A stretch of DNA of 64,000 nucleotides from Fibrobacter sp. (GTDB taxonomy: Bacteria > Fibrobacterota > Chitinivibrionia > Chitinivibrionales > Chitinispirillaceae), in NCBI GenBank assembly GCA_012519985.1, contig JAAYPC010000046.1, positions 17,967 to 81,966 on the forward strand. The letters are read 5' to 3'. The notes below the pieces were generated by a model. The model was not told the DNA's origin. It ran no database searches and saw nothing but the letters and a program-made list of their open reading frames with translations. Positions 1 to 64,000 of the stretch are shown here, piece after piece (within the stretch, counting starts at the first letter, position 1; each line of letters opens with the position of its first letter). The position numbers were made by a program, and so were the translations under genes.

Positions 1-2
1 TT

Positions 3-599
3 TTCGGTAAGAATTTTCCCCAGACTACAATAGCTGAGATCTCCTCAAAACACCGGTTTCCATGTTTTGTCAAAGCTCCACAATCCGGTTCCAGCCGTCT
101 TATGGGAAAAGCAGACTCAATAGAATCACTTTCCAGAATGCTGACTGAGCTGAGGCAATGTTCCCCCAACATTCTCATTGAGTCGGCAGTCAATGGTATC
201 GAATTCACCTGCGCAGTAATTGAAGAACCCGACGGTACACTTACCGCCTTACCTCCCATCGAGATTCGGCCCAAAACATCTTTTTTCGATTATACTGCCA
301 AATATACCGATGGGGCTTCCGAAGAGATTGTTCCGGCTCCTTACCCCGAAGAATTACTGGAGAGAATAAAGGCGGCAGCCTTAACAGCGCATAACATTCT
401 TGGCTGCAGCGGGGTTTCCAGAACAGACATGATCTATAGTGATGACAAACTTTTTGTACTTGAAACCAATACCCTTCCGGGTTTCACCCGCAACTCTCTT
501 CTTCCAAAAGCATTTATGGCTGCAGGTGGAAGTTATGCCCAACTTCTCGACAAATTAATCCAATCCGCTCTTTTCAGAAAAAAAACCGGTGCATTATGA
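3..599 (+). CDS. ddl: D-alanine--D-alanine ligase, C-terminal part (5' end outside window)
   Basis: This ATP-grasp ligase joins two D-alanines for peptidoglycan precursor synthesis in the cytoplasm. The reading frame is open from the left edge: residues before the ATG at 102 read KHRFPCFVKAPQSGSSRLMG, which matches the ATP-binding segment of Ddl, so the ATG at 102 is internal and the gene is truncated by the window. The C-terminal motif ETNTLPGFTRNSLLPKAF is the family's metal- and substrate-binding signature. Its stop overlaps the tsaB start (ATGA), so the two are probably translationally coupled. The family call is firm; only about the last 198 residues are visible. Confidence 0.9.
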   Translation, partial: FGKNFPQTTIAEISSKHRFPCFVKAPQSGSSRLMGKADSIESLSRMLTELRQCSPNILIESAVNGIEFTCAVIEEPDGTLTALPPIEIRPKTSFFDYTAKYTDGASEEIVPAPYPEELLERIKAAALTAHNILGCSGVSRTDMIYSDDKLFVLETNTLPGFTRNSLLPKAFMAAGGSYAQLLDKLIQSALFRKKTGAL

Positions 600-1300
600 G
601 CTGGGTTCTGGGAATAGATACATCATCTGTTGATCTGGGAGCAGGTCTTTTCAAAGGTGATACCGCAATAGCATCTTACTCCCGTTTCATCAGGAATTCA
701 CATGCCGAACACATAGCACATACTGTCGATATGCTTTTAAAGATCAATAAGGTCGATCCATCAGAAATCAATCGTCTGGCAGTAACCATCGGCCCCGGTT
801 CCTTTACCGGTTTGAGGATCGGTCTGGCCTTTGCCAAAGGTTTTTGTTTTGGCAATCCTGATGCACTCATTTTACCGGTGTCATCACTTGAAGTGATGGC
901 TTACGCCGCTCAAAGGTCATCAGCAAGAATACTTACTGCAATTGACGCCAGAAATGACGAGGTGTTTCTGGCTTCTTTTCGTTTCAGTCAGGAAAAGCTG
1001 ATCAGACTTACCGACGATTCAGTTTGTAGCATAGAAGAATTCAGAGAATTGGTGAAACCGGATGACCTAGTCATCACAGATACAATGGGATACAGCAGAA
1101 GTACGGCTTTTGATTTCCTGAAGCAACATCCCTGGTTTTATCCTGTTGAAAAGTTTCCTGTGCAAAGAGGCCTTTTCTGCTCTTTGCGCGGATCTCAGGC
1201 TCTTAATGAACCACAATTATGGAAAAAACATTCCGACATTCTTCCCCGTTACCTTCGCATGTCATCTGCACAGGTAAAACTGAAGGAAAAGTGTTTATGA
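596..1300 (+). CDS. tsaB: tRNA threonylcarbamoyladenosine biosynthesis protein TsaB (YeaZ)
   Basis: TsaB is the non-catalytic partner of TsaD in making t6A37 on ANN-decoding tRNAs. The N-terminus WVLGIDTSSVDLGAGLF is the ASKHA-fold opening strand, and IGPGSFTGLRIGLAFAKGF is the highly conserved TsaB signature. At 234 aa it has the usual length. It overlaps ddl upstream by four bases and its TGA overlaps the ATG of the following phosphatase gene, so these genes form one plus-strand operon. No odd features. Confidence 0.95.
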   Translation: MSWVLGIDTSSVDLGAGLFKGDTAIASYSRFIRNSHAEHIAHTVDMLLKINKVDPSEINRLAVTIGPGSFTGLRIGLAFAKGFCFGNPDALILPVSSLEVMAYAAQRSSARILTAIDARNDEVFLASFRFSQEKLIRLTDDSVCSIEEFRELVKPDDLVITDTMGYSRSTAFDFLKQHPWFYPVEKFPVQRGLFCSLRGSQALNEPQLWKKHSDILPRYLRMSSAQVKLKEKCL

Positions 1301-2568
1301 ATCAAGCGGTGCTGTTTATTTTCATCGGTGCTTTTCTGGTAATCCTGCCAGGTATTTTGTTTTTTTTTTACCGCAGATATCCGTTTCATCTGATATATAA
1401 AAGCAAGACTGATCTTCAGGAGATGCTTGATGGTATTGAGGATCCGCTGGCTGTTATTACCGATGAATACATAGTCAGACGCACTAATAAAGCTTATATT
1501 ACTCTGGTATCCAAAGATTTTTCCGATGTAATCGGGCAGAAATGTTTTACTCTGTTACGTAAAAGAGCCAGTCCCTGTGAAGATTGTTTACTGAAAAAAT
1601 CAATGGACTCCAAAACCATTCAAAAGATAGAACGTGCTGCGCATCCTTGTGGCTCAGGTGCAGTATCTATCAGTTTTTCACCAACCCGTTTTTCGATAGA
1701 CAATGAGCATTCCTGTATTATCGAGCATATCAGGGATATTTCCCTTTTAGAGGAATTAAAAAATAATCTTGAGAAAAAAAACCGCACTCTTGCCGGGACC
1801 ATGAAAAACCTTAAAGCAGCTCAACAGAACATAAGAGAAGAGTTGCGTCTGGCCAGGCTAATCCAGCAAAGCATTCTTCCCAAACAGGCACCATCGGTTT
1901 CCGGGCTCAAAATTTCTCTTACTTACCATCCCATAACCGATGTCGGTGGTGATATATATGATTTCATCCGCTTCTCGCCTACCCGGTTAGGGGTTTTTGT
2001 AGGTGATGCATCCGGTCATGGACTGGCCGCTGCATTTGTAGCCACAATTTCAAAAATGTCACTATATAACCATAGTAAAAGCGAGATGCCGGTATGTGAT
2101 CTTCTCTCCCATATAAACAACGATCTCCTTAATAACATTCACACCGGACATTATCTTACCTGTTTTTGGGGAATATTTGATCTGGAAAAAAATACCCTAA
2201 CTTTCAGCAGAGCCGGCCATCCCATACCAGTACTTATCAAAAAAGACGGATCACTTATTCCACTCAAAACCGCAGGTACATTCATCGGACTTATTACCGA
2301 TACTCAGTTTGAGCATCAGACAATAAGTTTCGAAAAAGGCGACCGCTTTTATATATTTACCGATGGGATCTATGAAGTACTGGAATCCAATAACAGTGAA
2401 GACACTCTTCTGGGCTATGATCGTTTCGTTGATATGCTGATAGAATGCAGAAATTATCCTTTTGGAAAGGTAATCTCCACTATTCAGTCCAAACTGAAAA
2501 GTTATACCTATGAAGATGACTACACACTTATTGCCCTTGAATCCACAGCCAATAAATCACAGGGATAA
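1297..2568 (+). CDS. Membrane-anchored PAS / SpoIIE-family (PP2C) serine phosphatase
   Basis: Likely a RsbU/SpoIIE-type protein phosphatase acting on an anti-sigma antagonist (STAS) protein. The ORF track opens at 1219, but the ATG at 1297 overlaps the tsaB stop (ATGA) and gives an N-terminal membrane helix (about residues 5-25), so I use it (423 aa). A PAS-like region follows (about 40-150, with four cysteines), then a coiled coil (about 155-190), and a PP2C core from about 190 with the start motif LARLIQQSILPKQ and metal-binding acidic residues in DVGGDIYDF, GDASGHG and FTDGIYE. The STAS protein at 12.7 kb is a possible target, but this is only inference. Confidence 0.85.
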   Translation: MNQAVLFIFIGAFLVILPGILFFFYRRYPFHLIYKSKTDLQEMLDGIEDPLAVITDEYIVRRTNKAYITLVSKDFSDVIGQKCFTLLRKRASPCEDCLLKKSMDSKTIQKIERAAHPCGSGAVSISFSPTRFSIDNEHSCIIEHIRDISLLEELKNNLEKKNRTLAGTMKNLKAAQQNIREELRLARLIQQSILPKQAPSVSGLKISLTYHPITDVGGDIYDFIRFSPTRLGVFVGDASGHGLAAAFVATISKMSLYNHSKSEMPVCDLLSHINNDLLNNIHTGHYLTCFWGIFDLEKNTLTFSRAGHPIPVLIKKDGSLIPLKTAGTFIGLITDTQFEHQTISFEKGDRFYIFTDGIYEVLESNNSEDTLLGYDRFVDMLIECRNYPFGKVISTIQSKLKSYTYEDDYTLIALESTANKSQG

Positions 2569-2577
2569 CACATCGGT

Positions 2578-3663
2578 ATGCGTTTTATTTTGTTTAAAAT
2601 TTCTGTTCTCCTGATAATCCTTGCTACAGCATCTTTTGCTGACAGTATTCCAGAACAAAGGATTGATTCTGTTCCTGAACCTAATTTGCTCTCAGATTCA
2701 TCTTATGCCAATACAGACACATCTGAAGTATCTGACAGTATTATTCAAATACCGGACTCGACATCTGCAAAATCGGAAACTGTGCCCCTGAACCCGGAAA
2801 TACCCCCACCAGACTCTATCAAACCATCTAATGGTCTTTTTCTGGGGTTCGGTGCAGGAGTAACGCTGGGCAATCTACCACTGCTTCCTCTGTGGAAGAA
2901 TTCACTTCCTGATTCGTTACCAGATTTGGGTCTGCAGACAAATTCATTTATCATACATGCTGATACATCACTGCCGGACTCATTGCAGATATCAGATACT
3001 TCGCTGCTTGAATTCAAGATAAAAGAACAAGCCAGCGTTTATAACATGACCTTTCCCGTACGATTGTCAATATCCAGACTAAGTGATAAAAGTCTCTTAC
3101 GAGCATCTCTGACCTATTCTCTTATTTATAAGAATCAAAAGTACATCGTGTTTGCTGCAGACGATACCTTAAACCGGCGAATCGATATGAAACAGAAACT
3201 TTTTCTTCACTCAGCGGCTTTGGAAGTAAATTACGGTTTAAAGATACCGCCGCAATATTTTTCAATCGAATCAATCGAGAAAAGTTACTTTTTTGTCGGA
3301 CTGGGAATTTCACCGGTATTGTATCTGAAAAACATAAGGGATATTGACAACAAGTCCAAAGACCAGAGAATGCAGCAGGTCGAAAACAGCATCAGAGAAA
3401 GTGGCAAGAATCTGAGTGCACTGGGCACTACTTTTACTTTCAAGACCGGAATTTCTGCAATCCGCCGTCTCTCTTCAAACGGAACAGCGGAGATCAGTCT
3501 TTGCTATACTTTAAACTGGTTTGACTATTTTTACAATAATGGAAAGAGAATTCAGAAAAGCAACCTAAGCGGCAATATTGAAGATAAAGGTGATTTATCT
3601 TTTCTGTCGAACCGGTTTGAGATAGGAGTTACGTTATATAGACAGGTTTCGAAGGGAAAATAA
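2578..3663 (+). CDS. Secreted hypothetical protein, possible outer-membrane beta-barrel
   Basis: I do not recognise this family. A clear signal peptide (MRFILFKISVLLIILATASFA) is followed by about 70 residues rich in Ser, Asp, Pro and Thr that look disordered. From about residue 85 alternating hydrophobic strands appear (GLFLGFGAGVTLGNLPLLPL, FFVGLGISPVLYL, FEIGVTLYRQV), with an aromatic-containing C-terminal strand, as in small outer-membrane barrels. It starts 9 bp after the SpoIIE-type phosphatase and is probably the last gene of the ddl-tsaB operon. Function unknown. Confidence 0.6.
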   Translation: MRFILFKISVLLIILATASFADSIPEQRIDSVPEPNLLSDSSYANTDTSEVSDSIIQIPDSTSAKSETVPLNPEIPPPDSIKPSNGLFLGFGAGVTLGNLPLLPLWKNSLPDSLPDLGLQTNSFIIHADTSLPDSLQISDTSLLEFKIKEQASVYNMTFPVRLSISRLSDKSLLRASLTYSLIYKNQKYIVFAADDTLNRRIDMKQKLFLHSAALEVNYGLKIPPQYFSIESIEKSYFFVGLGISPVLYLKNIRDIDNKSKDQRMQQVENSIRESGKNLSALGTTFTFKTGISAIRRLSSNGTAEISLCYTLNWFDYFYNNGKRIQKSNLSGNIEDKGDLSFLSNRFEIGVTLYRQVSKGK

Positions 3664-3858
3664 CGTAAATAATGTTAAGTCGCCAAAATAAGAAATAATA
3701 TCAAAACAATATCTAATCAGAAGTAATATGAAAAAATTTCTAAACAAACAATGAGAATGGAAAAGACTTTTTACACTCAGGGCTTGTCAAATCAGGTATT
3801 GTTTCTGATTCTTTTTCCCGATTATTTCTGATTTTCTGCCAGGATTCCTTGCTGACCC

Positions 3859-4527
3859 ATGGTACAAAAAAGCAGTGATATAGATAAAGTGTATGAGCTC
3901 CTTAAGCAGGAGTTTCACAAGCATCGCATGCCGGTTGTTGATCTTATTGAAACTCAGACCAAAGATCCTTTTAAAGTGCTTCTTACTACAATCATGAGTG
4001 CGCGAACCAAAGATGAAACCACCATTTTGGCCGCCAGGAGGTTGTTTCAGAGAGTATCAACTCCTGCAGATCTGAGCTCACTCAGCATCAAAGATATCGA
4101 ATCATTGATTTATCCGGTAGGATTTTATCGCGAAAAAGCGAAAAGCCTTAAAAAACTTCCTCAGGTTCTAAATGATTTATTTGCAGGTCAGATTCCTTCC
4201 ACAGTTGAGGAACTGGTTCAATTACCGGGAGTGGGTCGGAAAACTGCTAATCTGGTGGTAGCAGTTGCTTTTAACAAGCCTGCGGTGTGTGTGGATATTC
4301 ACGTGCACAGGATTTTTAATCGTCTGGGATATCTGAAGACTTCGACACCACTGGAAACCGAGATGAAATTAAGGGAATGGCTTCCTGTAAAGTACTGGAC
4401 CACCTTTAATTCCTATTTCGTTTCGTTCGGTCAACATACATGTCGTCCGATAAATCCATACTGCAATCGTTGCCCCGTTTATGATTACTGCAGCAGAATC
4501 GATGTAATAAGTACACATCTTAAGTAA
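3859..4527 (+). CDS. nth: Endonuclease III (DNA glycosylase/AP lyase)
   Basis: Base-excision repair glycosylase that removes oxidised pyrimidines and cleaves the abasic site. The helix-hairpin-helix LPGVGRKTANLVVAVAF contains the catalytic lysine; the catalytic aspartate lies in AVCVDIHVHR. Four cysteines in CRPINPYCNRCPVYDYC (C-x6-C-x2-C-x5-C) bind the 4Fe-4S cluster. At 222 aa it is the normal size. It stands alone on the plus strand, about 195 bp after the previous gene. Confidence 0.95.
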   Translation: MVQKSSDIDKVYELLKQEFHKHRMPVVDLIETQTKDPFKVLLTTIMSARTKDETTILAARRLFQRVSTPADLSSLSIKDIESLIYPVGFYREKAKSLKKLPQVLNDLFAGQIPSTVEELVQLPGVGRKTANLVVAVAFNKPAVCVDIHVHRIFNRLGYLKTSTPLETEMKLREWLPVKYWTTFNSYFVSFGQHTCRPINPYCNRCPVYDYCSRIDVISTHLK

Positions 4528-4614
4528 AAAAATTCCAACCCTAAAGCAGATAATTTTTCTCCCTTGGCACATATATTGTTGCTTCTTTTTTCATTATAGA
4601 AATGAGGGAGGGAT

Positions 4615-5418
4615 ATGAAAAAATGCAGCGTGTTTTTTCCTTTAATTTTACTTTTAATCCTTTGCCAACCAACCCCGGAAACCGGCAGAAGACAACTGAA
4701 TCTGGTATCCGAAGAGGAACTTTTTAAACTCAGTTTCGAACAATACCAGGAGTATTTAAATACACACGAAGTAATCACCGGTACCGAAGATGCAGAGTTG
4801 GTCAAGAGTGTGGGTAGTAATATTCAAAAAGCAGTTGAGCAGTATTATAAGGATAACCCTGAAAAACTCAAGCGATACCGCTGGGAATTCAATCTGATAG
4901 AAGACACCGCCATAAATGCTTTTGCCATGCCTGGAGGTAAGGTGGCAGTTCTGAGTCCGATACTTCTGGTAACCCAAAATGCAGCAGGATTAGCTTTTGT
5001 GGTTGGGCATGAAGCCGCGCATTCGGTGGCCAACCATGCTAATGAAAGATTGAGCCAACTTTTAATCGCAGAATTAGGTGGAATGGTTCTGTCGGAAGCT
5101 TTGCAAAAACAACCTCAGAAGACCCGTGAGCTTGCCCTTGCTGCTTATGGTTTAGGTGCTCAGGTAGGAATAATTCTTCCATATAGCAGAATCCAGGAAG
5201 AGGAAGCGGATCGGTTGGGTTTGATCTTTATGGCCATGGCTGGTTATGATCCGGAAGAATCCATCGGTTTTTTGGAAAGGATGATGGAAATTCAAAAGGG
5301 GCAGCAGCCACCGGAATTTCTAAGCACTCACCCAGCAGAGGAAAATAGAATCGAGGAGATTAAGAAGTTATTGCCGGAGGCCAGGAAATATTATAGAAAT
5401 CCAGAGCAAGAGGGATGA
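4615..5418 (+). CDS. M48-family zinc metalloprotease, lipoprotein
   Basis: A periplasmic lipoprotein protease related to BepA/LoiP, which act in outer-membrane protein quality control. The N-terminus LILLLILC is a lipobox, so the mature protein is probably lipid-anchored at that Cys. The zinc site is HEAAH (about residue 140) with the third ligand in EEEADRLGLIFMAMAGYDP. The motif FAMPGGKVAVLSPIL precedes it, as in M48 peptidases, and STHPAEENRIEEI near the end is also typical. No TPR domain follows, so it resembles the short LoiP form. RBS GAGGGAG lies just before the ATG. Confidence 0.9.
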   Translation: MKKCSVFFPLILLLILCQPTPETGRRQLNLVSEEELFKLSFEQYQEYLNTHEVITGTEDAELVKSVGSNIQKAVEQYYKDNPEKLKRYRWEFNLIEDTAINAFAMPGGKVAVLSPILLVTQNAAGLAFVVGHEAAHSVANHANERLSQLLIAELGGMVLSEALQKQPQKTRELALAAYGLGAQVGIILPYSRIQEEEADRLGLIFMAMAGYDPEESIGFLERMMEIQKGQQPPEFLSTHPAEENRIEEIKKLLPEARKYYRNPEQEG

Positions 5419-5462
5419 TTTGGGATTTGAGTTTTTTTGGGGATTTTCTGGTTCTGATCAAT

Positions 5463-5618
5463 GGGGACGGAGGAAACTTCATATTGAACCGCGATGATTA
5501 TGGTTGAATAAAAAGGTTTCTGGATCGTTTCTATATGGGAAGTTTTGCATGAAAAACTGGGCAATTTCAGATCGGCTTACCTTGACCGATACAGATATGA
5601 AAAGGTTCCTCCGTCCCC
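5463..5618. repeat. MITE/REP-like element with 13-bp terminal inverted repeats
   Basis: GGGGACGGAGGAA at 5463-5475 is mirrored exactly by TTCCTCCGTCCCC at 5606-5618, enclosing about 156 bp with no convincing gene (the 86-aa plus ORF here runs into the antisense of the MscS gene). A further copy of the same 13-mer occurs at 55896-55908. Similar GGGGACGG-type ends occur in REP-like elements of many genomes; whether this one is mobile is unknown. Confidence 0.6.
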
Positions 5619-5632
5619 AGGTTCGTCAAAAC

Positions 5633-7867
5633 CTATCCCGAAATTCCCTCCAATGACTCGTTTCTGGTCTCATCTTTTTTCTGCTGTGAACTTTCCGAAG
5701 GCGCTCCCTCCAGTTTCAGTGGAAATGGTTTTGACATCTCATCAAAATACAAGGCCCTATGTGGCAATGCTATCCGGATCCCTTCCTTGTCAAATTTACG
5801 TTTGATCCGGAGGTTCATCTCTCTTCCTACATACCACTGTTTTATCGGCTGGGTTTTTATCCTGGCCTTGATAACCACTGCAAAATCTGCAAAACGATCA
5901 ACACCCTGAATCTCCAGCGGCTCCAATATCAAATCTTTATAACCCGGATCTGCAATAATCTCTTCTCCCACTTCTTTTAAAGCTTTTATTACTCTATCAA
6001 TATTTTCACTGTAAGAGACACTGATCTCAAACACATAAAAAGAAAACTCCTGGGTCATATTGGAAAGCGAGTTTATAGAGCCATTGGGGAAAACATGAAC
6101 CGTCCCGTCAACCGATCTTAAAACCGTTGTCCTAAGATTTACCTGTACAACTGCTCCTCCGGTTCCGTTAATTATTGCCACATCCCCCACCCTGATCCGG
6201 TTTTCAAATATCAGAAACAATCCACTAATTATATCTCTAACCAGGTTCTGTGCTCCAAAACCTACTGCCAGACCGATTATCCCAACTCCTGCAAGCATCG
6301 CTTTGATATCAAAACCGAGCTCATCCATTACCATAATAACCGCTAAGGAAACAACCCCACCTATTGCCATCTTCTGCATGACATTACCCAGTGTGTCAAC
6401 TCTCTTCTCTATTTCAATAGAACTACTTAAGTTTGAACTTTTCATGTGAGTTGTCGCCTCTTTTCTCATCCTTTCAATGATAATTTTAGTCAGTTGAATG
6501 AGAATAAATGTTCCAACCAAAATTGATATGACCCGAAATGCTGTTTTCAGGTATGCATTTTTTAAACCTAAAACGCCACCCAGGCTCATCCCCCAAACCT
6601 GAGATATTGCAATAACAGAAATCGCAATTATGACAAATAGTACCGTTCTTCTGATAAGAACCATGTTTTTGGAAAGAAATTCTGAAAACTCAGATATCCC
6701 GTTTGAAGTGCTTTGAAGTGATCTTTTATAATTAAGTAGAATAGAATTCCACACAACTATGAGAAATACCGAAAAAGTCATTATAAGACATGACAGCAGC
6801 ACCCCTGCAGCTATCTTTTCGTATGCATTCTTGTACCCTGCCAGCCAAACAAGCGTCATAAGCAGCAAAAACACGAACGCGATATAATTGATCCTTAAAA
6901 GAACAATTTTTATTATCAAAATCATTACCTTTGGAAGAGCTTTTCTTTCCATAGATTTGGTTGTAAACCATTGGGTGATCGGATAACGGTATCTTTTAAG
7001 CAGTGAAGGAATCCAGCAGAGAATGATAACCTGATAGAAAAGAGATAATATCAGAGCAACTCCGGGCAACAGGCTATTGGTAAAACAGTAAAAAATGTAA
7101 ACAATCAAAGAAAACCGGATAAAAATGAGCAAATTCCTGATTACAGCCGCAGAAGCTTCATTACTGAATGAAAACAACGGATATTTACGGTTCCATACGA
7201 TATTTACTACTGCGCGGGCTGCAACATAAACCAGTAATGCTAAAAGAATCTTCTTTATAATTATGCCGAGCTCAAAACCAACTGGAATCAAAACAAAGGT
7301 CAGTCCCATGCCTATTAGAGAGAATGAAAAAGCACTCTTAGTGAGTAAACAAGCTGTTATACCTGCTATTTTGGTATAATTATTATTGGCTTTATCTGCG
7401 ATTTTCCGAAGATGTTTACCGGTTCGCCAAAAAAATACCCCAGCAAGTCCGCCTGAAACGATTGCTATCAGAAGAATTATTAAAAATGAATAGAGCCATT
7501 CAAGATTTCCTTCATTCGTTAATTGGAAGTTTATCTTTGAAATCTTCTGTGGAACTGAGAGCAGCTCTTTTTGTATCTGAACACTCTTTTGAACCACTCC
7601 TTTTTTAAATATCGCAAATATTGAATGTAAATTTGATGAGAACCTTTCGCTTTTTTCAGTTGTATCGATGGCAGCAAGCTTACGGGCATCACGTATTTCC
7701 CGTAACCTGGATACCAACTCACTTATCTTCTGACTGTCTTCCAGAAACATTATAGTCGATTCTAATTCTTTATCGCTGAAAAACTCTTTAGAAGAATCTT
7801 GTTCTGAGGCAAAAACAGAACTGAAAAGAAGAAGACAGATAAAAATCCAGGCATTTTTATATTTCAT
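5633..7867 (-). CDS. Large MscS-family mechanosensitive channel
   Basis: Probably a tension-gated inner-membrane channel that protects against hypo-osmotic shock. A signal peptide (about 1-20) and a coiled-coil periplasmic stretch (to about 110) precede about ten membrane helices. The MscS core sits at about 500-700: the pore helix MLAGVGIIGLAVGFGAQNLV, then SGLFLIFENRIRVGD and the beta domain with LRTTVLRSVDGTVHVFPNGS. At 744 aa it belongs with the long MscK/YbdG-like members. The C-terminal tail after about 705 is polar. Transcribed alone on the minus strand. Confidence 0.92.
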   Translation of the reverse strand: MKYKNAWIFICLLLFSSVFASEQDSSKEFFSDKELESTIMFLEDSQKISELVSRLREIRDARKLAAIDTTEKSERFSSNLHSIFAIFKKGVVQKSVQIQKELLSVPQKISKINFQLTNEGNLEWLYSFLIILLIAIVSGGLAGVFFWRTGKHLRKIADKANNNYTKIAGITACLLTKSAFSFSLIGMGLTFVLIPVGFELGIIIKKILLALLVYVAARAVVNIVWNRKYPLFSFSNEASAAVIRNLLIFIRFSLIVYIFYCFTNSLLPGVALILSLFYQVIILCWIPSLLKRYRYPITQWFTTKSMERKALPKVMILIIKIVLLRINYIAFVFLLLMTLVWLAGYKNAYEKIAAGVLLSCLIMTFSVFLIVVWNSILLNYKRSLQSTSNGISEFSEFLSKNMVLIRRTVLFVIIAISVIAISQVWGMSLGGVLGLKNAYLKTAFRVISILVGTFILIQLTKIIIERMRKEATTHMKSSNLSSSIEIEKRVDTLGNVMQKMAIGGVVSLAVIMVMDELGFDIKAMLAGVGIIGLAVGFGAQNLVRDIISGLFLIFENRIRVGDVAIINGTGGAVVQVNLRTTVLRSVDGTVHVFPNGSINSLSNMTQEFSFYVFEISVSYSENIDRVIKALKEVGEEIIADPGYKDLILEPLEIQGVDRFADFAVVIKARIKTQPIKQWYVGREMNLRIKRKFDKEGIRIALPHRALYFDEMSKPFPLKLEGAPSESSQQKKDETRNESLEGISG

Positions 7868-8066
7868 AATTCTCCCTATTTTCTGAAATGCTTTCCTGAG
7901 CCAGTAAATAACCTAAGTATTTTTGTTATAAACAGATTAGCATTTAAACAGCTAAAATAAAACATCTTATAACGAGGATCTATAAGGAACTTGAATTCTG
8001 GACCGGATGCGTGCCACTTTGTGATTTCTTAATTAGCTCCTCTGAGCCTTATTCACCGGTTCACTG

Positions 8067-8282
8067 TTACTCCTTGCAATAATGTGAAACAAGGTATTCA
8101 AGTTTATCTGCCTTTATAATATGTTCAGAGCTTTCAAATTTGTGGCATTCCATTATACCTACCAGCTCATCATAAAGATTTGGCAATTGCAAAATATCAC
8201 ACAATTGTTCTTTTATCCACTTATCATATGCAATCGGGTATTTTCTTTTTGAAATAAATAAAGCTTGAAGGAACTCTTCCAT
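8067..8282 (-). pseudogene. C-terminal remnant of a nucleotidyltransferase-like (DUF4037-type) protein
   Basis: This 71-aa frame reads FISKRKYPIAYDKWIKEQL and ends KADKLEYLVSHYCKE, which resembles, from memory, the C-terminal helical part of nucleotidyltransferase-fold proteins. No catalytic N-terminal part is present: upstream in this frame the sequence loses any such character at about 8283, where the M28 peptidase gene takes over in another frame. I read it as the surviving 3' end of a deleted gene. The overlap with the peptidase C-terminus (8213-8282) is therefore a deletion scar. Confidence 0.5.
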
Positions 8283-9331
8283 TGATGATAAAGACGTTTG
8301 AATGATTGAAAGTATAATCCTCTCTCTACATTGGCAGGAGGTGCCGGAATTTCCATTATCTTTATGATAGTGGCAATGACGGTTTTTGCTACTTCCTGTA
8401 TTAAAGGCAATGACAGATTTCCCACAGTATCTTCACAGGTATGATACCATTTGTAACCTGCCGAATCATGCTCAAATCGCTCGATATTTGCCAGACAAGG
8501 ATACCCTGCAATCTGGAAATAATAATTATCACTGGGAAGAGGATTGCGCACTATTATTTCAGGGAACATATTGGAATATTCCAGTGCCGCGTCGCATTCG
8601 ATTCTTGCCAGATAAATTGTACTGGAGTCGCATAGCACTTTTATCCCGAAAGCTCCACCAATCCATCCCACCATATCCAGGTTGAGTAGAGTACAAATTC
8701 TTTTTTTACTTTTAATCATAGATTCTGCAGTTGCCTTGCTGCCCACAAGTCCAATATCCTCACCGCTGAACCCGATAAGCAATAATGTATAAGGCAATTT
8801 CGCGTCTGCAAGAATCCTGGCTGCTTCCATGACAACCGAAACACCCGAACCGTTATCTTCAGCACCAGGTGCACAGTCAAGAGGCGTATCTGAAGTGGCA
8901 TCGATATGGGCACATAATATTATAACTGCATCCGGATCAACATTACCTTTGATAGAAGCAAATACGTTTCGCAGAGCAGTCCCTTTGTGAAAAACGGTAT
9001 CATACCAGACTGAATCGATTCCACAGTTATTGAAATACTCAAAAAGATATTTTTCTGCTGCCCGGCAGCTATCACTCAAAGCATATCTGGTCTTGAAATC
9101 CTGCAGACGCCTTAAATGAGCACCTATGGAGTCAATATTTACCATCGATACCCTTTTCAGGATCTCTTTGTGCAGATTTTCCTCTGCACAATCAGTAAAA
9201 GGACAGATTATAAATATGATTGCGGTAATATATAAGAACTTGAAAGCAAAACGAAAAGGCCAGGCTTGTTTTCGGTGAGCATTTATAAAAACTATTTCCT
9301 CTGTATTTTTAGGAGAGATCTTTTTTTGCAT
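8213..9331 (-). CDS. M28-family zinc aminopeptidase (exported)
   Basis: Exported M28 peptidase. A hydrophobic segment (FLYITAIIFIICPF, about residues 34-47) after a long basic N-terminus acts as signal or anchor; a downstream start is possible. Zinc-ligand motifs are visible in order: CAHIDAT, PGAEDNGSGVSV, GFSGEDIGLVGS, LLNLDMVG and WYHTCEDT. The family core ends near PAPPANVE. The last about 23 residues (SSFKLYLFQKENTRLHMISG) are encoded by DNA that in another frame looks like a nucleotidyltransferase remnant, so the native C-terminus has probably been replaced. Confidence 0.88.
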   Translation of the reverse strand: MQKKISPKNTEEIVFINAHRKQAWPFRFAFKFLYITAIIFIICPFTDCAEENLHKEILKRVSMVNIDSIGAHLRRLQDFKTRYALSDSCRAAEKYLFEYFNNCGIDSVWYDTVFHKGTALRNVFASIKGNVDPDAVIILCAHIDATSDTPLDCAPGAEDNGSGVSVVMEAARILADAKLPYTLLLIGFSGEDIGLVGSKATAESMIKSKKRICTLLNLDMVGWIGGAFGIKVLCDSSTIYLARIECDAALEYSNMFPEIIVRNPLPSDNYYFQIAGYPCLANIERFEHDSAGYKWYHTCEDTVGNLSLPLIQEVAKTVIATIIKIMEIPAPPANVERGLYFQSFKRLYHQWKSSFKLYLFQKENTRLHMISG

Positions 9332-9621
9332 TGAACATTAATCCGGCCGGTATGATTCCTTTCCCAGATTAAAGTAGATTTTGGCTTTGAATAAGTTCAA
9401 TTATTAAACTGAACCATGCCTGGTTGTGATCAGTAGAAGAACCATAAAAGGTTGGGAATGGATTAGTTTCCCCGTCCTCCGAATTACCTGAAGTGATTTA
9501 ATTCAACTCTATTCAGGTGTTCCATCTGCAATGTTATACGCATATTTTATAGGGAACCGGCTTTATTTTTGCTGTAAGCAGTTCACTCCCTGAACAGTTT
9601 TTTTTGAATCGGCATGTAGTT

Positions 9622-10683
9622 ATGAACACAATGATCAAAAACCCACACGATAAATTCTTCAAGGAGTTTTTTAGCAGAAAAACCATTCTGCGCAGTCTTT
9701 ATACCGAATACCTTGTGCATCTGATCCGTTATCGAATCGATATTGACACGATGGAACTGTTTCAGAACGATTCGGTAAATGAGCAATATGAGGAGCGGCT
9801 TTCCGATCTGGTTTTAATTGTCCAGTTGAAAGATTCCGGGTATCACATTCTGATTCTTCTTGAGCATAAAAGTACCAGAGATCCTGGTGTCGGTAAAAAG
9901 CTTGATGAATATATTCATATTTTAAGACAACGTTATGCAAAGATGCACCCTGAGCATAAGAAAGAGATAAGGGTTATCCCGATAGTGATTTATCATGGAC
10001 TGGATGAACGGGAGATCCCTCAGGACACTGCATCCATATACGACCCGATTGATAACGATTACCGATATATCCAGAACTTTCATTTCGAGGTTTTTAATAT
10101 TTCCACTATTCCGGATCACCAGATAAAAGGGATTCCTCTGTTAAGAATCGGTCTTTATATGTTTAAATACATTCAAAGACCGGAACTTCTAAACAAAATT
10201 GACGACATACTCGAAATCTTTAAAGAGCTGCCTGGTGATCAGATACAGGTTAATCTGGATATGGTGGGAAGATACATAGAAAATGCTGCCCTTCCGAAAA
10301 TACGACACCAGGTAGTCAGAAAAATTATCAACTGGTTTAATCAGGGGGATCGAAAAGTGTCTAAAATATTGGAAATATTGCAAAGACAGGGCATTGAGAA
10401 AGGAATTGAGAAAGGAATTGAGAAAGGAATTGAGAAAGGCAAAAAAATTGGAAAAGAAACGGGCAAATTAGATGTTGCCCAAAGAATGATTTTAAAAGGA
10501 ATGGATACGAAGCTGATTCAGGAAATAACCAGCTTGCCACTGGAAAAATTATCGGAAACAAGAGAAAAAATTGATTCAGCGCGTAATCTTTTTTTACAGA
10601 ATATGGAAATCATGGAGATACAAAAAACGACTGGCTTGTCAATGGAAATCCTCGAAGAGATAAAAAGGTTAAATAATCGATGA
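9622..10683 (+). CDS. Rpn-family recombination-promoting nuclease / YhgA-like putative transposase
   Basis: A PD-(D/E)XK-type protein of the Rpn/YhgA family (PF04754-like), linked in E. coli to RecA-independent recombination. The N-terminal motif NPHDKFFKEFFSRK and the core EERLSDLVLIVQLK followed by ILILLEHKSTRD carry the likely nuclease residues. The ORF track starts at a TTG (9604); the ATG at 9622 or 9631 fits better with family N-termini. The C-terminal third is charged and includes four in-frame GIEK repeats, a hallmark of this family. It stands alone between repeat-bearing intergenic regions, consistent with a mobile-type gene. Confidence 0.85.
   Translation: MNTMIKNPHDKFFKEFFSRKTILRSLYTEYLVHLIRYRIDIDTMELFQNDSVNEQYEERLSDLVLIVQLKDSGYHILILLEHKSTRDPGVGKKLDEYIHILRQRYAKMHPEHKKEIRVIPIVIYHGLDEREIPQDTASIYDPIDNDYRYIQNFHFEVFNISTIPDHQIKGIPLLRIGLYMFKYIQRPELLNKIDDILEIFKELPGDQIQVNLDMVGRYIENAALPKIRHQVVRKIINWFNQGDRKVSKILEILQRQGIEKGIEKGIEKGIEKGKKIGKETGKLDVAQRMILKGMDTKLIQEITSLPLEKLSETREKIDSARNLFLQNMEIMEIQKTTGLSMEILEEIKRLNNR
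10391..10438 (+). repeat. 12-bp tandem repeat inside the Rpn-family gene
   Basis: Four consecutive 12-bp units close to GGAATTGAGAAA (first unit has GGC) encode GIEK-GIEK-GIEK-GIEK. Twelve bases keep the frame, so copy-number change would lengthen or shorten the linker without breaking the protein. Confidence 0.85.
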
Positions 10684-11128
10684 AACAGGTTCCTGGTGGT
10701 TTCATGTAACTACCAGCACTCTCAATCGGCAGAAAATTCCAAATCACAAATCTTAATCCTACACAAATTTTAAATTACAAAATCAGAAATACTAAAAAGG
10801 GAACAATAGTGTTGTAAAGTAGCTAATGTTTATCATTTAGTCCCTGTTCCTATTTCCTGTCCTGTTCTCGTCAAACCCCGATTTCACCTTCTTTAGAGGT
10901 AGACTCCCCGGACAAAATCCAGAAGCATCCCACTCAAGTGAATTTCCCCGGTGTATCAGCTTCCATAAAAAGTACCTGTCATTACCAAATGATTCTTTCC
11001 ACTCAAAATCCAGCCCTAAACCCCACAAAACACAAAAAAATGCCTCAAAAGACCAACAATAGTGTATTTTTTCTATCGAATTAAAATAATACAACTCTCA
11101 GAAAGATTTCCCGACTCTCAAAATCACC
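10684..11128. other. Intergenic region with an AATCACAAATC-type dispersed repeat
   Basis: No gene is supported here. At about 10738-10790 the sequence CCAAATCACAAATCTTAAT and the A-rich stretch after it match, with small changes, sequences at about 61640-61705 and 62014-62050, marking a dispersed intergenic repeat. The 85-aa minus ORF at 10837-11094 has no recognisable motif, RBS or partner, and I leave it out. The argA promoter must lie at the right end. Confidence 0.5.
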
Positions 11129-12487
11129 ATGGATAAATCAAAGCTTAAAGAACAATCTGAAGTAATTCGGCAGGCATTCGGTTATATCGATCGTTTTAAA
11201 AATGAGCTTTTTGTAATTAAAATCGATGATATCCTCATCTCCAACCCCCTGTTCCCTATCCTTATTAAAGATCTGGTGCTTCTGCATCGCATGGGAATCC
11301 GTATTATTCTGGTTCCAGGCGCAAGAACCAGAATCGATGAGGTCCTTAAAACCTATAATGTCAGTTGCTCCACCATAAATGGTATCCGGATTTCTCCTCC
11401 CGAATCGATTCCTTTCATAAAGATGGCTGCATTTGATGTCTCCAACAATATAATGACCATGCTTGCAGAATGTGAAGCTCATGCAGTGATCGGTAACTGG
11501 GTCCGGGCAAGAAGCATCGGGGTTCGAAATGGAATAAACTACCAAAGCTCCGGCACCGTCGAACGGCTTCAGATCGATATCCTGAATAATGTTCTGGAAG
11601 ACGGCCTTATACCCATTTTTCCCAACATCGGGTGGAGCGGCAAAGGTAAACCTTACAACCTCTCTTCAAATGAATTAGCCCTTACTCTCAGCATCGAACT
11701 TAAAGCCGCAAAACTCTTTTTTGTTACTGATAAGGGTGGGATTCATCAGGGAGAATATAAAATCCCTGATGGAGCGTTTGTCACAGGTGAAGGTATCATC
11801 TCCCAGCTCAACCGGGAACAGGCTCAGGAATTCCTTGATCTCAACTCCTCTGACAGTTATGATGAATCTTTGGAGCTGGTATCTCTGGGGCTGGAGGCCT
11901 GCAATCTCGGTGTAAAACGGGTTCATATCGTCGATGGTCATATCGAAGGGATGATTCTTAAAGAAATATTTTCTAACCGGGGCCTGGGAACCATGATCTA
12001 TGGCAATCAGCATGAAAACATCCGAAAAATGACCCACTCCGATATCCCTGAAGTCCTGCGGATGATGCATCCGGCAGTGGAAGATAAAATCCTGATCCCA
12101 AGAACCGCTTCCGATCTTGAAAAGAAAATCAAGGATTTCATCGTTTATGAGGTAGACGGAACAGTGCACGGTTGTGGAGCATTGCACAAGTACGGACAGC
12201 AGGGTGAAATAGCTGCTATCGTTGTAGATGAGATGTATATCAATGCTGGAATCGGTAAAAAAATCGTTTCCTATTTGATGGAAAAAGCTTTGGCCATGAA
12301 ATTAAAACAGGTTTTTCTCCTTACAACCCAGACATCAGACTGGTTCTCCCAGTTAGGATTCGTTCAAGGAGAAATATCCGATCTTCCCAAAGAAAAACAG
12401 AAAACCTATAACTATGACCGCAACTCTCTGGTATTTTTTTACAAATTTCCGCGTAATAATGGGAACAGATATTTAAGTCAATACTAA
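11129..12487 (+). CDS. argA: Amino-acid N-acetyltransferase (N-acetylglutamate synthase)
   Basis: First step of arginine biosynthesis: acetyl-CoA plus glutamate to N-acetylglutamate. Residues about 20-285 form an amino-acid-kinase-like domain (FVIKIDDIL, IRIILVPGARTRIDEVL, LFFVTDKGGI), and about 300-452 a GNAT acetyltransferase domain (IAAIVVDEMYINAGIGKKIV, LLTTQTSDWFSQLGF). This two-domain layout and the 452-aa length match ArgA of Proteobacteria. The kinase-like domain usually serves arginine feedback rather than catalysis. No other arg genes are nearby, so it is a stand-alone gene. Confidence 0.9.
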   Translation: MDKSKLKEQSEVIRQAFGYIDRFKNELFVIKIDDILISNPLFPILIKDLVLLHRMGIRIILVPGARTRIDEVLKTYNVSCSTINGIRISPPESIPFIKMAAFDVSNNIMTMLAECEAHAVIGNWVRARSIGVRNGINYQSSGTVERLQIDILNNVLEDGLIPIFPNIGWSGKGKPYNLSSNELALTLSIELKAAKLFFVTDKGGIHQGEYKIPDGAFVTGEGIISQLNREQAQEFLDLNSSDSYDESLELVSLGLEACNLGVKRVHIVDGHIEGMILKEIFSNRGLGTMIYGNQHENIRKMTHSDIPEVLRMMHPAVEDKILIPRTASDLEKKIKDFIVYEVDGTVHGCGALHKYGQQGEIAAIVVDEMYINAGIGKKIVSYLMEKALAMKLKQVFLLTTQTSDWFSQLGFVQGEISDLPKEKQKTYNYDRNSLVFFYKFPRNNGNRYLSQY

Positions 12488-12516
12488 CAAATATCTATTC
12501 TAAATACTTCTATACA

Positions 12517-12548
12517 CCCTCTCCAGGGTAAATTTTCAGTGGAGAGGG
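12517..12548. terminator. Hairpin between convergent genes (likely terminator)
   Basis: CCCTCTCCA and TGGAGAGGG form a perfect 9-bp stem around a 14-nt loop. It sits 30 bp after the argA stop and between convergent transcription units. The T-run is weak, so the call is moderate. Confidence 0.55.
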
Positions 12549-12662
12549 GTTTAGAAGTCTTATATCATTCAATGAAGCATAATAACGGACATGAAAAAAG
12601 CGATTCGTAAATCAAATACACATGAAATTTGAAAGCAAAAAAGGCTGAAAATCGCAATAAAA

Positions 12663-13013
12663 TCAGCTTGCTTCCACCTTCTGAGCCTCAAAGAATTCTT
12701 TTTCTGAATTGTAGGTTTTTATCAGACGATTTATTCCTACCATCTCCAGAACCCGGCGTACCTGATTATCTTCTGCAATTATGAATACAGAGCCATTATT
12801 CTGCTGAACATCACAGAGACAATGAATAAAAATGCTGATTCCGGCGCTGTCAAGATATGTAGTGCGTTTCAGGTTAAAAATAAAATGATGATTACCCTTT
12901 TCCACCAAGGCGGAGATTTCCTGATCAAGCTGTTTAGTCTTGGAAGTAGAATCGATATTGCCGATGATGTGAATCATAGTGAAACCACCCTTTTGTTCTA
13001 ATTCATACTTCAT
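12663..13013 (-). CDS. STAS-domain anti-sigma factor antagonist
   Basis: A SpoIIAA/RsbV-like cytoplasmic switch protein. The phosphorylatable serine lies in the classical motif TYLDSAGISIF (about residues 51-61); FIFNLKR precedes it and the C-terminal helix VRRVLEMVGINRLIKTY fits the fold. At 116 aa it is of normal length. It starts 15 bp after a small protein gene and follows a lipoprotein gene, forming a three-gene minus-strand operon. No kinase partner is in the window; the SpoIIE-type phosphatase at 1.3 kb could oppose it, but that is speculation. Confidence 0.85.
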   Translation of the reverse strand: MKYELEQKGGFTMIHIIGNIDSTSKTKQLDQEISALVEKGNHHFIFNLKRTTYLDSAGISIFIHCLCDVQQNNGSVFIIAEDNQVRRVLEMVGINRLIKTYNSEKEFFEAQKVEAS

Positions 13014-13028
13014 GAGTCATTCTCCCTT

Positions 13029-13238
13029 CTACAAAGATGCAATTGCATCGTTATTATTACTATCGACTTCACGTTCAAAAAAAAGGTGCACATATCCTAA
13101 TCCATCTTCTACACAACTGTCCTTTAAATACCATCCCTGCCTGATCATCTCAGCAGTAACCGACTCGACTTCGTCAAATATTGCCTTAGGCGATCTGGTA
13201 AAACCTATCTTTACGATCTTTTCCGCACAAAGACGCAT
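13029..13238 (-). CDS. Small conserved-looking hypothetical protein
   Basis: I do not recognise this 69-aa protein. It is accepted as a gene because it starts 6 bp after the upstream lipoprotein gene and ends 15 bp before the STAS gene, all on one strand. Its body (IVKIGFTRSPKAIFDEVESV, EDGLGYVHLFFERE) looks like a compact alpha/beta domain without signal peptide or membrane helix. Its place suggests a link with the STAS protein, but nothing in the sequence states a function. Confidence 0.6.
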   Translation of the reverse strand: MRLCAEKIVKIGFTRSPKAIFDEVESVTAEMIRQGWYLKDSCVEDGLGYVHLFFEREVDSNNNDAIASL

Positions 13239-13244
13239 CTTTTT

Positions 13245-13883
13245 TCACCATTGATTACCGTATGATGGAATAGGGACAGGAAGATTTAAACAGGCATTTT
13301 TAACAGTTTCCAGCAGAAACTGCCTGTCCGGGATTTTATCTTTAATACAAATTCCCCTTACCGCAGTTCTCCAGAGCACCTCCTGATCTTTACAATCCCA
13401 AAGTTCTGCTTCCATATTAACCCGTTTGCGAATTTCATTGTTTAATTTCTTTACCGTCGAAGCATCTCTGAGACGCATCACCAGATAATAATCGCTTTTG
13501 ATGCCGCTCCATAACGAGTCACGGGTTTGCAGGGAAGCAACTTCACCTCTGAATAGAAGAGTGAAAAACTGATGTAAAGAATCGGTGCTCCATTTGTCCA
13601 AAAAATGACTTTCGATTTCATCTGCTGAAATAAAATGTAAATCTGATCTTACTTTCCTTAATTCTTCAAAATGGCTCTTTGAACGGAGGAATTGCATTGT
13701 GTCATAACCGGTATCTCTTAAAAGAGGACAAATACCGATACTTCTTTCATAGAGGTCCGAACCACTGAATTTCTCTCTGCTATAAAGTTGGTTCACAGAG
13801 AACCCGTAAGGAGAAGGACTGCAGTAAAGATGCAGCAACATGATCGCTATAGAAAGTAGAATAGATCTGCAGAGATAAACCAT
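13245..13883 (-). CDS. Putative lipoprotein of unknown function
   Basis: Not recognised. The N-terminus MVYLCRSILLSIAIMLLHLYC ends in a lipobox-like LHLYC, so the mature protein probably starts at that Cys and is membrane-attached. The body has 190 residues of mixed alpha/beta character (DYYLVMRLRDASTVKKLNNE, AELWDCKDQEVLWRTAVRGI), reminiscent of small lipoproteins whose C-terminal part measures a per-request or stress quantity, but no motif is diagnostic. First gene of the operon with the 69-aa and STAS genes. Confidence 0.6.
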   Translation of the reverse strand: MVYLCRSILLSIAIMLLHLYCSPSPYGFSVNQLYSREKFSGSDLYERSIGICPLLRDTGYDTMQFLRSKSHFEELRKVRSDLHFISADEIESHFLDKWSTDSLHQFFTLLFRGEVASLQTRDSLWSGIKSDYYLVMRLRDASTVKKLNNEIRKRVNMEAELWDCKDQEVLWRTAVRGICIKDKIPDRQFLLETVKNACLNLPVPIPSYGNQW

Positions 13884-13967
13884 GATAATTCAGTTTCGGT
13901 CTTTGAAAATTATATTGAAAAACCTCAATATTCACTTATCTCATTTTCCGCCAATTACACGTTTTTT

Positions 13968-15317
13968 TCAATTCATTCTTTTCAATCTTGCTCCAAACAT
14001 GGCATCCATACCGTGCTCATAAGGAGTAATCATCAGATATCCGTTATTATCAATGAAACGCTGAGGAATAGAATCAGGGACACTATCCAGGCAGAAGGAT
14101 GGATGTTCCTTGAGAAATAGTTCTATCTGTTTCTGGTTTTCTTCTGGTTCCAGTGAACAGGTTGAATAGACGATTACACCACCTTTATCTACCAGTGATG
14201 CTGCAGAATTCAGCAAAGTCTTCTGTTTCTCTGCCAGAGAAAGTATATCCTCCTCTTTACGGATCCATCGGGCTTCCGGATGACGGTGAAGAACACCAGT
14301 CCCGCTGCATGGAGCATCCAACAGAATTTTGTCAAAAAAGCCGTTAAATGGAGGGTAAGCACCATCACAAAGCAAGGGATAGATATTTTCCAGTTTCATT
14401 CTTTTAGCAGTTTCAATCACACTCATCAAGCGATTCCACTTTAGTTCACAGGCACACACAGTTCCGCTGTCACCGGTTAATTCAGACATGAGAGCAGTCT
14501 TTCCACCAGGAGCTGCACACAGATCCAGTAGATGTTCACCTTTTGTTACATCCATCAGGGCCACGACCCAACCCGATGATGGTGATTGCACATTACATAA
14601 ACCATGATGAATTATCTGAATGTTTTCCGGAAGAAGTGTCCTCTTTAGCTTGTAATACAAATTCAGGTATCCGGATGCTGGTTCACAAATATTCCTTACA
14701 TCTGCTTCAAACTGCTGACGCGAAATATCCCTGAGCTTTCGCCTGAGAAAAATTGATGGTTTCTGGTTGTTAAAGTCTAAAAGCTTCTTTGTTTTGGCTA
14801 ATCCGAAATTCTTCAGCCATCTTTCCACCATCCAGCGGGGATGAGAATATTCCACAGTCAGACGGGTTACAAGATCTTTCTGAGGGTCAGGAAGAGGAAT
14901 GATCTTTTTATCGTTTATTAAGGCACGCATGATAGCATTTACCACACTGGAAAAACGGACTGTCTTAAGGTCTGCTTTTGCCAAACTAACCGTTTCATTA
15001 ACCGCAGCGTGGTCGGGAACCTTATTCATGTAAAGAAGCTGATAAATCCCTATTCGTAAAATCCTGTAAAGATCCTCATCTTTTTGACCGCTGCCCTGTG
15101 ATAAATACTTATCTATTGTATAGTCGATCGTAGCTTTATGCCTCAGTATGCCATACACGATTTCAAAAACAAATCGTCTATCTCTGTGGTCAATGTGGGA
15201 TCCTCTTAAAACTACATTAATTATGTGGTCAAGATTACTTCTGTTTTTGTCCAGTTCAACAAAAATCCTGAGTATTAGCTGGCGGGGATTCGCTTTTTTC
15301 TGCACCCTCTTTCCCAT
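13968..15317 (-). CDS. rsmB: 16S rRNA (cytosine-967 C5)-methyltransferase RsmB
   Basis: Methylates C967 of 16S rRNA. An N-terminal NusB-like RNA-binding domain (about 5-140; FVFEIVYGILRHK) precedes a Rossmann methyltransferase. Motifs: LDLCAAPGGKTALMSEL (SAM binding), DAPCSGTGVLHRHPEARW and YSTCSLEPEEN, the two cysteine motifs of the Sun/NOL1 family. The ORF track runs to 15485 into fmt; the ATG at 15317 (MGKRVQKK) has AAGGA in front and gives 449 aa, the usual length, so I prefer it. It follows fmt by 53 bp, the common fmt-rsmB pairing. Confidence 0.93.
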   Translation of the reverse strand: MGKRVQKKANPRQLILRIFVELDKNRSNLDHIINVVLRGSHIDHRDRRFVFEIVYGILRHKATIDYTIDKYLSQGSGQKDEDLYRILRIGIYQLLYMNKVPDHAAVNETVSLAKADLKTVRFSSVVNAIMRALINDKKIIPLPDPQKDLVTRLTVEYSHPRWMVERWLKNFGLAKTKKLLDFNNQKPSIFLRRKLRDISRQQFEADVRNICEPASGYLNLYYKLKRTLLPENIQIIHHGLCNVQSPSSGWVVALMDVTKGEHLLDLCAAPGGKTALMSELTGDSGTVCACELKWNRLMSVIETAKRMKLENIYPLLCDGAYPPFNGFFDKILLDAPCSGTGVLHRHPEARWIRKEEDILSLAEKQKTLLNSAASLVDKGGVIVYSTCSLEPEENQKQIELFLKEHPSFCLDSVPDSIPQRFIDNNGYLMITPYEHGMDAMFGARLKRMN

Positions 15318-15370
15318 TCGCCTGTTTCCTTCTGGTCTCAAAGTAAATTCCTTCTTTATAGTTTTTGCAA

Positions 15371-16297
15371 TCAGTGTAGAACCGTCTTTTCTTTTATTTC
15401 TGTTCCAGCCAGGAAGTCCCGTACATCCATCTCTTTTCTTCCTTCCGGTTTCACCTTCAATACCCTCAGAATCCCGACTCCACACTGAACATCAAAATAA
15501 TCACGAGTTACACAGATGACCGTTCCGGCATGATTACCTGTTTTTCCATTTAACTTCTGCGCCCATTGAATTCCCAGTCTCTTTCCATTGAACAAAGTGA
15601 AAGTTCCTGGAAATGGTTTGAATGCACGCATCTTGTTGAAAATCTGTTCAGAAGAAAGCTCCCAGTTTATCTGTGCTTCTTCTTTTTTTAATTTCGGAGC
15701 CTTTGATGCCAGTGAATCATCTTGTTTTAAAGGATTGATTTGCCCGCTTTCCAAGGCACCTATTGCCTCCATCAGCGCTTCACTTCCTGCAATACTTAGT
15801 CTTTGGTATAGCTCCGGAGTGGTTTCCTCTTCCCCTATTGAGATCCTTTTCTGTAACAGTATCTCTCCAGTGTCGATTCCTTCATCCAATCGAAACACAC
15901 TAACCCCAGTCTCTTTTTCCCCTGCTTCTATCGCCCTCTGAATAGGAGCAGGGCCCCGAAACTTAGGAAGCAATGAAGCATGAATATTCAACGTTCCTAA
16001 TGGAGGAAGTGCAAATATAGCTTTTGGCAGTATCCTGAATGCCACTACCACGAAAAGATCTGCTTTCAGTGATGCTAACGAAGATATCAGTTGCTCTGAT
16101 TTAAAATCATCAGTGGTAATAATTGGCTTTAAATCATGTTCTTTGGCATAGCGGGTGACAGGCGAATCGATGTAGTGCAATCCCCTGCCCTGGGGTCTGG
16201 CCGGAGTACTTACAATTCCCACAACAGTATGTAACTCAATAAGTTTTTCCAGTGATGGAATCCCAAAGTCTGCAGATCCCAGGAAAACAATTCTCAT
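15371..16297 (-). CDS. fmt: Methionyl-tRNA formyltransferase
   Basis: Formylates initiator Met-tRNA using 10-formyl-THF. The N-terminus MRIVFLGSADFGIPSLEKL and the folate-site motif NIHASLLPKFRGPAPIQRAI are diagnostic; a C-terminal OB-like tRNA-binding domain begins near KPFPGTFTLF. The start at 16297 has AAAGGAG six bases upstream and gives 308 aa; the longer ORF from 16363 adds residues foreign to the family. Co-transcribed with rsmB. Confidence 0.95.
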   Translation of the reverse strand: MRIVFLGSADFGIPSLEKLIELHTVVGIVSTPARPQGRGLHYIDSPVTRYAKEHDLKPIITTDDFKSEQLISSLASLKADLFVVVAFRILPKAIFALPPLGTLNIHASLLPKFRGPAPIQRAIEAGEKETGVSVFRLDEGIDTGEILLQKRISIGEEETTPELYQRLSIAGSEALMEAIGALESGQINPLKQDDSLASKAPKLKKEEAQINWELSSEQIFNKMRAFKPFPGTFTLFNGKRLGIQWAQKLNGKTGNHAGTVICVTRDYFDVQCGVGILRVLKVKPEGRKEMDVRDFLAGTEIKEKTVLH

Positions 16298-16645
16298 AAC
16301 ACTCCTTTTTGAACTGAACCAGGCAGAATGATTTATGATGAGTTTAAAAAAGCAGCTTTTCATTCCTGGAAAAAAGCAGAAAATCCAAGAAAACCAGAAT
16401 ATCTGTACTTTTTCCTCAAGATGGCTAAAGACGACCTAAGCGGCGGTTCCAGACCGACCCAAATGGATCGAATTTAAAGCTATAAAATAAGGTAATTCCA
16501 ATACAATTCGAAACCGAAAACTTAAAGTTATTTATCAAGCGGATCATAACTAACATTTGATTTCACTGGAACCATGTGGTAATTTCAACTTTCTGTTATC
16601 TTTTTAATGCAAATCTTTATAGCGAAGCAAGAAAGGGTTTTTTTC
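16298..16645. other. Divergent intergenic region (fmt / zinc-ribbon gene)
   Basis: This 348-bp stretch separates divergently transcribed genes and must hold both promoters. I see no repeat, RNA or gene in it. The minus ORF extending fmt to 16363 and the plus start at 16607 are upstream extensions without family support. Confidence 0.4.
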
Positions 16646-17020
16646 ATGGCTGCAACATTTTCTCCTATTGAAGAACTGGATCTTTACTGCAGATTCTGTA
16701 ATAAAGTTATTCCTGCTCAATTGGATAGAAGCATCGCTGAAAGTGGCAGAGTGCTGGACCGTCTTTCCACCTTTGAATATTACTGCACCAAATGCTTTAA
16801 GACAGCTTGTTATACTGGCACCGATCTTTTAGAGCAAAATACCCAAAATGAAACACCTCGCACCTATAAACCAACAGATCACTTTTTATTGGGAGAAACC
16901 ATCTTTCACCAGAGTTTCAATGAACATGGTGTGGTGGTAGGCAAAGATAATGGCACTCCCAGCAGAATCACGGTTCTTTTTGAGAAAAGCGGCCTTAAGA
17001 AGCTGATTCAGGACATATGA
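16646..17020 (+). CDS. Zinc-ribbon-like hypothetical protein with CarD/Tudor-like C-terminus
   Basis: Two cysteine pairs, CRFC (about residues 15-18) and CTKC (about 45-48), suggest a zinc ribbon. The C-terminal half (HFLLGETIFHQSFNEHGVVVG, ITVLFEKSGLKKLIQ) has the shape of short SH3/Tudor-like domains found in CarD or at the end of UvrD-type proteins (GD-x-I-x-H-x-x-FG-x-G-x-V). The start at 16646 follows AAGAAAGGG; the ORF start at 16607 has none. It ends 13 bp before mntP, so both are co-transcribed. A nucleic-acid-linked role is inference only. Confidence 0.6.
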   Translation: MAATFSPIEELDLYCRFCNKVIPAQLDRSIAESGRVLDRLSTFEYYCTKCFKTACYTGTDLLEQNTQNETPRTYKPTDHFLLGETIFHQSFNEHGVVVGKDNGTPSRITVLFEKSGLKKLIQDI

Positions 17021-17033
17021 GTTTTGTTCCCTT

Positions 17034-17597
17034 ATGAGCCATTTGTCCCTGATTGTAATTGCTTTAGGGCTCTCCATGGATGCCTTTGCAGTTTCTATAA
17101 CCAGTGGTATCGCAATAAAAAGGATGCATTTGGGCCATGCAATTATAATTGGACTTTTTTTTGGCTCTTTTCAGGCCCTTATGCCCTTACTGGGATGGAT
17201 CAGTGGAATAAGTTTTGCCTCCTGGATTAAAGCGTTTGATCACTGGATAGCTTGTACAATTCTGGTATTTTTAGGGCTGAAAATGATTCTGGAATCCAGG
17301 CACCTGGAACAGAAACAGCTACTCAGCAACCCAATGGAGATTCCCATACTTTTCATGATGGCACTGGCTACCAGTATCGATGCGCTCGCAGTCGGAGTAA
17401 CTCTTTCCTTTCTGGAGATTTCAATTCTTGCCCCCATAATCGTAATTGGCTCCGTCACATTCCTTCTCTCTTTCTGCGGTACTTACATTGGCAATTGTTG
17501 TGGTTCTTTTCTTGAAAACAAAATCGAGATAGCAGGAGGTGTTATGCTTATTGGCATTGGTTTCAAGATACTCATCCAACATCTTTTTTTCTCCTGA
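17034..17597 (+). CDS. mntP: Manganese efflux pump MntP (YebN)
   Basis: Inner-membrane Mn2+ exporter. Six membrane helices are visible over 187 aa, arranged as two homologous halves: the first contains ALGLSMDAFAVSITSGI and the second MALATSIDALAVGVTLSFL, each with the conserved Asp of the transport site. The start is 13 bp after the zinc-ribbon gene. No yybP-ykoY manganese riboswitch is visible, as the leader is too short. Confidence 0.93.
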   Translation: MSHLSLIVIALGLSMDAFAVSITSGIAIKRMHLGHAIIIGLFFGSFQALMPLLGWISGISFASWIKAFDHWIACTILVFLGLKMILESRHLEQKQLLSNPMEIPILFMMALATSIDALAVGVTLSFLEISILAPIIVIGSVTFLLSFCGTYIGNCCGSFLENKIEIAGGVMLIGIGFKILIQHLFFS

Positions 17598-17658
17598 AAT
17601 ATCCTGCCACCTTCTTTTGGTTTGCAACCAATAAATACCTCTACACCAAGACACATCA

Positions 17659-18561
17659 TTAAAGATTGAGAACAGAGCCTGAAGGAGACAGAATTTCGGA
17701 AGTATAAAAGCGTGCATCGGTAGATGCCAGAAAAACAAATGAAGGAGCTATCTCTGAAGGCTGTGCAGGTCTTCCCCACAACGTGTTTTCACCAAAGCTG
17801 GATACTTGTTCTGGTTCACGAGTTGCTGGAATAAGCGGAGTCCATACCGGTCCTGGAGAGACGCAGTTTACTCTGATTCCTCTGGGAGCAAGCTGCATAG
17901 CCAGAGATTTGGTAAAGTTGTGAATTGCAGCCTTTGTAGCAGCATAATCTGTCAGTGTCTTATGCCCCCTAAACCCAGAAGCGGAGCCGGTGTTGATGAT
18001 TACATCACCGGAATGCATATACTTCAAAGCAGTCTGGGTAACCCAGAAAAAAGAGAAAAAATTGGTTTTAAATGTTCTTTCAAGCTGTTCGGGTGACACC
18101 TCGCCTAACTTCTGCTTCTCTATATGAATTGCAGCGTTGTTGACTAAAATGTTCAGACCATTGAGCTCATGATAAGCTCTGTCCGCCACCGCTTCACATT
18201 CCTGTTGGTCTCGCAAATCAGCCTGAATAGCCCTGCCGGTCTGCCCGGCTTCCTGAATCCATCCAACAGTCTCCATGGCATCATCTTTCTCTTCATAATA
18301 GGTGATGGCTACATCGGCTCCCTCTCTGGCAAAGGCGATAGCAACGGCACGCCCTATACCGCTATCGCCACCGGTAATCAGTGCTTTCAAGCCAACCAGC
18401 TTGGCGCCTCCCATGTAACTTCGTTCTCCATGATCAACTTTGGGGCGCATATTTTTTTCGTAACCGGGCCAGGGTTGTTGCTGTTTTGGTAGGGCCTGTT
18501 CGTAAGATTCATTACCCATGACAAAAGGATTTCTGCTGAGATTGAGGCCATGATGTTCCAT
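17659..18561 (-). CDS. SDR-family oxidoreductase (YghA/YhxC-like)
   Basis: NAD(P)-dependent short-chain dehydrogenase. An extended N-terminal region (about 1-50, PKQQQPWPGYEKNMRPKVDH) typical of the YghA/YhxC group precedes the Rossmann fold: cofactor motif ITGGDSGIGRAVAIAF, NNAA in ILVNNAAIH, and the catalytic Ser-Tyr-Lys in NTGSASGF and DYAATKAAIHNF. VNCVSPGPVWTPLIPA is also typical. The C-terminus SPSGSVLNL differs from the usual TGG ending. Substrate unknown; relatives are often stress-induced. Confidence 0.9.
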   Translation of the reverse strand: MEHHGLNLSRNPFVMGNESYEQALPKQQQPWPGYEKNMRPKVDHGERSYMGGAKLVGLKALITGGDSGIGRAVAIAFAREGADVAITYYEEKDDAMETVGWIQEAGQTGRAIQADLRDQQECEAVADRAYHELNGLNILVNNAAIHIEKQKLGEVSPEQLERTFKTNFFSFFWVTQTALKYMHSGDVIINTGSASGFRGHKTLTDYAATKAAIHNFTKSLAMQLAPRGIRVNCVSPGPVWTPLIPATREPEQVSSFGENTLWGRPAQPSEIAPSFVFLASTDARFYTSEILSPSGSVLNL

Positions 18562-18594
18562 TTTTTTCCTCTTCTCCTTTTTAAATTACAAGTA

Positions 18595-19680
18595 TCAATT
18601 TATTCTGCTCTGATAGACATATTTTCTGATATACTCCACTATAGACTGTTTTTCTTTTGCAGAAAGCATGAACATGATGTATGGTTCTTCACCCGCCATA
18701 ATCTCCCAGTAAACTATGGAATCGATATGTTTTTTCCTTACTTTTTCCAGGAAAGCTTCTTCTTCTTTAGAAAGCTTTTTGCCTCCCTTTTTCAACATAT
18801 CCAGATAATATCCCTGGCTGAGCAGACACTCTCGATACATCTGGACCTTGTATGTAAACATCTCCTCGCCCTGAAGCTTTATCTGAAGATCAGGTTCCAT
18901 CTCCCAGCATGCCAGACAGTTAGCCATGGCATGCCAGACAAAACCATCGGAAGTCTGATATTGAATTTCACACTCATTTACTCCGGTTTTTTTTATTCTG
19001 AAAGGAAACTGAAGCCTGTCTTCTTTTAGACAGAGATTGTTTTTCTCCAGAATGTTCTGCAAAAAATTCAGCAGATAAGGATTATTCTTATTAAGCATGA
19101 ATGCGTATGTAATAGCATCGAGTGCTTCTCGTTTTTTTCCGGTTTTATCGTAGACATCTGCCAAAAAAAGATATTCCTGATAACCTGCATCGTTTAACTG
19201 AATAGCTCTTTTCAGGTAATACTCGGCACGACGATAATCTCCCAGGAAACTCCAGGCATCCCCCAGATTCGATGCCGATTTAAAATACAGACTGTCTATT
19301 TTATAAGCCTTTTCATAGAGATTTTTCACCTCCTCGTAATTGTCATTTTCCAGCTCCTGAGCAGCCAGTTCAAAAAGATCTGCTATTTTTTGCTTTGGTA
19401 CATCTATCATCAATGAGTTGTTGCCGTCTTTATCCCGGGAAACATAAAGAAATGGGCTTACTGCCAGTTGGTCAACCTGAAAAAGAACCAGATCTGTTGG
19501 TTCCAGTTTATTTACTTTTGTCGTCTTGTAAGTAATGCCGTTTTTTCTGTATATGTCCTGAAATGAAGTGGAAAAAGAGCTTTTATCATCGAGCGCCGAA
19601 AACCCTTTCAGCTCTTTTGCTGTCGAACTGAACAGACCAATATTAACCGATACAATAATGGTAATAATCTGACTTTTCAT
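18595..19680 (-). CDS. TPR-repeat protein, exported
   Basis: A short hydrophobic N-terminus (MKSQIITIIVSVNIGLFSS) is probably a signal peptide. Residues about 100-215 hold at least three TPR-like units (FELAAQELENDNYEEVKNLY, ASNLGDAWSFLGDYRRAEYY, LADVYDKTGKKREALDAITY). The C-terminal 140 residues are not recognised and include CLACWEME and KKGGKKLSKEEEAFLEKV. Likely a periplasmic scaffold. Transcribed on its own 33 bp before the SDR gene, so the two may be co-transcribed. Confidence 0.7.
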   Translation of the reverse strand: MKSQIITIIVSVNIGLFSSTAKELKGFSALDDKSSFSTSFQDIYRKNGITYKTTKVNKLEPTDLVLFQVDQLAVSPFLYVSRDKDGNNSLMIDVPKQKIADLFELAAQELENDNYEEVKNLYEKAYKIDSLYFKSASNLGDAWSFLGDYRRAEYYLKRAIQLNDAGYQEYLFLADVYDKTGKKREALDAITYAFMLNKNNPYLLNFLQNILEKNNLCLKEDRLQFPFRIKKTGVNECEIQYQTSDGFVWHAMANCLACWEMEPDLQIKLQGEEMFTYKVQMYRECLLSQGYYLDMLKKGGKKLSKEEEAFLEKVRKKHIDSIVYWEIMAGEEPYIMFMLSAKEKQSIVEYIRKYVYQSRIN

Positions 19681-19985
19681 AATGATTCCCCTCCAGTTCA
19701 GAGGTTCAGGGTTCAGAGATTCTGCCCGTGCTTCTTTATGATTTGTGCATCAAAATAGGAACCAATTTTCAAAGACTGAAAGAAATGCAGTAATAAAGAG
19801 GTAATAAAAACGAAATATCCTCTCAGGCATAACACTTGCATTCCCATAATTATTTACAACCAAACTTTCTGAAATAGGACATTACCATCTGCAGAAATCA
19901 AAATGCAGCCAGACTTTTCCATTAGCGATTATTATATTCATACTCCCTGTTAAAATTTTTTATAAAAGGTATCATTCGAATTCCT
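19681..19985. other. Divergent intergenic region (TPR gene / DUF6941-like gene)
   Basis: This 305-bp stretch lies between divergent genes and must contain both promoters. AGGTTCAGGGTTCAGAG near 19700 is a short direct duplication. Nothing else is recognised. Confidence 0.4.
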
Positions 19986-20393
19986 ATGAAACCAATCGTT
20001 TTGGCTATGGTGATCTGCGATAACTACTATAGAGATGCCCATACCGGAAAGAGTATCTTGTCAGGAACTTTCAGCTCCATTAACAGCCCTGCATTCCCCT
20101 CCAAGCACGGTAACTGCGCCATTTATGTCGCTTTAACCGATGTCGCTACCCAGGGTAAAGCTCAACTGATTTTTAGAAAAGAAGGTGGTAGCTTTTCCAT
20201 GACCCTTCCTCCCTGGGAAGTAGAAGCTCCAGGAAGCAGAAGAGCGGTAGTAGAAATTGGAGGAAATATTAATGGATTGCCCCTGCCAGAGGAGGGTGAC
20301 TATGAATTCGTACTTTTATGGAATGATCTGGAGATAGCATCCCGCAGACTTGTTGCTATAAAAATCAATCTGCAAATGCCAGAACAATCCTGA
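19986..20393 (+). CDS. Small DUF6941-like protein
   Basis: The start MKPIVLAMVICDNYYRDAHTG followed by a strongly beta-stranded body with GDYEFVLLWNDLEIASRRL resembles the small family annotated as DUF6941, whose members open with a similar 'ALVCD' segment and a 'GK..L.G.F' turn. No signal peptide. Function unknown. A 74-aa membrane protein gene follows after 37 bp and may be co-transcribed. Confidence 0.6.
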   Translation: MKPIVLAMVICDNYYRDAHTGKSILSGTFSSINSPAFPSKHGNCAIYVALTDVATQGKAQLIFRKEGGSFSMTLPPWEVEAPGSRRAVVEIGGNINGLPLPEEGDYEFVLLWNDLEIASRRLVAIKINLQMPEQS

Positions 20394-20430
20394 AAAAAGA
20401 TTCTAATAACTACTAAATAAAGGAATAAAA

Positions 20431-20655
20431 ATGGATCTGCCAACAATTTTAGCTAAAATAACCGGTGTAGTACTTTTAATCTGGACTCTTTTTTCCATCT
20501 ACAAACATTTCGTTCTCAGCAAAAAAGAGAAAATTAAAACCAGTAAACAAAATGAAGGACAATCGGTATCGGAACAGTTCCTTAACACCAGTCTTCTCTA
20601 CTTGTGGCTGGCGTTCATGACGGTTTTTTCCATAGGAATGATAGTAAATAATTGA
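20431..20655 (+). CDS. Small two-helix membrane protein
   Basis: Not recognised. The 74 residues contain two predicted membrane helices (about 6-25 and 55-71) joined by a basic, polar loop (KKEKIKTSKQNEGQ). RBS AAAGGAATAAAA precedes the ATG. It follows the DUF6941-like gene closely on the same strand. Accepted on helices, RBS and position rather than homology. Confidence 0.5.
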   Translation: MDLPTILAKITGVVLLIWTLFSIYKHFVLSKKEKIKTSKQNEGQSVSEQFLNTSLLYLWLAFMTVFSIGMIVNN

Positions 20656-20815
20656 ACCGCCAATCTATCCAATGATCACTATATCTTACAGACTACTGAT
20701 GATAAGAAAGATATAATCTTTTTAGGTCAACACTTTTTCTCTTCAGAACCAGAGGTTTTTCGCCTGAATGATTTAATTTTCTATAAAAACAAACCAACTG
20801 TAAGGATTGGTGATT

Positions 20816-23800
20816 ATGAAAGCATTGGGAAATTTAAAGCATCTGCTGCTGTGTGTAATTCTTTCTCCCCTGTTTCTTAACCTGGCGACTGCAGAGATAA
20901 TCATACATATTCAACATCCCTGGGCGGTCGAAGATACAGTAAGAGCCAATACTCCTATCTACATTGCAACAGAAGAGACAGGGTGGTATCCAGGCAAAGT
21001 TATGACCAGTGAAGGTGGGAACTGGTATAGTTATACCTTTGTCACTACTACTAAAAAGTCCACCCAACGCATAGAGATAATGAGCGTTATCCCCACTGCC
21101 TATGATAACATGGCAAACCGGCTGACCTACCCTCCAGCCACACAGCGTCAGCTCACTATGGCTTCAATTTTTGCAGATAATACCGAAGCTAACGAGGTTT
21201 GGATCACCTTTCCGACTCCAACCTCAGCTCCTGTTATTCACTTCACTCCCCCGCCAAGCAAAGTTATTGCTTTTTTCAATCCATGGGAAACAGGTTTTCC
21301 CCGAGCCAACATCGATAAACTGGCCAACGTAACAATGAGGAAAATGCCAGATTATTGTGGATGGTTCTGCTACAATTATTTTGGCGACCTGAGCTCTTTG
21401 AGGGTCAAATTCGTCAATTCGAAAGACAGAAGAACCGTTTATACAAACAGTGGAGTCGGAGAGGGAGATTTTATCGATATTACAGAAGCTCTGGAGAACT
21501 TTGATACTGTCTGGATCTTTCCAGATCCTCTCCCCGATGGTCCTCCCGTTATCGAAACCACATTTCCTGGATTCACCGGTGACTGTGGCATAATAACCCT
21601 TGCAGTCACTCTCAGAGACAAAGGTGAAAGCGCTGATTTCGGAGAACGTGCCAACGTCTGTGACGGAAAGGAAAAGGCCACCAGAGGGATGGTACAAAAA
21701 CGCCTGGGCACCGATGGTAAACCGGTTAAAACTGCCGGTGCCTGCCAATCCGATGATTTTCATCTTTGGTATGTAGCGGAAAATCTCACCGGTGGCTACA
21801 CCAACGAGATCTGTCATAATATAACTCTGCAGAAAAACGAAGATGGTCTATATGAATATGACACCGATGCCTTTTTCCCTCTGGATGACTTTGTTTATCT
21901 GGATGAAGCCCGCACCATTAAAAACCCCAATTATACTGTAGATGAAGGGCTTGATGGGAAAAATCATAATTTCTGGTTTACCATGGAGCTGTCTGCCAAG
22001 TTTGAATACGTTCCAGGTCAAACCTTTTATTTCAGAGGTGATGACGATGTGTGGGTGTTTATTGACAGCCAATTGGTAGTCGATCTGGGAGGCCTCCATA
22101 TGGCAACTGAAGGCTCTGTGGATCTGGATGATCTTAAACTCACACCTGGAGAAACCTATACCTTCAAGCTCTTCTTTGCAGAAAGAAAATGCTGTGAATC
22201 CAATTTCAGAATGGTTACCTCCATTAATCTGCGATCCAGCAGTAATCTTTTCTATGAAAAGGACTCCTCCAGCCAGATTATCAAATACCACATGAAATCC
22301 AAACGCACTAAAAGCAATCTGGCCTGCGATTCTGATGGAGAAATAGTTGATACCGTTAATGCAGACGTAGTCTATTATATTGAAGGGCCATCCTTCCCAT
22401 CTCCTTTCCAGCTAAGGCCTGGAAAGCACTTCGGTGACAGCACCATCGATAAATACGGTATCGTTATAGTAGCTACAAAGGACAGCTCTATTCTAAAACT
22501 GGATACCACCAGTTTCATTGGAGTTGTTCCTGGTGATTATGTGATTAAATATTATTCTGCACTAGACCGCTCTCAGCAGGGTAGTATCCCCTTTACTATT
22601 TTTGAGGTGCCCAAACCACCAAGAATCCCAAACTCTGTGCTACGTGCAGCTTATTATGCAGATAACGGCTTTGGACAGGTAAACCGCGCCGAAATCTACC
22701 TGAAAAATACTCCATCCATTATTCCAGATTCTATTCAGCTTTTCTGGCCTAACAGCAAGGTCAGTAGAGTAGTAACAAAAAAAGAGATCACTATCGATAC
22801 TGCAAACAATAAACACCTTACTGTCATTCTCAGCAAGCCTTTCGATCCCGAGATAACTACCTATATTGGAACTAATCAGCTTGGCTACTGCTATTCTTAT
22901 GATACTGCTTTTTATAACCCCGAGGAAATCCTTCCCATCCGGCTTGCCGACAGCGTAGGACCTCTGCTAAAAGATGTAATCATGCTGGAACGGATCGGAT
23001 CTGCTCAGGACACATTTCTTCTGACCTTCACTGAAAAAGTAAAGGACAGCTCAGTAATTGGAAAATCACTCAAACTTATTAAATCTAGCGGAAAACACTT
23101 TGTAGACGCAAATCTTCTACAAATCAAAGCGGATACTATCTTTGTAACCGTTTCTGTTCACGATAATGAAAGGCCTTCACCTGGAGACAGCCTGCAGATT
23201 GAGTCTTCCGGACCTCTTGTAGATTTATACGGAAATCATGCCAGATTCGATAACCGCCCTGTTGTGATACGGATAAGAAGATCACCTGCAAACATAACAA
23301 AAGCATTCTACCTGGACAAAGATGCCGATGGCACGGTCGATCAGGTACAGATCCAATTCGACAGAGAAGTGGATATCACAGATATCAGTGCCACTTTTAC
23401 TTGGGTAAACAATATTTCCACCAGTCCCCTCAATGGCACCAGAATCAAACACGGAGACAACGGGTCTGTGGTATTGGTAGATGTAAGCGGAGCTTTTAAT
23501 AAAAACGTGCAAAATATTACTTCTGGAATAATGACTGTCAAAGTGGAATACAATCAGTTTTCATCTGTTCAGAAAAATTCCGTTGTAAACGACAGCGCAG
23601 CACCGGTGGTACTCTCTGCACTCTATGCTCCTGGAATTTCATCCGAAGATGAACTGACCATTCCAGATACATTAATTGCCACATTCTCTGAAGAGATCGA
23701 TTCGTTCAGCACTGATCTGCCTTTAAAATTCAGGAAACCAGGCTCAGGGTCCGATTACAAAATCTCGCTTGAGTTTCTTAAACAAAAAGGCTCAGAATAT

Positions 23801-24283
23801 TCTTTCAAGGTTACTTCCATCGAAAGCTCCGTGTACCCGGAAATCGGTGACTCTGTTTGGATCAATCCGGAGAAAAATATAGCGGATATGTTTTCCAATG
23901 CACAAAGTAATCCTCTGAATAAAAGGGTACTTCTGGGATTCCGTTCAACGCCTCTGAAGTTCAAATTCAAACTAGGACCAAACCCGTTCAATCCAAAGAG
24001 ACAATTGATAACCATCACTGTTGGCCCGGAAACCAGAACCCGCGAACTTCTTGATATTCAGGCGACTGTCAAAATATATGACAATTTGGGAAATATGGTT
24101 CACCAGGACTTCCAAAAAAGCCAGAACAACAAAAATCCTATTGTAAAATTAGTATGGGATGGTAAAAATCTTTCTGGAAAACAGGTGAGTGGCGGTACCT
24201 ATATGGCAATAGTCAGAGCAGAAGAAATTAGTGGTCGCAGAGCTGAGACTGCTCGTCTTTTCATCGGAGTTAAACTAAAATAG
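20816..24283 (+). CDS. Large fibro-slime domain surface protein
   Basis: A 1155-aa secreted protein with a fibro-slime domain, known from Fibrobacter and Dictyostelium-type slime proteins and related to PA14-type carbohydrate-contact modules. A signal peptide (about 1-27) is followed by two starch-binding-like beta segments (about 30-240). The fibro-slime core is at about 255-475 (FYFRGDDDVWVFIDSQLVVD, FKLFFAERKCCESNFRM). Several bacterial Ig-like repeats with DKDADGTVDQVQIQFD follow. The end is a FlgD/T9SS-like sandwich (LGPNPFNPKRQ, LVWDGKNLSGKQVSGGTYMA). The start at 20816 has AAGGA nine bases upstream; 20807 is TTG. Likely cell-surface adhesion to polysaccharide. Confidence 0.88.
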   Translation: MKALGNLKHLLLCVILSPLFLNLATAEIIIHIQHPWAVEDTVRANTPIYIATEETGWYPGKVMTSEGGNWYSYTFVTTTKKSTQRIEIMSVIPTAYDNMANRLTYPPATQRQLTMASIFADNTEANEVWITFPTPTSAPVIHFTPPPSKVIAFFNPWETGFPRANIDKLANVTMRKMPDYCGWFCYNYFGDLSSLRVKFVNSKDRRTVYTNSGVGEGDFIDITEALENFDTVWIFPDPLPDGPPVIETTFPGFTGDCGIITLAVTLRDKGESADFGERANVCDGKEKATRGMVQKRLGTDGKPVKTAGACQSDDFHLWYVAENLTGGYTNEICHNITLQKNEDGLYEYDTDAFFPLDDFVYLDEARTIKNPNYTVDEGLDGKNHNFWFTMELSAKFEYVPGQTFYFRGDDDVWVFIDSQLVVDLGGLHMATEGSVDLDDLKLTPGETYTFKLFFAERKCCESNFRMVTSINLRSSSNLFYEKDSSSQIIKYHMKSKRTKSNLACDSDGEIVDTVNADVVYYIEGPSFPSPFQLRPGKHFGDSTIDKYGIVIVATKDSSILKLDTTSFIGVVPGDYVIKYYSALDRSQQGSIPFTIFEVPKPPRIPNSVLRAAYYADNGFGQVNRAEIYLKNTPSIIPDSIQLFWPNSKVSRVVTKKEITIDTANNKHLTVILSKPFDPEITTYIGTNQLGYCYSYDTAFYNPEEILPIRLADSVGPLLKDVIMLERIGSAQDTFLLTFTEKVKDSSVIGKSLKLIKSSGKHFVDANLLQIKADTIFVTVSVHDNERPSPGDSLQIESSGPLVDLYGNHARFDNRPVVIRIRRSPANITKAFYLDKDADGTVDQVQIQFDREVDITDISATFTWVNNISTSPLNGTRIKHGDNGSVVLVDVSGAFNKNVQNITSGIMTVKVEYNQFSSVQKNSVVNDSAAPVVLSALYAPGISSEDELTIPDTLIATFSEEIDSFSTDLPLKFRKPGSGSDYKISLEFLKQKGSEYSFKVTSIESSVYPEIGDSVWINPEKNIADMFSNAQSNPLNKRVLLGFRSTPLKFKFKLGPNPFNPKRQLITITVGPETRTRELLDIQATVKIYDNLGNMVHQDFQKSQNNKNPIVKLVWDGKNLSGKQVSGGTYMAIVRAEEISGRRAETARLFIGVKLK

Positions 24284-24312
24284 CATGCACCTGTCAAAGT
24301 TGCATGCTTTTA
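24283..24312 (+). terminator. Rho-independent terminator after the fibro-slime gene
   Basis: GCATGCA at 24283-24289 pairs with TGCATGC at 24301-24307, followed by TTTTATTT. It begins at the last base of the gene's stop codon. Confidence 0.7.
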
Positions 24313-24325
24313 TTTGAAAAAGGTT

Positions 24326-24619
24326 TTAATGTGGCTTAGACCGGTTTCTCCCTTTTTTGAAACCGGCTCCATTGCCCCTTGAACGTTCCTGAGCAAAATC
24401 TACCTTTATATTTCTTCCTTCAATAAAAAAGTTATTTAATTCTGAGACAGCGGCATCTGCATTCTCCATCTCGACAAAACCAAATCCTCTTGACCTCCCA
24501 CTTATTCTGTCGGTTGGAATTTTAACCGACAAGACTTCTCCAAATCTTGAAAAAAGCTCCTTAATAGAATCCTCTGTACTTGAAAAAGGAAGATTTCCAA
24601 CAAACAACTTCTTTGACAT
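24326..24619 (-). CDS. RRM-type RNA-binding protein
   Basis: A single RNA-recognition motif of the bacterial cold-shock/Rbp type. RNP2 is LFVGNL at residues 5-10 and RNP1 is RGFGFVEM at about 44-51. A short basic Gly/Arg-rich tail (ERSRGNGAGFKKGRNRS) follows. The start at 24619 has GGAGAAGG upstream and gives 97 aa; the longer ORF from 24676 adds 19 unrelated residues. Probably binds RNA; target unknown. Confidence 0.9.
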   Translation of the reverse strand: MSKKLFVGNLPFSSTEDSIKELFSRFGEVLSVKIPTDRISGRSRGFGFVEMENADAAVSELNNFFIEGRNIKVDFAQERSRGNGAGFKKGRNRSKPH

Positions 24620-24783
24620 TATAGCCTTCTCCCATACTGAACTAATACAAGACACACCCGGGCTTAACTGCATCATTCTGCAATTATGATACCTTCCTTT
24701 GTTTTCAGCATAAAACCTTTATTTTGGCGCAGATATGTTTTCTTACAGGAATTTTAATTATATTCAACCGTATTCTTTTATAC

Positions 24784-25186
24784 AGGAGCGGAAGATCGGG
24801 CAGTCGCTGTAATCTTTGTATTGCAGAGGAAAGTCCGGGCACCACAGGACAGGATACTTCGTGCTGAGCGAAGGACCCGTAAGGGTACGGAAAGTGCAAC
24901 AGAGAGAAGACCACTCTTTCTGCAGCTCTAACAAGGGCCTGCAGATGGGGCGAGATGTGAAAAGGTGAGGTAAGAGCTCACCGTCCCGCTGAAGCGGGAG
25001 CAGGTAAACCCTATCCGGTGCAAGACCAAGTAGAGGGGATTTCTGCAGACAACAGCAGAAGGGAATGGTCCGTTCTTTTCCCCAGGGTAGGTCGCTAAAT
25101 GTTCCGCCGCTGGCGGGACCAGATAAATGACTGCCTCTTCCCAAATGGGAAAAGACAGAACCCGGCTTACAGTTCTTCCGTTCCTT
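24784..25186 (+). ncRNA. rnpB: RNase P RNA (type A)
   Basis: Catalytic RNA of RNase P, which trims tRNA 5' ends. Conserved P4 strands are visible: GAGGAAAGTCCGGGC near 24829 and ACAGAACCCGGCTTAC near 25155. GGAGCGGAAGA at 24785 pairs with TCTTCCGTTCC at 25174-25184 to form P1, which sets both ends. GGTAAACCC and the GCGGGAGCAGG loop in between fit the specificity domain. Length about 400 nt fits a type A RNA. A T-rich stretch follows. The ORFs in this stretch (24764-25144, 24928-25209) are shadows. Confidence 0.95.
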
Positions 25187-25350
25187 ATTTTTTCCTTGCT
25201 ATTGTGCAAATGTGCAGAGATAATAAAAAAGATGATAAATTACTGCAATTTAATGTTATAATTACCGTTCAATCATTGTATTATGAATCGATAAAGGTCT
25301 GAGAACGGTCAATAATTTCACGAAAACGCTAAAAAACCGGGACGTTTCCG

Positions 25351-26724
25351 TTGTATCTCACTTTTAGAATATTTTCGGTCAGCTTTTTAATCGCTTTATC
25401 TTTTCAGCTCTGCATTGCCCAAGACTCCATCTCACACCAGGCTCAGCCAAAAGAACTTAAAATTTCCAAAATTAACATCTTTGGCAACAAAACTACCAGA
25501 TCAAAAACCATTAAGCTGTTTATGGGGCTTGATACCGGAACCATTTATGATTCACTGAAACTGCGACTCTGTGAAAAAAAACTGGAAGAAACCAATCTGT
25601 TCTCTAAAGTAGATCTCTTCACCCTTAAGAAAGAAGAGGGAGTGGAAGTCTTTATAATTGTTGAAGAGAAAATGTATGTCTCTCCCACCGGCGGTGGAAT
25701 GTGGTACTCGTATAAGTATGGAGAAAAAAACCTCTGGCTGCGACTGGAACTGGGACTGGCAAACAATAATTTCCGCGGAATGATGGAAAACTTATACACA
25801 TCAGTATCGGTTTGGGATTGGAGAAGTTTCTCATTTTCATGGTCAAAACCACTGCTGCCAAGCAATTTCTTCTTTTCTATCGGTTCAGGAGTGGATTTTT
25901 ATCCCGACGAAGTTTTCTATACCGATCATTTCGTCTTTACTAACCGTTTCCGTTTCGGAAGAAGAATAAAAAACCGTACCAGAGTTTCCATTGGTCTCAA
26001 CCCCACCTTCAGAAAAGACATCTTTAATTTAAATAACCAAGAACTGCACCTGAAAACCAGTGAACTCTTCTCCTCCATCTTTTGGATATCTGATTACCGC
26101 AAACCCTTTTTTGATCCAAAAAGTGGATGGCTGGGTCTGGCCGAAATCAAATCCAACCATCTGTATTCAGGAAGATTCGATCCTTTTTTTCAATTGACTA
26201 CTAATTTTGACTTCTATCACGGTGGAATTCTTTCATCACACAGAGTGGCTTATCGTTTTCAAAGTATACTGAGAAATGATGATGCAGGACCTTTTCATAC
26301 AATAGAACTTGGTGGTAACGGCTCTCTAAGAGGCTACTCAAGCGCAATAATAGGATTGAATTTGGATGGCAATAACAGTCTTTTGTTTTCAATGGAATAC
26401 CGCTTCCCCCTGTTTTTCATGCCGGCTATAAATGTTCCAATCCTATCAAATAGAAACAAACTTTTTTCTGCCGTTAGACAAAGAATAGATGGCGCGCTTA
26501 TCTTTGACTATGGCCGCGTCTCCACCTCTACCAGAAGTCTTCTGGGCATTACCAACGGACCTATAGAAAGTGGTGCAGGTATTGGATTTGGTATTCGCTC
26601 GATGATTCTGAATCTGGAACGCAGCCTGGTAATGGACATTGTCTGGGGAAAAGACAATTCAGCACAAATGTTGAAATTTAAGAAAACTCCGACTATTCAT
26701 ACTTACATAGATCTTTATTTCTAA
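25351..26724 (+). CDS. BamA/TamA-like outer-membrane protein (Omp85 superfamily)
   Basis: A signal peptide (ending near IAQ, residue 24) precedes one POTRA domain (about 35-110: ISKINIFGNKTTRSKTIKLF, VEVFIIVEEK) and a C-terminal Omp85 barrel (about 115-457). The lid-loop motif is SLRGYSS, and the last strand ends in YIDLYF with the aromatic C-terminus of barrel proteins. One POTRA and 457 aa are far shorter than BamA, so a TamA-like or transport role is more likely than being the main BAM protein. It starts at TTG (25351) after GGGA; no better start exists. Confidence 0.85.
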   Translation: MYLTFRIFSVSFLIALSFQLCIAQDSISHQAQPKELKISKINIFGNKTTRSKTIKLFMGLDTGTIYDSLKLRLCEKKLEETNLFSKVDLFTLKKEEGVEVFIIVEEKMYVSPTGGGMWYSYKYGEKNLWLRLELGLANNNFRGMMENLYTSVSVWDWRSFSFSWSKPLLPSNFFFSIGSGVDFYPDEVFYTDHFVFTNRFRFGRRIKNRTRVSIGLNPTFRKDIFNLNNQELHLKTSELFSSIFWISDYRKPFFDPKSGWLGLAEIKSNHLYSGRFDPFFQLTTNFDFYHGGILSSHRVAYRFQSILRNDDAGPFHTIELGGNGSLRGYSSAIIGLNLDGNNSLLFSMEYRFPLFFMPAINVPILSNRNKLFSAVRQRIDGALIFDYGRVSTSTRSLLGITNGPIESGAGIGFGIRSMILNLERSLVMDIVWGKDNSAQMLKFKKTPTIHTYIDLYF

Positions 26725-26865
26725 TGTGGGGTCCGCCCGAATGTTTCATCCGGACAACCTCCTCCCCCAGGGGCTGCAGCCTGGGCTAGTATATTGCGTC
26801 CCTTCAGGGCTCACGCTTCAAGGTGCTTCAGGGATTATGAGTCCCCCTTTGTTGGATCTTGGGGA
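26725..26865. repeat. REP-like palindromic intergenic sequence
   Basis: Between convergent genes lie two inverted repeats: GTCCG..CGGAC spanning about 26731-26755 and CCCAGG-GGCTGCAG-CCTGGG near 26766-26785. They are followed by CTAGTATATTGCGTCCCTTC, a GC-rich composition unlike the surrounding genes. Probably a REP-type element that also ends both transcripts. Confidence 0.45.
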
Positions 26866-27762
26866 CTACTGTTTCTGATCTTGAATCAGGGAAATGAAAG
26901 TATCTGCCTTGTCAAATTCCAGCAGAAAATCGGTTTGAAGATTCGCCAGATCCGGTTCATCGACAGGTACCTTCTCATTCTGGAATATCTCCCATATTCT
27001 TGCATCAAGTCCGTTAATAGAAGCCCTTCCGCTATTGCCAATATTGCACAGATGACACAGATAATCTCCCAGAGTTACCGTAGCGATAAACACATTATCC
27101 TTTTTTGCAGTCCATGGGTGATGATGACATAATATTGTTTGAGAGATTATTTCCGGAAGATTCCATCTCTCAGCCAACCAGCAGCCAACCTGCGCATGGC
27201 TGGTTCCAATAACCATCTCTTCAGCATCATCCAGGGTATCCCCTTTTGATACCATATCCATTATTTGCGCAAATTCACCATGAAAATACTGATTCAGTAT
27301 GATTTTTCCAATATCATGCAAAAGGCCGGCGACAAACGCTTCTGAAGCGTTTCTGGAATGATAATTCCTGGCAAGCATCCTGGAGGCAATACCACACCCG
27401 ATGGAATGTTCCCAGAATCTTGAAACATCAAAAACTGATACATTCTCCTGGTTCCTGAATACATCAAACACCGAAAGGGAGAGCCCCATTTCTTTGACAG
27501 TGTTAAATCCCAGTACAACAATGGCCATGTTCACAGTAGAAATTTCCCTGGGGAAACCATAATAGGCGGAATTGGCCAGTTTCAGAATTCGTGCGGTAAG
27601 GGTCTGATCCGAAGAGATGAGTCTGGCCAGTGATGCAGCGCTGGTTCTGGGATTATCAACCAATTCCAGCATTTTAGAGACAATTGTAGGCAGAGTCGGT
27701 AAACCGATGATACTTTCGGTGATTCTTTTTATTCTGTATGGATCAGTTTTTCTTTTTACCAT
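26866..27762 (-). CDS. HDOD-domain signalling protein
   Basis: HDOD proteins are HD-like domains without phosphodiesterase activity that act as output partners in motility and c-di-GMP signalling. The N-terminal segment IKRITESIIGLPTLPTIVSK and ILKLANSAYYGFPREISTV are family signatures; AGLLHDIGKIILNQY keeps an HD pair. At 298 aa only one HDOD unit is present with no receiver domain. It is the last gene of the minus-strand flagellar unit (21 bp after a small basic protein gene), which fits a role in motility control. Confidence 0.88.
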   Translation of the reverse strand: MVKRKTDPYRIKRITESIIGLPTLPTIVSKMLELVDNPRTSAASLARLISSDQTLTARILKLANSAYYGFPREISTVNMAIVVLGFNTVKEMGLSLSVFDVFRNQENVSVFDVSRFWEHSIGCGIASRMLARNYHSRNASEAFVAGLLHDIGKIILNQYFHGEFAQIMDMVSKGDTLDDAEEMVIGTSHAQVGCWLAERWNLPEIISQTILCHHHPWTAKKDNVFIATVTLGDYLCHLCNIGNSGRASINGLDARIWEIFQNEKVPVDEPDLANLQTDFLLEFDKADTFISLIQDQKQ

Positions 27763-27783
27763 TTATATTACCTCTGCTTGCTT

Positions 27784-28089
27784 TCATGCCTTGATATCAA
27801 CGAAATGACCATCATCTCTTCTATTATTTTTTTTGGAAGTCTCCTCCTGAGAGCTTCTTGATTTCTTCCTCTTTCTGTTCTTATCCCGGATGATCTTCTG
27901 CCTGCCATCAATGATTTTCCCCTCAGCATGGTCCACTTCTACCGGTTTGGTAATCCTCTGGGAAATCTCTGAATTAACAATCTGGGCATTCTGCTGCTGA
28001 TTGATTACCGGTTTCTGGTGAGCATCATCCTGATGACGGTTAAAGTGTGGTAAACCGGATACGGAAATATTGACTTCTACTCCACTCAC
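27784..28089 (-). CDS. Small basic protein of the flagellar operon
   Basis: Not recognised. The 101 residues are polar and strongly basic in the second half (RQKIIRDKNRKRKKSRSSQEE), with no signal peptide or membrane helix, and probably largely unstructured. It sits 21 bp after fliA/whiG and 21 bp before the HDOD gene on the same strand, as small unnamed proteins often do in this part of flagellar operons. A flagellar role is inferred from position only. Confidence 0.55.
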   Translation of the reverse strand: MSGVEVNISVSGLPHFNRHQDDAHQKPVINQQQNAQIVNSEISQRITKPVEVDHAEGKIIDGRQKIIRDKNRKRKKSRSSQEETSKKNNRRDDGHFVDIKA

Positions 28090-28110
28090 CCTGATCTCTC
28101 CCGGCTACTG

Positions 28111-28875
28111 TCATGCGTTTATTTTCTGTAAAAGCCTGGAACGCAGCTTCAGAATCGCTTTGGAGTGAATCTGACTTACCCGCGATTCTGTTATATCCAG
28201 CACCACTCCTATCTCTTTGAGCGTCAATTCCTCATAATGATAAAGTGCAACCACAAGCTTTTCCTTTTCCGGAAGCTCGGCGATAACACTTTTAAGGATG
28301 TTCTTTACCTCTGCAAACCCCATTTCCTTCAGTGGGTTTTCACTTCCAGGGTCCTCGATAGTATCTATGAGCCTTATTTCCTTTGAATCCGATCCCCGAT
28401 TCGGCATCGATTCCTCTAATGAAAGTATCGTTGTGGGGGTAACTTCAGAGAGGAGTTCTTCGTATTCCTCAAGACTTATCCCCATCTCCTCACACACCTC
28501 ATCATCGTAAGGAATCCTGCCAAGCTGGTTTTCCAGCTTCGCAAAAACTCTCTGAAGATCTCTGGATTTTTGCCTCACCGAGCGGGGTACCCAATCCAGA
28601 GATCTCAGCTCATCCAGAATAGCTCCCCTTATCTTATGACCTGCATAAGTCTCAAATTTAAAACCTCGCTCCGGTTCGAAAGTCTCAACTGCCTTTATTA
28701 AACCCATTATCCCAGCACTTATTAAATCATTGCTGTCTACGTGTTTAGGGAGATTTACCATAATCCGGGCAGCCACATATTTAACCAGATGTGCATACTC
28801 CACCAGCAACTTATCTTTGGAAATTTTGGAACCAGTATCCCTGTATTCACGCCATAGCAATTCAAGACTGGACAT
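28111..28875 (-). CDS. fliA: Flagellar sigma factor sigma-28 (FliA/WhiG family)
   Basis: RNA polymerase sigma factor for late flagellar genes. Region 2 is seen in LVKYVAARIMVNLPKHVDSN and FETYAGHKIRGAILDELRSLDWVPRSVR, the latter being the sigma-28 hallmark; region 3 in LGRIPYDDEVCEEMGISLEE; region 4 in YHYEELTLKEIGVVLDITES with its helix-turn-helix. At 254 aa it has the typical length. It begins 3 bp after the small membrane protein gene, inside the flhA-flhF-flhG operon, the usual context. No FlgM is visible in the window. Confidence 0.93.
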   Translation of the reverse strand: MSSLELLWREYRDTGSKISKDKLLVEYAHLVKYVAARIMVNLPKHVDSNDLISAGIMGLIKAVETFEPERGFKFETYAGHKIRGAILDELRSLDWVPRSVRQKSRDLQRVFAKLENQLGRIPYDDEVCEEMGISLEEYEELLSEVTPTTILSLEESMPNRGSDSKEIRLIDTIEDPGSENPLKEMGFAEVKNILKSVIAELPEKEKLVVALYHYEELTLKEIGVVLDITESRVSQIHSKAILKLRSRLLQKINA

Positions 28876-28878
28876 ATC

Positions 28879-29262
28879 TTAGGCTCCATGCGGTTTTTTA
28901 ATTTTATTTGCCGGTTTTGTTTTTTTTTGCACAGAAAGACTCGATTCATCATCAAACAGAGGCATATCTGGCCCTCCTGGAAGCGCATCTTCGTTTTTCT
29001 CGTTTATTCGCTGTATAAGTCCCCCCTCAAGCATACCCGTTTTTTCCACCTCTAAATCGGTTAACACACCCTTGAATATGATATCGCCCAGAATGTATCC
29101 TGTAAACCAGAATAATCCTCCACCTACCAGTGCCTTAATTATACACATAATCAGGGAGCCAAAATCAAATGGATCATCGCTTGAAGCCAGACTTATAAAA
29201 AGAACACCAAAAAAAACTGTATAACCCAGTAACATCGCAGCTTTTTTGATCCAATAAATCAT
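28879..29262 (-). CDS. Small membrane protein of the flagellar operon
   Basis: Not recognised by name. Two membrane helices (about 8-28 and 37-60) are followed by a soluble tail with acidic and then basic segments (KKTKPANKIKKPHGA). It lies 17 bp after flhG and 3 bp before fliA, so it is clearly in the operon. Similar small membrane proteins occur between flhG and fliA in several flagellated lineages. Role unknown. Confidence 0.65.
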   Translation of the reverse strand: MIYWIKKAAMLLGYTVFFGVLFISLASSDDPFDFGSLIMCIIKALVGGGLFWFTGYILGDIIFKGVLTDLEVEKTGMLEGGLIQRINEKNEDALPGGPDMPLFDDESSLSVQKKTKPANKIKKPHGA

Positions 29263-29279
29263 CTCTGTAGCCCTTATCC

Positions 29280-30155
29280 TTACCAGAATTTCCTGAAAAA
29301 TCCAGTCCTTTTCACAGACGCCATCCCATTTAGTTTTCTGGCGGCAGCAGCAATTCTCACGCAGAACCCATCGCCTGTCTTATCCAGAACCATAAGCCGC
29401 TGCCTTCTTACAGACTTTGGTATCTCCTTGTTAAATAAAAGAATTCCCAATAATTCCAGCGGCATTTTCAGAAATTTTACCACTAAAGCATTTAACCTGT
29501 CAAATGTTTCGACCCCATCACGTTCAGATACTGCCATGTTAACCAGAGTCTGAATTCTCCTGGCCCCCTTCTCATAAAGCACTTTTACCATCGCATACGC
29601 ATCTGCAAGTGAAGTGGGCTCAGGGCTCATCACCAACACCACTTGATCGGCTCTGGAAGCAAAGCGAATCACATTTGCCCCGATTCCTGCACCCGTATCT
29701 ATGATCATGAAATCATACTGTTCTTCAAGGTTATAGAAATGGTGCTGAAGTAACTCCAGATGCCCCAGATCAAGATTGGCTAACTCCTCCAGACCCGAAG
29801 CACCGGGAAGAATATCCACTCCTCCAACTCCCTTTATAATCACCTGCTCCAGAGTACAGCTTTGATCAAAAAAATGGGACAGATTGTATCTGGGTGCCAA
29901 CCCCAGCAGTATATGCACATTTGCCAATCCCAGATCTGCATCCAACAGAAGTACTTTTTTCTTCAAAGATGCCAGACTTACAGCCAATGATAAAGCGATG
30001 TTGGTCTTGCCCACACCGCCTTTACCGCTGGTAACTGCTATACTTTTGCAACGGACCGTTGCGGGAGTGACATTACTGTTTGGAGAGTTATCTGCTGAAC
30101 TAACAATTTCGCGGCTTCGCGCCAGTTCGCGCAATCTCTGAGCCTGATCATTCAC
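29280..30155 (-). CDS. flhG: Flagellar number regulator FlhG (FleN, MinD/ParA-type ATPase)
   Basis: MinD-like ATPase that controls flagellar number together with FlhF. The N-terminus NDQAQRLRELAR is the FlhG activation helix that contacts FlhF. The deviant Walker A is TSGKGGVGKTNIALSLA; DADLGLANVHILLGL and DYMIIDTGAGIG follow. At 291 aa it is normal length. Its start overlaps the flhF stop by 8 bp, so translation is coupled. Gene order flhA-flhF-flhG-fliA is conserved. Confidence 0.94.
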   Translation of the reverse strand: MNDQAQRLRELARSREIVSSADNSPNSNVTPATVRCKSIAVTSGKGGVGKTNIALSLAVSLASLKKKVLLLDADLGLANVHILLGLAPRYNLSHFFDQSCTLEQVIIKGVGGVDILPGASGLEELANLDLGHLELLQHHFYNLEEQYDFMIIDTGAGIGANVIRFASRADQVVLVMSPEPTSLADAYAMVKVLYEKGARRIQTLVNMAVSERDGVETFDRLNALVVKFLKMPLELLGILLFNKEIPKSVRRQRLMVLDKTGDGFCVRIAAAARKLNGMASVKRTGFFRKFW

Positions 30156-31398
30156 CTTTTACAACTCCCCACAACCGTTGAATGTATCTTGATGGATGAG
30201 CAAGCTCGATATCATCCGGTACACTCTGGCCAAAAGTAAAATAGGAAACAGGAATTGCCGATTCACTGACAATGTTGAATATGTTGCCCAGTTTCACAGT
30301 CTCATCCAGTTTTGTGAAGATCAGACGGTTTATGTTAAAAGAACGGTACCGGTTAACTATGTCACAGAGGTCAGAATCCTTTGTGGTTGCACTCATCACC
30401 AGATGAATCTCATCGGGAATAAAAGCACCAAGAAGATCCTTCAGGTCATCCATGTGCTCCTCATTTCGCTGGGACCTTCCGGCTGTATCAATTAATACCA
30501 GATCATCGGATGCACAACTTTTCATCGCTTCGTCAATCTCATCTGGAGAAAAAACTACATGTAAACCCACTTTTATAATATCTGCAAACATCCGAATCTG
30601 TTCTATAGCAGCTATTCTATAAGTGTCTGCGGTTATGATGGAAACTTTCCTGTTCTTGTTAAGGCAGCAGTGGGCTGCGATTTTTGCCAGAGTGGTAGTC
30701 TTTCCTGAACCGGTAGGTCCAACAAACGCTATCACCAATGGGCTGTCCTTTTTCAGCTTTATTGGTCCGCTGACTGGAAATATGTCGTTAATTGAAGAAA
30801 GGAACGTTTTCTCTGCCATTGCATCTGACAATAACAGATTCGGTGAACCGATCTTTTTAAGCACACTGCCTGCTATTTCCGGTTTTACTTCTGCATCCAA
30901 AAGCTGCTTATAAATATTCATCCATGCGCCAGAGAGTGCCGGTGGAGCAGATGAGGCTGTGGAGCCGTTTCCTACGATGTTTTTCACCAGTGTAGTTAAC
31001 TCCTGTATATTCTCCTTCAGCTCTTCAATCTGCTGTTTGTCTTTTTTTGATTGTGAATCAGGTCCAACCGATTGAGTTTTCTCCTGCGAAATCAGTTCCT
31101 TAAAAAAAGGCCTGATCTCAGGAGCATCGGGAGCGTTTGTATCTATAATATTTGAGCTGCGAGGGCGTTTATAAACTCCTGTCGGGTTTCCATTCATCTT
31201 CAGCGGTGCCATGCGTTCTGCCTTCACCGCATCCTCATCTATTCCTGCTGTGACCTCTATCTCATCTTTGGAACCAAGATTGAAAACACTTTTGGGAATT
31301 TTTCTGGTTTTCAGTATAACGGCATCTTCACCCAGTTCCTCTTTTATCTGCAACAAAGCTTCACGCATACTGGAAGCAGCAAATTTTTTTATTCTCAT
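30148..31398 (-). CDS. flhF: Flagellar biosynthesis GTPase FlhF
   Basis: SRP-type GTPase that places flagella. The N-terminal B domain starts MRIKKFAASSMREALLQIKE with the family's EELGEDAVILKTR; a middle region of about 120 residues is low complexity and basic/acidic; the NG domain has VGPTGSGKTTTLAKIAAHC, IDTAGRSQRNEEHM and FTKLDETVKLG. At 416 aa it is of normal size. It starts 27 bp after flhA. Confidence 0.94.
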   Translation of the reverse strand: MRIKKFAASSMREALLQIKEELGEDAVILKTRKIPKSVFNLGSKDEIEVTAGIDEDAVKAERMAPLKMNGNPTGVYKRPRSSNIIDTNAPDAPEIRPFFKELISQEKTQSVGPDSQSKKDKQQIEELKENIQELTTLVKNIVGNGSTASSAPPALSGAWMNIYKQLLDAEVKPEIAGSVLKKIGSPNLLLSDAMAEKTFLSSINDIFPVSGPIKLKKDSPLVIAFVGPTGSGKTTTLAKIAAHCCLNKNRKVSIITADTYRIAAIEQIRMFADIIKVGLHVVFSPDEIDEAMKSCASDDLVLIDTAGRSQRNEEHMDDLKDLLGAFIPDEIHLVMSATTKDSDLCDIVNRYRSFNINRLIFTKLDETVKLGNIFNIVSESAIPVSYFTFGQSVPDDIELAHPSRYIQRLWGVVKGE

Positions 31399-31425
31399 AA
31401 GCCCTCACGAACATCTTTATTTACA

Positions 31426-33513
31426 TTAAATCGATATCATTCCCAGAGATCGGATCTCTATTCCTGGTACAATTTCATTATACGATAACACAACCAGATC
31501 CCGGTAGTTACTCTCACATAGCCGTTTGAATGCCGAACGTATGGTCGGTGAACAGATCACCAGAGGAACTTCTCCACTGCTTTTAATTTTTTCCACCATC
31601 TCCCCTACTTTGTCCAGTATTCTGCCAACTTCACCCGGAGACAGATTGAATCGGAAACCGGACTCGGTCTCCTGTACCACTCCCTCCAGTTTCGCTTCCA
31701 GATTAGGATCCAGAGTGATAACAGGAATTATGGAATCTTCATTTTTATACATTTCACAGATCTGTGTGCTGAGTGCGTTTCGCACATACTCTGTCAATAT
31801 CTCCGTATTCTTGCTTCTTGATGCCACATTGGCCAGTGTCTCAAGAATCAAAGCAAGATCTCTGATGGAAACCCGTTCCCTGAGAAGATTCTGCAGAACT
31901 TTATGCACATCACCCACATTCAGCACACCAGGTATGAGCTCATCAACCAGAGTCGAATTGCTCTCCTTTATATTGTCCAGAAGTGTGCGGACATCCTGAC
32001 GGGATAATATCTCATGGGCATGACTCTTGACTATTTCGGTAAGATGTGTAGCCAGTACTGCCGGTAGTTCAACAACAGTGTAACCGGACATTTCGGCATC
32101 CTCTTTCTGACTTTCGGTAATCCATAAGGCTGGAAGTCCGAATGCTGGCTCCACTGTCTGAATTCCACGGATCTTCTTTACTGCTGTTCCAGGATCCATT
32201 GCCAGATAAGCACCACTCATCAGCTCACCCTTGCCAACCGCAATGGTTCTTATTTTCATCCGGTACTCATTTGGCTTCAATTGGATATTATCCCTTATAC
32301 GGATAGGAGGAATTATGATTCCCAGTTCAGTTGCCAATTGACGTCTTATCATGGTTATGCGGTCGAGAAGATCGCCGCCCTGCTTTGCATCCACCAGTGG
32401 AATCAGCCCGTAGCCTATCTCCAGTTCCATCGGATCCACATGAAGATAATCCTCGATTCTTTCCTCTTTCTGCTCCGGTATCGCTTCCTTTATCTCTTTC
32501 TCCTGCACCTCTTTTAATTGTCTTCTGGAACCCATATATGCTGCTACCGAGCATGATACACCCAGGATTATAAAAGGAATTTTGGGAAATCCGGGAATGA
32601 GAGCAAATAAAATCATCATGGCACCGGCTACCCCTAAAACCTTTGGCCTGGAGAAAAGCTGATCGGTTATCTCTTGTCCAAGATCGTTCTGGGATGCAGC
32701 CCTGCTGACCAAAATTCCTGATCCCACCGAAATCATTAAAGCAGGAATCTGAGAAACTAATCCATCACCGATGGTAAGAGTGGTATAGGTGGAAAGTGCA
32801 GCGCCAAAATCCATGCCCAACTGCGCCACACCAATAATAAATCCTCCAATAACATTTATCAGGGTGATAAGAATTCCGGCAATAGCATCACCTCTGACAA
32901 ATTTTGATGCTCCATCCATGGCTCCGTAAAAGTCTGCTTCACGGGAGATCTGAACTCTTCTTGCCCTTGCCTGCTCCTCATTTATTAGTCCGGCATTGAG
33001 GTCCGCATCTATAGCCATCTGTTTACCGGGCATGGCATCCAGGGTAAATCTTGCTGCTACTTCTGCTATTCTACCAGCACCTTTTGTAATAACCACAAAT
33101 TGAATGATAACTATGATAAGGAAAATTATGGCACCAACCACCATATTTCCACTTGTCACAAATGTTCCAAAGACTCTCACCACCTCACCGGCATCTGCCT
33201 GACTGAGAATAAGTCTGGTGGTAGCCACATTCAGTGACAATCGAAAAAGAGTTACAGTCAGAAGCAGTGAAGGGAAAACCGAAAATTCCAGAGCCTCTTT
33301 GGTATACATGGAAACCAGTAGAATAACCATGGCCAGACAAAGGCTTAATGAAAGCATTATATCCATGAAAAAGGTAGGGATAGGGATAACCATTACCACC
33401 AAAATCCCTATCACTCCCAGAACTATGATCAGATCGCGCTGATGAGTCAAGTTCTTGAAAAAAGGGGAGCTTATGATATTGCTTGCTACCTGGGGCATAT
33501 TTCCTGAATTCAT
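31426..33513 (-). CDS. flhA: Flagellar export apparatus protein FlhA
   Basis: Largest inner-membrane subunit of the flagellar type III export gate. Eight membrane helices fill residues about 25-330 with the FHIPEP-family motif AVITKGAGRIAEVAARFTLDAMPGKQMAIDADLNAG. The soluble C-terminal domain (about 355-695) contains LGIIIPPIRIRDNIQLKPNE. At 695 aa it matches the family. It is the first gene of this block; upstream lies a 426-bp repeat-bearing gap, not flhB as is common. Confidence 0.96.
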   Translation of the reverse strand: MNSGNMPQVASNIISSPFFKNLTHQRDLIIVLGVIGILVVMVIPIPTFFMDIMLSLSLCLAMVILLVSMYTKEALEFSVFPSLLLTVTLFRLSLNVATTRLILSQADAGEVVRVFGTFVTSGNMVVGAIIFLIIVIIQFVVITKGAGRIAEVAARFTLDAMPGKQMAIDADLNAGLINEEQARARRVQISREADFYGAMDGASKFVRGDAIAGILITLINVIGGFIIGVAQLGMDFGAALSTYTTLTIGDGLVSQIPALMISVGSGILVSRAASQNDLGQEITDQLFSRPKVLGVAGAMMILFALIPGFPKIPFIILGVSCSVAAYMGSRRQLKEVQEKEIKEAIPEQKEERIEDYLHVDPMELEIGYGLIPLVDAKQGGDLLDRITMIRRQLATELGIIIPPIRIRDNIQLKPNEYRMKIRTIAVGKGELMSGAYLAMDPGTAVKKIRGIQTVEPAFGLPALWITESQKEDAEMSGYTVVELPAVLATHLTEIVKSHAHEILSRQDVRTLLDNIKESNSTLVDELIPGVLNVGDVHKVLQNLLRERVSIRDLALILETLANVASRSKNTEILTEYVRNALSTQICEMYKNEDSIIPVITLDPNLEAKLEGVVQETESGFRFNLSPGEVGRILDKVGEMVEKIKSSGEVPLVICSPTIRSAFKRLCESNYRDLVVLSYNEIVPGIEIRSLGMISI

Positions 33514-33734
33514 TTAAGCCCGATTCTTAAGAGACAATGCTTAAAAAAAGTAACAGAGGGGAATTTCCCTAACTGATTGAATCATAATCGTCTATAATAG
33601 TATAGCAATGGCAGGAAAGAGGCAAGAGGCATTTGTAGCTGGTTGGGTTCTCTAAATCTCTTTACCAGCCCCCTAAATCCCATAGCCATAAGGTTAATGC
33701 TTGTAACACATTGAATCGAAGGGAGTAACGCATT

Positions 33735-33937
33735 CCAGCCCCCCTAAAGTCCCCCAAAGGGGGACTTTAGGATAATGTGACCAAGCTTGATTTGTGGGTC
33801 TTAGTTCCCCCTTTGGGGGTTAGGGGGCTCCATTCTGGGGGACTTAAGAACGGAAAAGACCTCGGGATCAAGTTCACAGTTACATAATGAGATCTTAAAG
33901 TCTCCCGATGTACATCGGGAGAATTAGGGGGTTTAGG
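33735..33937. repeat. Palindrome-rich dispersed intergenic repeat, copy A
   Basis: The 426-bp gap between msrB and flhA holds no gene. It has a perfect stem CCTAAAGTCCCCC-AAA-GGGGGACTTTAGG (33743-33771) and a perfect 22-bp palindrome TCTCCCGATGTACATCGGGA(GA) at 33901-33922. The segment from about 33837 to 33937 closely matches a second copy at about 61867-61980 (TCAAGTTCACAGTTACAT.ATG.GATCTTAAA then the same palindrome). Confidence 0.75.
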
Positions 33938-33939
33938 AA

Positions 33940-34395
33940 TTAATTGGATTCAAACAATTTCCTGTATTCCCCGTAACCTTCCTCTTCCAGTTTTTCTTTG
34001 GGGATAAAACGCAGCGCTGAAGAGTTGATGCAATAGCGCAATCCCTCCGGCCCTGGGCCATCATTAAAAACATGGCCAAGATGAGAATCGCCGATTTTAC
34101 TTTTAACCTCAGTGCGGATCATTCCATGGCTGGAATCGATTTTCTCTGATATTCTTTGTTTGTCTATGGGTTTAGTGAAACTGGGCCATCCAGTGCCGGA
34201 GTCATATTTTTCCTTTGAGCTGAAAAGCGGCTCCCCAGTTACCACATCCACATAGATTCCCTCTTCCTTATTATCCCAGTATTCATTATCAAAAGGTGGT
34301 TCTGTGCCACACAACTGAGTCACCCTGAATTGAGTGGGATTGAGTTTTTCCTTTATCTCCTGCAGACTGGGTTTTCTGAAGTTATTACCCTTCAT
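33940..34395 (-). CDS. msrB: Peptide methionine (R)-S-oxide reductase MsrB
   Basis: Reduces methionine-R-sulfoxide in proteins. Signature stretches are [33 protein letters not shown] and the catalytic cysteine in [11 protein letters not shown]. The two CxxC zinc-binding pairs of the E. coli form are absent ([11 protein letters not shown] and KSKIGDSH stand in their place), so this is the zinc-free type. The resolving Cys before GWPSF is replaced by Thr (SGTGWPSF). 151 aa; stand-alone gene outside the flagellar operon. Confidence 0.95.
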
Positions 34396-34722
34396 AGTGC
34401 CTCCCCTCTTTTTTTTATGTTGGTCTTATAATATTACGGTTCAGATGAGCGGTTTAAATTGGTAAAAGGGGAAAATAAAGAATATCGAATATCGAATAAC
34501 GAATTTCGAATATCGAAGTGAATGGAACAGTCAGGACATTTTTTTCCTGACCAGTCTGTAGAGACCATATTGTTGGTTTGTAATACTTTTACCAGGGAAG
34601 GATTAAGTAAGACTCAAACAATAACGCCAATGATTTTCACGTCTGGATTAGTCTTTGCGTTTTCAATATCTCAGCGGGTTTTATCAATTACTGAGCTTTA
34701 TTCATTGGACAAGGAAATTTTG
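34396..34722. repeat. Intergenic region with a CGAATATCGAATAACGAAT-type repeat
   Basis: At about 34480-34518 GAATATCGAATATCGAATAA continues as further TCGAAT units with about 9-bp spacing. A related stretch CGAAATTCGAAATTCGAAAT occurs near 61740. The ORF track extends the next gene into this region (start 34522), but that sequence carries no family residues. No other feature seen. Confidence 0.5.
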
Positions 34723-35691
34723 ATGGCAAAGAATCCACACTCCAATAATGATACCCATGGACGACTGGCTAAGACCCCTGAAGAAATACCTAAACGAGGG
34801 TGGTTCGATATCATCAAACGGGTTTTCAGGGAGATCTCTGATGACAATGTCAGCATAATTTCTGCAGGAATGGCTTTTTATGCTTTTTTAGCCATTTTTC
34901 CGGCCATTGCTGCCATTATTTCCATTTATGGTTTGATTGCAGATCCTCAGACCGTCCAACAACATCTCTCTTCAGTTGCTGAAGTACTCCCCAGTCAGGC
35001 ATCTGAACTGATGCGTTCTCAATTGGGGCAGATTGCCAAAGGATCATCCACGGCACTGAGTTGGGGACTGTTATTGAGTGTATTCCTGAGCCTCTGGAGC
35101 GCCAACCGGGGAACCAGTGCGCTTTTTGAAGGTCTCAATGTTGTCTACGATGAAAAAAACACGAGGGGTTTTGTTAAGAGCACCGCTCTCACACTGTTAT
35201 TTACGTTGCTGGGGGTGATAGTAGCTATCATAAGTATTGCGCTGGTGATTGCTTTGCCTGCACTTGCAGAGGGCATAGGAATCTCCGGTGTTTTTATGAC
35301 AACCCTCATGTGGTTAAGGTGGATTCTTCTGGCAGGATTAATCATGCTGAGTCTTGCCGCCCTTTACCGTTTCGCTCCGGACCGTAAAAACCCCAAATGG
35401 CAATGGGTGAGCTGGGGTTCGGTTCTATCAACGATTCTCTGGATCGGCGGCTCCATAGGTTTTTCTTATTATGTGGATAATTTTGGCAATTACAACGCAA
35501 CTTATGGCTCATTGGCAGCAGTTGTAATACTGCTTTTCTGGCTCTATCTTTCCAGTTTTGTCATTCTTTTCGGCGCGGAATTTAATTCCGAAATTGAGCA
35601 TCAGACCAGTGTAGATACCACCACCGGAAAACAGATGCCTATGGGTAAGCGTGGTGCACATCAGGCAGATGATCTGGGCGAGGCGGCATGA
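34723..35691 (+). CDS. YihY/BrkB-family membrane protein
   Basis: Inner-membrane protein of the YihY (RbN-like, formerly RNase BN) family of unknown activity. The family core starts at about residue 35 (IISAGMAFYAFLAIFPAIAAI), with six membrane helices to about residue 290; SLWSANRGTSALFEGLNVVYDE and YGSLAAVVILLFWLYLSSFV are conserved. The start at 34723 has AAGGAAATTTTG upstream and gives 322 aa; the ORF from 34522 adds 67 unrelated residues. Some family members are transport-like, but none is biochemically settled. Confidence 0.88.
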   Translation: MAKNPHSNNDTHGRLAKTPEEIPKRGWFDIIKRVFREISDDNVSIISAGMAFYAFLAIFPAIAAIISIYGLIADPQTVQQHLSSVAEVLPSQASELMRSQLGQIAKGSSTALSWGLLLSVFLSLWSANRGTSALFEGLNVVYDEKNTRGFVKSTALTLLFTLLGVIVAIISIALVIALPALAEGIGISGVFMTTLMWLRWILLAGLIMLSLAALYRFAPDRKNPKWQWVSWGSVLSTILWIGGSIGFSYYVDNFGNYNATYGSLAAVVILLFWLYLSSFVILFGAEFNSEIEHQTSVDTTTGKQMPMGKRGAHQADDLGEAA

Positions 35692-35805
35692 ACGTAGTAA
35701 GCTTATTTGCGAGATTAAGCAGTTTCAATCACAATTGAATATTGATCCAAGATTAAACCCTAAAGCTATTCCTGTTCGCTCACTAAGTTTTTAAATTCAA
35801 AATTA

Positions 35806-36125
35806 AAGGTCTGTAAAGTAACCTGAAAGGTTTAGGGTTTAATTTGAAAGGTTTAGGGTTTAATTTGAAAGGTTTAGGGTTTAATTTGAAAGGTTTAGAG
35901 TTTAATTTGAAAGGTTTAGGGTTAACCCCCAAAGGTTTTAGGGCTTGTCCCCCAAAAGGTTTCCACTTTACCCCCTAAGGTTTTGCGTTAAAGTGGAAAG
36001 GTTTAGGGATTACCCCCTAAGGTTTTTGCGCCAGAATCTTTAAGGTCTGTAAAGTAATCTTAAAGGTCTGTAAAGAAAATTAAAAGGTCTGTAAACTAAC
36101 CCCAAAGCTTTTAAGATACTAGTTC
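35806..36125. repeat. Tandem array of about 15 units with 21-bp period
   Basis: The anchor AAGGT (last unit AAGCT) starts at 35806, 35827, 35848, 35869, 35890, 35911, 35932, 35956, 35977, 35998, 36019, 36042, 36063, 36084 and 36105. Thus 12 of 14 steps are exactly 21 bp. The first half is nearly identical (AAGGTTTAGGGTTTAATTTGA); later units diverge to forms such as AAGGTCTGTAAAGTAATC while keeping the period. It is non-coding and lies upstream of the GH5 gene. It is not a CRISPR because there are no unique spacers. Confidence 0.85.
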
Positions 36126-36398
36126 AAACATTTTGGATGGAGAAAACGGATTTCTTGTATCTGTGTTAGCTTCAATTCTCTTGATTGGGGAAATGAGTGA
36201 TTCTCCAAATAAAGAAACACTTTACCTAAAGAGTAAAATCAATAAAACATCGGTTGGATCAAGAGAATTCAAAGTATATGCGATTATTGACAATTATTTG
36301 GTGTTATTTTATTAATATGTGATGGCAAGTGAAATAACATAAACACTGTGGCACGAATAGATGAAACACTTTACCCATTTTTCTGGAAGGGCGCGGCA

Positions 36399-37754
36399 AT
36401 GAATTCTTCTTACATTTTAAGAAATGTTTTTGTTTTAATCCTCTTTGCTCTCGCTGTTGCCTCGGCGCAGCCTGCCAACACAATCAAATACAATGGCAAA
36501 GACTACTACATTAACGGTATTAATGTCCCCTGGAACGCATTCGGTACCGATGCCGGTACACATTATGAGTGGGGCCCTCTTTATGACCGGGATTTCTTCT
36601 CTACATTTTTTCAGGAATGCAAAGCCTACGGTGTAAACTGTGTCCGCTGGTGGGTCCATTGTGATGGAAGATCAACACCGGAATTTGACGAAAACGGTTT
36701 TGTTACCGGTCTCGATGACAATTTTCTTTCCAATATGGAGGATCTGCTCTCCATTGCCGCAGAGAACAATGTGATGGTTATGCCTTGCCTGTGGTCTTTT
36801 GACATGACGAAGGATTTTACAACTGATGCAGGGAAGTATGCCGGTTTGCATGCCGATCTAATTCAGGACTCGGCTAAGACAAGATCGTACATCAATAATG
36901 CCCTGATCCCCATGGTACAAAAATTTGCCAACACCTGCAACCTTTTTGCCTGGGAGATAATAAATGAACCGGAGTGGAGCATCGATGGTCCGGGGACCAC
37001 TGTGCAGAAGGTCAGCGCTACCGAGATGGCAAGGTTCTGTGCAATGATCGCCGAAGCGATTCATCTTCACTCTGACAAGATGGTGACCGTTGGGTCAGCA
37101 TGTCTCAAATGGCACTCATCGAAACAGCCTCCGGCCGAAACACACTACTGGAGTGACTATTTTCTTCAGGCCGCATACAATAAACCTAAAGCGTACCTGG
37201 ATTTTTATCAGATACACTATTATGACTGGATGTTTAACCCTGACTGGGGATACGATCCTTTCCAGTCCGGGAAAACGGCTGAATACTGGGAGCTTGACAA
37301 GCCAACTATCATAGGAGAATCCCCGGGAATGGAGGGGCAGTATACGGTAGAACAGATGATAAACAATGCTTACGAGAACGGATTCGCCGGTATAATGCCC
37401 TGGTCCTACTTTGCCAATGATGGACACGGAACATGGGACAACTGCAAATCGGCTCTTAAGGCTTTCCGCGATGCACATGCATCGATTGTTGATTTTGAAT
37501 GCACCGGTACCTCTACAATCAAGATCAGGAGCAATTCTGAGGATAAATTTACCTCTGCAGACCTTTTCCGTCCAGGACGATTGAATAACGATTATACAAT
37601 CAAAGTATTTGATACACAAGGAAGGCTTGTAATCAAGGGACAGGCCGGGAAGGCGCTTTCCAGATCACAAATCACTTCACATAAGACTTTAATCTACCAG
37701 GTTACAGGAAGTGGCGGGAACCTTGTCAAAGCAGGAAAGCTCATGATTGAATGA
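36399..37754 (+). CDS. Secreted GH5-type glycoside hydrolase (cellulase/mannanase fold)
   Basis: Likely endo-acting hydrolase on cellulose, mannan or related glucans. After a signal peptide (about 1-26) comes a TIM barrel. VNCVRWWVHCDGR is an early strand, IINEPEW carries the acid/base Glu, and KPTIIGESPG the nucleophile Glu. The C-terminus (VFDTQGRLVIKG, LVKAGKLMIE) is a short sorting-type tail like those on the other hydrolases here. The start at 36399 follows GGAAGGG; the ORF start at 36348 lacks an RBS. It is the only plus-strand enzyme in the island. Confidence 0.85.
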   Translation: MNSSYILRNVFVLILFALAVASAQPANTIKYNGKDYYINGINVPWNAFGTDAGTHYEWGPLYDRDFFSTFFQECKAYGVNCVRWWVHCDGRSTPEFDENGFVTGLDDNFLSNMEDLLSIAAENNVMVMPCLWSFDMTKDFTTDAGKYAGLHADLIQDSAKTRSYINNALIPMVQKFANTCNLFAWEIINEPEWSIDGPGTTVQKVSATEMARFCAMIAEAIHLHSDKMVTVGSACLKWHSSKQPPAETHYWSDYFLQAAYNKPKAYLDFYQIHYYDWMFNPDWGYDPFQSGKTAEYWELDKPTIIGESPGMEGQYTVEQMINNAYENGFAGIMPWSYFANDGHGTWDNCKSALKAFRDAHASIVDFECTGTSTIKIRSNSEDKFTSADLFRPGRLNNDYTIKVFDTQGRLVIKGQAGKALSRSQITSHKTLIYQVTGSGGNLVKAGKLMIE

Positions 37755-37843
37755 TCTTTACCTGCATGCAGCACAGACACGAAAGCACCTTCTTTCCTCT
37801 TAACAAGTCAAGGATTGCAGGTGCTTAAATAAGCAGTACTGAT

Positions 37844-40573
37844 TTATTGAATAATAAACCTGACCGAGTGTTTTCGTTTCGTCTCTGTGTTCCTGGAACT
37901 TACAATATTAAACACATAAATCCCTCTTGAGAGCGGCATTGTGTTAAGGTCAAAGTTAACCGAATTGATCTCAGTTTTAAAATCCCATTTTCTGACAAGG
38001 CGTCCGGAAACATCAAATAATGATACGCTGGAGAATGCTCCTTCATTATTCAACAATTTCAGGACTGAACCATCTCTGTAAAGCTTTACAGGTCTTGTAT
38101 CATTTCTATCCAATACATTTACAGTGCCGGGCAATGGACGATCGTTTTCTATTCCCTGGGGATTGGACGGATCCAGATCGATTCGCGGCCAGACAAGCTT
38201 GCCGCTTCTCTGTTCATTGACATTATAATCTGCTCCCAGCTCCATCGAGTTCAGATCGAGCCATAGTGTAATGCGCTGGTACTCTTCGGAGCTCAAAGAG
38301 ACATTGTAATGGGAAGGATTCAGATAATTAATCAGTCTGGAAAAAGATGCACCGACTTTTCCCGGAGTAGTTCGTGAACCACCTTTAACCGGTGTAACAA
38401 TATCTCCATTGATATAAGGATTGCCATCTCCACAGAAATAGAAAGCATATTTTTTCAGGCTGCCAAAACTCATATCCGGGCCTTTTCCTCTTTCTCTGTG
38501 GCAAGATGCACATTTTTTATCAAAAACCGGTTTTACTAGTCTGGCAAAGGTAACCGGCTCCACCCCACCCGCATCGGGTTCCAGTTTTGAAGGGGGCCTT
38601 AGATAGGCTAATTTATTGCTTCCTATCTGAACCGCTTCCCATTTGTTTTCATGACATCCAACACACATCATCTGTTCTCCTTCATGAACATAGGTAGCTG
38701 AACGCATTGAATGGACCGCAAGACCTTTATCATCAATCAATTGGAAATATATGCATTTGCCAACAGGAGCTTCACAGTAAACACTGCCATCAGATTCCAC
38801 CGGTACGGTTCCAAGTGACATTCTGGCTAAAGCTTCGGCTGGATATCCGGTCCTTGGCTCGTTTATCAGTCTGGTCTCTTTTGGAAACACCTGAACGATT
38901 CTCATTTTTTTGACTACAGTGTTAGGTGGAAGCGGTATATCTGCTGTATAGACATCATTTACTTTTATTGTTGCACGATAATGATCATCGCTGTTCTTCC
39001 GTTCACCTTGCCAGGTGCCAGTAATAGGTGATGGAGGCTTTTGCCTTTCCTTGACTGGTATAGGATCTATGGGTCTCCAGGTGTTACTTGAATAAATGAG
39101 CTGTTCGCCTCCAAATCTGTCACGCAGAATTACAGTTTTGTTTTTATTACAGATGTAATAATCCTCATTGAGAGGCCATGCTGTTCCATAAGGACCGGTA
39201 GCAAAATCCGGCCAGTCTTTCCATGCAGTAGTGATTCTCTTTACCTGAGAAACTTTCCCGTCATCTTCAATTACAGGATCGATCATGATAAGTTCACCAT
39301 AAGTATAGCTATGATGGCCTGCTGCGGTTGCTATATATTTTTGCGTATTTGGAATCGCACGGATATTGAATTCCGCATTTGGCCTGTCCCATCTTCCATC
39401 TCTCCAGTTAGAGCCGGTAATTGTTTCAAAGGGGTGGGGATAATTTCCATGATATGATCTTGGATCCCTTCCATCGGGGTAACAGGTCCAGAGGTGATGA
39501 GCTATGCAGTCATCACGATCAACATAATCCCATCTGGTGTAAACAATCTTTCCATCATTATCCACGCTTGGATGCCACTCATTAGTTTCATGATAACTGA
39601 GACAGATGATATCGGAACCATCATCTTTCATAGAATGGAGTGTAAAGGTAGGTTTCCCTTTCGTATGACATCGGCCATACCCTCCGCGCCTGTCGGAAAT
39701 AAATGCGATTCGGCCATTGGGGAGCCAGACAGGATCGAAATCATTATGATTTGCGTTTTGAAGGAAATTAAACTCCGATGAAGAGCCTTCGGTAAGTTGA
39801 ACCAGATTGGTCCCGTCAATATTTACTTTAAAGATGTGGTAACATTTGTTATTCGGTGGTGACCATGCAAAAACAATAGTTTTTCCATCATAAGATAGAT
39901 CCGGAGAAAGAAATGCTCCTCCTGTGAGATATGTTCCTTTGAGAGGGCCATTTTCAACCCTGGAATTTTTAAGGACATCAACCAGAACCGGATTGGAAGT
40001 CTTGAACCCTTTCAGGATAAAGAGTCCGCCACCCATGTTAATGTTCCAGGGGTTATATTGATCACACATGTGTACTTCATTATTGGGGAATTCATATCCA
40101 ATAAAGAGAATGTCATCAAAATCAAGCAAAGGGTTGTCCAGAGCGATACGTCTGGCTATTGCACTTAGCTTCATGAACTGATCTCTGTTACCATTATTAT
40201 TTACTGCGGTCTTTGCCAGTGCAGCATTAGCCATTTCTTTTTCCAACTGTTTTATTTCCTGTTCATACCCTTTAAACCTTTCAGATTTATCCAGGTTTTT
40301 TAGATTCTGAAGGAGAAGTTTTGTACGTCGTAATACCACATCTGCAGGAGATCTGTCAGTCGGTAATATCTGTGCATTTATGTCCAGAAGATCATTCTGT
40401 TCAATTGCCTTTTTTGCAAGTCCACTGTTTTTGGTAATTTCCTGCTGCATCTCCAGATACTGCTGTTCCCAGAACGCCTGAATATCAGTTGTATCTGACG
40501 CATAAGCAGCTTTCATGAAAGTGCAAACAGCCAGAATAGCTGCAACACCGGATTTTAATAAATACACTTGCAT
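37844..40573 (-). CDS. Beta-propeller / c-type cytochrome protein of the HZS-alpha-like type, exported
   Basis: A 909-aa exported protein. The signal peptide is MQVYLLKSGVAAILAVCTFMKAAYAS (start at 40573 chosen for it). A helical region of about 130 residues follows, then PD40/WD-like propeller blades (PDLSYDGKTIVFAWSPPNN, FDPVWLPNGRIAFISDRRGG, WHPSVDNDGKIVYTRWDYVD), then two heme-c motifs CVGCH and CASCH. A C-terminal sorting-type tail ends it (SLFDVSGRLVRKWDF). The layout resembles proteins annotated as hydrazine synthase alpha-like in Planctomycetes. Hydrazine synthesis itself is not implied; a redox role next to xylanases is inference. Confidence 0.65.
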   Translation of the reverse strand: MQVYLLKSGVAAILAVCTFMKAAYASDTTDIQAFWEQQYLEMQQEITKNSGLAKKAIEQNDLLDINAQILPTDRSPADVVLRRTKLLLQNLKNLDKSERFKGYEQEIKQLEKEMANAALAKTAVNNNGNRDQFMKLSAIARRIALDNPLLDFDDILFIGYEFPNNEVHMCDQYNPWNINMGGGLFILKGFKTSNPVLVDVLKNSRVENGPLKGTYLTGGAFLSPDLSYDGKTIVFAWSPPNNKCYHIFKVNIDGTNLVQLTEGSSSEFNFLQNANHNDFDPVWLPNGRIAFISDRRGGYGRCHTKGKPTFTLHSMKDDGSDIICLSYHETNEWHPSVDNDGKIVYTRWDYVDRDDCIAHHLWTCYPDGRDPRSYHGNYPHPFETITGSNWRDGRWDRPNAEFNIRAIPNTQKYIATAAGHHSYTYGELIMIDPVIEDDGKVSQVKRITTAWKDWPDFATGPYGTAWPLNEDYYICNKNKTVILRDRFGGEQLIYSSNTWRPIDPIPVKERQKPPSPITGTWQGERKNSDDHYRATIKVNDVYTADIPLPPNTVVKKMRIVQVFPKETRLINEPRTGYPAEALARMSLGTVPVESDGSVYCEAPVGKCIYFQLIDDKGLAVHSMRSATYVHEGEQMMCVGCHENKWEAVQIGSNKLAYLRPPSKLEPDAGGVEPVTFARLVKPVFDKKCASCHRERGKGPDMSFGSLKKYAFYFCGDGNPYINGDIVTPVKGGSRTTPGKVGASFSRLINYLNPSHYNVSLSSEEYQRITLWLDLNSMELGADYNVNEQRSGKLVWPRIDLDPSNPQGIENDRPLPGTVNVLDRNDTRPVKLYRDGSVLKLLNNEGAFSSVSLFDVSGRLVRKWDFKTEINSVNFDLNTMPLSRGIYVFNIVSSRNTETKRKHSVRFIIQ

Positions 40574-40693
40574 TTTTTTATCGCCCCCCGCATTACAAAA
40601 CATTCCAGATATACTCTGGTACATTGCTTTCTGATCCTGATCCGTTTCTTTCAACCTTTTCATCAATCAGGTTTAAATGGATTTATCTTCTTT

Positions 40694-43603
40694 TTAAAAA
40701 CTTGAAATAACATTTTTACTTATATTCCCATCACAATTTATCACCACTAAATATACTCCTCTTGCCCTGATAGGGATAGCACACGAGCCGGTTATTCTGT
40801 TAAGCCTTTTCATAAGTTGGCCATTGGTTTTAAACACCGAAACACTGTATCTGGTTTCTTTGTCATTTTGTTTTATAAAGATTTTTTCTCTTAAGAACAC
40901 AGTTTGAAATTTGCTTATTTTTTCAGTATTACCCGGTTTGATTGATGTGGCTCCAGTTGCAAATTCAAACCAATTAACATTAAACAGGTAGCCTTCTCCG
41001 CCGGTAAACTTCAAATATAGATCATGTTTTCCTGTAACTTTGCTGATTTTACAGGTCTTTGTAGTCCATGTCTGCCATCCGCCGGTTTCTGTAACCTGAC
41101 AAGTACCCAACAGTGGGCCATCATTGCTGTCAATCCTGATTTCAATATTTCCTCCACTGCCCCCGCAGGCTATTCTCACCAGGAATTCTTCAGAACCGAT
41201 TGTGCCAAATTCGACATTTCTATATACAGCATAATCCCCGTTTTCTATATACCCGATATTCTTTCCACCTTCAGAACAATTCTCAATCTCAATACCTGAT
41301 TGCTGACTGAAATTTTCAGCTTCAATCTGTGACAAAGATCCAAAAACCCTCAGAAGTGCCGATGATTCGCTTGAACTTCCTTTGGAGTTCACCACAAACA
41401 GCTTATAAATGCCGTTTCTTTGAGGAACAGCGATCAAAGTGTCAAATCCACCTGCTTTTGTCATGGATGGGCCTTCAACAAAAGCAGTTGTCCCTGAAGG
41501 AGCAAACCAAACTGTAGCAGAAGAATCTGCACTACTGCGTATTTTTATGCTGCTTCCGGCTTGAGCTTCACAGCTCGCAGGAAAAACGTAATTTTCAATA
41601 TCTATAAAACTTTCCGGATAAACACTCCTGTATTTATCCTGAACTCCTGAATTTACACAAAAGGTATACTGAGTAGCAGGCCATACATTGTCTGAACGCA
41701 CCTGAATCGGATCGATCGTACTGTTGGGTGGATTGATACCCATTTTGTCAACTGTCGCAAATGTCCTTAAAATCGTCAAATGATGCTTTCCACCGAAATC
41801 TTCACAGTTTATTGTATATTTTACTCCCGGATCGATGTCCAGCACATTATCATTTTCAACCACATGAGCAGTACCCTCGTCGTTATGCAAACCATAGGTC
41901 GGCCCCGATGTGGCAGCAGGGATTCCCTTTACATAGTTTTCATTTATGGTAGTACCGGGATTCTGGCCGATTGTATAAATTGCACCACTGTCATGCAGTC
42001 TGTTAAGGGTATTAATCAATCGGTTATAGCTGATAGTGTTATTTTTGGCAGTAGTTGAGTTGGTGAAATTGCACCAGCCCCATCCCAGATGAATTCCATT
42101 ATAAGCGGTTAATTCTACATGGTTATGGGTAATTGTAAGACCTTCGACGAAGTAAGCGGTTATTGCAGCACACCCTCCAAATCCCGGAGCAGTACTAATA
42201 TCATATAGCAAATTATTGGTGATGGTGTTATCCTTGCAGATTCTCTCGACGCTGGGAGCGTATTTAGCGTGAGTTCCACCATCACCAATATAAACATGCT
42301 GTGGGTGTCCAATGGTCACACCACTGGAGGTGATATCGGTTATAAAGTTACCAATAATATTACAGTTTATCACGTCGTTAGCCATGTTGATTCCATCGCA
42401 GCCACTGTGTTTGATTACATTCCCTATGAAATCGATTGAATCGCTGTGATTAACGGTTATCATCCCTGGGTGAAGGTCAAGAAGTTCGTATTGTGTGTTG
42501 TGCCAGTTATCGTTATAGAAGGCAATAAATGCGTTAGCTCCCTGACAAGTGGTTTTGCCGTAGGAGTTTCCGACTTTGACAAGATTAAACTCTGTGTGAG
42601 CAAAAGTAATACCCTGGAAAGAGATATTTTCCACCCTGTTGGTCGGTGATGTTCCTGCAATATCAATCAGTTTCTCTACAACCGGAGCCTGCACATCAGC
42701 GGTTTCCATGTTTTCACCTGGACGCGCATAATAATAGAGGAGCTTTTCTGTTTTGTCGAAATAAAATTGTCCAGGAGAATTAAGAAATTCAAATGCATTA
42801 TAAATCGTATGTGTTCCGGAAGTAGTAAAGGCCGCACCCCATCCTGGTGTCTGAGCAATTGCACCGTATGGTTGCTGCAAAAGCAATGCCCTGTAATTGT
42901 CACTGGTACTGATGACATCCCTGACGCAGACAATGTTCTCGTTCCATGTGGTACCGTTTACAATCTCCAGGTCATCCTTATTTCTGGTAATATTGGGCAG
43001 GTCTGATGAATTATATTTGACTCCATCACTTTTACTGCCGCTTGTCCATGCCCACTCAGCCTGTCCTTTGGTTACCGAATAGGTTCCCTCCCCTCCTCTT
43101 GCAGTAACCCTTTTACTGGTCATCTGGGCTCTTTTATCATTGACATAAAGGTTTCTGAGCTTGGTCGTTCGGTTAAGAGAAGCTTTGTATATATCTCCAC
43201 TATGTTTTGTCCAACCAGTAACCTTCACAGCTCCACTTAATACCGGTGTTTCACCAGGATATGCCATATAGTAAACCCTGTATCCGTTTTTCCCGGAATC
43301 CTCCGGTCTGAATGTTATTGTGCTGTTGACACTGTAAGTCCCGCCTCTCAGGTATACTATAATATCTTCTGACATACTGCTGTTTATTGCACGTACAGCA
43401 TCACGGGCAGCAGCGATAGTCTTGAAAGGAGCACTGATAGTACCAGGATTATCATCATTACCAGAAGGTGACACATAAAATTTGGTTTGTGCTGCAGCCA
43501 GACCCGTGAACAGAAAAAGAAAACATACTGTTATGGATGATGACCTGATTATTGAATGCAGTGTCTTGCTCTCTTTATTGATAACCACAAATGCACCCCT
43601 CAT
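40694..43603 (-). CDS. Secreted right-handed beta-helix glycosidase-like protein (GH141/GH120-like) with CBM6
   Basis: A 969-aa secreted protein. After a signal peptide comes FYVSPSGNDDNPGTISAPFKT and DIIVYLRGGTYSVNSTITF, the opening of pectate-lyase-fold glycosidases such as GH141 and GH120. Parallel beta-helix rungs follow (NCNIIGNFITDITSSGVTIG, YNGIHLGWGW, LHDSGAIYTIG). A CBM6 is near 755-885 (QIEAENFSQQSGIEIENCSE) and a sorting-type tail ends it. GH141 members act on fucose or xylan; which applies is open. A shared 21-bp palindrome lies about 118 bp upstream of the start. Confidence 0.75.
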   Translation of the reverse strand: MRGAFVVINKESKTLHSIIRSSSITVCFLFLFTGLAAAQTKFYVSPSGNDDNPGTISAPFKTIAAARDAVRAINSSMSEDIIVYLRGGTYSVNSTITFRPEDSGKNGYRVYYMAYPGETPVLSGAVKVTGWTKHSGDIYKASLNRTTKLRNLYVNDKRAQMTSKRVTARGGEGTYSVTKGQAEWAWTSGSKSDGVKYNSSDLPNITRNKDDLEIVNGTTWNENIVCVRDVISTSDNYRALLLQQPYGAIAQTPGWGAAFTTSGTHTIYNAFEFLNSPGQFYFDKTEKLLYYYARPGENMETADVQAPVVEKLIDIAGTSPTNRVENISFQGITFAHTEFNLVKVGNSYGKTTCQGANAFIAFYNDNWHNTQYELLDLHPGMITVNHSDSIDFIGNVIKHSGCDGINMANDVINCNIIGNFITDITSSGVTIGHPQHVYIGDGGTHAKYAPSVERICKDNTITNNLLYDISTAPGFGGCAAITAYFVEGLTITHNHVELTAYNGIHLGWGWCNFTNSTTAKNNTISYNRLINTLNRLHDSGAIYTIGQNPGTTINENYVKGIPAATSGPTYGLHNDEGTAHVVENDNVLDIDPGVKYTINCEDFGGKHHLTILRTFATVDKMGINPPNSTIDPIQVRSDNVWPATQYTFCVNSGVQDKYRSVYPESFIDIENYVFPASCEAQAGSSIKIRSSADSSATVWFAPSGTTAFVEGPSMTKAGGFDTLIAVPQRNGIYKLFVVNSKGSSSESSALLRVFGSLSQIEAENFSQQSGIEIENCSEGGKNIGYIENGDYAVYRNVEFGTIGSEEFLVRIACGGSGGNIEIRIDSNDGPLLGTCQVTETGGWQTWTTKTCKISKVTGKHDLYLKFTGGEGYLFNVNWFEFATGATSIKPGNTEKISKFQTVFLREKIFIKQNDKETRYSVSVFKTNGQLMKRLNRITGSCAIPIRARGVYLVVINCDGNISKNVISSF

Positions 43604-43710
43604 GTAGTTATTGCCAATCAGTGTTTAATTTTACCAATATTGCTCATTCAGGTATAAATTAAAGCATGTAGAAGGAATCTTCATGATTTTCAGATAAGTT
43701 AATGAAAAAA

Positions 43711-43731
43711 GTGTTCCGTAATCAGGAACAG
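43711..43731. promoter_or_regulatory. Candidate operator, copy 1 (upstream of the beta-helix gene)
   Basis: GTGTTCC-GTAATCA-GGAACAG is a 7-7-7 inverted repeat (6 of 7 arm positions symmetric). Two more copies occur at 48798 and 55776, each about 100 bp upstream of a minus-strand hydrolase gene, and each preceded by an A-rich run. Confidence 0.6.
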
Positions 43732-43931
43732 ATTACAAATGCCATGCAGATAATTGCGGATTTTTCTTCTTATTGAGCTGATATCTGAATTTCCAAATAT
43801 TCTTCAGCAGCTTGCCACTTGCGGGATGATCAGGCGTTTAGAAAACGGGAATTTTCTCCTCAGGATTTTACCTGAACCATGATATATGCGACTGTCGTTC
43901 TTTTAGTGTGTCACGTGTTTTGACTGGAGGG

Positions 43932-43965
43932 ATACCTCATCCGGTTTTTCATCCGGATGAGGTAT
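43932..43965. terminator. Strong hairpin between the GH43 gene and the beta-helix gene
   Basis: ATACCTCATCCGG and CCGGATGAGGTAT form a perfect 13-bp stem with an 8-nt loop. It lies just after the 3' end of the minus-strand GH43 gene, so it probably ends or protects that transcript. No T-run follows on the minus strand, so a mRNA-stabilising role is equally possible. The rest of the 430-bp gap (43604-44033) holds the operator and no gene. Confidence 0.6.
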
Positions 43966-44033
43966 TTACTATGTTCTTTCCTTATTGAATCCTGTATTAT
44001 GAGCAGGTTTGGTGCACAATGTTATGCACCTTT

Positions 44034-46346
44034 TTACTTCATCAGCAGGATTTTTGAACTGCTGATAGTCTTATTTCCGTTGCTTATTTTCAGGACATAA
44101 TATCCTTCGCATATATCTGAGAGGTCAAAACTACGGCTATAGTATGCAGCAGAACTTGCCTGAAATTCTGCAGATTTTACAACTTTACCTTTCAAATCAT
44201 AGAGTCTGATATATGTCGATCCATTTCCTGGTGTTGTAAAATTCAACTTCAGGATTGAGTTGCTGACATTCACCTTCACACCAGAAGGTATAGCAGTTCT
44301 TACTGAACCAATAACATTTGTTTTGTCTAGTTTTACGGATACATTATCAATGTAAATATTACCAGGTTCAGTACCGGCGTTAATACTTATCTGCCCATTG
44401 ACATCGGTTTCCTGTCCCATTGTAAAATTAAACGAGAATGACTTCTTTGTGGTGGTAAGATCAAATTTCTGCACTTTTGACAGATGGCTTTCCCCTTGAT
44501 CATCTGCCATCTTTACATCCACTTCAATGGATCTTTCTGAAGCTGCATAGGCATCGAATGTTACTTTGTATTCTTTTCCCTTTTCAAGAAAGAGTCCTGA
44601 CTGAACAAGCCGGGCACCATCTCTTATTTCTGATACACCGGTTACGGCTATTTTGTACTCTCCTTCAACAACACTTCCGGTTGACATCCCATTCTGGGCA
44701 TGAAGCGTCCATTCATCTGTTCCGGAGCTGAAATCACCGTTTATTACCAGGTTGCCATCTACAGGACTGCGTGCAAAAAGTGCGGAAATGGTTTTATCAG
44801 CAGTCATTTCTATGGTTAGAGGATTCTCGTTTCCGCTTATCCCTTCACCTTTCCAGCCAGCAAATTGCCATCCATCCGCAGGTTCAGCAGTAAGAGTAAC
44901 AGAAGCTCCCTCCTCATATCCCGATTTGTCCGGAGAGCGGCTGACTGTTCCCTGTCCAACAGTTTCGGTAGAAAGCTGATAACCAGAAACCATGAAACGC
45001 CACCAGTTCAAACGGAAAGGTTCACCCGATCCTTTGAAAACCAGATAAAGGAAGTCTTTTTTACCGGTGCAGTTGCTGACATCACATTGAAAAGTCTTCC
45101 AGGTAGTCCACGCTCCTGTTCCGGTGATTTCGCAGGTTCCAACAAGTGTTCCGTTCTGACTTCCCAACCGCAGTTCAATTGTACCACCGGAAGAGCCGCT
45201 GGCAGCGCGAACCTCAAATTTATCTGCTCCATCACCGAAGTTTACACCTTTAACCCGGATATAGTCACCATTTGAAATAGAGGTAACCATTATCCCGCCT
45301 TCACTGCACACATCGGTTTTAATTCCAGACTGCAAATTGATAGTTTCAGCTTGAATTGTATCAAAAGGATTGAGGTCTTTGATCTGGGGAGGTCCATTCT
45401 CGGTACAGCTTGATTTCTTCATGGTTCCATCTGCATTATAAGATGCCAGATCAACACTTACGTTTCTTTTATATGTCTGATTAGATAATCTGCGGTCGTG
45501 GTAAAATACATACCAATTATCCTGAAATTCAACCACAGATGCGTGATTGTTATTGCCCATGTTGATGTTATTACCATTAATATTGGGATTGTCAAGAATA
45601 GTGCCCTTATGTTGAAAACCGGTCATTGGATTGTTACTTGTCATATAATCTATTCTTGCTGAACTGCCCTGAAAATCTGTAGAATATGAGAAGTAATAAG
45701 TTCCATTGTATTTATGCATAAAGGCAGCTTCAAAGGAGCGTGGAGCGTTAATTGTTACAGCAGTTCCACTTGTGGAAATCATATCTTTATTTAACTTGAT
45801 AACCCTTAGGTTTTCACCTGGAGTAGATCCTCCACCACCAAAATAAAGATATGCCTGACCATCATCATCAATAAATGCAGCCGGATCAAAAAGCCACTCT
45901 ACATTACAATTAGGCATGCTTTTATTGACGATTGCTTTACCCAGTGCATCTTGAAACGGTCCTTCAGGCCTGTCGCCAACCGCCACACCTATCGATGATC
46001 CACCATCAGGGAAATAAAGGTAAAATTTACCGTCTCTGTAAGCACTCCCCGGTGCATAAGCACGGTTTGCCCAAGAAGCATCCCTGGGCACTTTAAATAC
46101 TTCACCATGATCGGTCCAGTTAACCATGTCATCCGATGAAATGAGTGTATAATCAACAATATCGTAACTTTCTCCTTTATTATTATCATCCCGCGAACAA
46201 TACACATAAACCCTTCCATTATATACCATTGCATTGGGGTCAGCAGTGTATTTATGAGTTATAATCGGATTTTCTGCCAAAACCATCTGAATGAGCAGAA
46301 ACACCATAACCAAAAATCCCGGGTACATTGAGCGATTTAATACCAT
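44034..46346 (-). CDS. Secreted GH43 enzyme with CBM6 and CBM4_9-like modules
   Basis: Probable arabinofuranosidase/xylosidase of GH43 (resembles the GH43_29-type branch). Signal peptide 1-24; propeller about 27-320 with catalytic acids in TADPNAMVYNGRVYVY, DPAAFIDDDGQAYLYFG and APRSFEAAFMHKYNG. CBM6 at about 335-455 (TIQAETINLQSGIKTDVCSE), divergent InlB repeat at about 457-530 (YEEGASVTLTAEPADGWQF), CBM4_9-like module about 535-680 (NGDFSSGTDEWTL), and sorting-type tail (YDLKGKVVKSAEF). The last three modules nearly match those of neighbouring enzymes. Confidence 0.88.
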   Translation of the reverse strand: MVLNRSMYPGFLVMVFLLIQMVLAENPIITHKYTADPNAMVYNGRVYVYCSRDDNNKGESYDIVDYTLISSDDMVNWTDHGEVFKVPRDASWANRAYAPGSAYRDGKFYLYFPDGGSSIGVAVGDRPEGPFQDALGKAIVNKSMPNCNVEWLFDPAAFIDDDGQAYLYFGGGGSTPGENLRVIKLNKDMISTSGTAVTINAPRSFEAAFMHKYNGTYYFSYSTDFQGSSARIDYMTSNNPMTGFQHKGTILDNPNINGNNINMGNNNHASVVEFQDNWYVFYHDRRLSNQTYKRNVSVDLASYNADGTMKKSSCTENGPPQIKDLNPFDTIQAETINLQSGIKTDVCSEGGIMVTSISNGDYIRVKGVNFGDGADKFEVRAASGSSGGTIELRLGSQNGTLVGTCEITGTGAWTTWKTFQCDVSNCTGKKDFLYLVFKGSGEPFRLNWWRFMVSGYQLSTETVGQGTVSRSPDKSGYEEGASVTLTAEPADGWQFAGWKGEGISGNENPLTIEMTADKTISALFARSPVDGNLVINGDFSSGTDEWTLHAQNGMSTGSVVEGEYKIAVTGVSEIRDGARLVQSGLFLEKGKEYKVTFDAYAASERSIEVDVKMADDQGESHLSKVQKFDLTTTKKSFSFNFTMGQETDVNGQISINAGTEPGNIYIDNVSVKLDKTNVIGSVRTAIPSGVKVNVSNSILKLNFTTPGNGSTYIRLYDLKGKVVKSAEFQASSAAYYSRSFDLSDICEGYYVLKISNGNKTISSSKILLMK

Positions 46347-46470
46347 GTTACACTCCCTGTTTAGTTTTCAATAAATTTATATAATATATCTTTTTTACTT
46401 GTTTGCTGTTAAAGTTAAAGATCTCAATGCATACATTCCCACAGTAGTATAATAAATATGTTCATCATCT

Positions 46471-48711
46471 TCATCTGGCCAGAAATATCTTTGAAGAATG
46501 AACAATATTTTCTGTTCCGATTTTCACCACATAGGCACCACTAGACAGTTTTGATAAATCATAACTGTACACTCCATCTGTTCCGGCTGCGGTTCGAAAT
46601 GAAGTATTCTTAACAAGATTTCCTCTCAGATCAAATAATTGCACAGATGATTCCTTCTCAACAGGACTTCTTGATTCTATTCTAAGGATAAAATTTCTAC
46701 AGCTCACATTGAATGAAGAATTCCTGATGTTACGATTGCTCTTGTAGACAGATGAAGGTTCAGTGACTCTAACCGAGACATTATCAATTGTAACTGCAGC
46801 ATCTGATAGTGCTACATTGAATCCCAGACGGCCATTGATATCGTCCTCATGCTCCATTTTAAAACGAAAAGAAAATGTCTGTTTAGAGTTAGTCAATTCA
46901 AAATGCTGCAATTGCGGCAGATAGCTTGTCCAGGGATCCTCCGCCATCTCCACATTTACTTCCAGTGATCTTTCTGAAGCCGCAAAAGCATCAAACTTTA
47001 CCTCATAATTTTTACCTTTTTCAAGATAAATGCCGGGTTGAACAAGCTGAATATCATGAGGGTTTGTGCCTGTACTTTCTATAGCAATTCTATATTCCTC
47101 ATTCACAACTGTACCGGTAGCAGCTCCATCCCAGACATTGAGCCTCCATTCTGCTGAATCGGAGTTGAAGTCACCATTAAGTACCAGGTTACCATCTGCA
47201 GTACCACGTGTAAAAAGTGCCGTAATCGCTTTATCCTCATCCATAGTCAGAGTAACCGGATTTTCGGCCCCACTCAAACCAGAACCATTCCAACTGGAAA
47301 ATACATAACCCGGTTGCGGCTGAGCTGTAAGTGTTACAGTTTGTCCTTCATCAAAAATGGCAAGATCAGGGTCACGAATAACTGTTCCCCGGCCGATAGT
47401 CTCTATACTTAGCCGTAAACCGGGATTATATAAACCTACAAAAGAGACAACGCTTTTGGCAGGAAGAGTCCAGGTGAAACTGCTGCCTGCAGTGACCTGG
47501 TTACGGGCGGTCAATTTGACCTCTTCAGAAGTTTCCCACGGAGTCACCGCAGGCACGGATATACCATCCAGAATGAATTTCTGCTCTTTTGCAGTGGTAT
47601 TTTCATTTATTGCAACGATTGTTAACTGTCCGAGAGAGTCATTGCGATATGCAGTAACATAAATACCAGAAGAAGGGTTATCGGTTGCACTGACCCTATA
47701 AGAACCTGGTCTCACAAACCGACTGTAATTACCCATCACATAACCACGTTGAATCACGTGCCCGCGCATTACCAGACCGTTGGATGCAGTTCCATTCACT
47801 CCGTCTGCAGGAATAATCCACCATGTGTGATATGCACTTACCGGACCGTTGACAATCTGACCATGCATCTGTTTAGCGATAGCAATACCGGGTGTCATGG
47901 ATTCATCGCCAGCAAACTGATCAAATCCATACTCAGTTTCCCATAGTTCTTTCCCTTTTTCTTTGACAAGGTTATATGGATAACCACGGGAACTGGTCGG
48001 TTCATCTCCATAAGAATGCGATGCAATAACATCGCAGTATTTTGCCGCGTCAGGATCGTTTAATATCGCATCGCCAAATGGTTTAAGTGATCCCCAGTTA
48101 ATAACTTCCGGTGCAATGATTCCGGTTTTTAATCCGGCTTTTTCCAGTGATGGACCCAGATATTTTCCAATGAAAGTAGCAAGCTGCTCTGGTGTATATC
48201 TGCATGATTCATATTCGGCTGTCCAGTTTGGCTCATTCTGTGCAGAAATCCATTTCAGGTCAACTCCCTTTGACTGCAGGTTTTTAATGTAAGAAACAAG
48301 CCGGTCAGCCCAGTCCTGATAACGTGAAGGAAGAAGGCTGCCTCCATTATTCACACTATTATTATCTTTCCAATCACCTGGAGGAGACCATGGGGCTGCC
48401 CATATAGAGGCACCCAGCGCCTGAACCTTTTTCGCAATATCTATTTCACCATCACCGGTTGTTCCGTTGGGAGCTATTCTCATTCTAACCAGAGTCAATC
48501 CGCAGCCCTCTGTGGGAGAAAAAAGTTCTGTTATCAGTTCGTCTTTAAGACCGCCAGCCCAGGCAGTCGAACCGCCAAAACCGGACATCCGCTGTTGAAT
48601 ATCTTCAAACTGAACGATACAATCCCCAGCAAAAATCCCGGTTACAAGCCCGATAAAGATGATTGTCAATCCATGACCGATCCAATTCCTTCTGATGAGT
48701 CTCATGTGCAT
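46471..48711 (-). CDS. Secreted GH30 xylanase-type enzyme
   Basis: Likely (glucurono)xylanase of GH30 acting on the xylan backbone. Signal peptide about 1-28; TIM barrel about 30-345 with acid/base Glu in WISAQNEPNW and nucleophile Glu in LWETEYGFD; side beta domain to about 425. An InlB-like repeat, a CBM4_9-like module (NGDFNSDSAEWRLNVWDG) and a sorting-type tail (QLFDLRGNLVKNTSF) follow. The second start codon (48705) is also possible. The palindrome at 48798-48818 lies about 97 bp upstream of the start. Confidence 0.9.
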   Translation of the reverse strand: MHMRLIRRNWIGHGLTIIFIGLVTGIFAGDCIVQFEDIQQRMSGFGGSTAWAGGLKDELITELFSPTEGCGLTLVRMRIAPNGTTGDGEIDIAKKVQALGASIWAAPWSPPGDWKDNNSVNNGGSLLPSRYQDWADRLVSYIKNLQSKGVDLKWISAQNEPNWTAEYESCRYTPEQLATFIGKYLGPSLEKAGLKTGIIAPEVINWGSLKPFGDAILNDPDAAKYCDVIASHSYGDEPTSSRGYPYNLVKEKGKELWETEYGFDQFAGDESMTPGIAIAKQMHGQIVNGPVSAYHTWWIIPADGVNGTASNGLVMRGHVIQRGYVMGNYSRFVRPGSYRVSATDNPSSGIYVTAYRNDSLGQLTIVAINENTTAKEQKFILDGISVPAVTPWETSEEVKLTARNQVTAGSSFTWTLPAKSVVSFVGLYNPGLRLSIETIGRGTVIRDPDLAIFDEGQTVTLTAQPQPGYVFSSWNGSGLSGAENPVTLTMDEDKAITALFTRGTADGNLVLNGDFNSDSAEWRLNVWDGAATGTVVNEEYRIAIESTGTNPHDIQLVQPGIYLEKGKNYEVKFDAFAASERSLEVNVEMAEDPWTSYLPQLQHFELTNSKQTFSFRFKMEHEDDINGRLGFNVALSDAAVTIDNVSVRVTEPSSVYKSNRNIRNSSFNVSCRNFILRIESRSPVEKESSVQLFDLRGNLVKNTSFRTAAGTDGVYSYDLSKLSSGAYVVKIGTENIVHSSKIFLAR

Positions 48712-48797
48712 ACTAACTCTTTCAGGCTTTGCAGTTATTGATAAAATAAGGATAAATCATCAGATTCCAGTAAATTACAGAAGATTCAGGATAAAAT

Positions 48798-48818
48798 GTG
48801 TTCCACAAATTGGAACAC
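48798..48818. promoter_or_regulatory. Candidate operator, copy 2 (upstream of GH30)
   Basis: GTGTTCC-ACAAATT-GGAACAC has fully symmetric 7-bp arms around a 7-bp spacer, the best copy of the three. It lies in the short gap between the end of the 593-aa gene and the GH30 start. Confidence 0.65.
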
Positions 48819-48825
48819 TACCGGA

Positions 48826-50607
48826 TCAGTTTCTATGCAGAATTTTGCTACTTTTGATAAGCTTTCCATTTTCCTTGAGTCCGACAACATAGATTCCACC
48901 AGGTAACCCGGAAAGCTTTAAATTCCAGGTGTGTTCTGAGCAGGATTGCAGATCTCTTCTGTTGATAACTTTTCCGGTAAGATCCAGTAAATAAACCGAT
49001 AACCGATTATCTGGATCAGAACCGGATCTGATTCGCAAAGAGGATTTCTGGTAACTGACATCCGGTTTTAAATTGAGCTTTTTACCGACTAAAGGCGCAT
49101 GGGAAATTTCAGTAGTCTGCTGGATTTTAACATTGTCCAGGTAAATTGTCCCGGTTGCTCCTCCAAAGTTAAACGCCAGTCGACCACTTGAATCGGTAGG
49201 CTGTCCCATTTTAAAAAAAATGGAATAGGAAGTTTTTGTGGTGGTAAGATTAATTATTTCTGGAGTCTGAAGATAACTGGTCCAGGGATCATTCTCCATT
49301 TCTACGTTTACTTCCAGAGTCCTGTTTGTCACCGCGTAAGCATCAAAAGTTACTTCATAAGATTTGCCCTTTTCGATAATAAGTCCGGCCTGCACGAGTT
49401 GAATATCGTGATTATTTTCTCCAATGCTTGAGATTATTGCCCTGTATTCCCCGTTTATTACATCACCTGTTGCACTCCCATCCCATATATTGAGTGTCCA
49501 GCCATTCTTTCCGGTTTCAAATTTGCCGTTATACACAGTGTCCCGATGCGGGGGAATTATTACTCCATCAAACCCGACCCCATCAAAAGGTACCACAATG
49601 ACTTTGCTGTTATGATCATCGTTTCCATGGTCATTTTCTTTTTCAGAATCAATTACTGCAAAAGTCCAGTGAGTGACATGACCATTTTCTATGAAAACCC
49701 CTGGACGCTCAATTTTAGCCCATCGGTTTACAGTCCCATCTGTATACCTCAGGAAATCTGATCTGGGATCAAAAGCCAGACCTTCATTTGTCCAATTCCT
49801 TATTCCATCTTTTGATCTGAGGTGATAAGCTTTTTTATCACTCCATGAATTAACCACTACATGATAATACCCGCCACTGTACCATAAGACCGGATCTTCA
49901 AGATTAGGTGCAAGACCACTGTAAATAGAATTGCACTGGACCTTATAGGGTCCGGTCAGTTTATCACTGGTCATTATCTGTCCATGGCGCTCAATAATCA
50001 TGAATTTGTCATCATCTGGACGTATTATTATGCTTAGATTGGCAATTTCTCTGGGTCTGCTAAACCCGTTAGGATCTATTTCAATTGAACCAGCAAAACT
50101 CCATGGACCGTCCAGCGATGGAGCCGTAAAAAAATCCCCAGGTCGGGTATCGCTGACAACCGATGCATATATACCATCTTTGAGCTGTAATATTGTCAGA
50201 TTGTGTCCCTTACCTCCTGAGTTGGTTGGCCATGTTAATCCTTTATCAATGTATGGCCCCATTATCGATTCACTTACAGCATGAATCCCTACAGAACTCA
50301 GCCATGCCCAGTGCCCGCCATTCTGGTTCCACCGGCTCGCAAACATGTGATACTTTCCATCCGGTCCTTTTATAATCGGACCATCCCAGTAACTGTATGA
50401 TCTGTTAGTCGTATCTTCCAGACCATTACCTATATCCCGTGGTCCTACTGCAGCACAGCCCCATTTGTCTGTCTTCAAAGGTTTAACGATTGGCATCGGC
50501 AAAAAATAATCTATCAGTGTCTGAGCTAACCCGACATTAGGAAGTGTCATGAAGATCAGACTTAATTTAAAAACCATTCCACCACTATAAAAATTGTTTT
50601 TTATCAT
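48826..50607 (-). CDS. Secreted GH43-like beta-propeller protein with CBM4_9-like module
   Basis: A 593-aa exported protein (signal peptide ending near LAQ, residue 29). The N-terminal five-bladed propeller-like region (about 30-350; AVGPRDIGNGLEDTTNRSYS, SYWDGPIIKGPDGKYHMFAS, GKGHNLTILQLKDGIYASVV) matches a group often labelled GH43-like or unclassified hydrolase in Bacteroidota. A CBM4_9-like module (about 355-505; NGKFETGKNGWTLNIWDG) and a tail (YLLDLTGKVINRRDL) follow. It lacks the CBM6 and InlB modules of its neighbours. Substrate unknown. A later Met (residue 11) could be the true start. Confidence 0.75.
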   Translation of the reverse strand: MIKNNFYSGGMVFKLSLIFMTLPNVGLAQTLIDYFLPMPIVKPLKTDKWGCAAVGPRDIGNGLEDTTNRSYSYWDGPIIKGPDGKYHMFASRWNQNGGHWAWLSSVGIHAVSESIMGPYIDKGLTWPTNSGGKGHNLTILQLKDGIYASVVSDTRPGDFFTAPSLDGPWSFAGSIEIDPNGFSRPREIANLSIIIRPDDDKFMIIERHGQIMTSDKLTGPYKVQCNSIYSGLAPNLEDPVLWYSGGYYHVVVNSWSDKKAYHLRSKDGIRNWTNEGLAFDPRSDFLRYTDGTVNRWAKIERPGVFIENGHVTHWTFAVIDSEKENDHGNDDHNSKVIVVPFDGVGFDGVIIPPHRDTVYNGKFETGKNGWTLNIWDGSATGDVINGEYRAIISSIGENNHDIQLVQAGLIIEKGKSYEVTFDAYAVTNRTLEVNVEMENDPWTSYLQTPEIINLTTTKTSYSIFFKMGQPTDSSGRLAFNFGGATGTIYLDNVKIQQTTEISHAPLVGKKLNLKPDVSYQKSSLRIRSGSDPDNRLSVYLLDLTGKVINRRDLQSCSEHTWNLKLSGLPGGIYVVGLKENGKLIKSSKILHRN

Positions 50608-50646
50608 ATTTGAATCTTGTCTCTTTTTTGTATACTGAATAGGTTT

Positions 50647-53193
50647 TTATCTTCCGGTCAGTACAATCCCTGATTTAAACTCGGTTTTACCTGTCTTAAC
50701 CTTTAAAACGTAGTATCCTTCTGACAATCCAGCACCATGGAAATTGATCTTGCGGACGTTACCGGAACCATTATTAAACCGTACTTTCCATACAACTTTT
50801 CCCTGAAGATCATAAAGGTCTGCTGTCCCATCACTGAATTCATCTGTTTTAAAATCAATGATTATAAAGGAGCCTTTTTGGTACACATTTACTTTTTTAT
50901 ATCCTTTGTTCTTGTCTGATCTTAACACGCCTGTTTTTATTATTTCAAAAAGAGAAACATTATCTATATAAACAGACGATACCTCTGTTCCAGCACTGAA
51001 TTCAACTCTGGAATTATTATATGTAGGTTCATCCATGGTGAAATCAAGAGAAAAGGTCTGTTTTGATGTTGTGAGGCGGACCTCTTTTTTCCCAGCGACT
51101 ATATTGCCTAAAAACGTTGTCCAGGGTTCTTCCGGCATACCCACATTTACATTCAATACGCGGTCAGATGACGCATAAGCATCGTACATAAGACGATACA
51201 TTTTATCTTTCTCCAGTTTTATTCCCTGTTGAACTACCTGTATGTCATAATAACTATCTGCAACACTATCAACAGTGATCCGATATTCACCATCCACTAC
51301 ATTCCCAGTGCCAGTTCCACTCCAGTTATTAAACGTCCACCCATCTGTTCCTGATGAAAAAGTACCGTTTTGGATAAGATCCTGTTTACCGTCTTTTGTT
51401 GTGAAATTAGCTGTAATCGATTTCGTGGCATCCATGGTGACAGTTAAGGGATTTTGATCTCCTGTAGCATCGCCACTCCAGTTGCTGAAAACCCAACCGT
51501 CTTCGGGTTGTGCTGTGAGTGTAACCTTCGTACTCTTTTCATAAACAGTACTGTCTGGAGAGCATTTTACTTTTCCCCGTCCAACGGTTCCAACAGAGAG
51601 CCTGAAACCATCAACAAGTTCATCAAGTCTGATTACATCAGTATAGGAACTTCCAATCTCGAACCAGTCAAAATCAACATGTCCACCAGCACTTTTTGTA
51701 GCATAATTAAACAAAGTAAACCGGTACCCCATGAAATGCTTAAGATCGTAACTCATCTGTAAGGTATTTCCAATGGGAAGCCAGGTAAGACTATCCAGAC
51801 TGTAGAAAAAGGTCGCCTTGTCGGTTCGATTAGTGAAATCCATATCCACCCGAAGGTAAACCCTGTCCTGGCTGATTGAATTGTTTGCTACCACTGTGGG
51901 ACTTCCGGATTTGGCGTTGACCATTATTACCGATAAATCTGTTCCGGATTTTTTAACACCCACATAGCCGTATCCATATTGTAACGCACACAATCCAGCC
52001 ACATCACCATCCTTCATTCCTGAAACATCCATTGCAATACGCCCTGAACATTTAGGTCCGAAACTTCGCTGTGTCAAAGAGTTTCTGGCATCAACCACCT
52101 GTGCATCAGTGCGACTGGTTTTGATCCGGTAATATCCCTGGCGTTCTGTTAAGGACCAGTTATTGTTATCAGGATTGTGATTCCATTGCCACTCCAGCTT
52201 CATGACAGGAGAGCTGAAATCATCGCTTGTGACAACTCCTGCTGTTCCCGGAGCTGTATTTACAGGTATGTTTATTGTATTGGGTGAAACACCACCGTTA
52301 AACACCGGCCAATCATTTTGCCAGGTGACTGGCATCAACCAGGGACTACGTCCAACTGAGCCATTATCCTGAAAAAGATACCCCCACCATGATCCATCCA
52401 CAGCCTGTATGACACTACCCTGTGCTACACCTTTGCTGCTGTGTGCAACCTTTCCCTCATAGGTTCCGTCAATCTTTCGGCTGCGATATACCAAAACGGT
52501 GCGTCCGTCGTAACCCGAGCTTGGCCAGCAAATCAGAAAAACATAGTACCAATCATTTATTTTTTCAACATGTGCACCTTCGGCATTGACTATATAACTA
52601 CCTACCATACTCTGGGCATTTGGAATCAGGATTTTGTTAAGCCCGCCACTTTTTAGTGCAGTCATATCTGAATTTAATTCCACGATACGAATGTCACTTC
52701 CTCCGTAAACGATATAATTTCTCCCATCACTGTCCATAAAAAGCGACGGATCGTGATATGCCGGAGAAAACTGAACCTCTTTCCATGGTCCCTTTTCCAC
52801 ATCTGTGGTTGAGTAAAGGTGAGTTTTGCCTGAAGTATATGAGAATGTCAAAACATAGAAGACTCCATCCTTGTACCGGATACTGCTGGCCCATGATCCC
52901 TGACTATATGCGTTTTTTCCATTAGTGAGATTCATCTGGTCGTTTTTGACAAGAGTAGAGTATGCGTAACCTACAGTACGCCAATTGACCAGGTCTGTTG
53001 ACTTCATTATAGGTACTCCGGGAGCCATGTGCATGGTGGTGTGACTCATATAGTATTCACTACCTACACGTACTATGGAAGGATCGGGAATATCAGCCCA
53101 TATTATGGGGTTCTGAACCGTTTCTGCAAATGATGTCAAAACGCTTAAGAAGAGAGCAGGAAAAATTATTGGATTTAAACACCTGAAACTCAT
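50647..53193 (-). CDS. Secreted GH43 beta-xylosidase/arabinosidase-type enzyme
   Basis: Resembles GH43_12-type enzymes with a C-terminal concanavalin-like (GH43_C2) domain. Signal peptide about 1-23; propeller about 27-320 with catalytic acids in ADIPDPSIVRVG, YHDPSLFMDSDGRNY and NAEGAHVEKIN; C2 domain about 330-520 (FDWFEIG). Then a divergent InlB repeat (YEKSTKVTLTAQPEDGWVF), CBM4_9-like module (NGTFSSGTDGWTFNNWSG) and tail (YDLQGKVVWKVRF). Ends 40 bp before the next gene's start, so the two are probably co-transcribed. Confidence 0.88.
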   Translation of the reverse strand: MSFRCLNPIIFPALFLSVLTSFAETVQNPIIWADIPDPSIVRVGSEYYMSHTTMHMAPGVPIMKSTDLVNWRTVGYAYSTLVKNDQMNLTNGKNAYSQGSWASSIRYKDGVFYVLTFSYTSGKTHLYSTTDVEKGPWKEVQFSPAYHDPSLFMDSDGRNYIVYGGSDIRIVELNSDMTALKSGGLNKILIPNAQSMVGSYIVNAEGAHVEKINDWYYVFLICWPSSGYDGRTVLVYRSRKIDGTYEGKVAHSSKGVAQGSVIQAVDGSWWGYLFQDNGSVGRSPWLMPVTWQNDWPVFNGGVSPNTINIPVNTAPGTAGVVTSDDFSSPVMKLEWQWNHNPDNNNWSLTERQGYYRIKTSRTDAQVVDARNSLTQRSFGPKCSGRIAMDVSGMKDGDVAGLCALQYGYGYVGVKKSGTDLSVIMVNAKSGSPTVVANNSISQDRVYLRVDMDFTNRTDKATFFYSLDSLTWLPIGNTLQMSYDLKHFMGYRFTLFNYATKSAGGHVDFDWFEIGSSYTDVIRLDELVDGFRLSVGTVGRGKVKCSPDSTVYEKSTKVTLTAQPEDGWVFSNWSGDATGDQNPLTVTMDATKSITANFTTKDGKQDLIQNGTFSSGTDGWTFNNWSGTGTGNVVDGEYRITVDSVADSYYDIQVVQQGIKLEKDKMYRLMYDAYASSDRVLNVNVGMPEEPWTTFLGNIVAGKKEVRLTTSKQTFSLDFTMDEPTYNNSRVEFSAGTEVSSVYIDNVSLFEIIKTGVLRSDKNKGYKKVNVYQKGSFIIIDFKTDEFSDGTADLYDLQGKVVWKVRFNNGSGNVRKINFHGAGLSEGYYVLKVKTGKTEFKSGIVLTGR

Positions 53194-53364
53194 AACTTTT
53201 TACCCTTTGAATCCCAAAAGATTTCAGGACTGGTTCATCAGTACACTATCTGCAGATTCCCTCAGATCCTGATCTTATAATAATTACACATTACCACCTT
53301 TACACTCCTGCCAACTGACAGAAACCAATGAATTAAGGTCTGGTTCAAACAGCAGCGGCTGTTT

Positions 53365-55677
53365 TTATTCTGTAAAAAGCACTTCAGAAGTGCCCATATT
53401 TGTCCCACCAGCAAAGACTTTTATAACGTAATAACCCTTCGAAATCTTCGATAACCTTAAACTTCTTTTGTTTAATTCAGCCGCCCGAATCTTAATTCTT
53501 TCAGTTTTTATCACTTTACCTCTCAAGTCATAAATTCTTATAAATGCCACCCCACTTTTTTCCGGTATAAAACTCAACTGCAATGTAGAATTACTGCAGT
53601 TTACTTTCATAGACGAAGATGATTTAACCGGCATTTTTCTGAAAGCTGTTTCAGTCGAATCGTAAACTCTGACTGATACGTTATCTATTGTAACAGAAGA
53701 AGCACTGGTGCCTACATTAAATCCCAACCGCGCATTTACGTCCGTTAACTCTTCCATCTTGAACACAAAGGAAAACGACTGCTTTGAAGTATTAATACTG
53801 AAGTCCTGAAGTTTACTCAGATAGCTTGTCCATGGATCATCGGCCATTTCCATATTGACTTCCACATTCCTGTCCGATGATGAATAGGCGTCAAAAGAGA
53901 CCTTGTAAGTGATGCCTCTCTCCAGAAAGATTCCGTTCTGAACAAGTTGAATGTCATGGTTTTTATCAGATGTTTCTGAAACTGAAACATTGTATTCACC
54001 ATTGATCACGCTTCCGGTTGCACTGCCGCTCCAGACATTAAGGGTCCAGTTATCTTCTCCATTACTGAAATCCCCATTAAGCACCAGATTGCCATCACTT
54101 GTAATGCGTTTAAAAAGAGCTGTCACATCTTTATCAGAATTCATGACAATTGTTAATGTGTTCTGATTCCCGCTGATTTCCTCTCCACTCCACCCACTAA
54201 ACTCCCAGCCATCCTCAGGCTCTGCAGTCAATGTGACCATTGTACCTTCAGAGAAACGGTTTCCGGATGGTGAACGGTTTACTGTTCCCTGTCCTGATGT
54301 CTGCACAATCAATCGATAACCGGAAGATCCCTCAAAGATGTACCAGTTAAGGCGGAACGGTTCACCAGATCCCTTGAAGACCAGAAACAGATCTTTTACA
54401 CCACTGCACTCACTGACATCACACCGGAAATTTTGCCATTTGTCCCAACCACCGGTACCGCTGATATTACAGGTACCAACAAGTGTTCCAGTTTGACTTC
54501 CCAGACGCAGTTCTATTGAACCTCCGGAAGACCCACTTGCAGCCCGTACTTCAAATGAATTGGCACCATCACCGAAATCGACACTTTTTACTTTGATATA
54601 ATCTCCATTGGAAATGGAGGTTACCATCATCCCACCCTCGCTACAGGCCTCTGTCTCAACACCACTTTCCCAGCAGATGGTTTCTGCCTGAACCGTATCG
54701 TAAGGATTGAGATTATCAGCCGGTACTGGACCGTTTTTTGACATATTTATGGTTGGAAATGTACCGTCGGTATTGTATTCAAATTGTTCTATACATACGG
54801 AACGATTAAAACCACTGCCTCCGGGCAATGCTGCATTGTGATAAAAGAAATAGGAGTTTCCCTTGTAATCAATTACTCCCGCATGATTTGTGAAACTCCC
54901 TCCCTGGGTGGGCATTATTACCCCCCTGTATTTCCAGGGACCTGTGGGGCTGTTACTGGTAGAATAGGCAATGTGTTCTGAAATCGGTCCACCTGCAAAA
55001 ACCATGTAGTACAGGTTGTCTCGTTTGTAGAACCAGGGCCCTTCTTCATAAGAAGTAGCTCTTTCGGTATTGGAACGTCTTCCGAAACTTTCAACAGTAA
55101 GATTTATCTCTTCGATTCTCCCGGAATAAGAAATCATGTTCCCGTTCAATTTTACATATTTAAGATATGGATTTCCCCAGTAAAGATACGCCTGTCCGTC
55201 ATCATCGATGAATACCGTGGGATCTATATCGCCAGAACCACCGCTGACCAGGGGTTTTCCAAGCGGATCGGTAAACGGACCAAAAGGGCTGTCTGAGACC
55301 AGAACACCGATTCCTTTCATATGTATAGGACAATACAGAAAAAACTTTCCACTGCGATAAATTGTCTGTGGAGCCCAGGCACCGTTATTACCCGTCCAAC
55401 TGAATGACTTCAGTGATGCCACTGTTCCATGATCAGTCCAGTTTACCATGTCTGTAGATGAATAACACCTCCAGTCTCTCATGGTGAAGAAATTGTCCTG
55501 CAATACATCTTCATCATGACTGGTATAAACATAAACCCGGTCATTATACACCATAGGAGCTGGATCTGCGGTATAAATTGTCTGTACAACAGGATTGTCT
55601 GCCCAAACTGTTTTTATAAAAAAAAGTGCCGCAATAAATAACAGCATCGTTTTTTTTATCTGCATTTTCTGATCCAT
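53365..55677 (-). CDS. Secreted GH43 enzyme with CBM6 and CBM4_9-like modules (paralogue)
   Basis: Domain twin of the GH43 enzyme at 44034. Start taken at 55677 (GGAAG five bases upstream; 770 aa) rather than 55707. Signal peptide about 1-26; propeller with catalytic acids in TADPAPMVYNDRVYVYTSHD, DIDPTVFIDDDGQAYLYWG and ATSYEEGPWFYKRDN; CBM6 (TVQAETICWESGVETEACSE); InlB repeat (FSEGTMVTLTAEPEDGWEF); CBM4_9-like (NGDFSNGEDNWTLNVWSG); sorting-type tail. The CBM6 segments of the two genes are almost identical, pointing to duplication. Confidence 0.88.
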   Translation of the reverse strand: MDQKMQIKKTMLLFIAALFFIKTVWADNPVVQTIYTADPAPMVYNDRVYVYTSHDEDVLQDNFFTMRDWRCYSSTDMVNWTDHGTVASLKSFSWTGNNGAWAPQTIYRSGKFFLYCPIHMKGIGVLVSDSPFGPFTDPLGKPLVSGGSGDIDPTVFIDDDGQAYLYWGNPYLKYVKLNGNMISYSGRIEEINLTVESFGRRSNTERATSYEEGPWFYKRDNLYYMVFAGGPISEHIAYSTSNSPTGPWKYRGVIMPTQGGSFTNHAGVIDYKGNSYFFYHNAALPGGSGFNRSVCIEQFEYNTDGTFPTINMSKNGPVPADNLNPYDTVQAETICWESGVETEACSEGGMMVTSISNGDYIKVKSVDFGDGANSFEVRAASGSSGGSIELRLGSQTGTLVGTCNISGTGGWDKWQNFRCDVSECSGVKDLFLVFKGSGEPFRLNWYIFEGSSGYRLIVQTSGQGTVNRSPSGNRFSEGTMVTLTAEPEDGWEFSGWSGEEISGNQNTLTIVMNSDKDVTALFKRITSDGNLVLNGDFSNGEDNWTLNVWSGSATGSVINGEYNVSVSETSDKNHDIQLVQNGIFLERGITYKVSFDAYSSSDRNVEVNMEMADDPWTSYLSKLQDFSINTSKQSFSFVFKMEELTDVNARLGFNVGTSASSVTIDNVSVRVYDSTETAFRKMPVKSSSSMKVNCSNSTLQLSFIPEKSGVAFIRIYDLRGKVIKTERIKIRAAELNKRSLRLSKISKGYYVIKVFAGGTNMGTSEVLFTE

Positions 55678-55775
55678 TGAAACTTCCACTTGTTTGGTCA
55701 TGAGCAATATTCAAACTATAACATAAGATACAGCAATTTGAATTGTGGCAGATTTGAATTGGAGAGGGGAAAAAA

Positions 55776-55796
55776 GTGTTCTACAATCTGGAACAA
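55776..55796. promoter_or_regulatory. Candidate operator, copy 3 (upstream of GH43 at 53365)
   Basis: GTGTTCT-ACAATCT-GGAACAA, a weaker version of the same 7-7-7 inverted repeat, about 109 bp upstream of the start and preceded by AAAAAA like copy 1. Confidence 0.55.
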
Positions 55797-55895
55797 ATTC
55801 TGTTAAATTTTGGGCCTTTTAGCGGGTACTGTTTAGACTAGCCAGTTTTTTTCTGGAAATAGTTGGCCTGTTTTGGAAAATAGATGAAGGCGCGG

Positions 55896-55908
55896 GGGGA
55901 CGGAGGAA
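55896..55908. repeat. Solitary copy of the 13-bp MITE end
   Basis: GGGGACGGAGGAA is identical to the terminal repeat of the element at 5463-5618. No partner copy is visible nearby. Confidence 0.45.
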
Positions 55909-56034
55909 TACCACTACTTAAAGACAAAGTTCATGGGAAGTGATAATCAGAGAACCTAACATTACCCCTTCTCCAAAACTAACTTCGGTCCGTTCTTCTT
56001 ACAGTTCTTAATCATGTTACTGTGCGAATCTGCC

Positions 56035-56790
56035 CGTATGAATACTTTAGAAGTACCTTTATACGCGCAATTTGGGAGACAAAACACTTTAGAAGTGTCT
56101 TTTCACACGTAATTTGGCAGTTTTTACATTTTAGAGATGTTTTTATACGCGCAATTCGGGAGACCAAACACTTTAAAAGTGCCTTTTCATGTGTAATTCT
56201 ACAGCCTAAACACTTTAAATTGCCGTTTTACGCGTAAACTCGGCAGCCTAAATATTTAACAAGAGCCTTTACACGCGTAATATTGACAGTTTAACCACTT
56301 TAAAATGCCATTATATGCGTAATCCTGGAGACTAAACACCTTAGAAATGCCTTTTCACGAGTAATTCGAGAGACCAAAACAATTTATAAGTACCTTTTCA
56401 CGCGTAATCCGGAAGCCTAAACACTTTAATAGTGGCTTTTCACGCGTAAACACGGTCCCCCAAACACTTTAGAAGTGGCTTTTCATGCGATATTCGAGAG
56501 ACCAGACACTTTAAAAGTGCGGTTTTTCGCAATATTCGGGAGATCAGACACTTTAGAGGTGCGATTTTTCGCATAAAAAATCTGTTCTAAACACTTTGGA
56601 TTGTCAATATTCGCATAAAAACGCTGTTCTAAGTACTTTTGATGGGTCAAGTTTCGCGTGAAAAGGCACCTTTAAACACTTGGGGGTCTCAGCATACGCG
56701 TATAAAGCCACTTCTAAATACTTTGGAATCAAACATACGCGTAAATCGGCTGTTCTAAACACATTAAAGTCCTGATATACGCCGCAGATA
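56035..56790. repeat. Tandem array of about 18 degenerate units with 42-bp period
   Basis: Anchor TTA/TTG of the motif CACTTTAgAAGTG starts at 56047, 56089, 56131, 56173, 56215, 56256, 56300, 56341, 56384, 56426, 56469, 56511, 56553, 56596, 56639, 56680, 56723 and 56764; all steps are 41-44 bp. Units contain the near-palindrome CACTTTAAAAGTG and ACGCGT (about CACTTTAgAAGTGCCTTTTC then ACGCGTAATTCGGGAGACCA). Units 14-18 drift to a different sequence at the same period. No ORF, no spacers. It fills most of the 1190-bp gap between the last GH43 gene and the flagellar lipoprotein gene. Confidence 0.85.
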
Positions 56791-56797
56791 AAAATAA

Positions 56798-56865
56798 GCC
56801 TACCGTGGCGCAGTGGGTAGTGCGTTTCGGGTAATATCTCTCTGTAAGATCAGGTTGAAATCTGC
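56798..56865 (+). other. tRNA-like remnant
   Basis: TGGCGCAGTGGGTAGTGCG looks like a tRNA D-arm (GCGC pairs with GTGC around AGTGGGTA), and CAGGTTGAAATCTGC resembles a T-arm. No proper anticodon stem-loop or acceptor stem can be drawn, so this is a degraded tRNA fragment or a chance likeness, not a working tRNA. Confidence 0.35.
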
Positions 56866-56868
56866 AAA

Positions 56869-57411
56869 TTATCTCAGTATGACAATAATCGAATCATTTG
56901 TCTCTATATCCCTTGTTTTCTCCTTTTTATTATTTTCCCCCTTAATCAATTCTATATTAACCACTGAACTGTCATTATAAATATCTTTGACCACCAGTTT
57001 CAGAGTATCAATTACAACAGTGGTTTCTTTCAGTGTATCTTGACAATCTCCTGTGGTGCAGACATAGGACATCTCTTCACCGGTATCATCATCTATTTTA
57101 ATCAGGTTATGACCAGTTGAGCTCCAGAAATATGTGAGCTCATCGCCTTCGGGATCATAAGCATGTGCCTTAACTTTGAGTGTATCCATTTTAGAAAAAC
57201 TAAAAACATAATGGCGATCTCCCTTAAGAGTAGTATCCCCCAAAACGATACTGTCCACAACCGGAGGAATGTTTTTCACATAGCTGCTTATGAAGACATC
57301 ACGATATTCACTTGAGCCCTGGTGATCAAATATCAGAAAATGTATTGTATCAATTATAACTCCTAAAGCCATATTATAGGTCATCTGCATGGGATTTACG
57401 TTCGATTGCAT
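56869..57411 (-). CDS. C-terminal part of a frameshifted lipoprotein (repeat unit 2)
   Basis: This frame continues the protein encoded by 57374-57991 but in another frame, the overlap being 38 bp. Its part IPPVVDSIVLGDTTLKGDRH parallels LPVIIDSIMIEDNVFNGSDK of the first ORF, and FDPEGDELTYFW-type and IDTLKLVVKDIYNDSS-type stretches repeat as well. The early segment (MTYNMALGVIIDTIHFLIFD) completes unit 1, so both ORFs belonged to one gene. The listed Met is probably not a true start. Function unknown. Confidence 0.6.
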   Translation of the reverse strand: MQSNVNPMQMTYNMALGVIIDTIHFLIFDHQGSSEYRDVFISSYVKNIPPVVDSIVLGDTTLKGDRHYVFSFSKMDTLKVKAHAYDPEGDELTYFWSSTGHNLIKIDDDTGEEMSYVCTTGDCQDTLKETTVVIDTLKLVVKDIYNDSSVVNIELIKGENNKKEKTRDIETNDSIIVILR

Positions 57412-57991
57412 CGATTTTACCTTTATTACCGGAAAAGGTCAGATCAGGAACCTTCCCATCCAGATCACGGGCAAAAAACTGCACAGACAATTCGGTTTCA
57501 TCATCCCTGGTCTGATATCTTATATGCTTGTCACTTCCATTAAAGACATTGTCTTCTATCATAATACTATCGATAATCACAGGCAGATTGGTAACCTTTA
57601 CCCGTACCTTATTGCTTTCCCTTAATCCACCGCCAATGGTAATATAAACCGTATCGAAATAGCTGTTTGTCAGATTATCTTTTCTGGATGGATAATTTAT
57701 CCAGTAAAGATTGACTTCAAATCTCTTTGCATTTTTTTTAACCATTCCTTGTGGAATGATTAGTTTGCCCATTCCGGTATGCCATGCAAAGTCGCTGAAT
57801 ACTGTAGAATCATCGGTTTCCACAATGGCAAGAATGGGTTTACCAGAAAAAACAGCACTGTCCCGCTCAACTTTTTCCAGGCTGAGCCGGATTGAACTTT
57901 CAGAATCTGAACTTACTTCTGTAGGTGCAGGTGAACAAAGCAGATTGACGACAATAAACAAAGCAAATATTTCAAAAACCATTTTTATCAT
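57374..57991 (-). CDS. Putative lipoprotein, N-terminal part of a frameshifted gene
   Basis: Follows flhB with ATGA overlap (flhB stop and this ATG share bases 57989-57990), so it is coupled to the export genes. The N-terminus IFALFIVVNLLCSPAP carries a lipobox-like LLCS. Beta-rich Ig-like repeats follow. The frame stops after GNKGKIDAIERKSHADDL at the point where the homologous second unit continues in the next frame, so one base appears inserted (or two lost) near 57380-57410. Either a real pseudogene, a sequencing error or programmed shift. Not a known flagellar protein. Confidence 0.6.
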   Translation of the reverse strand: MIKMVFEIFALFIVVNLLCSPAPTEVSSDSESSIRLSLEKVERDSAVFSGKPILAIVETDDSTVFSDFAWHTGMGKLIIPQGMVKKNAKRFEVNLYWINYPSRKDNLTNSYFDTVYITIGGGLRESNKVRVKVTNLPVIIDSIMIEDNVFNGSDKHIRYQTRDDETELSVQFFARDLDGKVPDLTFSGNKGKIDAIERKSHADDL

Positions 57992-59058
57992 GCGGCATTC
58001 CTGTTTTTAAGACGATAGACATAAGCCATTACTTCTGCTACGGCTGTGAAAAATTCCACAGGTATCGGAAATCCCACTTCAACCTTATTATACATCGAAC
58101 GGGCCAGAGGTTTATCTTCTACAACAGGGATATTGTTTTCCTTGGCCAGTTTTTTTATCCTCTGGGCAATCAGATCCTTTCCTTTTGCTACAACCACCGG
58201 TGCATCATTTTCTTTTGGTTCGTACCGCAATGCAATGGCTAAGTGAGTGGGGTTTGTAACCACAACGGTAGCTTTTGGTACCTGCTCCATCATGCGACGC
58301 CTTGCCATCTCTCTTTGAAGGGATCTGATCCTGGATTTCACCTGCGGATCTCCTTCAAGCTGTTTTCTCTCCTCCTTTACCTCCTGGTGAGTCATTTTTA
58401 ATTGCTTTTCATGTTCAAAGCGCTGATAGGCATAATCAAGCACTGCGATTATTATCATTGCCAGGGCGATTCTTAAAATAACCTTATAAGAAGCTGCCAA
58501 TGCGTAGGTCCATATTGACAGAACTGATGCATCGGAGAGGGTTAGCATAGTCCCGAACTCTTTTTTCAGAGTAATATAAGCGACAGTGATGATAATGCTC
58601 AGCTTTATAATATTTTTTATGGTCTCAACAATAGAACGCATTGAGAAGAGTCTGGTGAAACCGGAAACCGGATTGATTTTCTCCAGCTTGGGCATCAGTG
58701 GTTTTAGAGTAAACAGGAATCCAACCTGAACCACATTGGCCACGATACCCATTATCAATATACCACCAGTAATTGGAGCAGCGACTTTTGCCATCAGCAC
58801 TAATGCTTTCCGTAAAAGAACCATTAATCTGGAATAATCCATTCCTGTATCCGAGATGGTTCTCATGAATTCTATCATGCTGCTGCTTAGTTCTTTTATA
58901 ATCCATGGTCCAAGAATCTTCATCAGGAAAAGAGCGGTCAGAAGTACTATCACCGAGTTTATCTCTGTACTTTTAGCAACCGTACCCCTTTCTCTTGCAT
59001 CCTGCCTTTTTTTTTCTGACGGGGCCTCAGTCTTCTCATCATTGGATTCTTCAGCCAT
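57988..59058 (-). CDS. flhB: Flagellar export apparatus protein FlhB
   Basis: Export switch protein. N-terminus EKTEAPSEKKRQDARERGTV is diagnostic. Four membrane helices lie between about 30 and 210. The autocleavage site NPTH is present in VVVTNPTHLAIALRY, so processing is expected. C-terminal VVEDKPLARSMYNKVEVGFPIP is conserved. 356 aa, normal length. It starts 17 bp after fliR; downstream comes a lipoprotein gene instead of flhA. Confidence 0.96.
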   Translation of the reverse strand: MAEESNDEKTEAPSEKKRQDARERGTVAKSTEINSVIVLLTALFLMKILGPWIIKELSSSMIEFMRTISDTGMDYSRLMVLLRKALVLMAKVAAPITGGILIMGIVANVVQVGFLFTLKPLMPKLEKINPVSGFTRLFSMRSIVETIKNIIKLSIIITVAYITLKKEFGTMLTLSDASVLSIWTYALAASYKVILRIALAMIIIAVLDYAYQRFEHEKQLKMTHQEVKEERKQLEGDPQVKSRIRSLQREMARRRMMEQVPKATVVVTNPTHLAIALRYEPKENDAPVVVAKGKDLIAQRIKKLAKENNIPVVEDKPLARSMYNKVEVGFPIPVEFFTAVAEVMAYVYRLKNRNAA

Positions 59059-59075
59059 TTTTTACCTCATTATTA

Positions 59076-59864
59076 TCAGGCCATCAGATACAAAAGACGC
59101 CAAATATCCTGAATCAGCAATTCCACAGTTTTTCGAAACAAGACCGACAACATCGGAAGAGCCAGAATTGTAGCACCGAGTCCTACAATTATTTTCAGGG
59201 GCATTCCGACAAAAAAGATGTTTATCTGTGGTACAGTACGGGCAACTACTCCAAGTGCGAGCTCGGTAAGAAAGAGAGTAACATAGACTGGTGCAGAAAA
59301 CTTCAAAGCCAGAATGAAAATGTTGCTTATCATGGTGATGATATGCATCGTCATTTTATCTCCTGAAAAATTTACCCCCATCAGGGGCACCAGTTCAAAA
59401 CTTTTCTGAATCGCCAGGACAAGAAAATAATGACCATTGAAAAGCAGGAAAAGGATAGTAAATATAATGACCTGAAACTGACCCAGCACGGTTACCGGCT
59501 CATCAGTAAAAGGATTTGCCATCTCTACAAAACCAAATCCCATCTCGGTATCTATCAGTAAACCTGCAAACTGGACTGCTGTAAAAAGCATCGATGAAAC
59601 AAAGCCTATAGCCAGGCCTACCATGACTTCCTTAATGATCAGCATAATAAACAGACCCGGTGAAAATGGAATCGTTGTATCTATCCCCGTACTCATAACC
59701 GATCCAAACAGAATGACAGCAAGCAGAAGCGATAAACCGATTTTTAACTGAAAAGGAATGGACCAGGAACCAAACACCGGAAGTAGCGCAATAATTGTAC
59801 TGATCCTTACGAAAATGAGAAGAAAAAATATCACCTGGTCAACGTTGAAAGGTATCAACTCCAT
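59076..59864 (-). CDS. fliR: Flagellar export apparatus protein FliR
   Basis: Inner-membrane export-gate subunit with six predicted helices over 262 aa. MGFGFVEMANPFTDEPVTVLGQF is the FliR signature loop. Its start overlaps the fliQ stop (both at 59864). N-terminus FNVDQVIFFLLIFVRISTII is typical. Confidence 0.95.
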   Translation of the reverse strand: MELIPFNVDQVIFFLLIFVRISTIIALLPVFGSWSIPFQLKIGLSLLLAVILFGSVMSTGIDTTIPFSPGLFIMLIIKEVMVGLAIGFVSSMLFTAVQFAGLLIDTEMGFGFVEMANPFTDEPVTVLGQFQVIIFTILFLLFNGHYFLVLAIQKSFELVPLMGVNFSGDKMTMHIITMISNIFILALKFSAPVYVTLFLTELALGVVARTVPQINIFFVGMPLKIIVGLGATILALPMLSVLFRKTVELLIQDIWRLLYLMA

Positions 59865-60133
59865 TACCTGGTCACCTTTCCTATAAGATCAAAGAGCCCA
59901 TAGGTGTATTCCACCAGCTTAAGAAGCATCCAGGGGAAAAGAAGAAGGAAGACCAGAAGCATGGCCAGAATTTTCGGAATGAAAGTAAGAGTCATCTCAT
60001 GAATCTGGGTAACCGCCTGGAAAATTCCTATTATCAGACCGATAAGAAGTCCCACAATTAGAAGCGGCCCTGATACCAGAAGCGTAATTAACAGCGCATT
60101 TCGTCCTATTTCCACTACCATTGCGGCATCCAC
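59864..60133 (-). CDS. fliQ: Flagellar export apparatus protein FliQ
   Basis: Two-helix export-gate subunit of 89 aa. VEIGRNALLITLLVSGPLLI and the second helix LAMLLVFLLLFPWMLLKLVE match the family, with the conserved GIFQAVTQIHEMTLTFIPK between them. It lies 10 bp after fliP. Confidence 0.95.
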   Translation of the reverse strand: MDAAMVVEIGRNALLITLLVSGPLLIVGLLIGLIIGIFQAVTQIHEMTLTFIPKILAMLLVFLLLFPWMLLKLVEYTYGLFDLIGKVTR

Positions 60134-60143
60134 AATACAACTC

Positions 60144-60995
60144 CTACCTGAAAGAAGTTACCATTTGCCGTATTATCAGATGCCAACCATCCACCAGGAC
60201 AAACAGCACAATTTTAAAAGGCATCGAAATCATTACAGGCGGTAACATCATCATACCCATAGAAAGAAGTACGCTGGCTACTATCATATCTATCACCAGA
60301 AAAGGAATGAAGAGTATGAATCCGATGATAAATCCGGTTTTCAATTCACTTGTGATGAATGCCGGTATTATTACCTCGTAGGGAAGATCATCGATGTTTC
60401 TAGGAGGCTGCATTTTTGATATTCTGACAAATAAAGCCACATCCTTTTCGCTTACCTGCCGCAGCATGAAATTTCGGACCGGTTTTCCGGCTCTTCCCAG
60501 TGCTTCGTTAAACTGTATCTCCTGTGAAAGATATGGCTGAATTGCCCTGTCATTTATCTCTGTAAACACCGGCATCATTATGAAAAAAGTAAGAAACAGT
60601 GACAACCCAACCATTATCTGATCCGGTGGCATGGTCTGGGTACCTAAAGCCCGACGCAGAAATGACAATACGATCACTATTCTTACAAATGAAGTAACCA
60701 TTATCAGAATAGAAGGAGCAAGGGCAAGTATGGTGATCAGAAACAACACCTGAAGCGCAACAGCTACATCACCTGGTTTGCTGGTATCAGCAACTGACAA
60801 GGTAAGTTTGGGCAAGGTCTGCGCGCTTACAGTTACAAGCGCTGGACCGAAAAGAACCATTACTGCTGCAAGAATTCCCTTACAGACCAGCAGTACATTG
60901 TACGCTCTCAGAATCGCATTCCTTACACTTCTTATAATTAATCGAACGTTTGGCATTGCTTTTTTATTATAAAGAAATTCCATGACAGAACTCAT
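60144..60995 (-). CDS. fliP: Flagellar export apparatus protein FliP
   Basis: Export-gate core subunit. The conserved [24 protein letters not shown] and [19 protein letters not shown] stretches are present, and the end [12 protein letters not shown] is typical. At 283 aa it is longer than usual because of an N-terminal extension with a predicted cleavable signal ([19 protein letters not shown], ending near residue 59), as in E. coli FliP. It overlaps the fliO 3' end by 4 bp. Confidence 0.95.
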
Positions 60996-61564
60996 CCCTG
61001 CTTTTTCATTTTACTGAGAAAACTATTGAAAGCATCCTTGAATTGAACAATCGAGCTTCCCCCCTTTGATGAAGCTATCAGATCGATTGCCTTCTGTCCT
61101 TCTATTTTCTCCAATAAAACAATTGACTGTGGTGTCTGCCCCAGAAGATAAACTGCATCCATCACCCTTACCATGGTGATCGTACGATTCTGCCCGAATG
61201 GCAAAATCTCAAGAACATCCATTGCCCCACCACCGCCAATTCTTGATGAACCGGTGAGACCACTTTTCTTTACAATCCAGGCAACCGCAAAAATCACGGC
61301 TATCACCACTGCCAGATAAAAAATGACTCTGAATATAACAAACGAATAGTTTTCAGCATCCTTTCTCAATTGAACATTTTCGTTTAAGGTAGTATCTCCT
61401 GTTGTAAAAACAGCCTCTCTCACTTTTTTTATGTCAAAATCTCCAGTTTCTCCTGAAGCGGGATTCTGGGCATGAACAACAGAAACAAAGAACAAAACAA
61501 TAAAAAAGAGGATATTGACTTTATTTTTCTGTGTTCCAGAAAAGTCTTGCTCTCTTGAACTCAA
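60992..61564 (-). CDS. fliO: Flagellar protein FliO
   Basis: Small membrane protein that aids FliP assembly. A signal-like helix ([17 protein letters not shown]) and a second helix ([19 protein letters not shown]) are followed by [28 protein letters not shown], the FliO-type soluble domain. No ATG fits; TTG at 61564 follows AAAGGAG at good spacing and gives 190 aa. The ATG at 61636 would add 24 residues without an RBS. Positioned just before fliP. Confidence 0.85.
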
Positions 61565-62051
61565 TCGATTTCTCCTTTGAAGGCAGTAAGTACCAGATTT
61601 TAAACAGATTATCTCATTATTGTGAGGATAATGCAAATACCAATTACAAGTCGCAAATCACAAATCTTAAATTCTAAACAGATTCCAAATTACAATACAA
61701 AAATTTTAAACAGGAGCAGGAGTAAGGAGTGGAAAAGGCGAAATTCGAAATTCGAAATCCGAAACAGGAATTGGAATTTGATTGATTGGCTATTGGGATT
61801 TGTTTAGTATTTAATGCTTGAAATTCCCTCTACCCCCTAAAATTCCAGGCCCCCTAAATCCCTCAAAGGGGGACTTAAGAACGTCCAAAGCAACATTTAA
61901 TAAAACCCTATGGTCAAGTTCACAGTTACATTATGCGATCTTAAATCTCCCGATGTGCATCGGGAGATTTAGGGGGTGGAGATTTAAGTGGCAGTTAGGA
62001 GAATAGAAAGCCCCAAATCACAAATCATAAATTCCAAACAAATTCCAATTT
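61565..62051. repeat. Repeat-bearing gap between fliO and fliY (copy B)
   Basis: No gene. It has an AATCACAAATCTTAAATTC repeat near 61655 (also at 10740 and 62014), a CGAAATTCGAAATTCG stretch near 61740, and copy B of the palindrome repeat at about 61867-61980, with TCTCCCGATGTGCATCGGGA at 61946-61967. These break the otherwise tight fliM-fliY-fliO-fliP operon. Confidence 0.75.
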
Positions 62052-63083
62052 TTATCTGAGGCTTCTTATTCTCTCTTCCGCGGATACTAAGGAAACAATC
62101 CTTATTCCAAAACTCTCATCAATAACTACGACTTCACCTTTAGCGACTACTTTGTTATTTACCAGCAGATCAACCGGCTCACCAGCCATACGGTCTAACT
62201 CCACAATGGAACCCGGAGCCAACTCCAGCACCCTTTTTATCGACAGCAGAGTTTTTCCCAGCTCTATACTTACATCCAGCTCGACATCCAGCAACATGTC
62301 AATGTTGGCATTTGAGTCTTTTATTGACTGAGCTGTTATGGAGGTCTCCATGAAATCACTGTCAGAGGGGCTGAAAGAGGTCACCTTTGAGAGGTCATCA
62401 AGCTCCTCCATATTCAACCCTACCTGATCAGAAACCGACTCAAGGTTTTCCTCTCTTTTACTGTATTTACCAATCTGTTCGCTAATTGCTTCAGGAAGAA
62501 GGAAAAAGGCTGAAGAGTCGGCGAATCCATCCAGTGTCAACTTGGTCTCAATCATGTCAAAAGAATCAATGGTAAATGGAGGGTTATCCAGATCGAATTC
62601 ATTGACCATTACATTTTCTGCAGAGATTGACAATCCCATCTCTTTCCCGAAAGCCACACAGAAAGCACCTAAAACCTGGTTGAACATCTCTCCTATGGCA
62701 TCTTTATGGTCCTCGCTGTACTCGGCTGATCCGTCACCCATAGTCATCAGATCCGAGAGTATAGCTACCTCTTTTTTAGCCATGATAAGGTAAAATTCAC
62801 CTTCCAGACCAGATTTAAAGCCCAAAGAAAGTGACAATACCACGGCATTCATTTTTTCATTGATTTCTGCCAAATCCGCTTTCTTTGGATTCTGAGGTGT
62901 AAATGTCGTCTGCTTATTGACAACGGTAGTGATGACATTTTCTGCTTGTGTACAGAAAATCTCAAAAAAGCCGTTCAAGGCAGAGTATTTATCAACGGGT
63001 GATTTTTCATGAGCCCCGTTTTCGCCAAATCCGTCCGATGCAAGCAAAGCATCAATCTGTTCCTGGGATAGAATGTCACTCAT
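62052..63083 (-). CDS. fliY: Flagellar motor switch protein FliY (CheC-like domain plus FliN domain)
   Basis: Switch component combining CheC/CheX-type and FliN/SpoA regions, as in Spirochaetes and Firmicutes. MSDILSQEQIDALLAS is the switch-protein N-terminal peptide that binds phospho-CheY. A CheC-like body with NEKMNAVVLSLSLGF and AIGEMFNQVLGAFCVAFGK follows (about 70-220). The C-terminal SpoA domain is VELDVSIELGKTLLSIKRVL and VELDRMAGEPVDLLVN. 343 aa. It overlaps the fliM stop by 8 bp. No separate FliN is in view. Confidence 0.9.
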   Translation of the reverse strand: MSDILSQEQIDALLASDGFGENGAHEKSPVDKYSALNGFFEIFCTQAENVITTVVNKQTTFTPQNPKKADLAEINEKMNAVVLSLSLGFKSGLEGEFYLIMAKKEVAILSDLMTMGDGSAEYSEDHKDAIGEMFNQVLGAFCVAFGKEMGLSISAENVMVNEFDLDNPPFTIDSFDMIETKLTLDGFADSSAFFLLPEAISEQIGKYSKREENLESVSDQVGLNMEELDDLSKVTSFSPSDSDFMETSITAQSIKDSNANIDMLLDVELDVSIELGKTLLSIKRVLELAPGSIVELDRMAGEPVDLLVNNKVVAKGEVVVIDESFGIRIVSLVSAEERIRSLR

Positions 63084-64000
63084 TGCAGCCTGGAACCTCC
63101 TTCTCGAGAATTCTGGTGATTTTCACTGCCTTTTTTCTTCCGATAAGTCCAGAACGCCCGGCCATTTTGTTTTTGCCCTCTATTTGCACAATCAGATCAC
63201 TGTCGAATGCCTTTTCAAGGCATAATACATCACCGCGCTGCAGTTGAAGCAGATCACGAATGGTGAGAGTAGTCTTACCGATAAGGGTTGATAATGTTAT
63301 TTCCACATCATTAATTTCTGCCTCCATAACAGCTCTGGTCTCGGTAGTTGCAGTGCTCTGAGAAGACATCCAGGATTCCCCGGAAAGGTTGTTTATGATT
63401 CCTTCAAGTAGCATATATGGAAAGCAGATACTCATCAGTCCTGAAGCATTTTGCATTCGCACTTCCAGAGAGATGAGAATAACCGTTTCTCCCGGAGGTG
63501 CTATCTGTACAAACTGAGGATTAGTCTCATAAGCTTCGATCTTTGGACTGAACACACCAACATGCTCCCATACATCCTTAAGGTCACTCAGGCTGCGCTC
63601 GACAATGCGATGAATCACATTCTGCTCAATAAGAGTCAATTCTCTGTTCTGTTCCGAAGGCCTTCCCTGCCCCCCAAATAGCCGGTCAATTATAAAAAAC
63701 ACCAGAGATGGATTTATTTCTATTATCGCATTTCCATCAAGTGGCTCCATTTTAAAAACATAAATGCAACTGGGATTGGAAATGGACATGACAAATTCTG
63801 AATATGTCAACTGATCCACACTCACCAGTTCTATCTCTACAAATGTTCTTAGAAAATTGGTAAGTGTAGTCGAAAACTGTCTTGCATAACTTTCATGGAG
63901 GTTCTGCAGTGTCCGCATCTGGTCTTTTGATACACGGTCAGGACGCCTGAAATCATACAGCGAAAGCGTCCTTTCACTATCAAACTGCTGATCATCATCA
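63076..64000 (-). CDS. fliM: Flagellar motor switch protein FliM (5' end outside window)
   Basis: Switch-complex protein carrying CheY binding and FliG contact. The frame stays open to the right edge: residues before the ORF-track Met read SLYDFRRPDRVSKDQMRTLQ, which is FliM-specific, so the N-terminus is beyond the window. Visible are the middle domain (IIDRLFGGQGRPSE, ERSLSDLKDVWE) and the SpoA domain at the end (LIGKTTLTIRDLLQLQRGDV). Coupled to fliY by an 8-bp overlap. Confidence 0.94.
   Translation of the reverse strand, partial: DDDQQFDSERTLSLYDFRRPDRVSKDQMRTLQNLHESYARQFSTTLTNFLRTFVEIELVSVDQLTYSEFVMSISNPSCIYVFKMEPLDGNAIIEINPSLVFFIIDRLFGGQGRPSEQNRELTLIEQNVIHRIVERSLSDLKDVWEHVGVFSPKIEAYETNPQFVQIAPPGETVILISLEVRMQNASGLMSICFPYMLLEGIINNLSGESWMSSQSTATTETRAVMEAEINDVEITLSTLIGKTTLTIRDLLQLQRGDVLCLEKAFDSDLIVQIEGKNKMAGRSGLIGRKKAVKITRILEKEVPGCNE

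Follow-up and report, generated by a model that had tools for sequence, protein, structure and literature searches.

A 21-bp tandem array in Fibrobacter sp. is one of at least five scattered copies of an ordered, non-coding repeat

The locus

The window analysed here, a stretch of 64,000 nucleotides from the genome of a Fibrobacter sp. (designated G000), contains a tandem array situated between the genes for a BrkB/YihY-like membrane protein and a mannanase-like protein. The features of this locus, together with a second array elsewhere in the window, are:

34522-35691, plus strand: upstream gene, BrkB/YihY-like membrane protein (PF03631, E 2e-66)
35763-35805, plus strand: two degenerate units extending the array in the 5' direction (AAGCT at 35763, AAGTT at 35785)
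35806-36109, plus strand: tandem array of 14 units starting with AAGGT and a 15th anchor
35827-35910, plus strand: four near-identical AAGGTTTAGGGTTTAATTTGA units
35956-36104, plus strand: part homologous to the ordered block of other copies, with unit types c, d, b, d-like, a, a, a
36348-37754, plus strand: downstream gene; its mannanase-like product is consistent with GH5 (2c0h, mannan endo-1,4-beta-mannosidase, E 1.1e-37)
56044-56562, no strand assigned: second array of the same class, with a 42-bp period and a different sequence, and a degenerate tail to about 56740

The downstream protein has no Pfam match, and the start codon of its gene is likely the ATG at 36399.

An earlier note on this DNA described fifteen AAGGT units in steps of 21 bp with two exceptions, and both the array and its steps are real. 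Fourteen of the anchors read exactly AAGGT (35806, 35827, 35848, 35869, 35890, 35911, 35932, 35956, 35977, 35998, 36019, 36042, 36063 and 36084), whereas the 15th, at 36105, reads AAGCT. The exceptional steps are one of 24 bp, from 35932 to 35956, and one of 23 bp, from 36019 to 36042; every other step is 21 bp. Dinucleotide shuffles would give 0.14 pairs of AAGGT at exactly 21 bp; the whole window has 11, every one of them inside the array. The degenerate 5' units are covered by a match to model R1 (C117:53716-53799, equivalent to 35750-35833 of the window). The array is intergenic, contains unit lengths that are not multiples of three (22, 23 and 24 bp occur), and is non-coding.

Across five arrays, 44 units of 21 bp give a consensus of approximately AAGGTYT-N4-KTTAA-N4-A, with a second conserved core around positions 12-16 in which A15 reaches 1.64 bits. 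What stays constant throughout the array family is AAGST-YT. The second core had escaped the earlier note. The spacers do not vary freely; they fall into a few types, a (CTGTAAAG...), b (AGGGTTTACCCCC), c (CCACTTCACCCCCT) and d (CGTTAAAGTGG), which are found again at further loci and show a superperiod of about 65 bp. The AAGGTTTAGGGTTTAATTTGA units are a local recent expansion within the array.

Homologous copies in the same genome

Pattern and BLAST searches of G000 found homologous arrays on contigs C25, C249, C338 and C351, and the window array is one of at least five copies scattered in this genome. The copies on C25 and C338 align with a score of 369, compared with at most 293 after the order of units is shuffled, and a single 23-bp unit occupies the same slot in both. 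A core block of types b-c-d-a-a can be aligned across all copies, of which the window carries an order variant. Because the succession of unit types is repeated from locus to locus, the G000 arrays are copies of one ordered element. Units are mostly 21-22 bp in all copies, and 69 of the 70 chained anchors in G000 are AAGGT.

Helical phase, spacing and structure

It had been proposed that a period of two helical turns aligns the anchors along a single DNA face. With a pitch of 10.5 bp/turn, those of the window array instead lie at 0 degrees and then, following the two exceptional steps, at 103 and 171 degrees, and in the C351 copy 16 of the 30 units are 22 bp long. A fitted pitch of 10.7-10.8 gives R values of 0.88-0.98 in six of the seven copies, but arrays with permuted unit order are equally coherent, and phase coherence therefore follows from the mean period alone.

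The companion claim, that spacing rather than sequence is kept, lacks support within the array family. Among the six larger arrays the fraction of unit pairs of equal length is 0.73, 0.67, 0.65, 0.46, 0.45 and 0.44, which is near the neutral expectation of 0.44-0.71 at substitution:indel ratios of 7-18, the range on homologous stretches. Because the constancy of unit length approximates neutral, substitution-dominated divergence, the fixed spacing seen here is not, by itself, evidence for selection on spacing; more generally, fixed spacing within one array need not imply such selection.

Curvature, which the earlier note had proposed to check, shows no clear excess under a dinucleotide wedge model: the five arrays of G000 have slightly less of it than shuffles (z -0.9 to -2.0), and two arrays from the relative G008 slightly more (z 0.8, 1.2). 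RNA folding is likewise without excess on either strand (z -0.16, -0.58), no Rfam family is found at the array, and neither promoters nor terminators are enriched there. These RNA and promoter results argue against transcription of the array as a repetitive small RNA acting as a sponge or antisense, for which the 52-nt constant-size satellites of Bacillus coagulans, which are transcribed, offer a precedent (PMC8161180, PMC8625621); this explanation is improbable.

Neighbouring genes

The genes beside the other copies are unrelated to those at the window, and the arrays lie 5' of some genes and 3' of others. The C25 copy adjoins a gene for a 294-aa protein without a Pfam match, the C351 copy an Rpn/YhgA-like gene, and the C338 copy genes other than those at the window, C25, C249 and C351. 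The C249 copy adjoins what, from the translations, we take to be hypA and a pyruvate:ferredoxin oxidoreductase gene. None of the loci of the upstream-gene orthologues in G002, G008, G016, G005, G033 and G027 carries the array, and its site is therefore not conserved; the G027 locus has a weak 21-bp repeat in two copies that differs in sequence.

These observations bear directly on a link to GH5, upstream of which the earlier note placed the array, and on the reading of the array as an operator controlling the downstream mannanase-like gene, with regulators bound along one DNA face. The position of the array, 5' of a co-oriented gene, is what such an operator would have. Its homologues, however, accompany unrelated genes and are in part 3' of them, the orthologous loci lack it, the anchors leave a single face at 10.5 bp/turn, and there is no promoter excess. 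An operator is accordingly very improbable, and the array does not serve to control GH5 locally.

An association with Rpn/YhgA-like nucleases (PF04754) was also considered and rejected. Three such genes are found no more than 3 kb away from 21-bp arrays (C25, C351 and C300), and about three are expected by chance, an estimate obtained from 20 genome matches and approximately 20 arrays per Mb extrapolated from sampled stretches. The window itself contains a PF04754 gene at 9640-10233 (C117:27606-28199).

Relatives and the change of anchor

Among 60 relatives, clear members of the array family were found only in G008, which belongs to another genus of the same taxonomic family; a few of the other genomes gave marginal model scores only. 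The family is thus present in two of 61 genomes, representing two genera. Both G008 arrays, on C37 and C128, share a colinear tail of unit types with the G000 copies, and the b-c-d-a-a block is preserved in the two genera. The earlier note would have taken absence from relatives with loss of the period as refuting its view. The site in relatives indeed lacks the array, but family and period persist elsewhere in another genus.

The anchors of G008 are mostly AAGCT. When the C25, C338 and C351 copies are compared with those of G008, anchors pair as AAGGT/AAGCT six to seven times and as AAGGT/AAGGT one to two times, and the spacers differ by approximately 24-33%. One anchor base has consequently changed in parallel across several unit types between the two genomes, from AAGGT to AAGCT or the reverse. 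Within genomes, anchors diverge less than spacers (0.040 versus 0.103, and 0.062 versus 0.118), a contrast drawn from a small number of changes (2 of 50 and 5 of 80 anchor sites) and biased by locating the anchors through their own sequence. The parallel change could be explained by a factor that reads the anchor, and also by short-tract conversion. Taken with the ordered dispersed block, it suggests that a protein may read the anchor.

Other short-period arrays

Approximately 650 kb of G000 stretches not chosen for arrays, including some contigs picked for chance-level near-matches, contain about 14 further arrays with periods of 21, 42 or 43 bp, mostly of unrelated consensus sequence. Seven of the 12 ORF-free tandem arrays in this sample have one of these periods, an excess with a binomial p of roughly 0.002 under a flat period prior. 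Seven more 21/42-bp arrays overlap open frames; a stop-free 21-bp repeat is open by construction, and such frames are therefore weak evidence for coding. The earlier view that the 21-bp period is special can thus be retained at the level of the genome, with its many unrelated arrays, and not on account of the phasing of this one. Recurrence in unrelated arrays is the stronger evidence that a length of about 21 bp matters, and either a mechanism of birth or a function could explain it.

Among relatives, G005 has several 21/42-bp arrays and G008 a few, and no ORF-free array of 21, 42 or 43 bp was found in smaller samples of G003, G007, G016, G025, G027, G041 and G050. In G005, of another genus, a 21-22-bp array (L214, C12, about 11671-12150) has near-identical AAAGGTTT units grading into strongly diverged ones, which seem to hold the period. 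The second window array has 68% matches, and units of its family occur at C171 (L183) and C279 (L189) of G000. The same genome has AAGCTT-anchored 21-bp arrays with other spacers at C16:19186-19275 and C276:19344-19455.

A broad scan of GTDB genomes with the AAGGT pattern returned at least 119 stretches, the majority of them homogeneous satellites or heptads (mean lag identity 0.90), and the anchor pattern alone is therefore not diagnostic. A few heterogeneous 21-bp stretches, among the matches listed, come from Treponema, Bacteroidetes and Verrucomicrobia MAGs.

Class assignment

A class of constant-size tandem repeats of 20-21 nt was reportedly first described in J Bacteriol in 2020 (doi 10.1128/JB.00229-20). 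These bacterial repeats keep their size while varying in sequence, and are non-coding (Subirana and Messeguer, PMC8161180). They are species-specific, two helical turns long and marked by short characteristic sequences, and their function is unexplained; one repeat family is common to B. simplex and B. muralis, and either a DNA-binding protein polymerising on the repeats or small RNAs have been proposed for constant-size repeats (PMC8161180).

The class comprises non-coding arrays of at least four repeats, at least 60% of them of the same length (+/-1), with a period of 20-23 nt. Twelve of the 14 units in the window array are 21 bp, the sampled stretches of the genome contain several families that agree in size and differ in sequence, and the family of the window has a short characteristic sequence, AAGGTYT at the unit start with A15. 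The likeness thus extends to non-coding character, period, multiple families per genome, a short shared sequence and a length of two turns. Unlike the published class, units within one array are here strongly unlike one another and yet stand in the same order at several loci, one family spans two genera with a changed anchor, and periods of 42-43 bp are also common. On balance, the window array is probably a copy of a dispersed non-coding satellite of this class, a reading in which the mechanism discussed below is included as inferred.

Other known repeats resemble it in part. The 52-nt Bacillus repeats share constant length, variable sequence and short common motifs, but differ in period and are known from Firmicutes (PMC8161180). 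The satellites of Leptospira interrogans and Methanocella conradii are also non-coding families copied around a prokaryote genome, but measure 37-69 nt in the family table and are not described as constant-size (PMC6749651). Two further candidates were rejected: a CRISPR array, which would have a constant repeat longer than 20 bp and unique spacers, as the constant part is only 5-7 bp and different loci have spacer types in common; and a helically phased operator array, as the anchors are not on one face at 10.5 bp/turn and the array is not conserved upstream of the same gene.

Plasmid iterons, like the array, consist of direct repeats that are spaced by about two helical turns and share a conserved core. 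An origin or partition array of this kind, derived from a plasmid or phage since integrated, is nevertheless scarcely credible, given that five copies are scattered over the genome, that no replication gene was noticed in the neighbouring frames examined or the six proteins scanned, and that there was no match in 72,556 plasmids or 50,697 phages or, for one unit pattern, in viral contigs.

Proposed mechanism

Under the satellite reading, arrays would gain and lose entire units by recombination or slippage, and copies would reach other intergenic sites. A DNA-binding protein may contact the short anchor at intervals of about two helical turns, so keeping the anchor while the rest of the unit drifts; its role would probably lie in chromosome architecture. 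This chain of whole-unit growth, copying and anchor-keeping is tentative, and we regard it as possible rather than probable. A stronger version, in which a trans-acting protein recognises AAGST every two helical turns and evolves together with the arrays as part of a satellite-based chromosome-organising system, is rather unlikely; under it, the anchors of many unit types would have switched jointly between AAGGT and AAGCT in the two genera, with unit order and period retained. Different array families have different short motifs, and a single AAGST reader would therefore not explain all arrays.

The satellite may instead have no function and no reader, having been born at about 21 bp through a length-measuring replication or repair event and shaped thereafter by drift, gain and loss of units, and occasional copying. 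Unit lengths that fit neutral divergence, a site that is not conserved, the want of a consistent gene neighbour and of excess RNA structure or excess curvature, and phase coherence no greater than that of shuffled order all agree with this account. Its difficulties are the parallel anchor change and lower anchor divergence, which would be unexpected without conversion or selection, and the recurrence of 21, 42 and 43 bp in unrelated arrays, which needs a special mechanism of birth. We consider it not far short of an even call.

What is new here is the ordered dispersed block and the anchor change parallel across unit types. We have not found either of the following described for the 20-21 nt class: homologous ordered arrays at several loci in two genera, which make substitution, indel and anchor change measurable, and the anchor switch, which is what an anchor-reading protein would predict.

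Other features of the window

GAATATC heptad arrays, their 7 bp being a third of 21 bp, are situated at 34480-34517 of the window and at 7555-7585 of L022. The minus strand at 37844-40666 encodes a large protein of secreted type that combines PD40 repeats with a segment resembling the hydrazine synthase alpha middle domain (PF18582) and matches Por_Secre_tail weakly. A bacterial RNase P class A RNA (RF00010) occupies 24788-25185.
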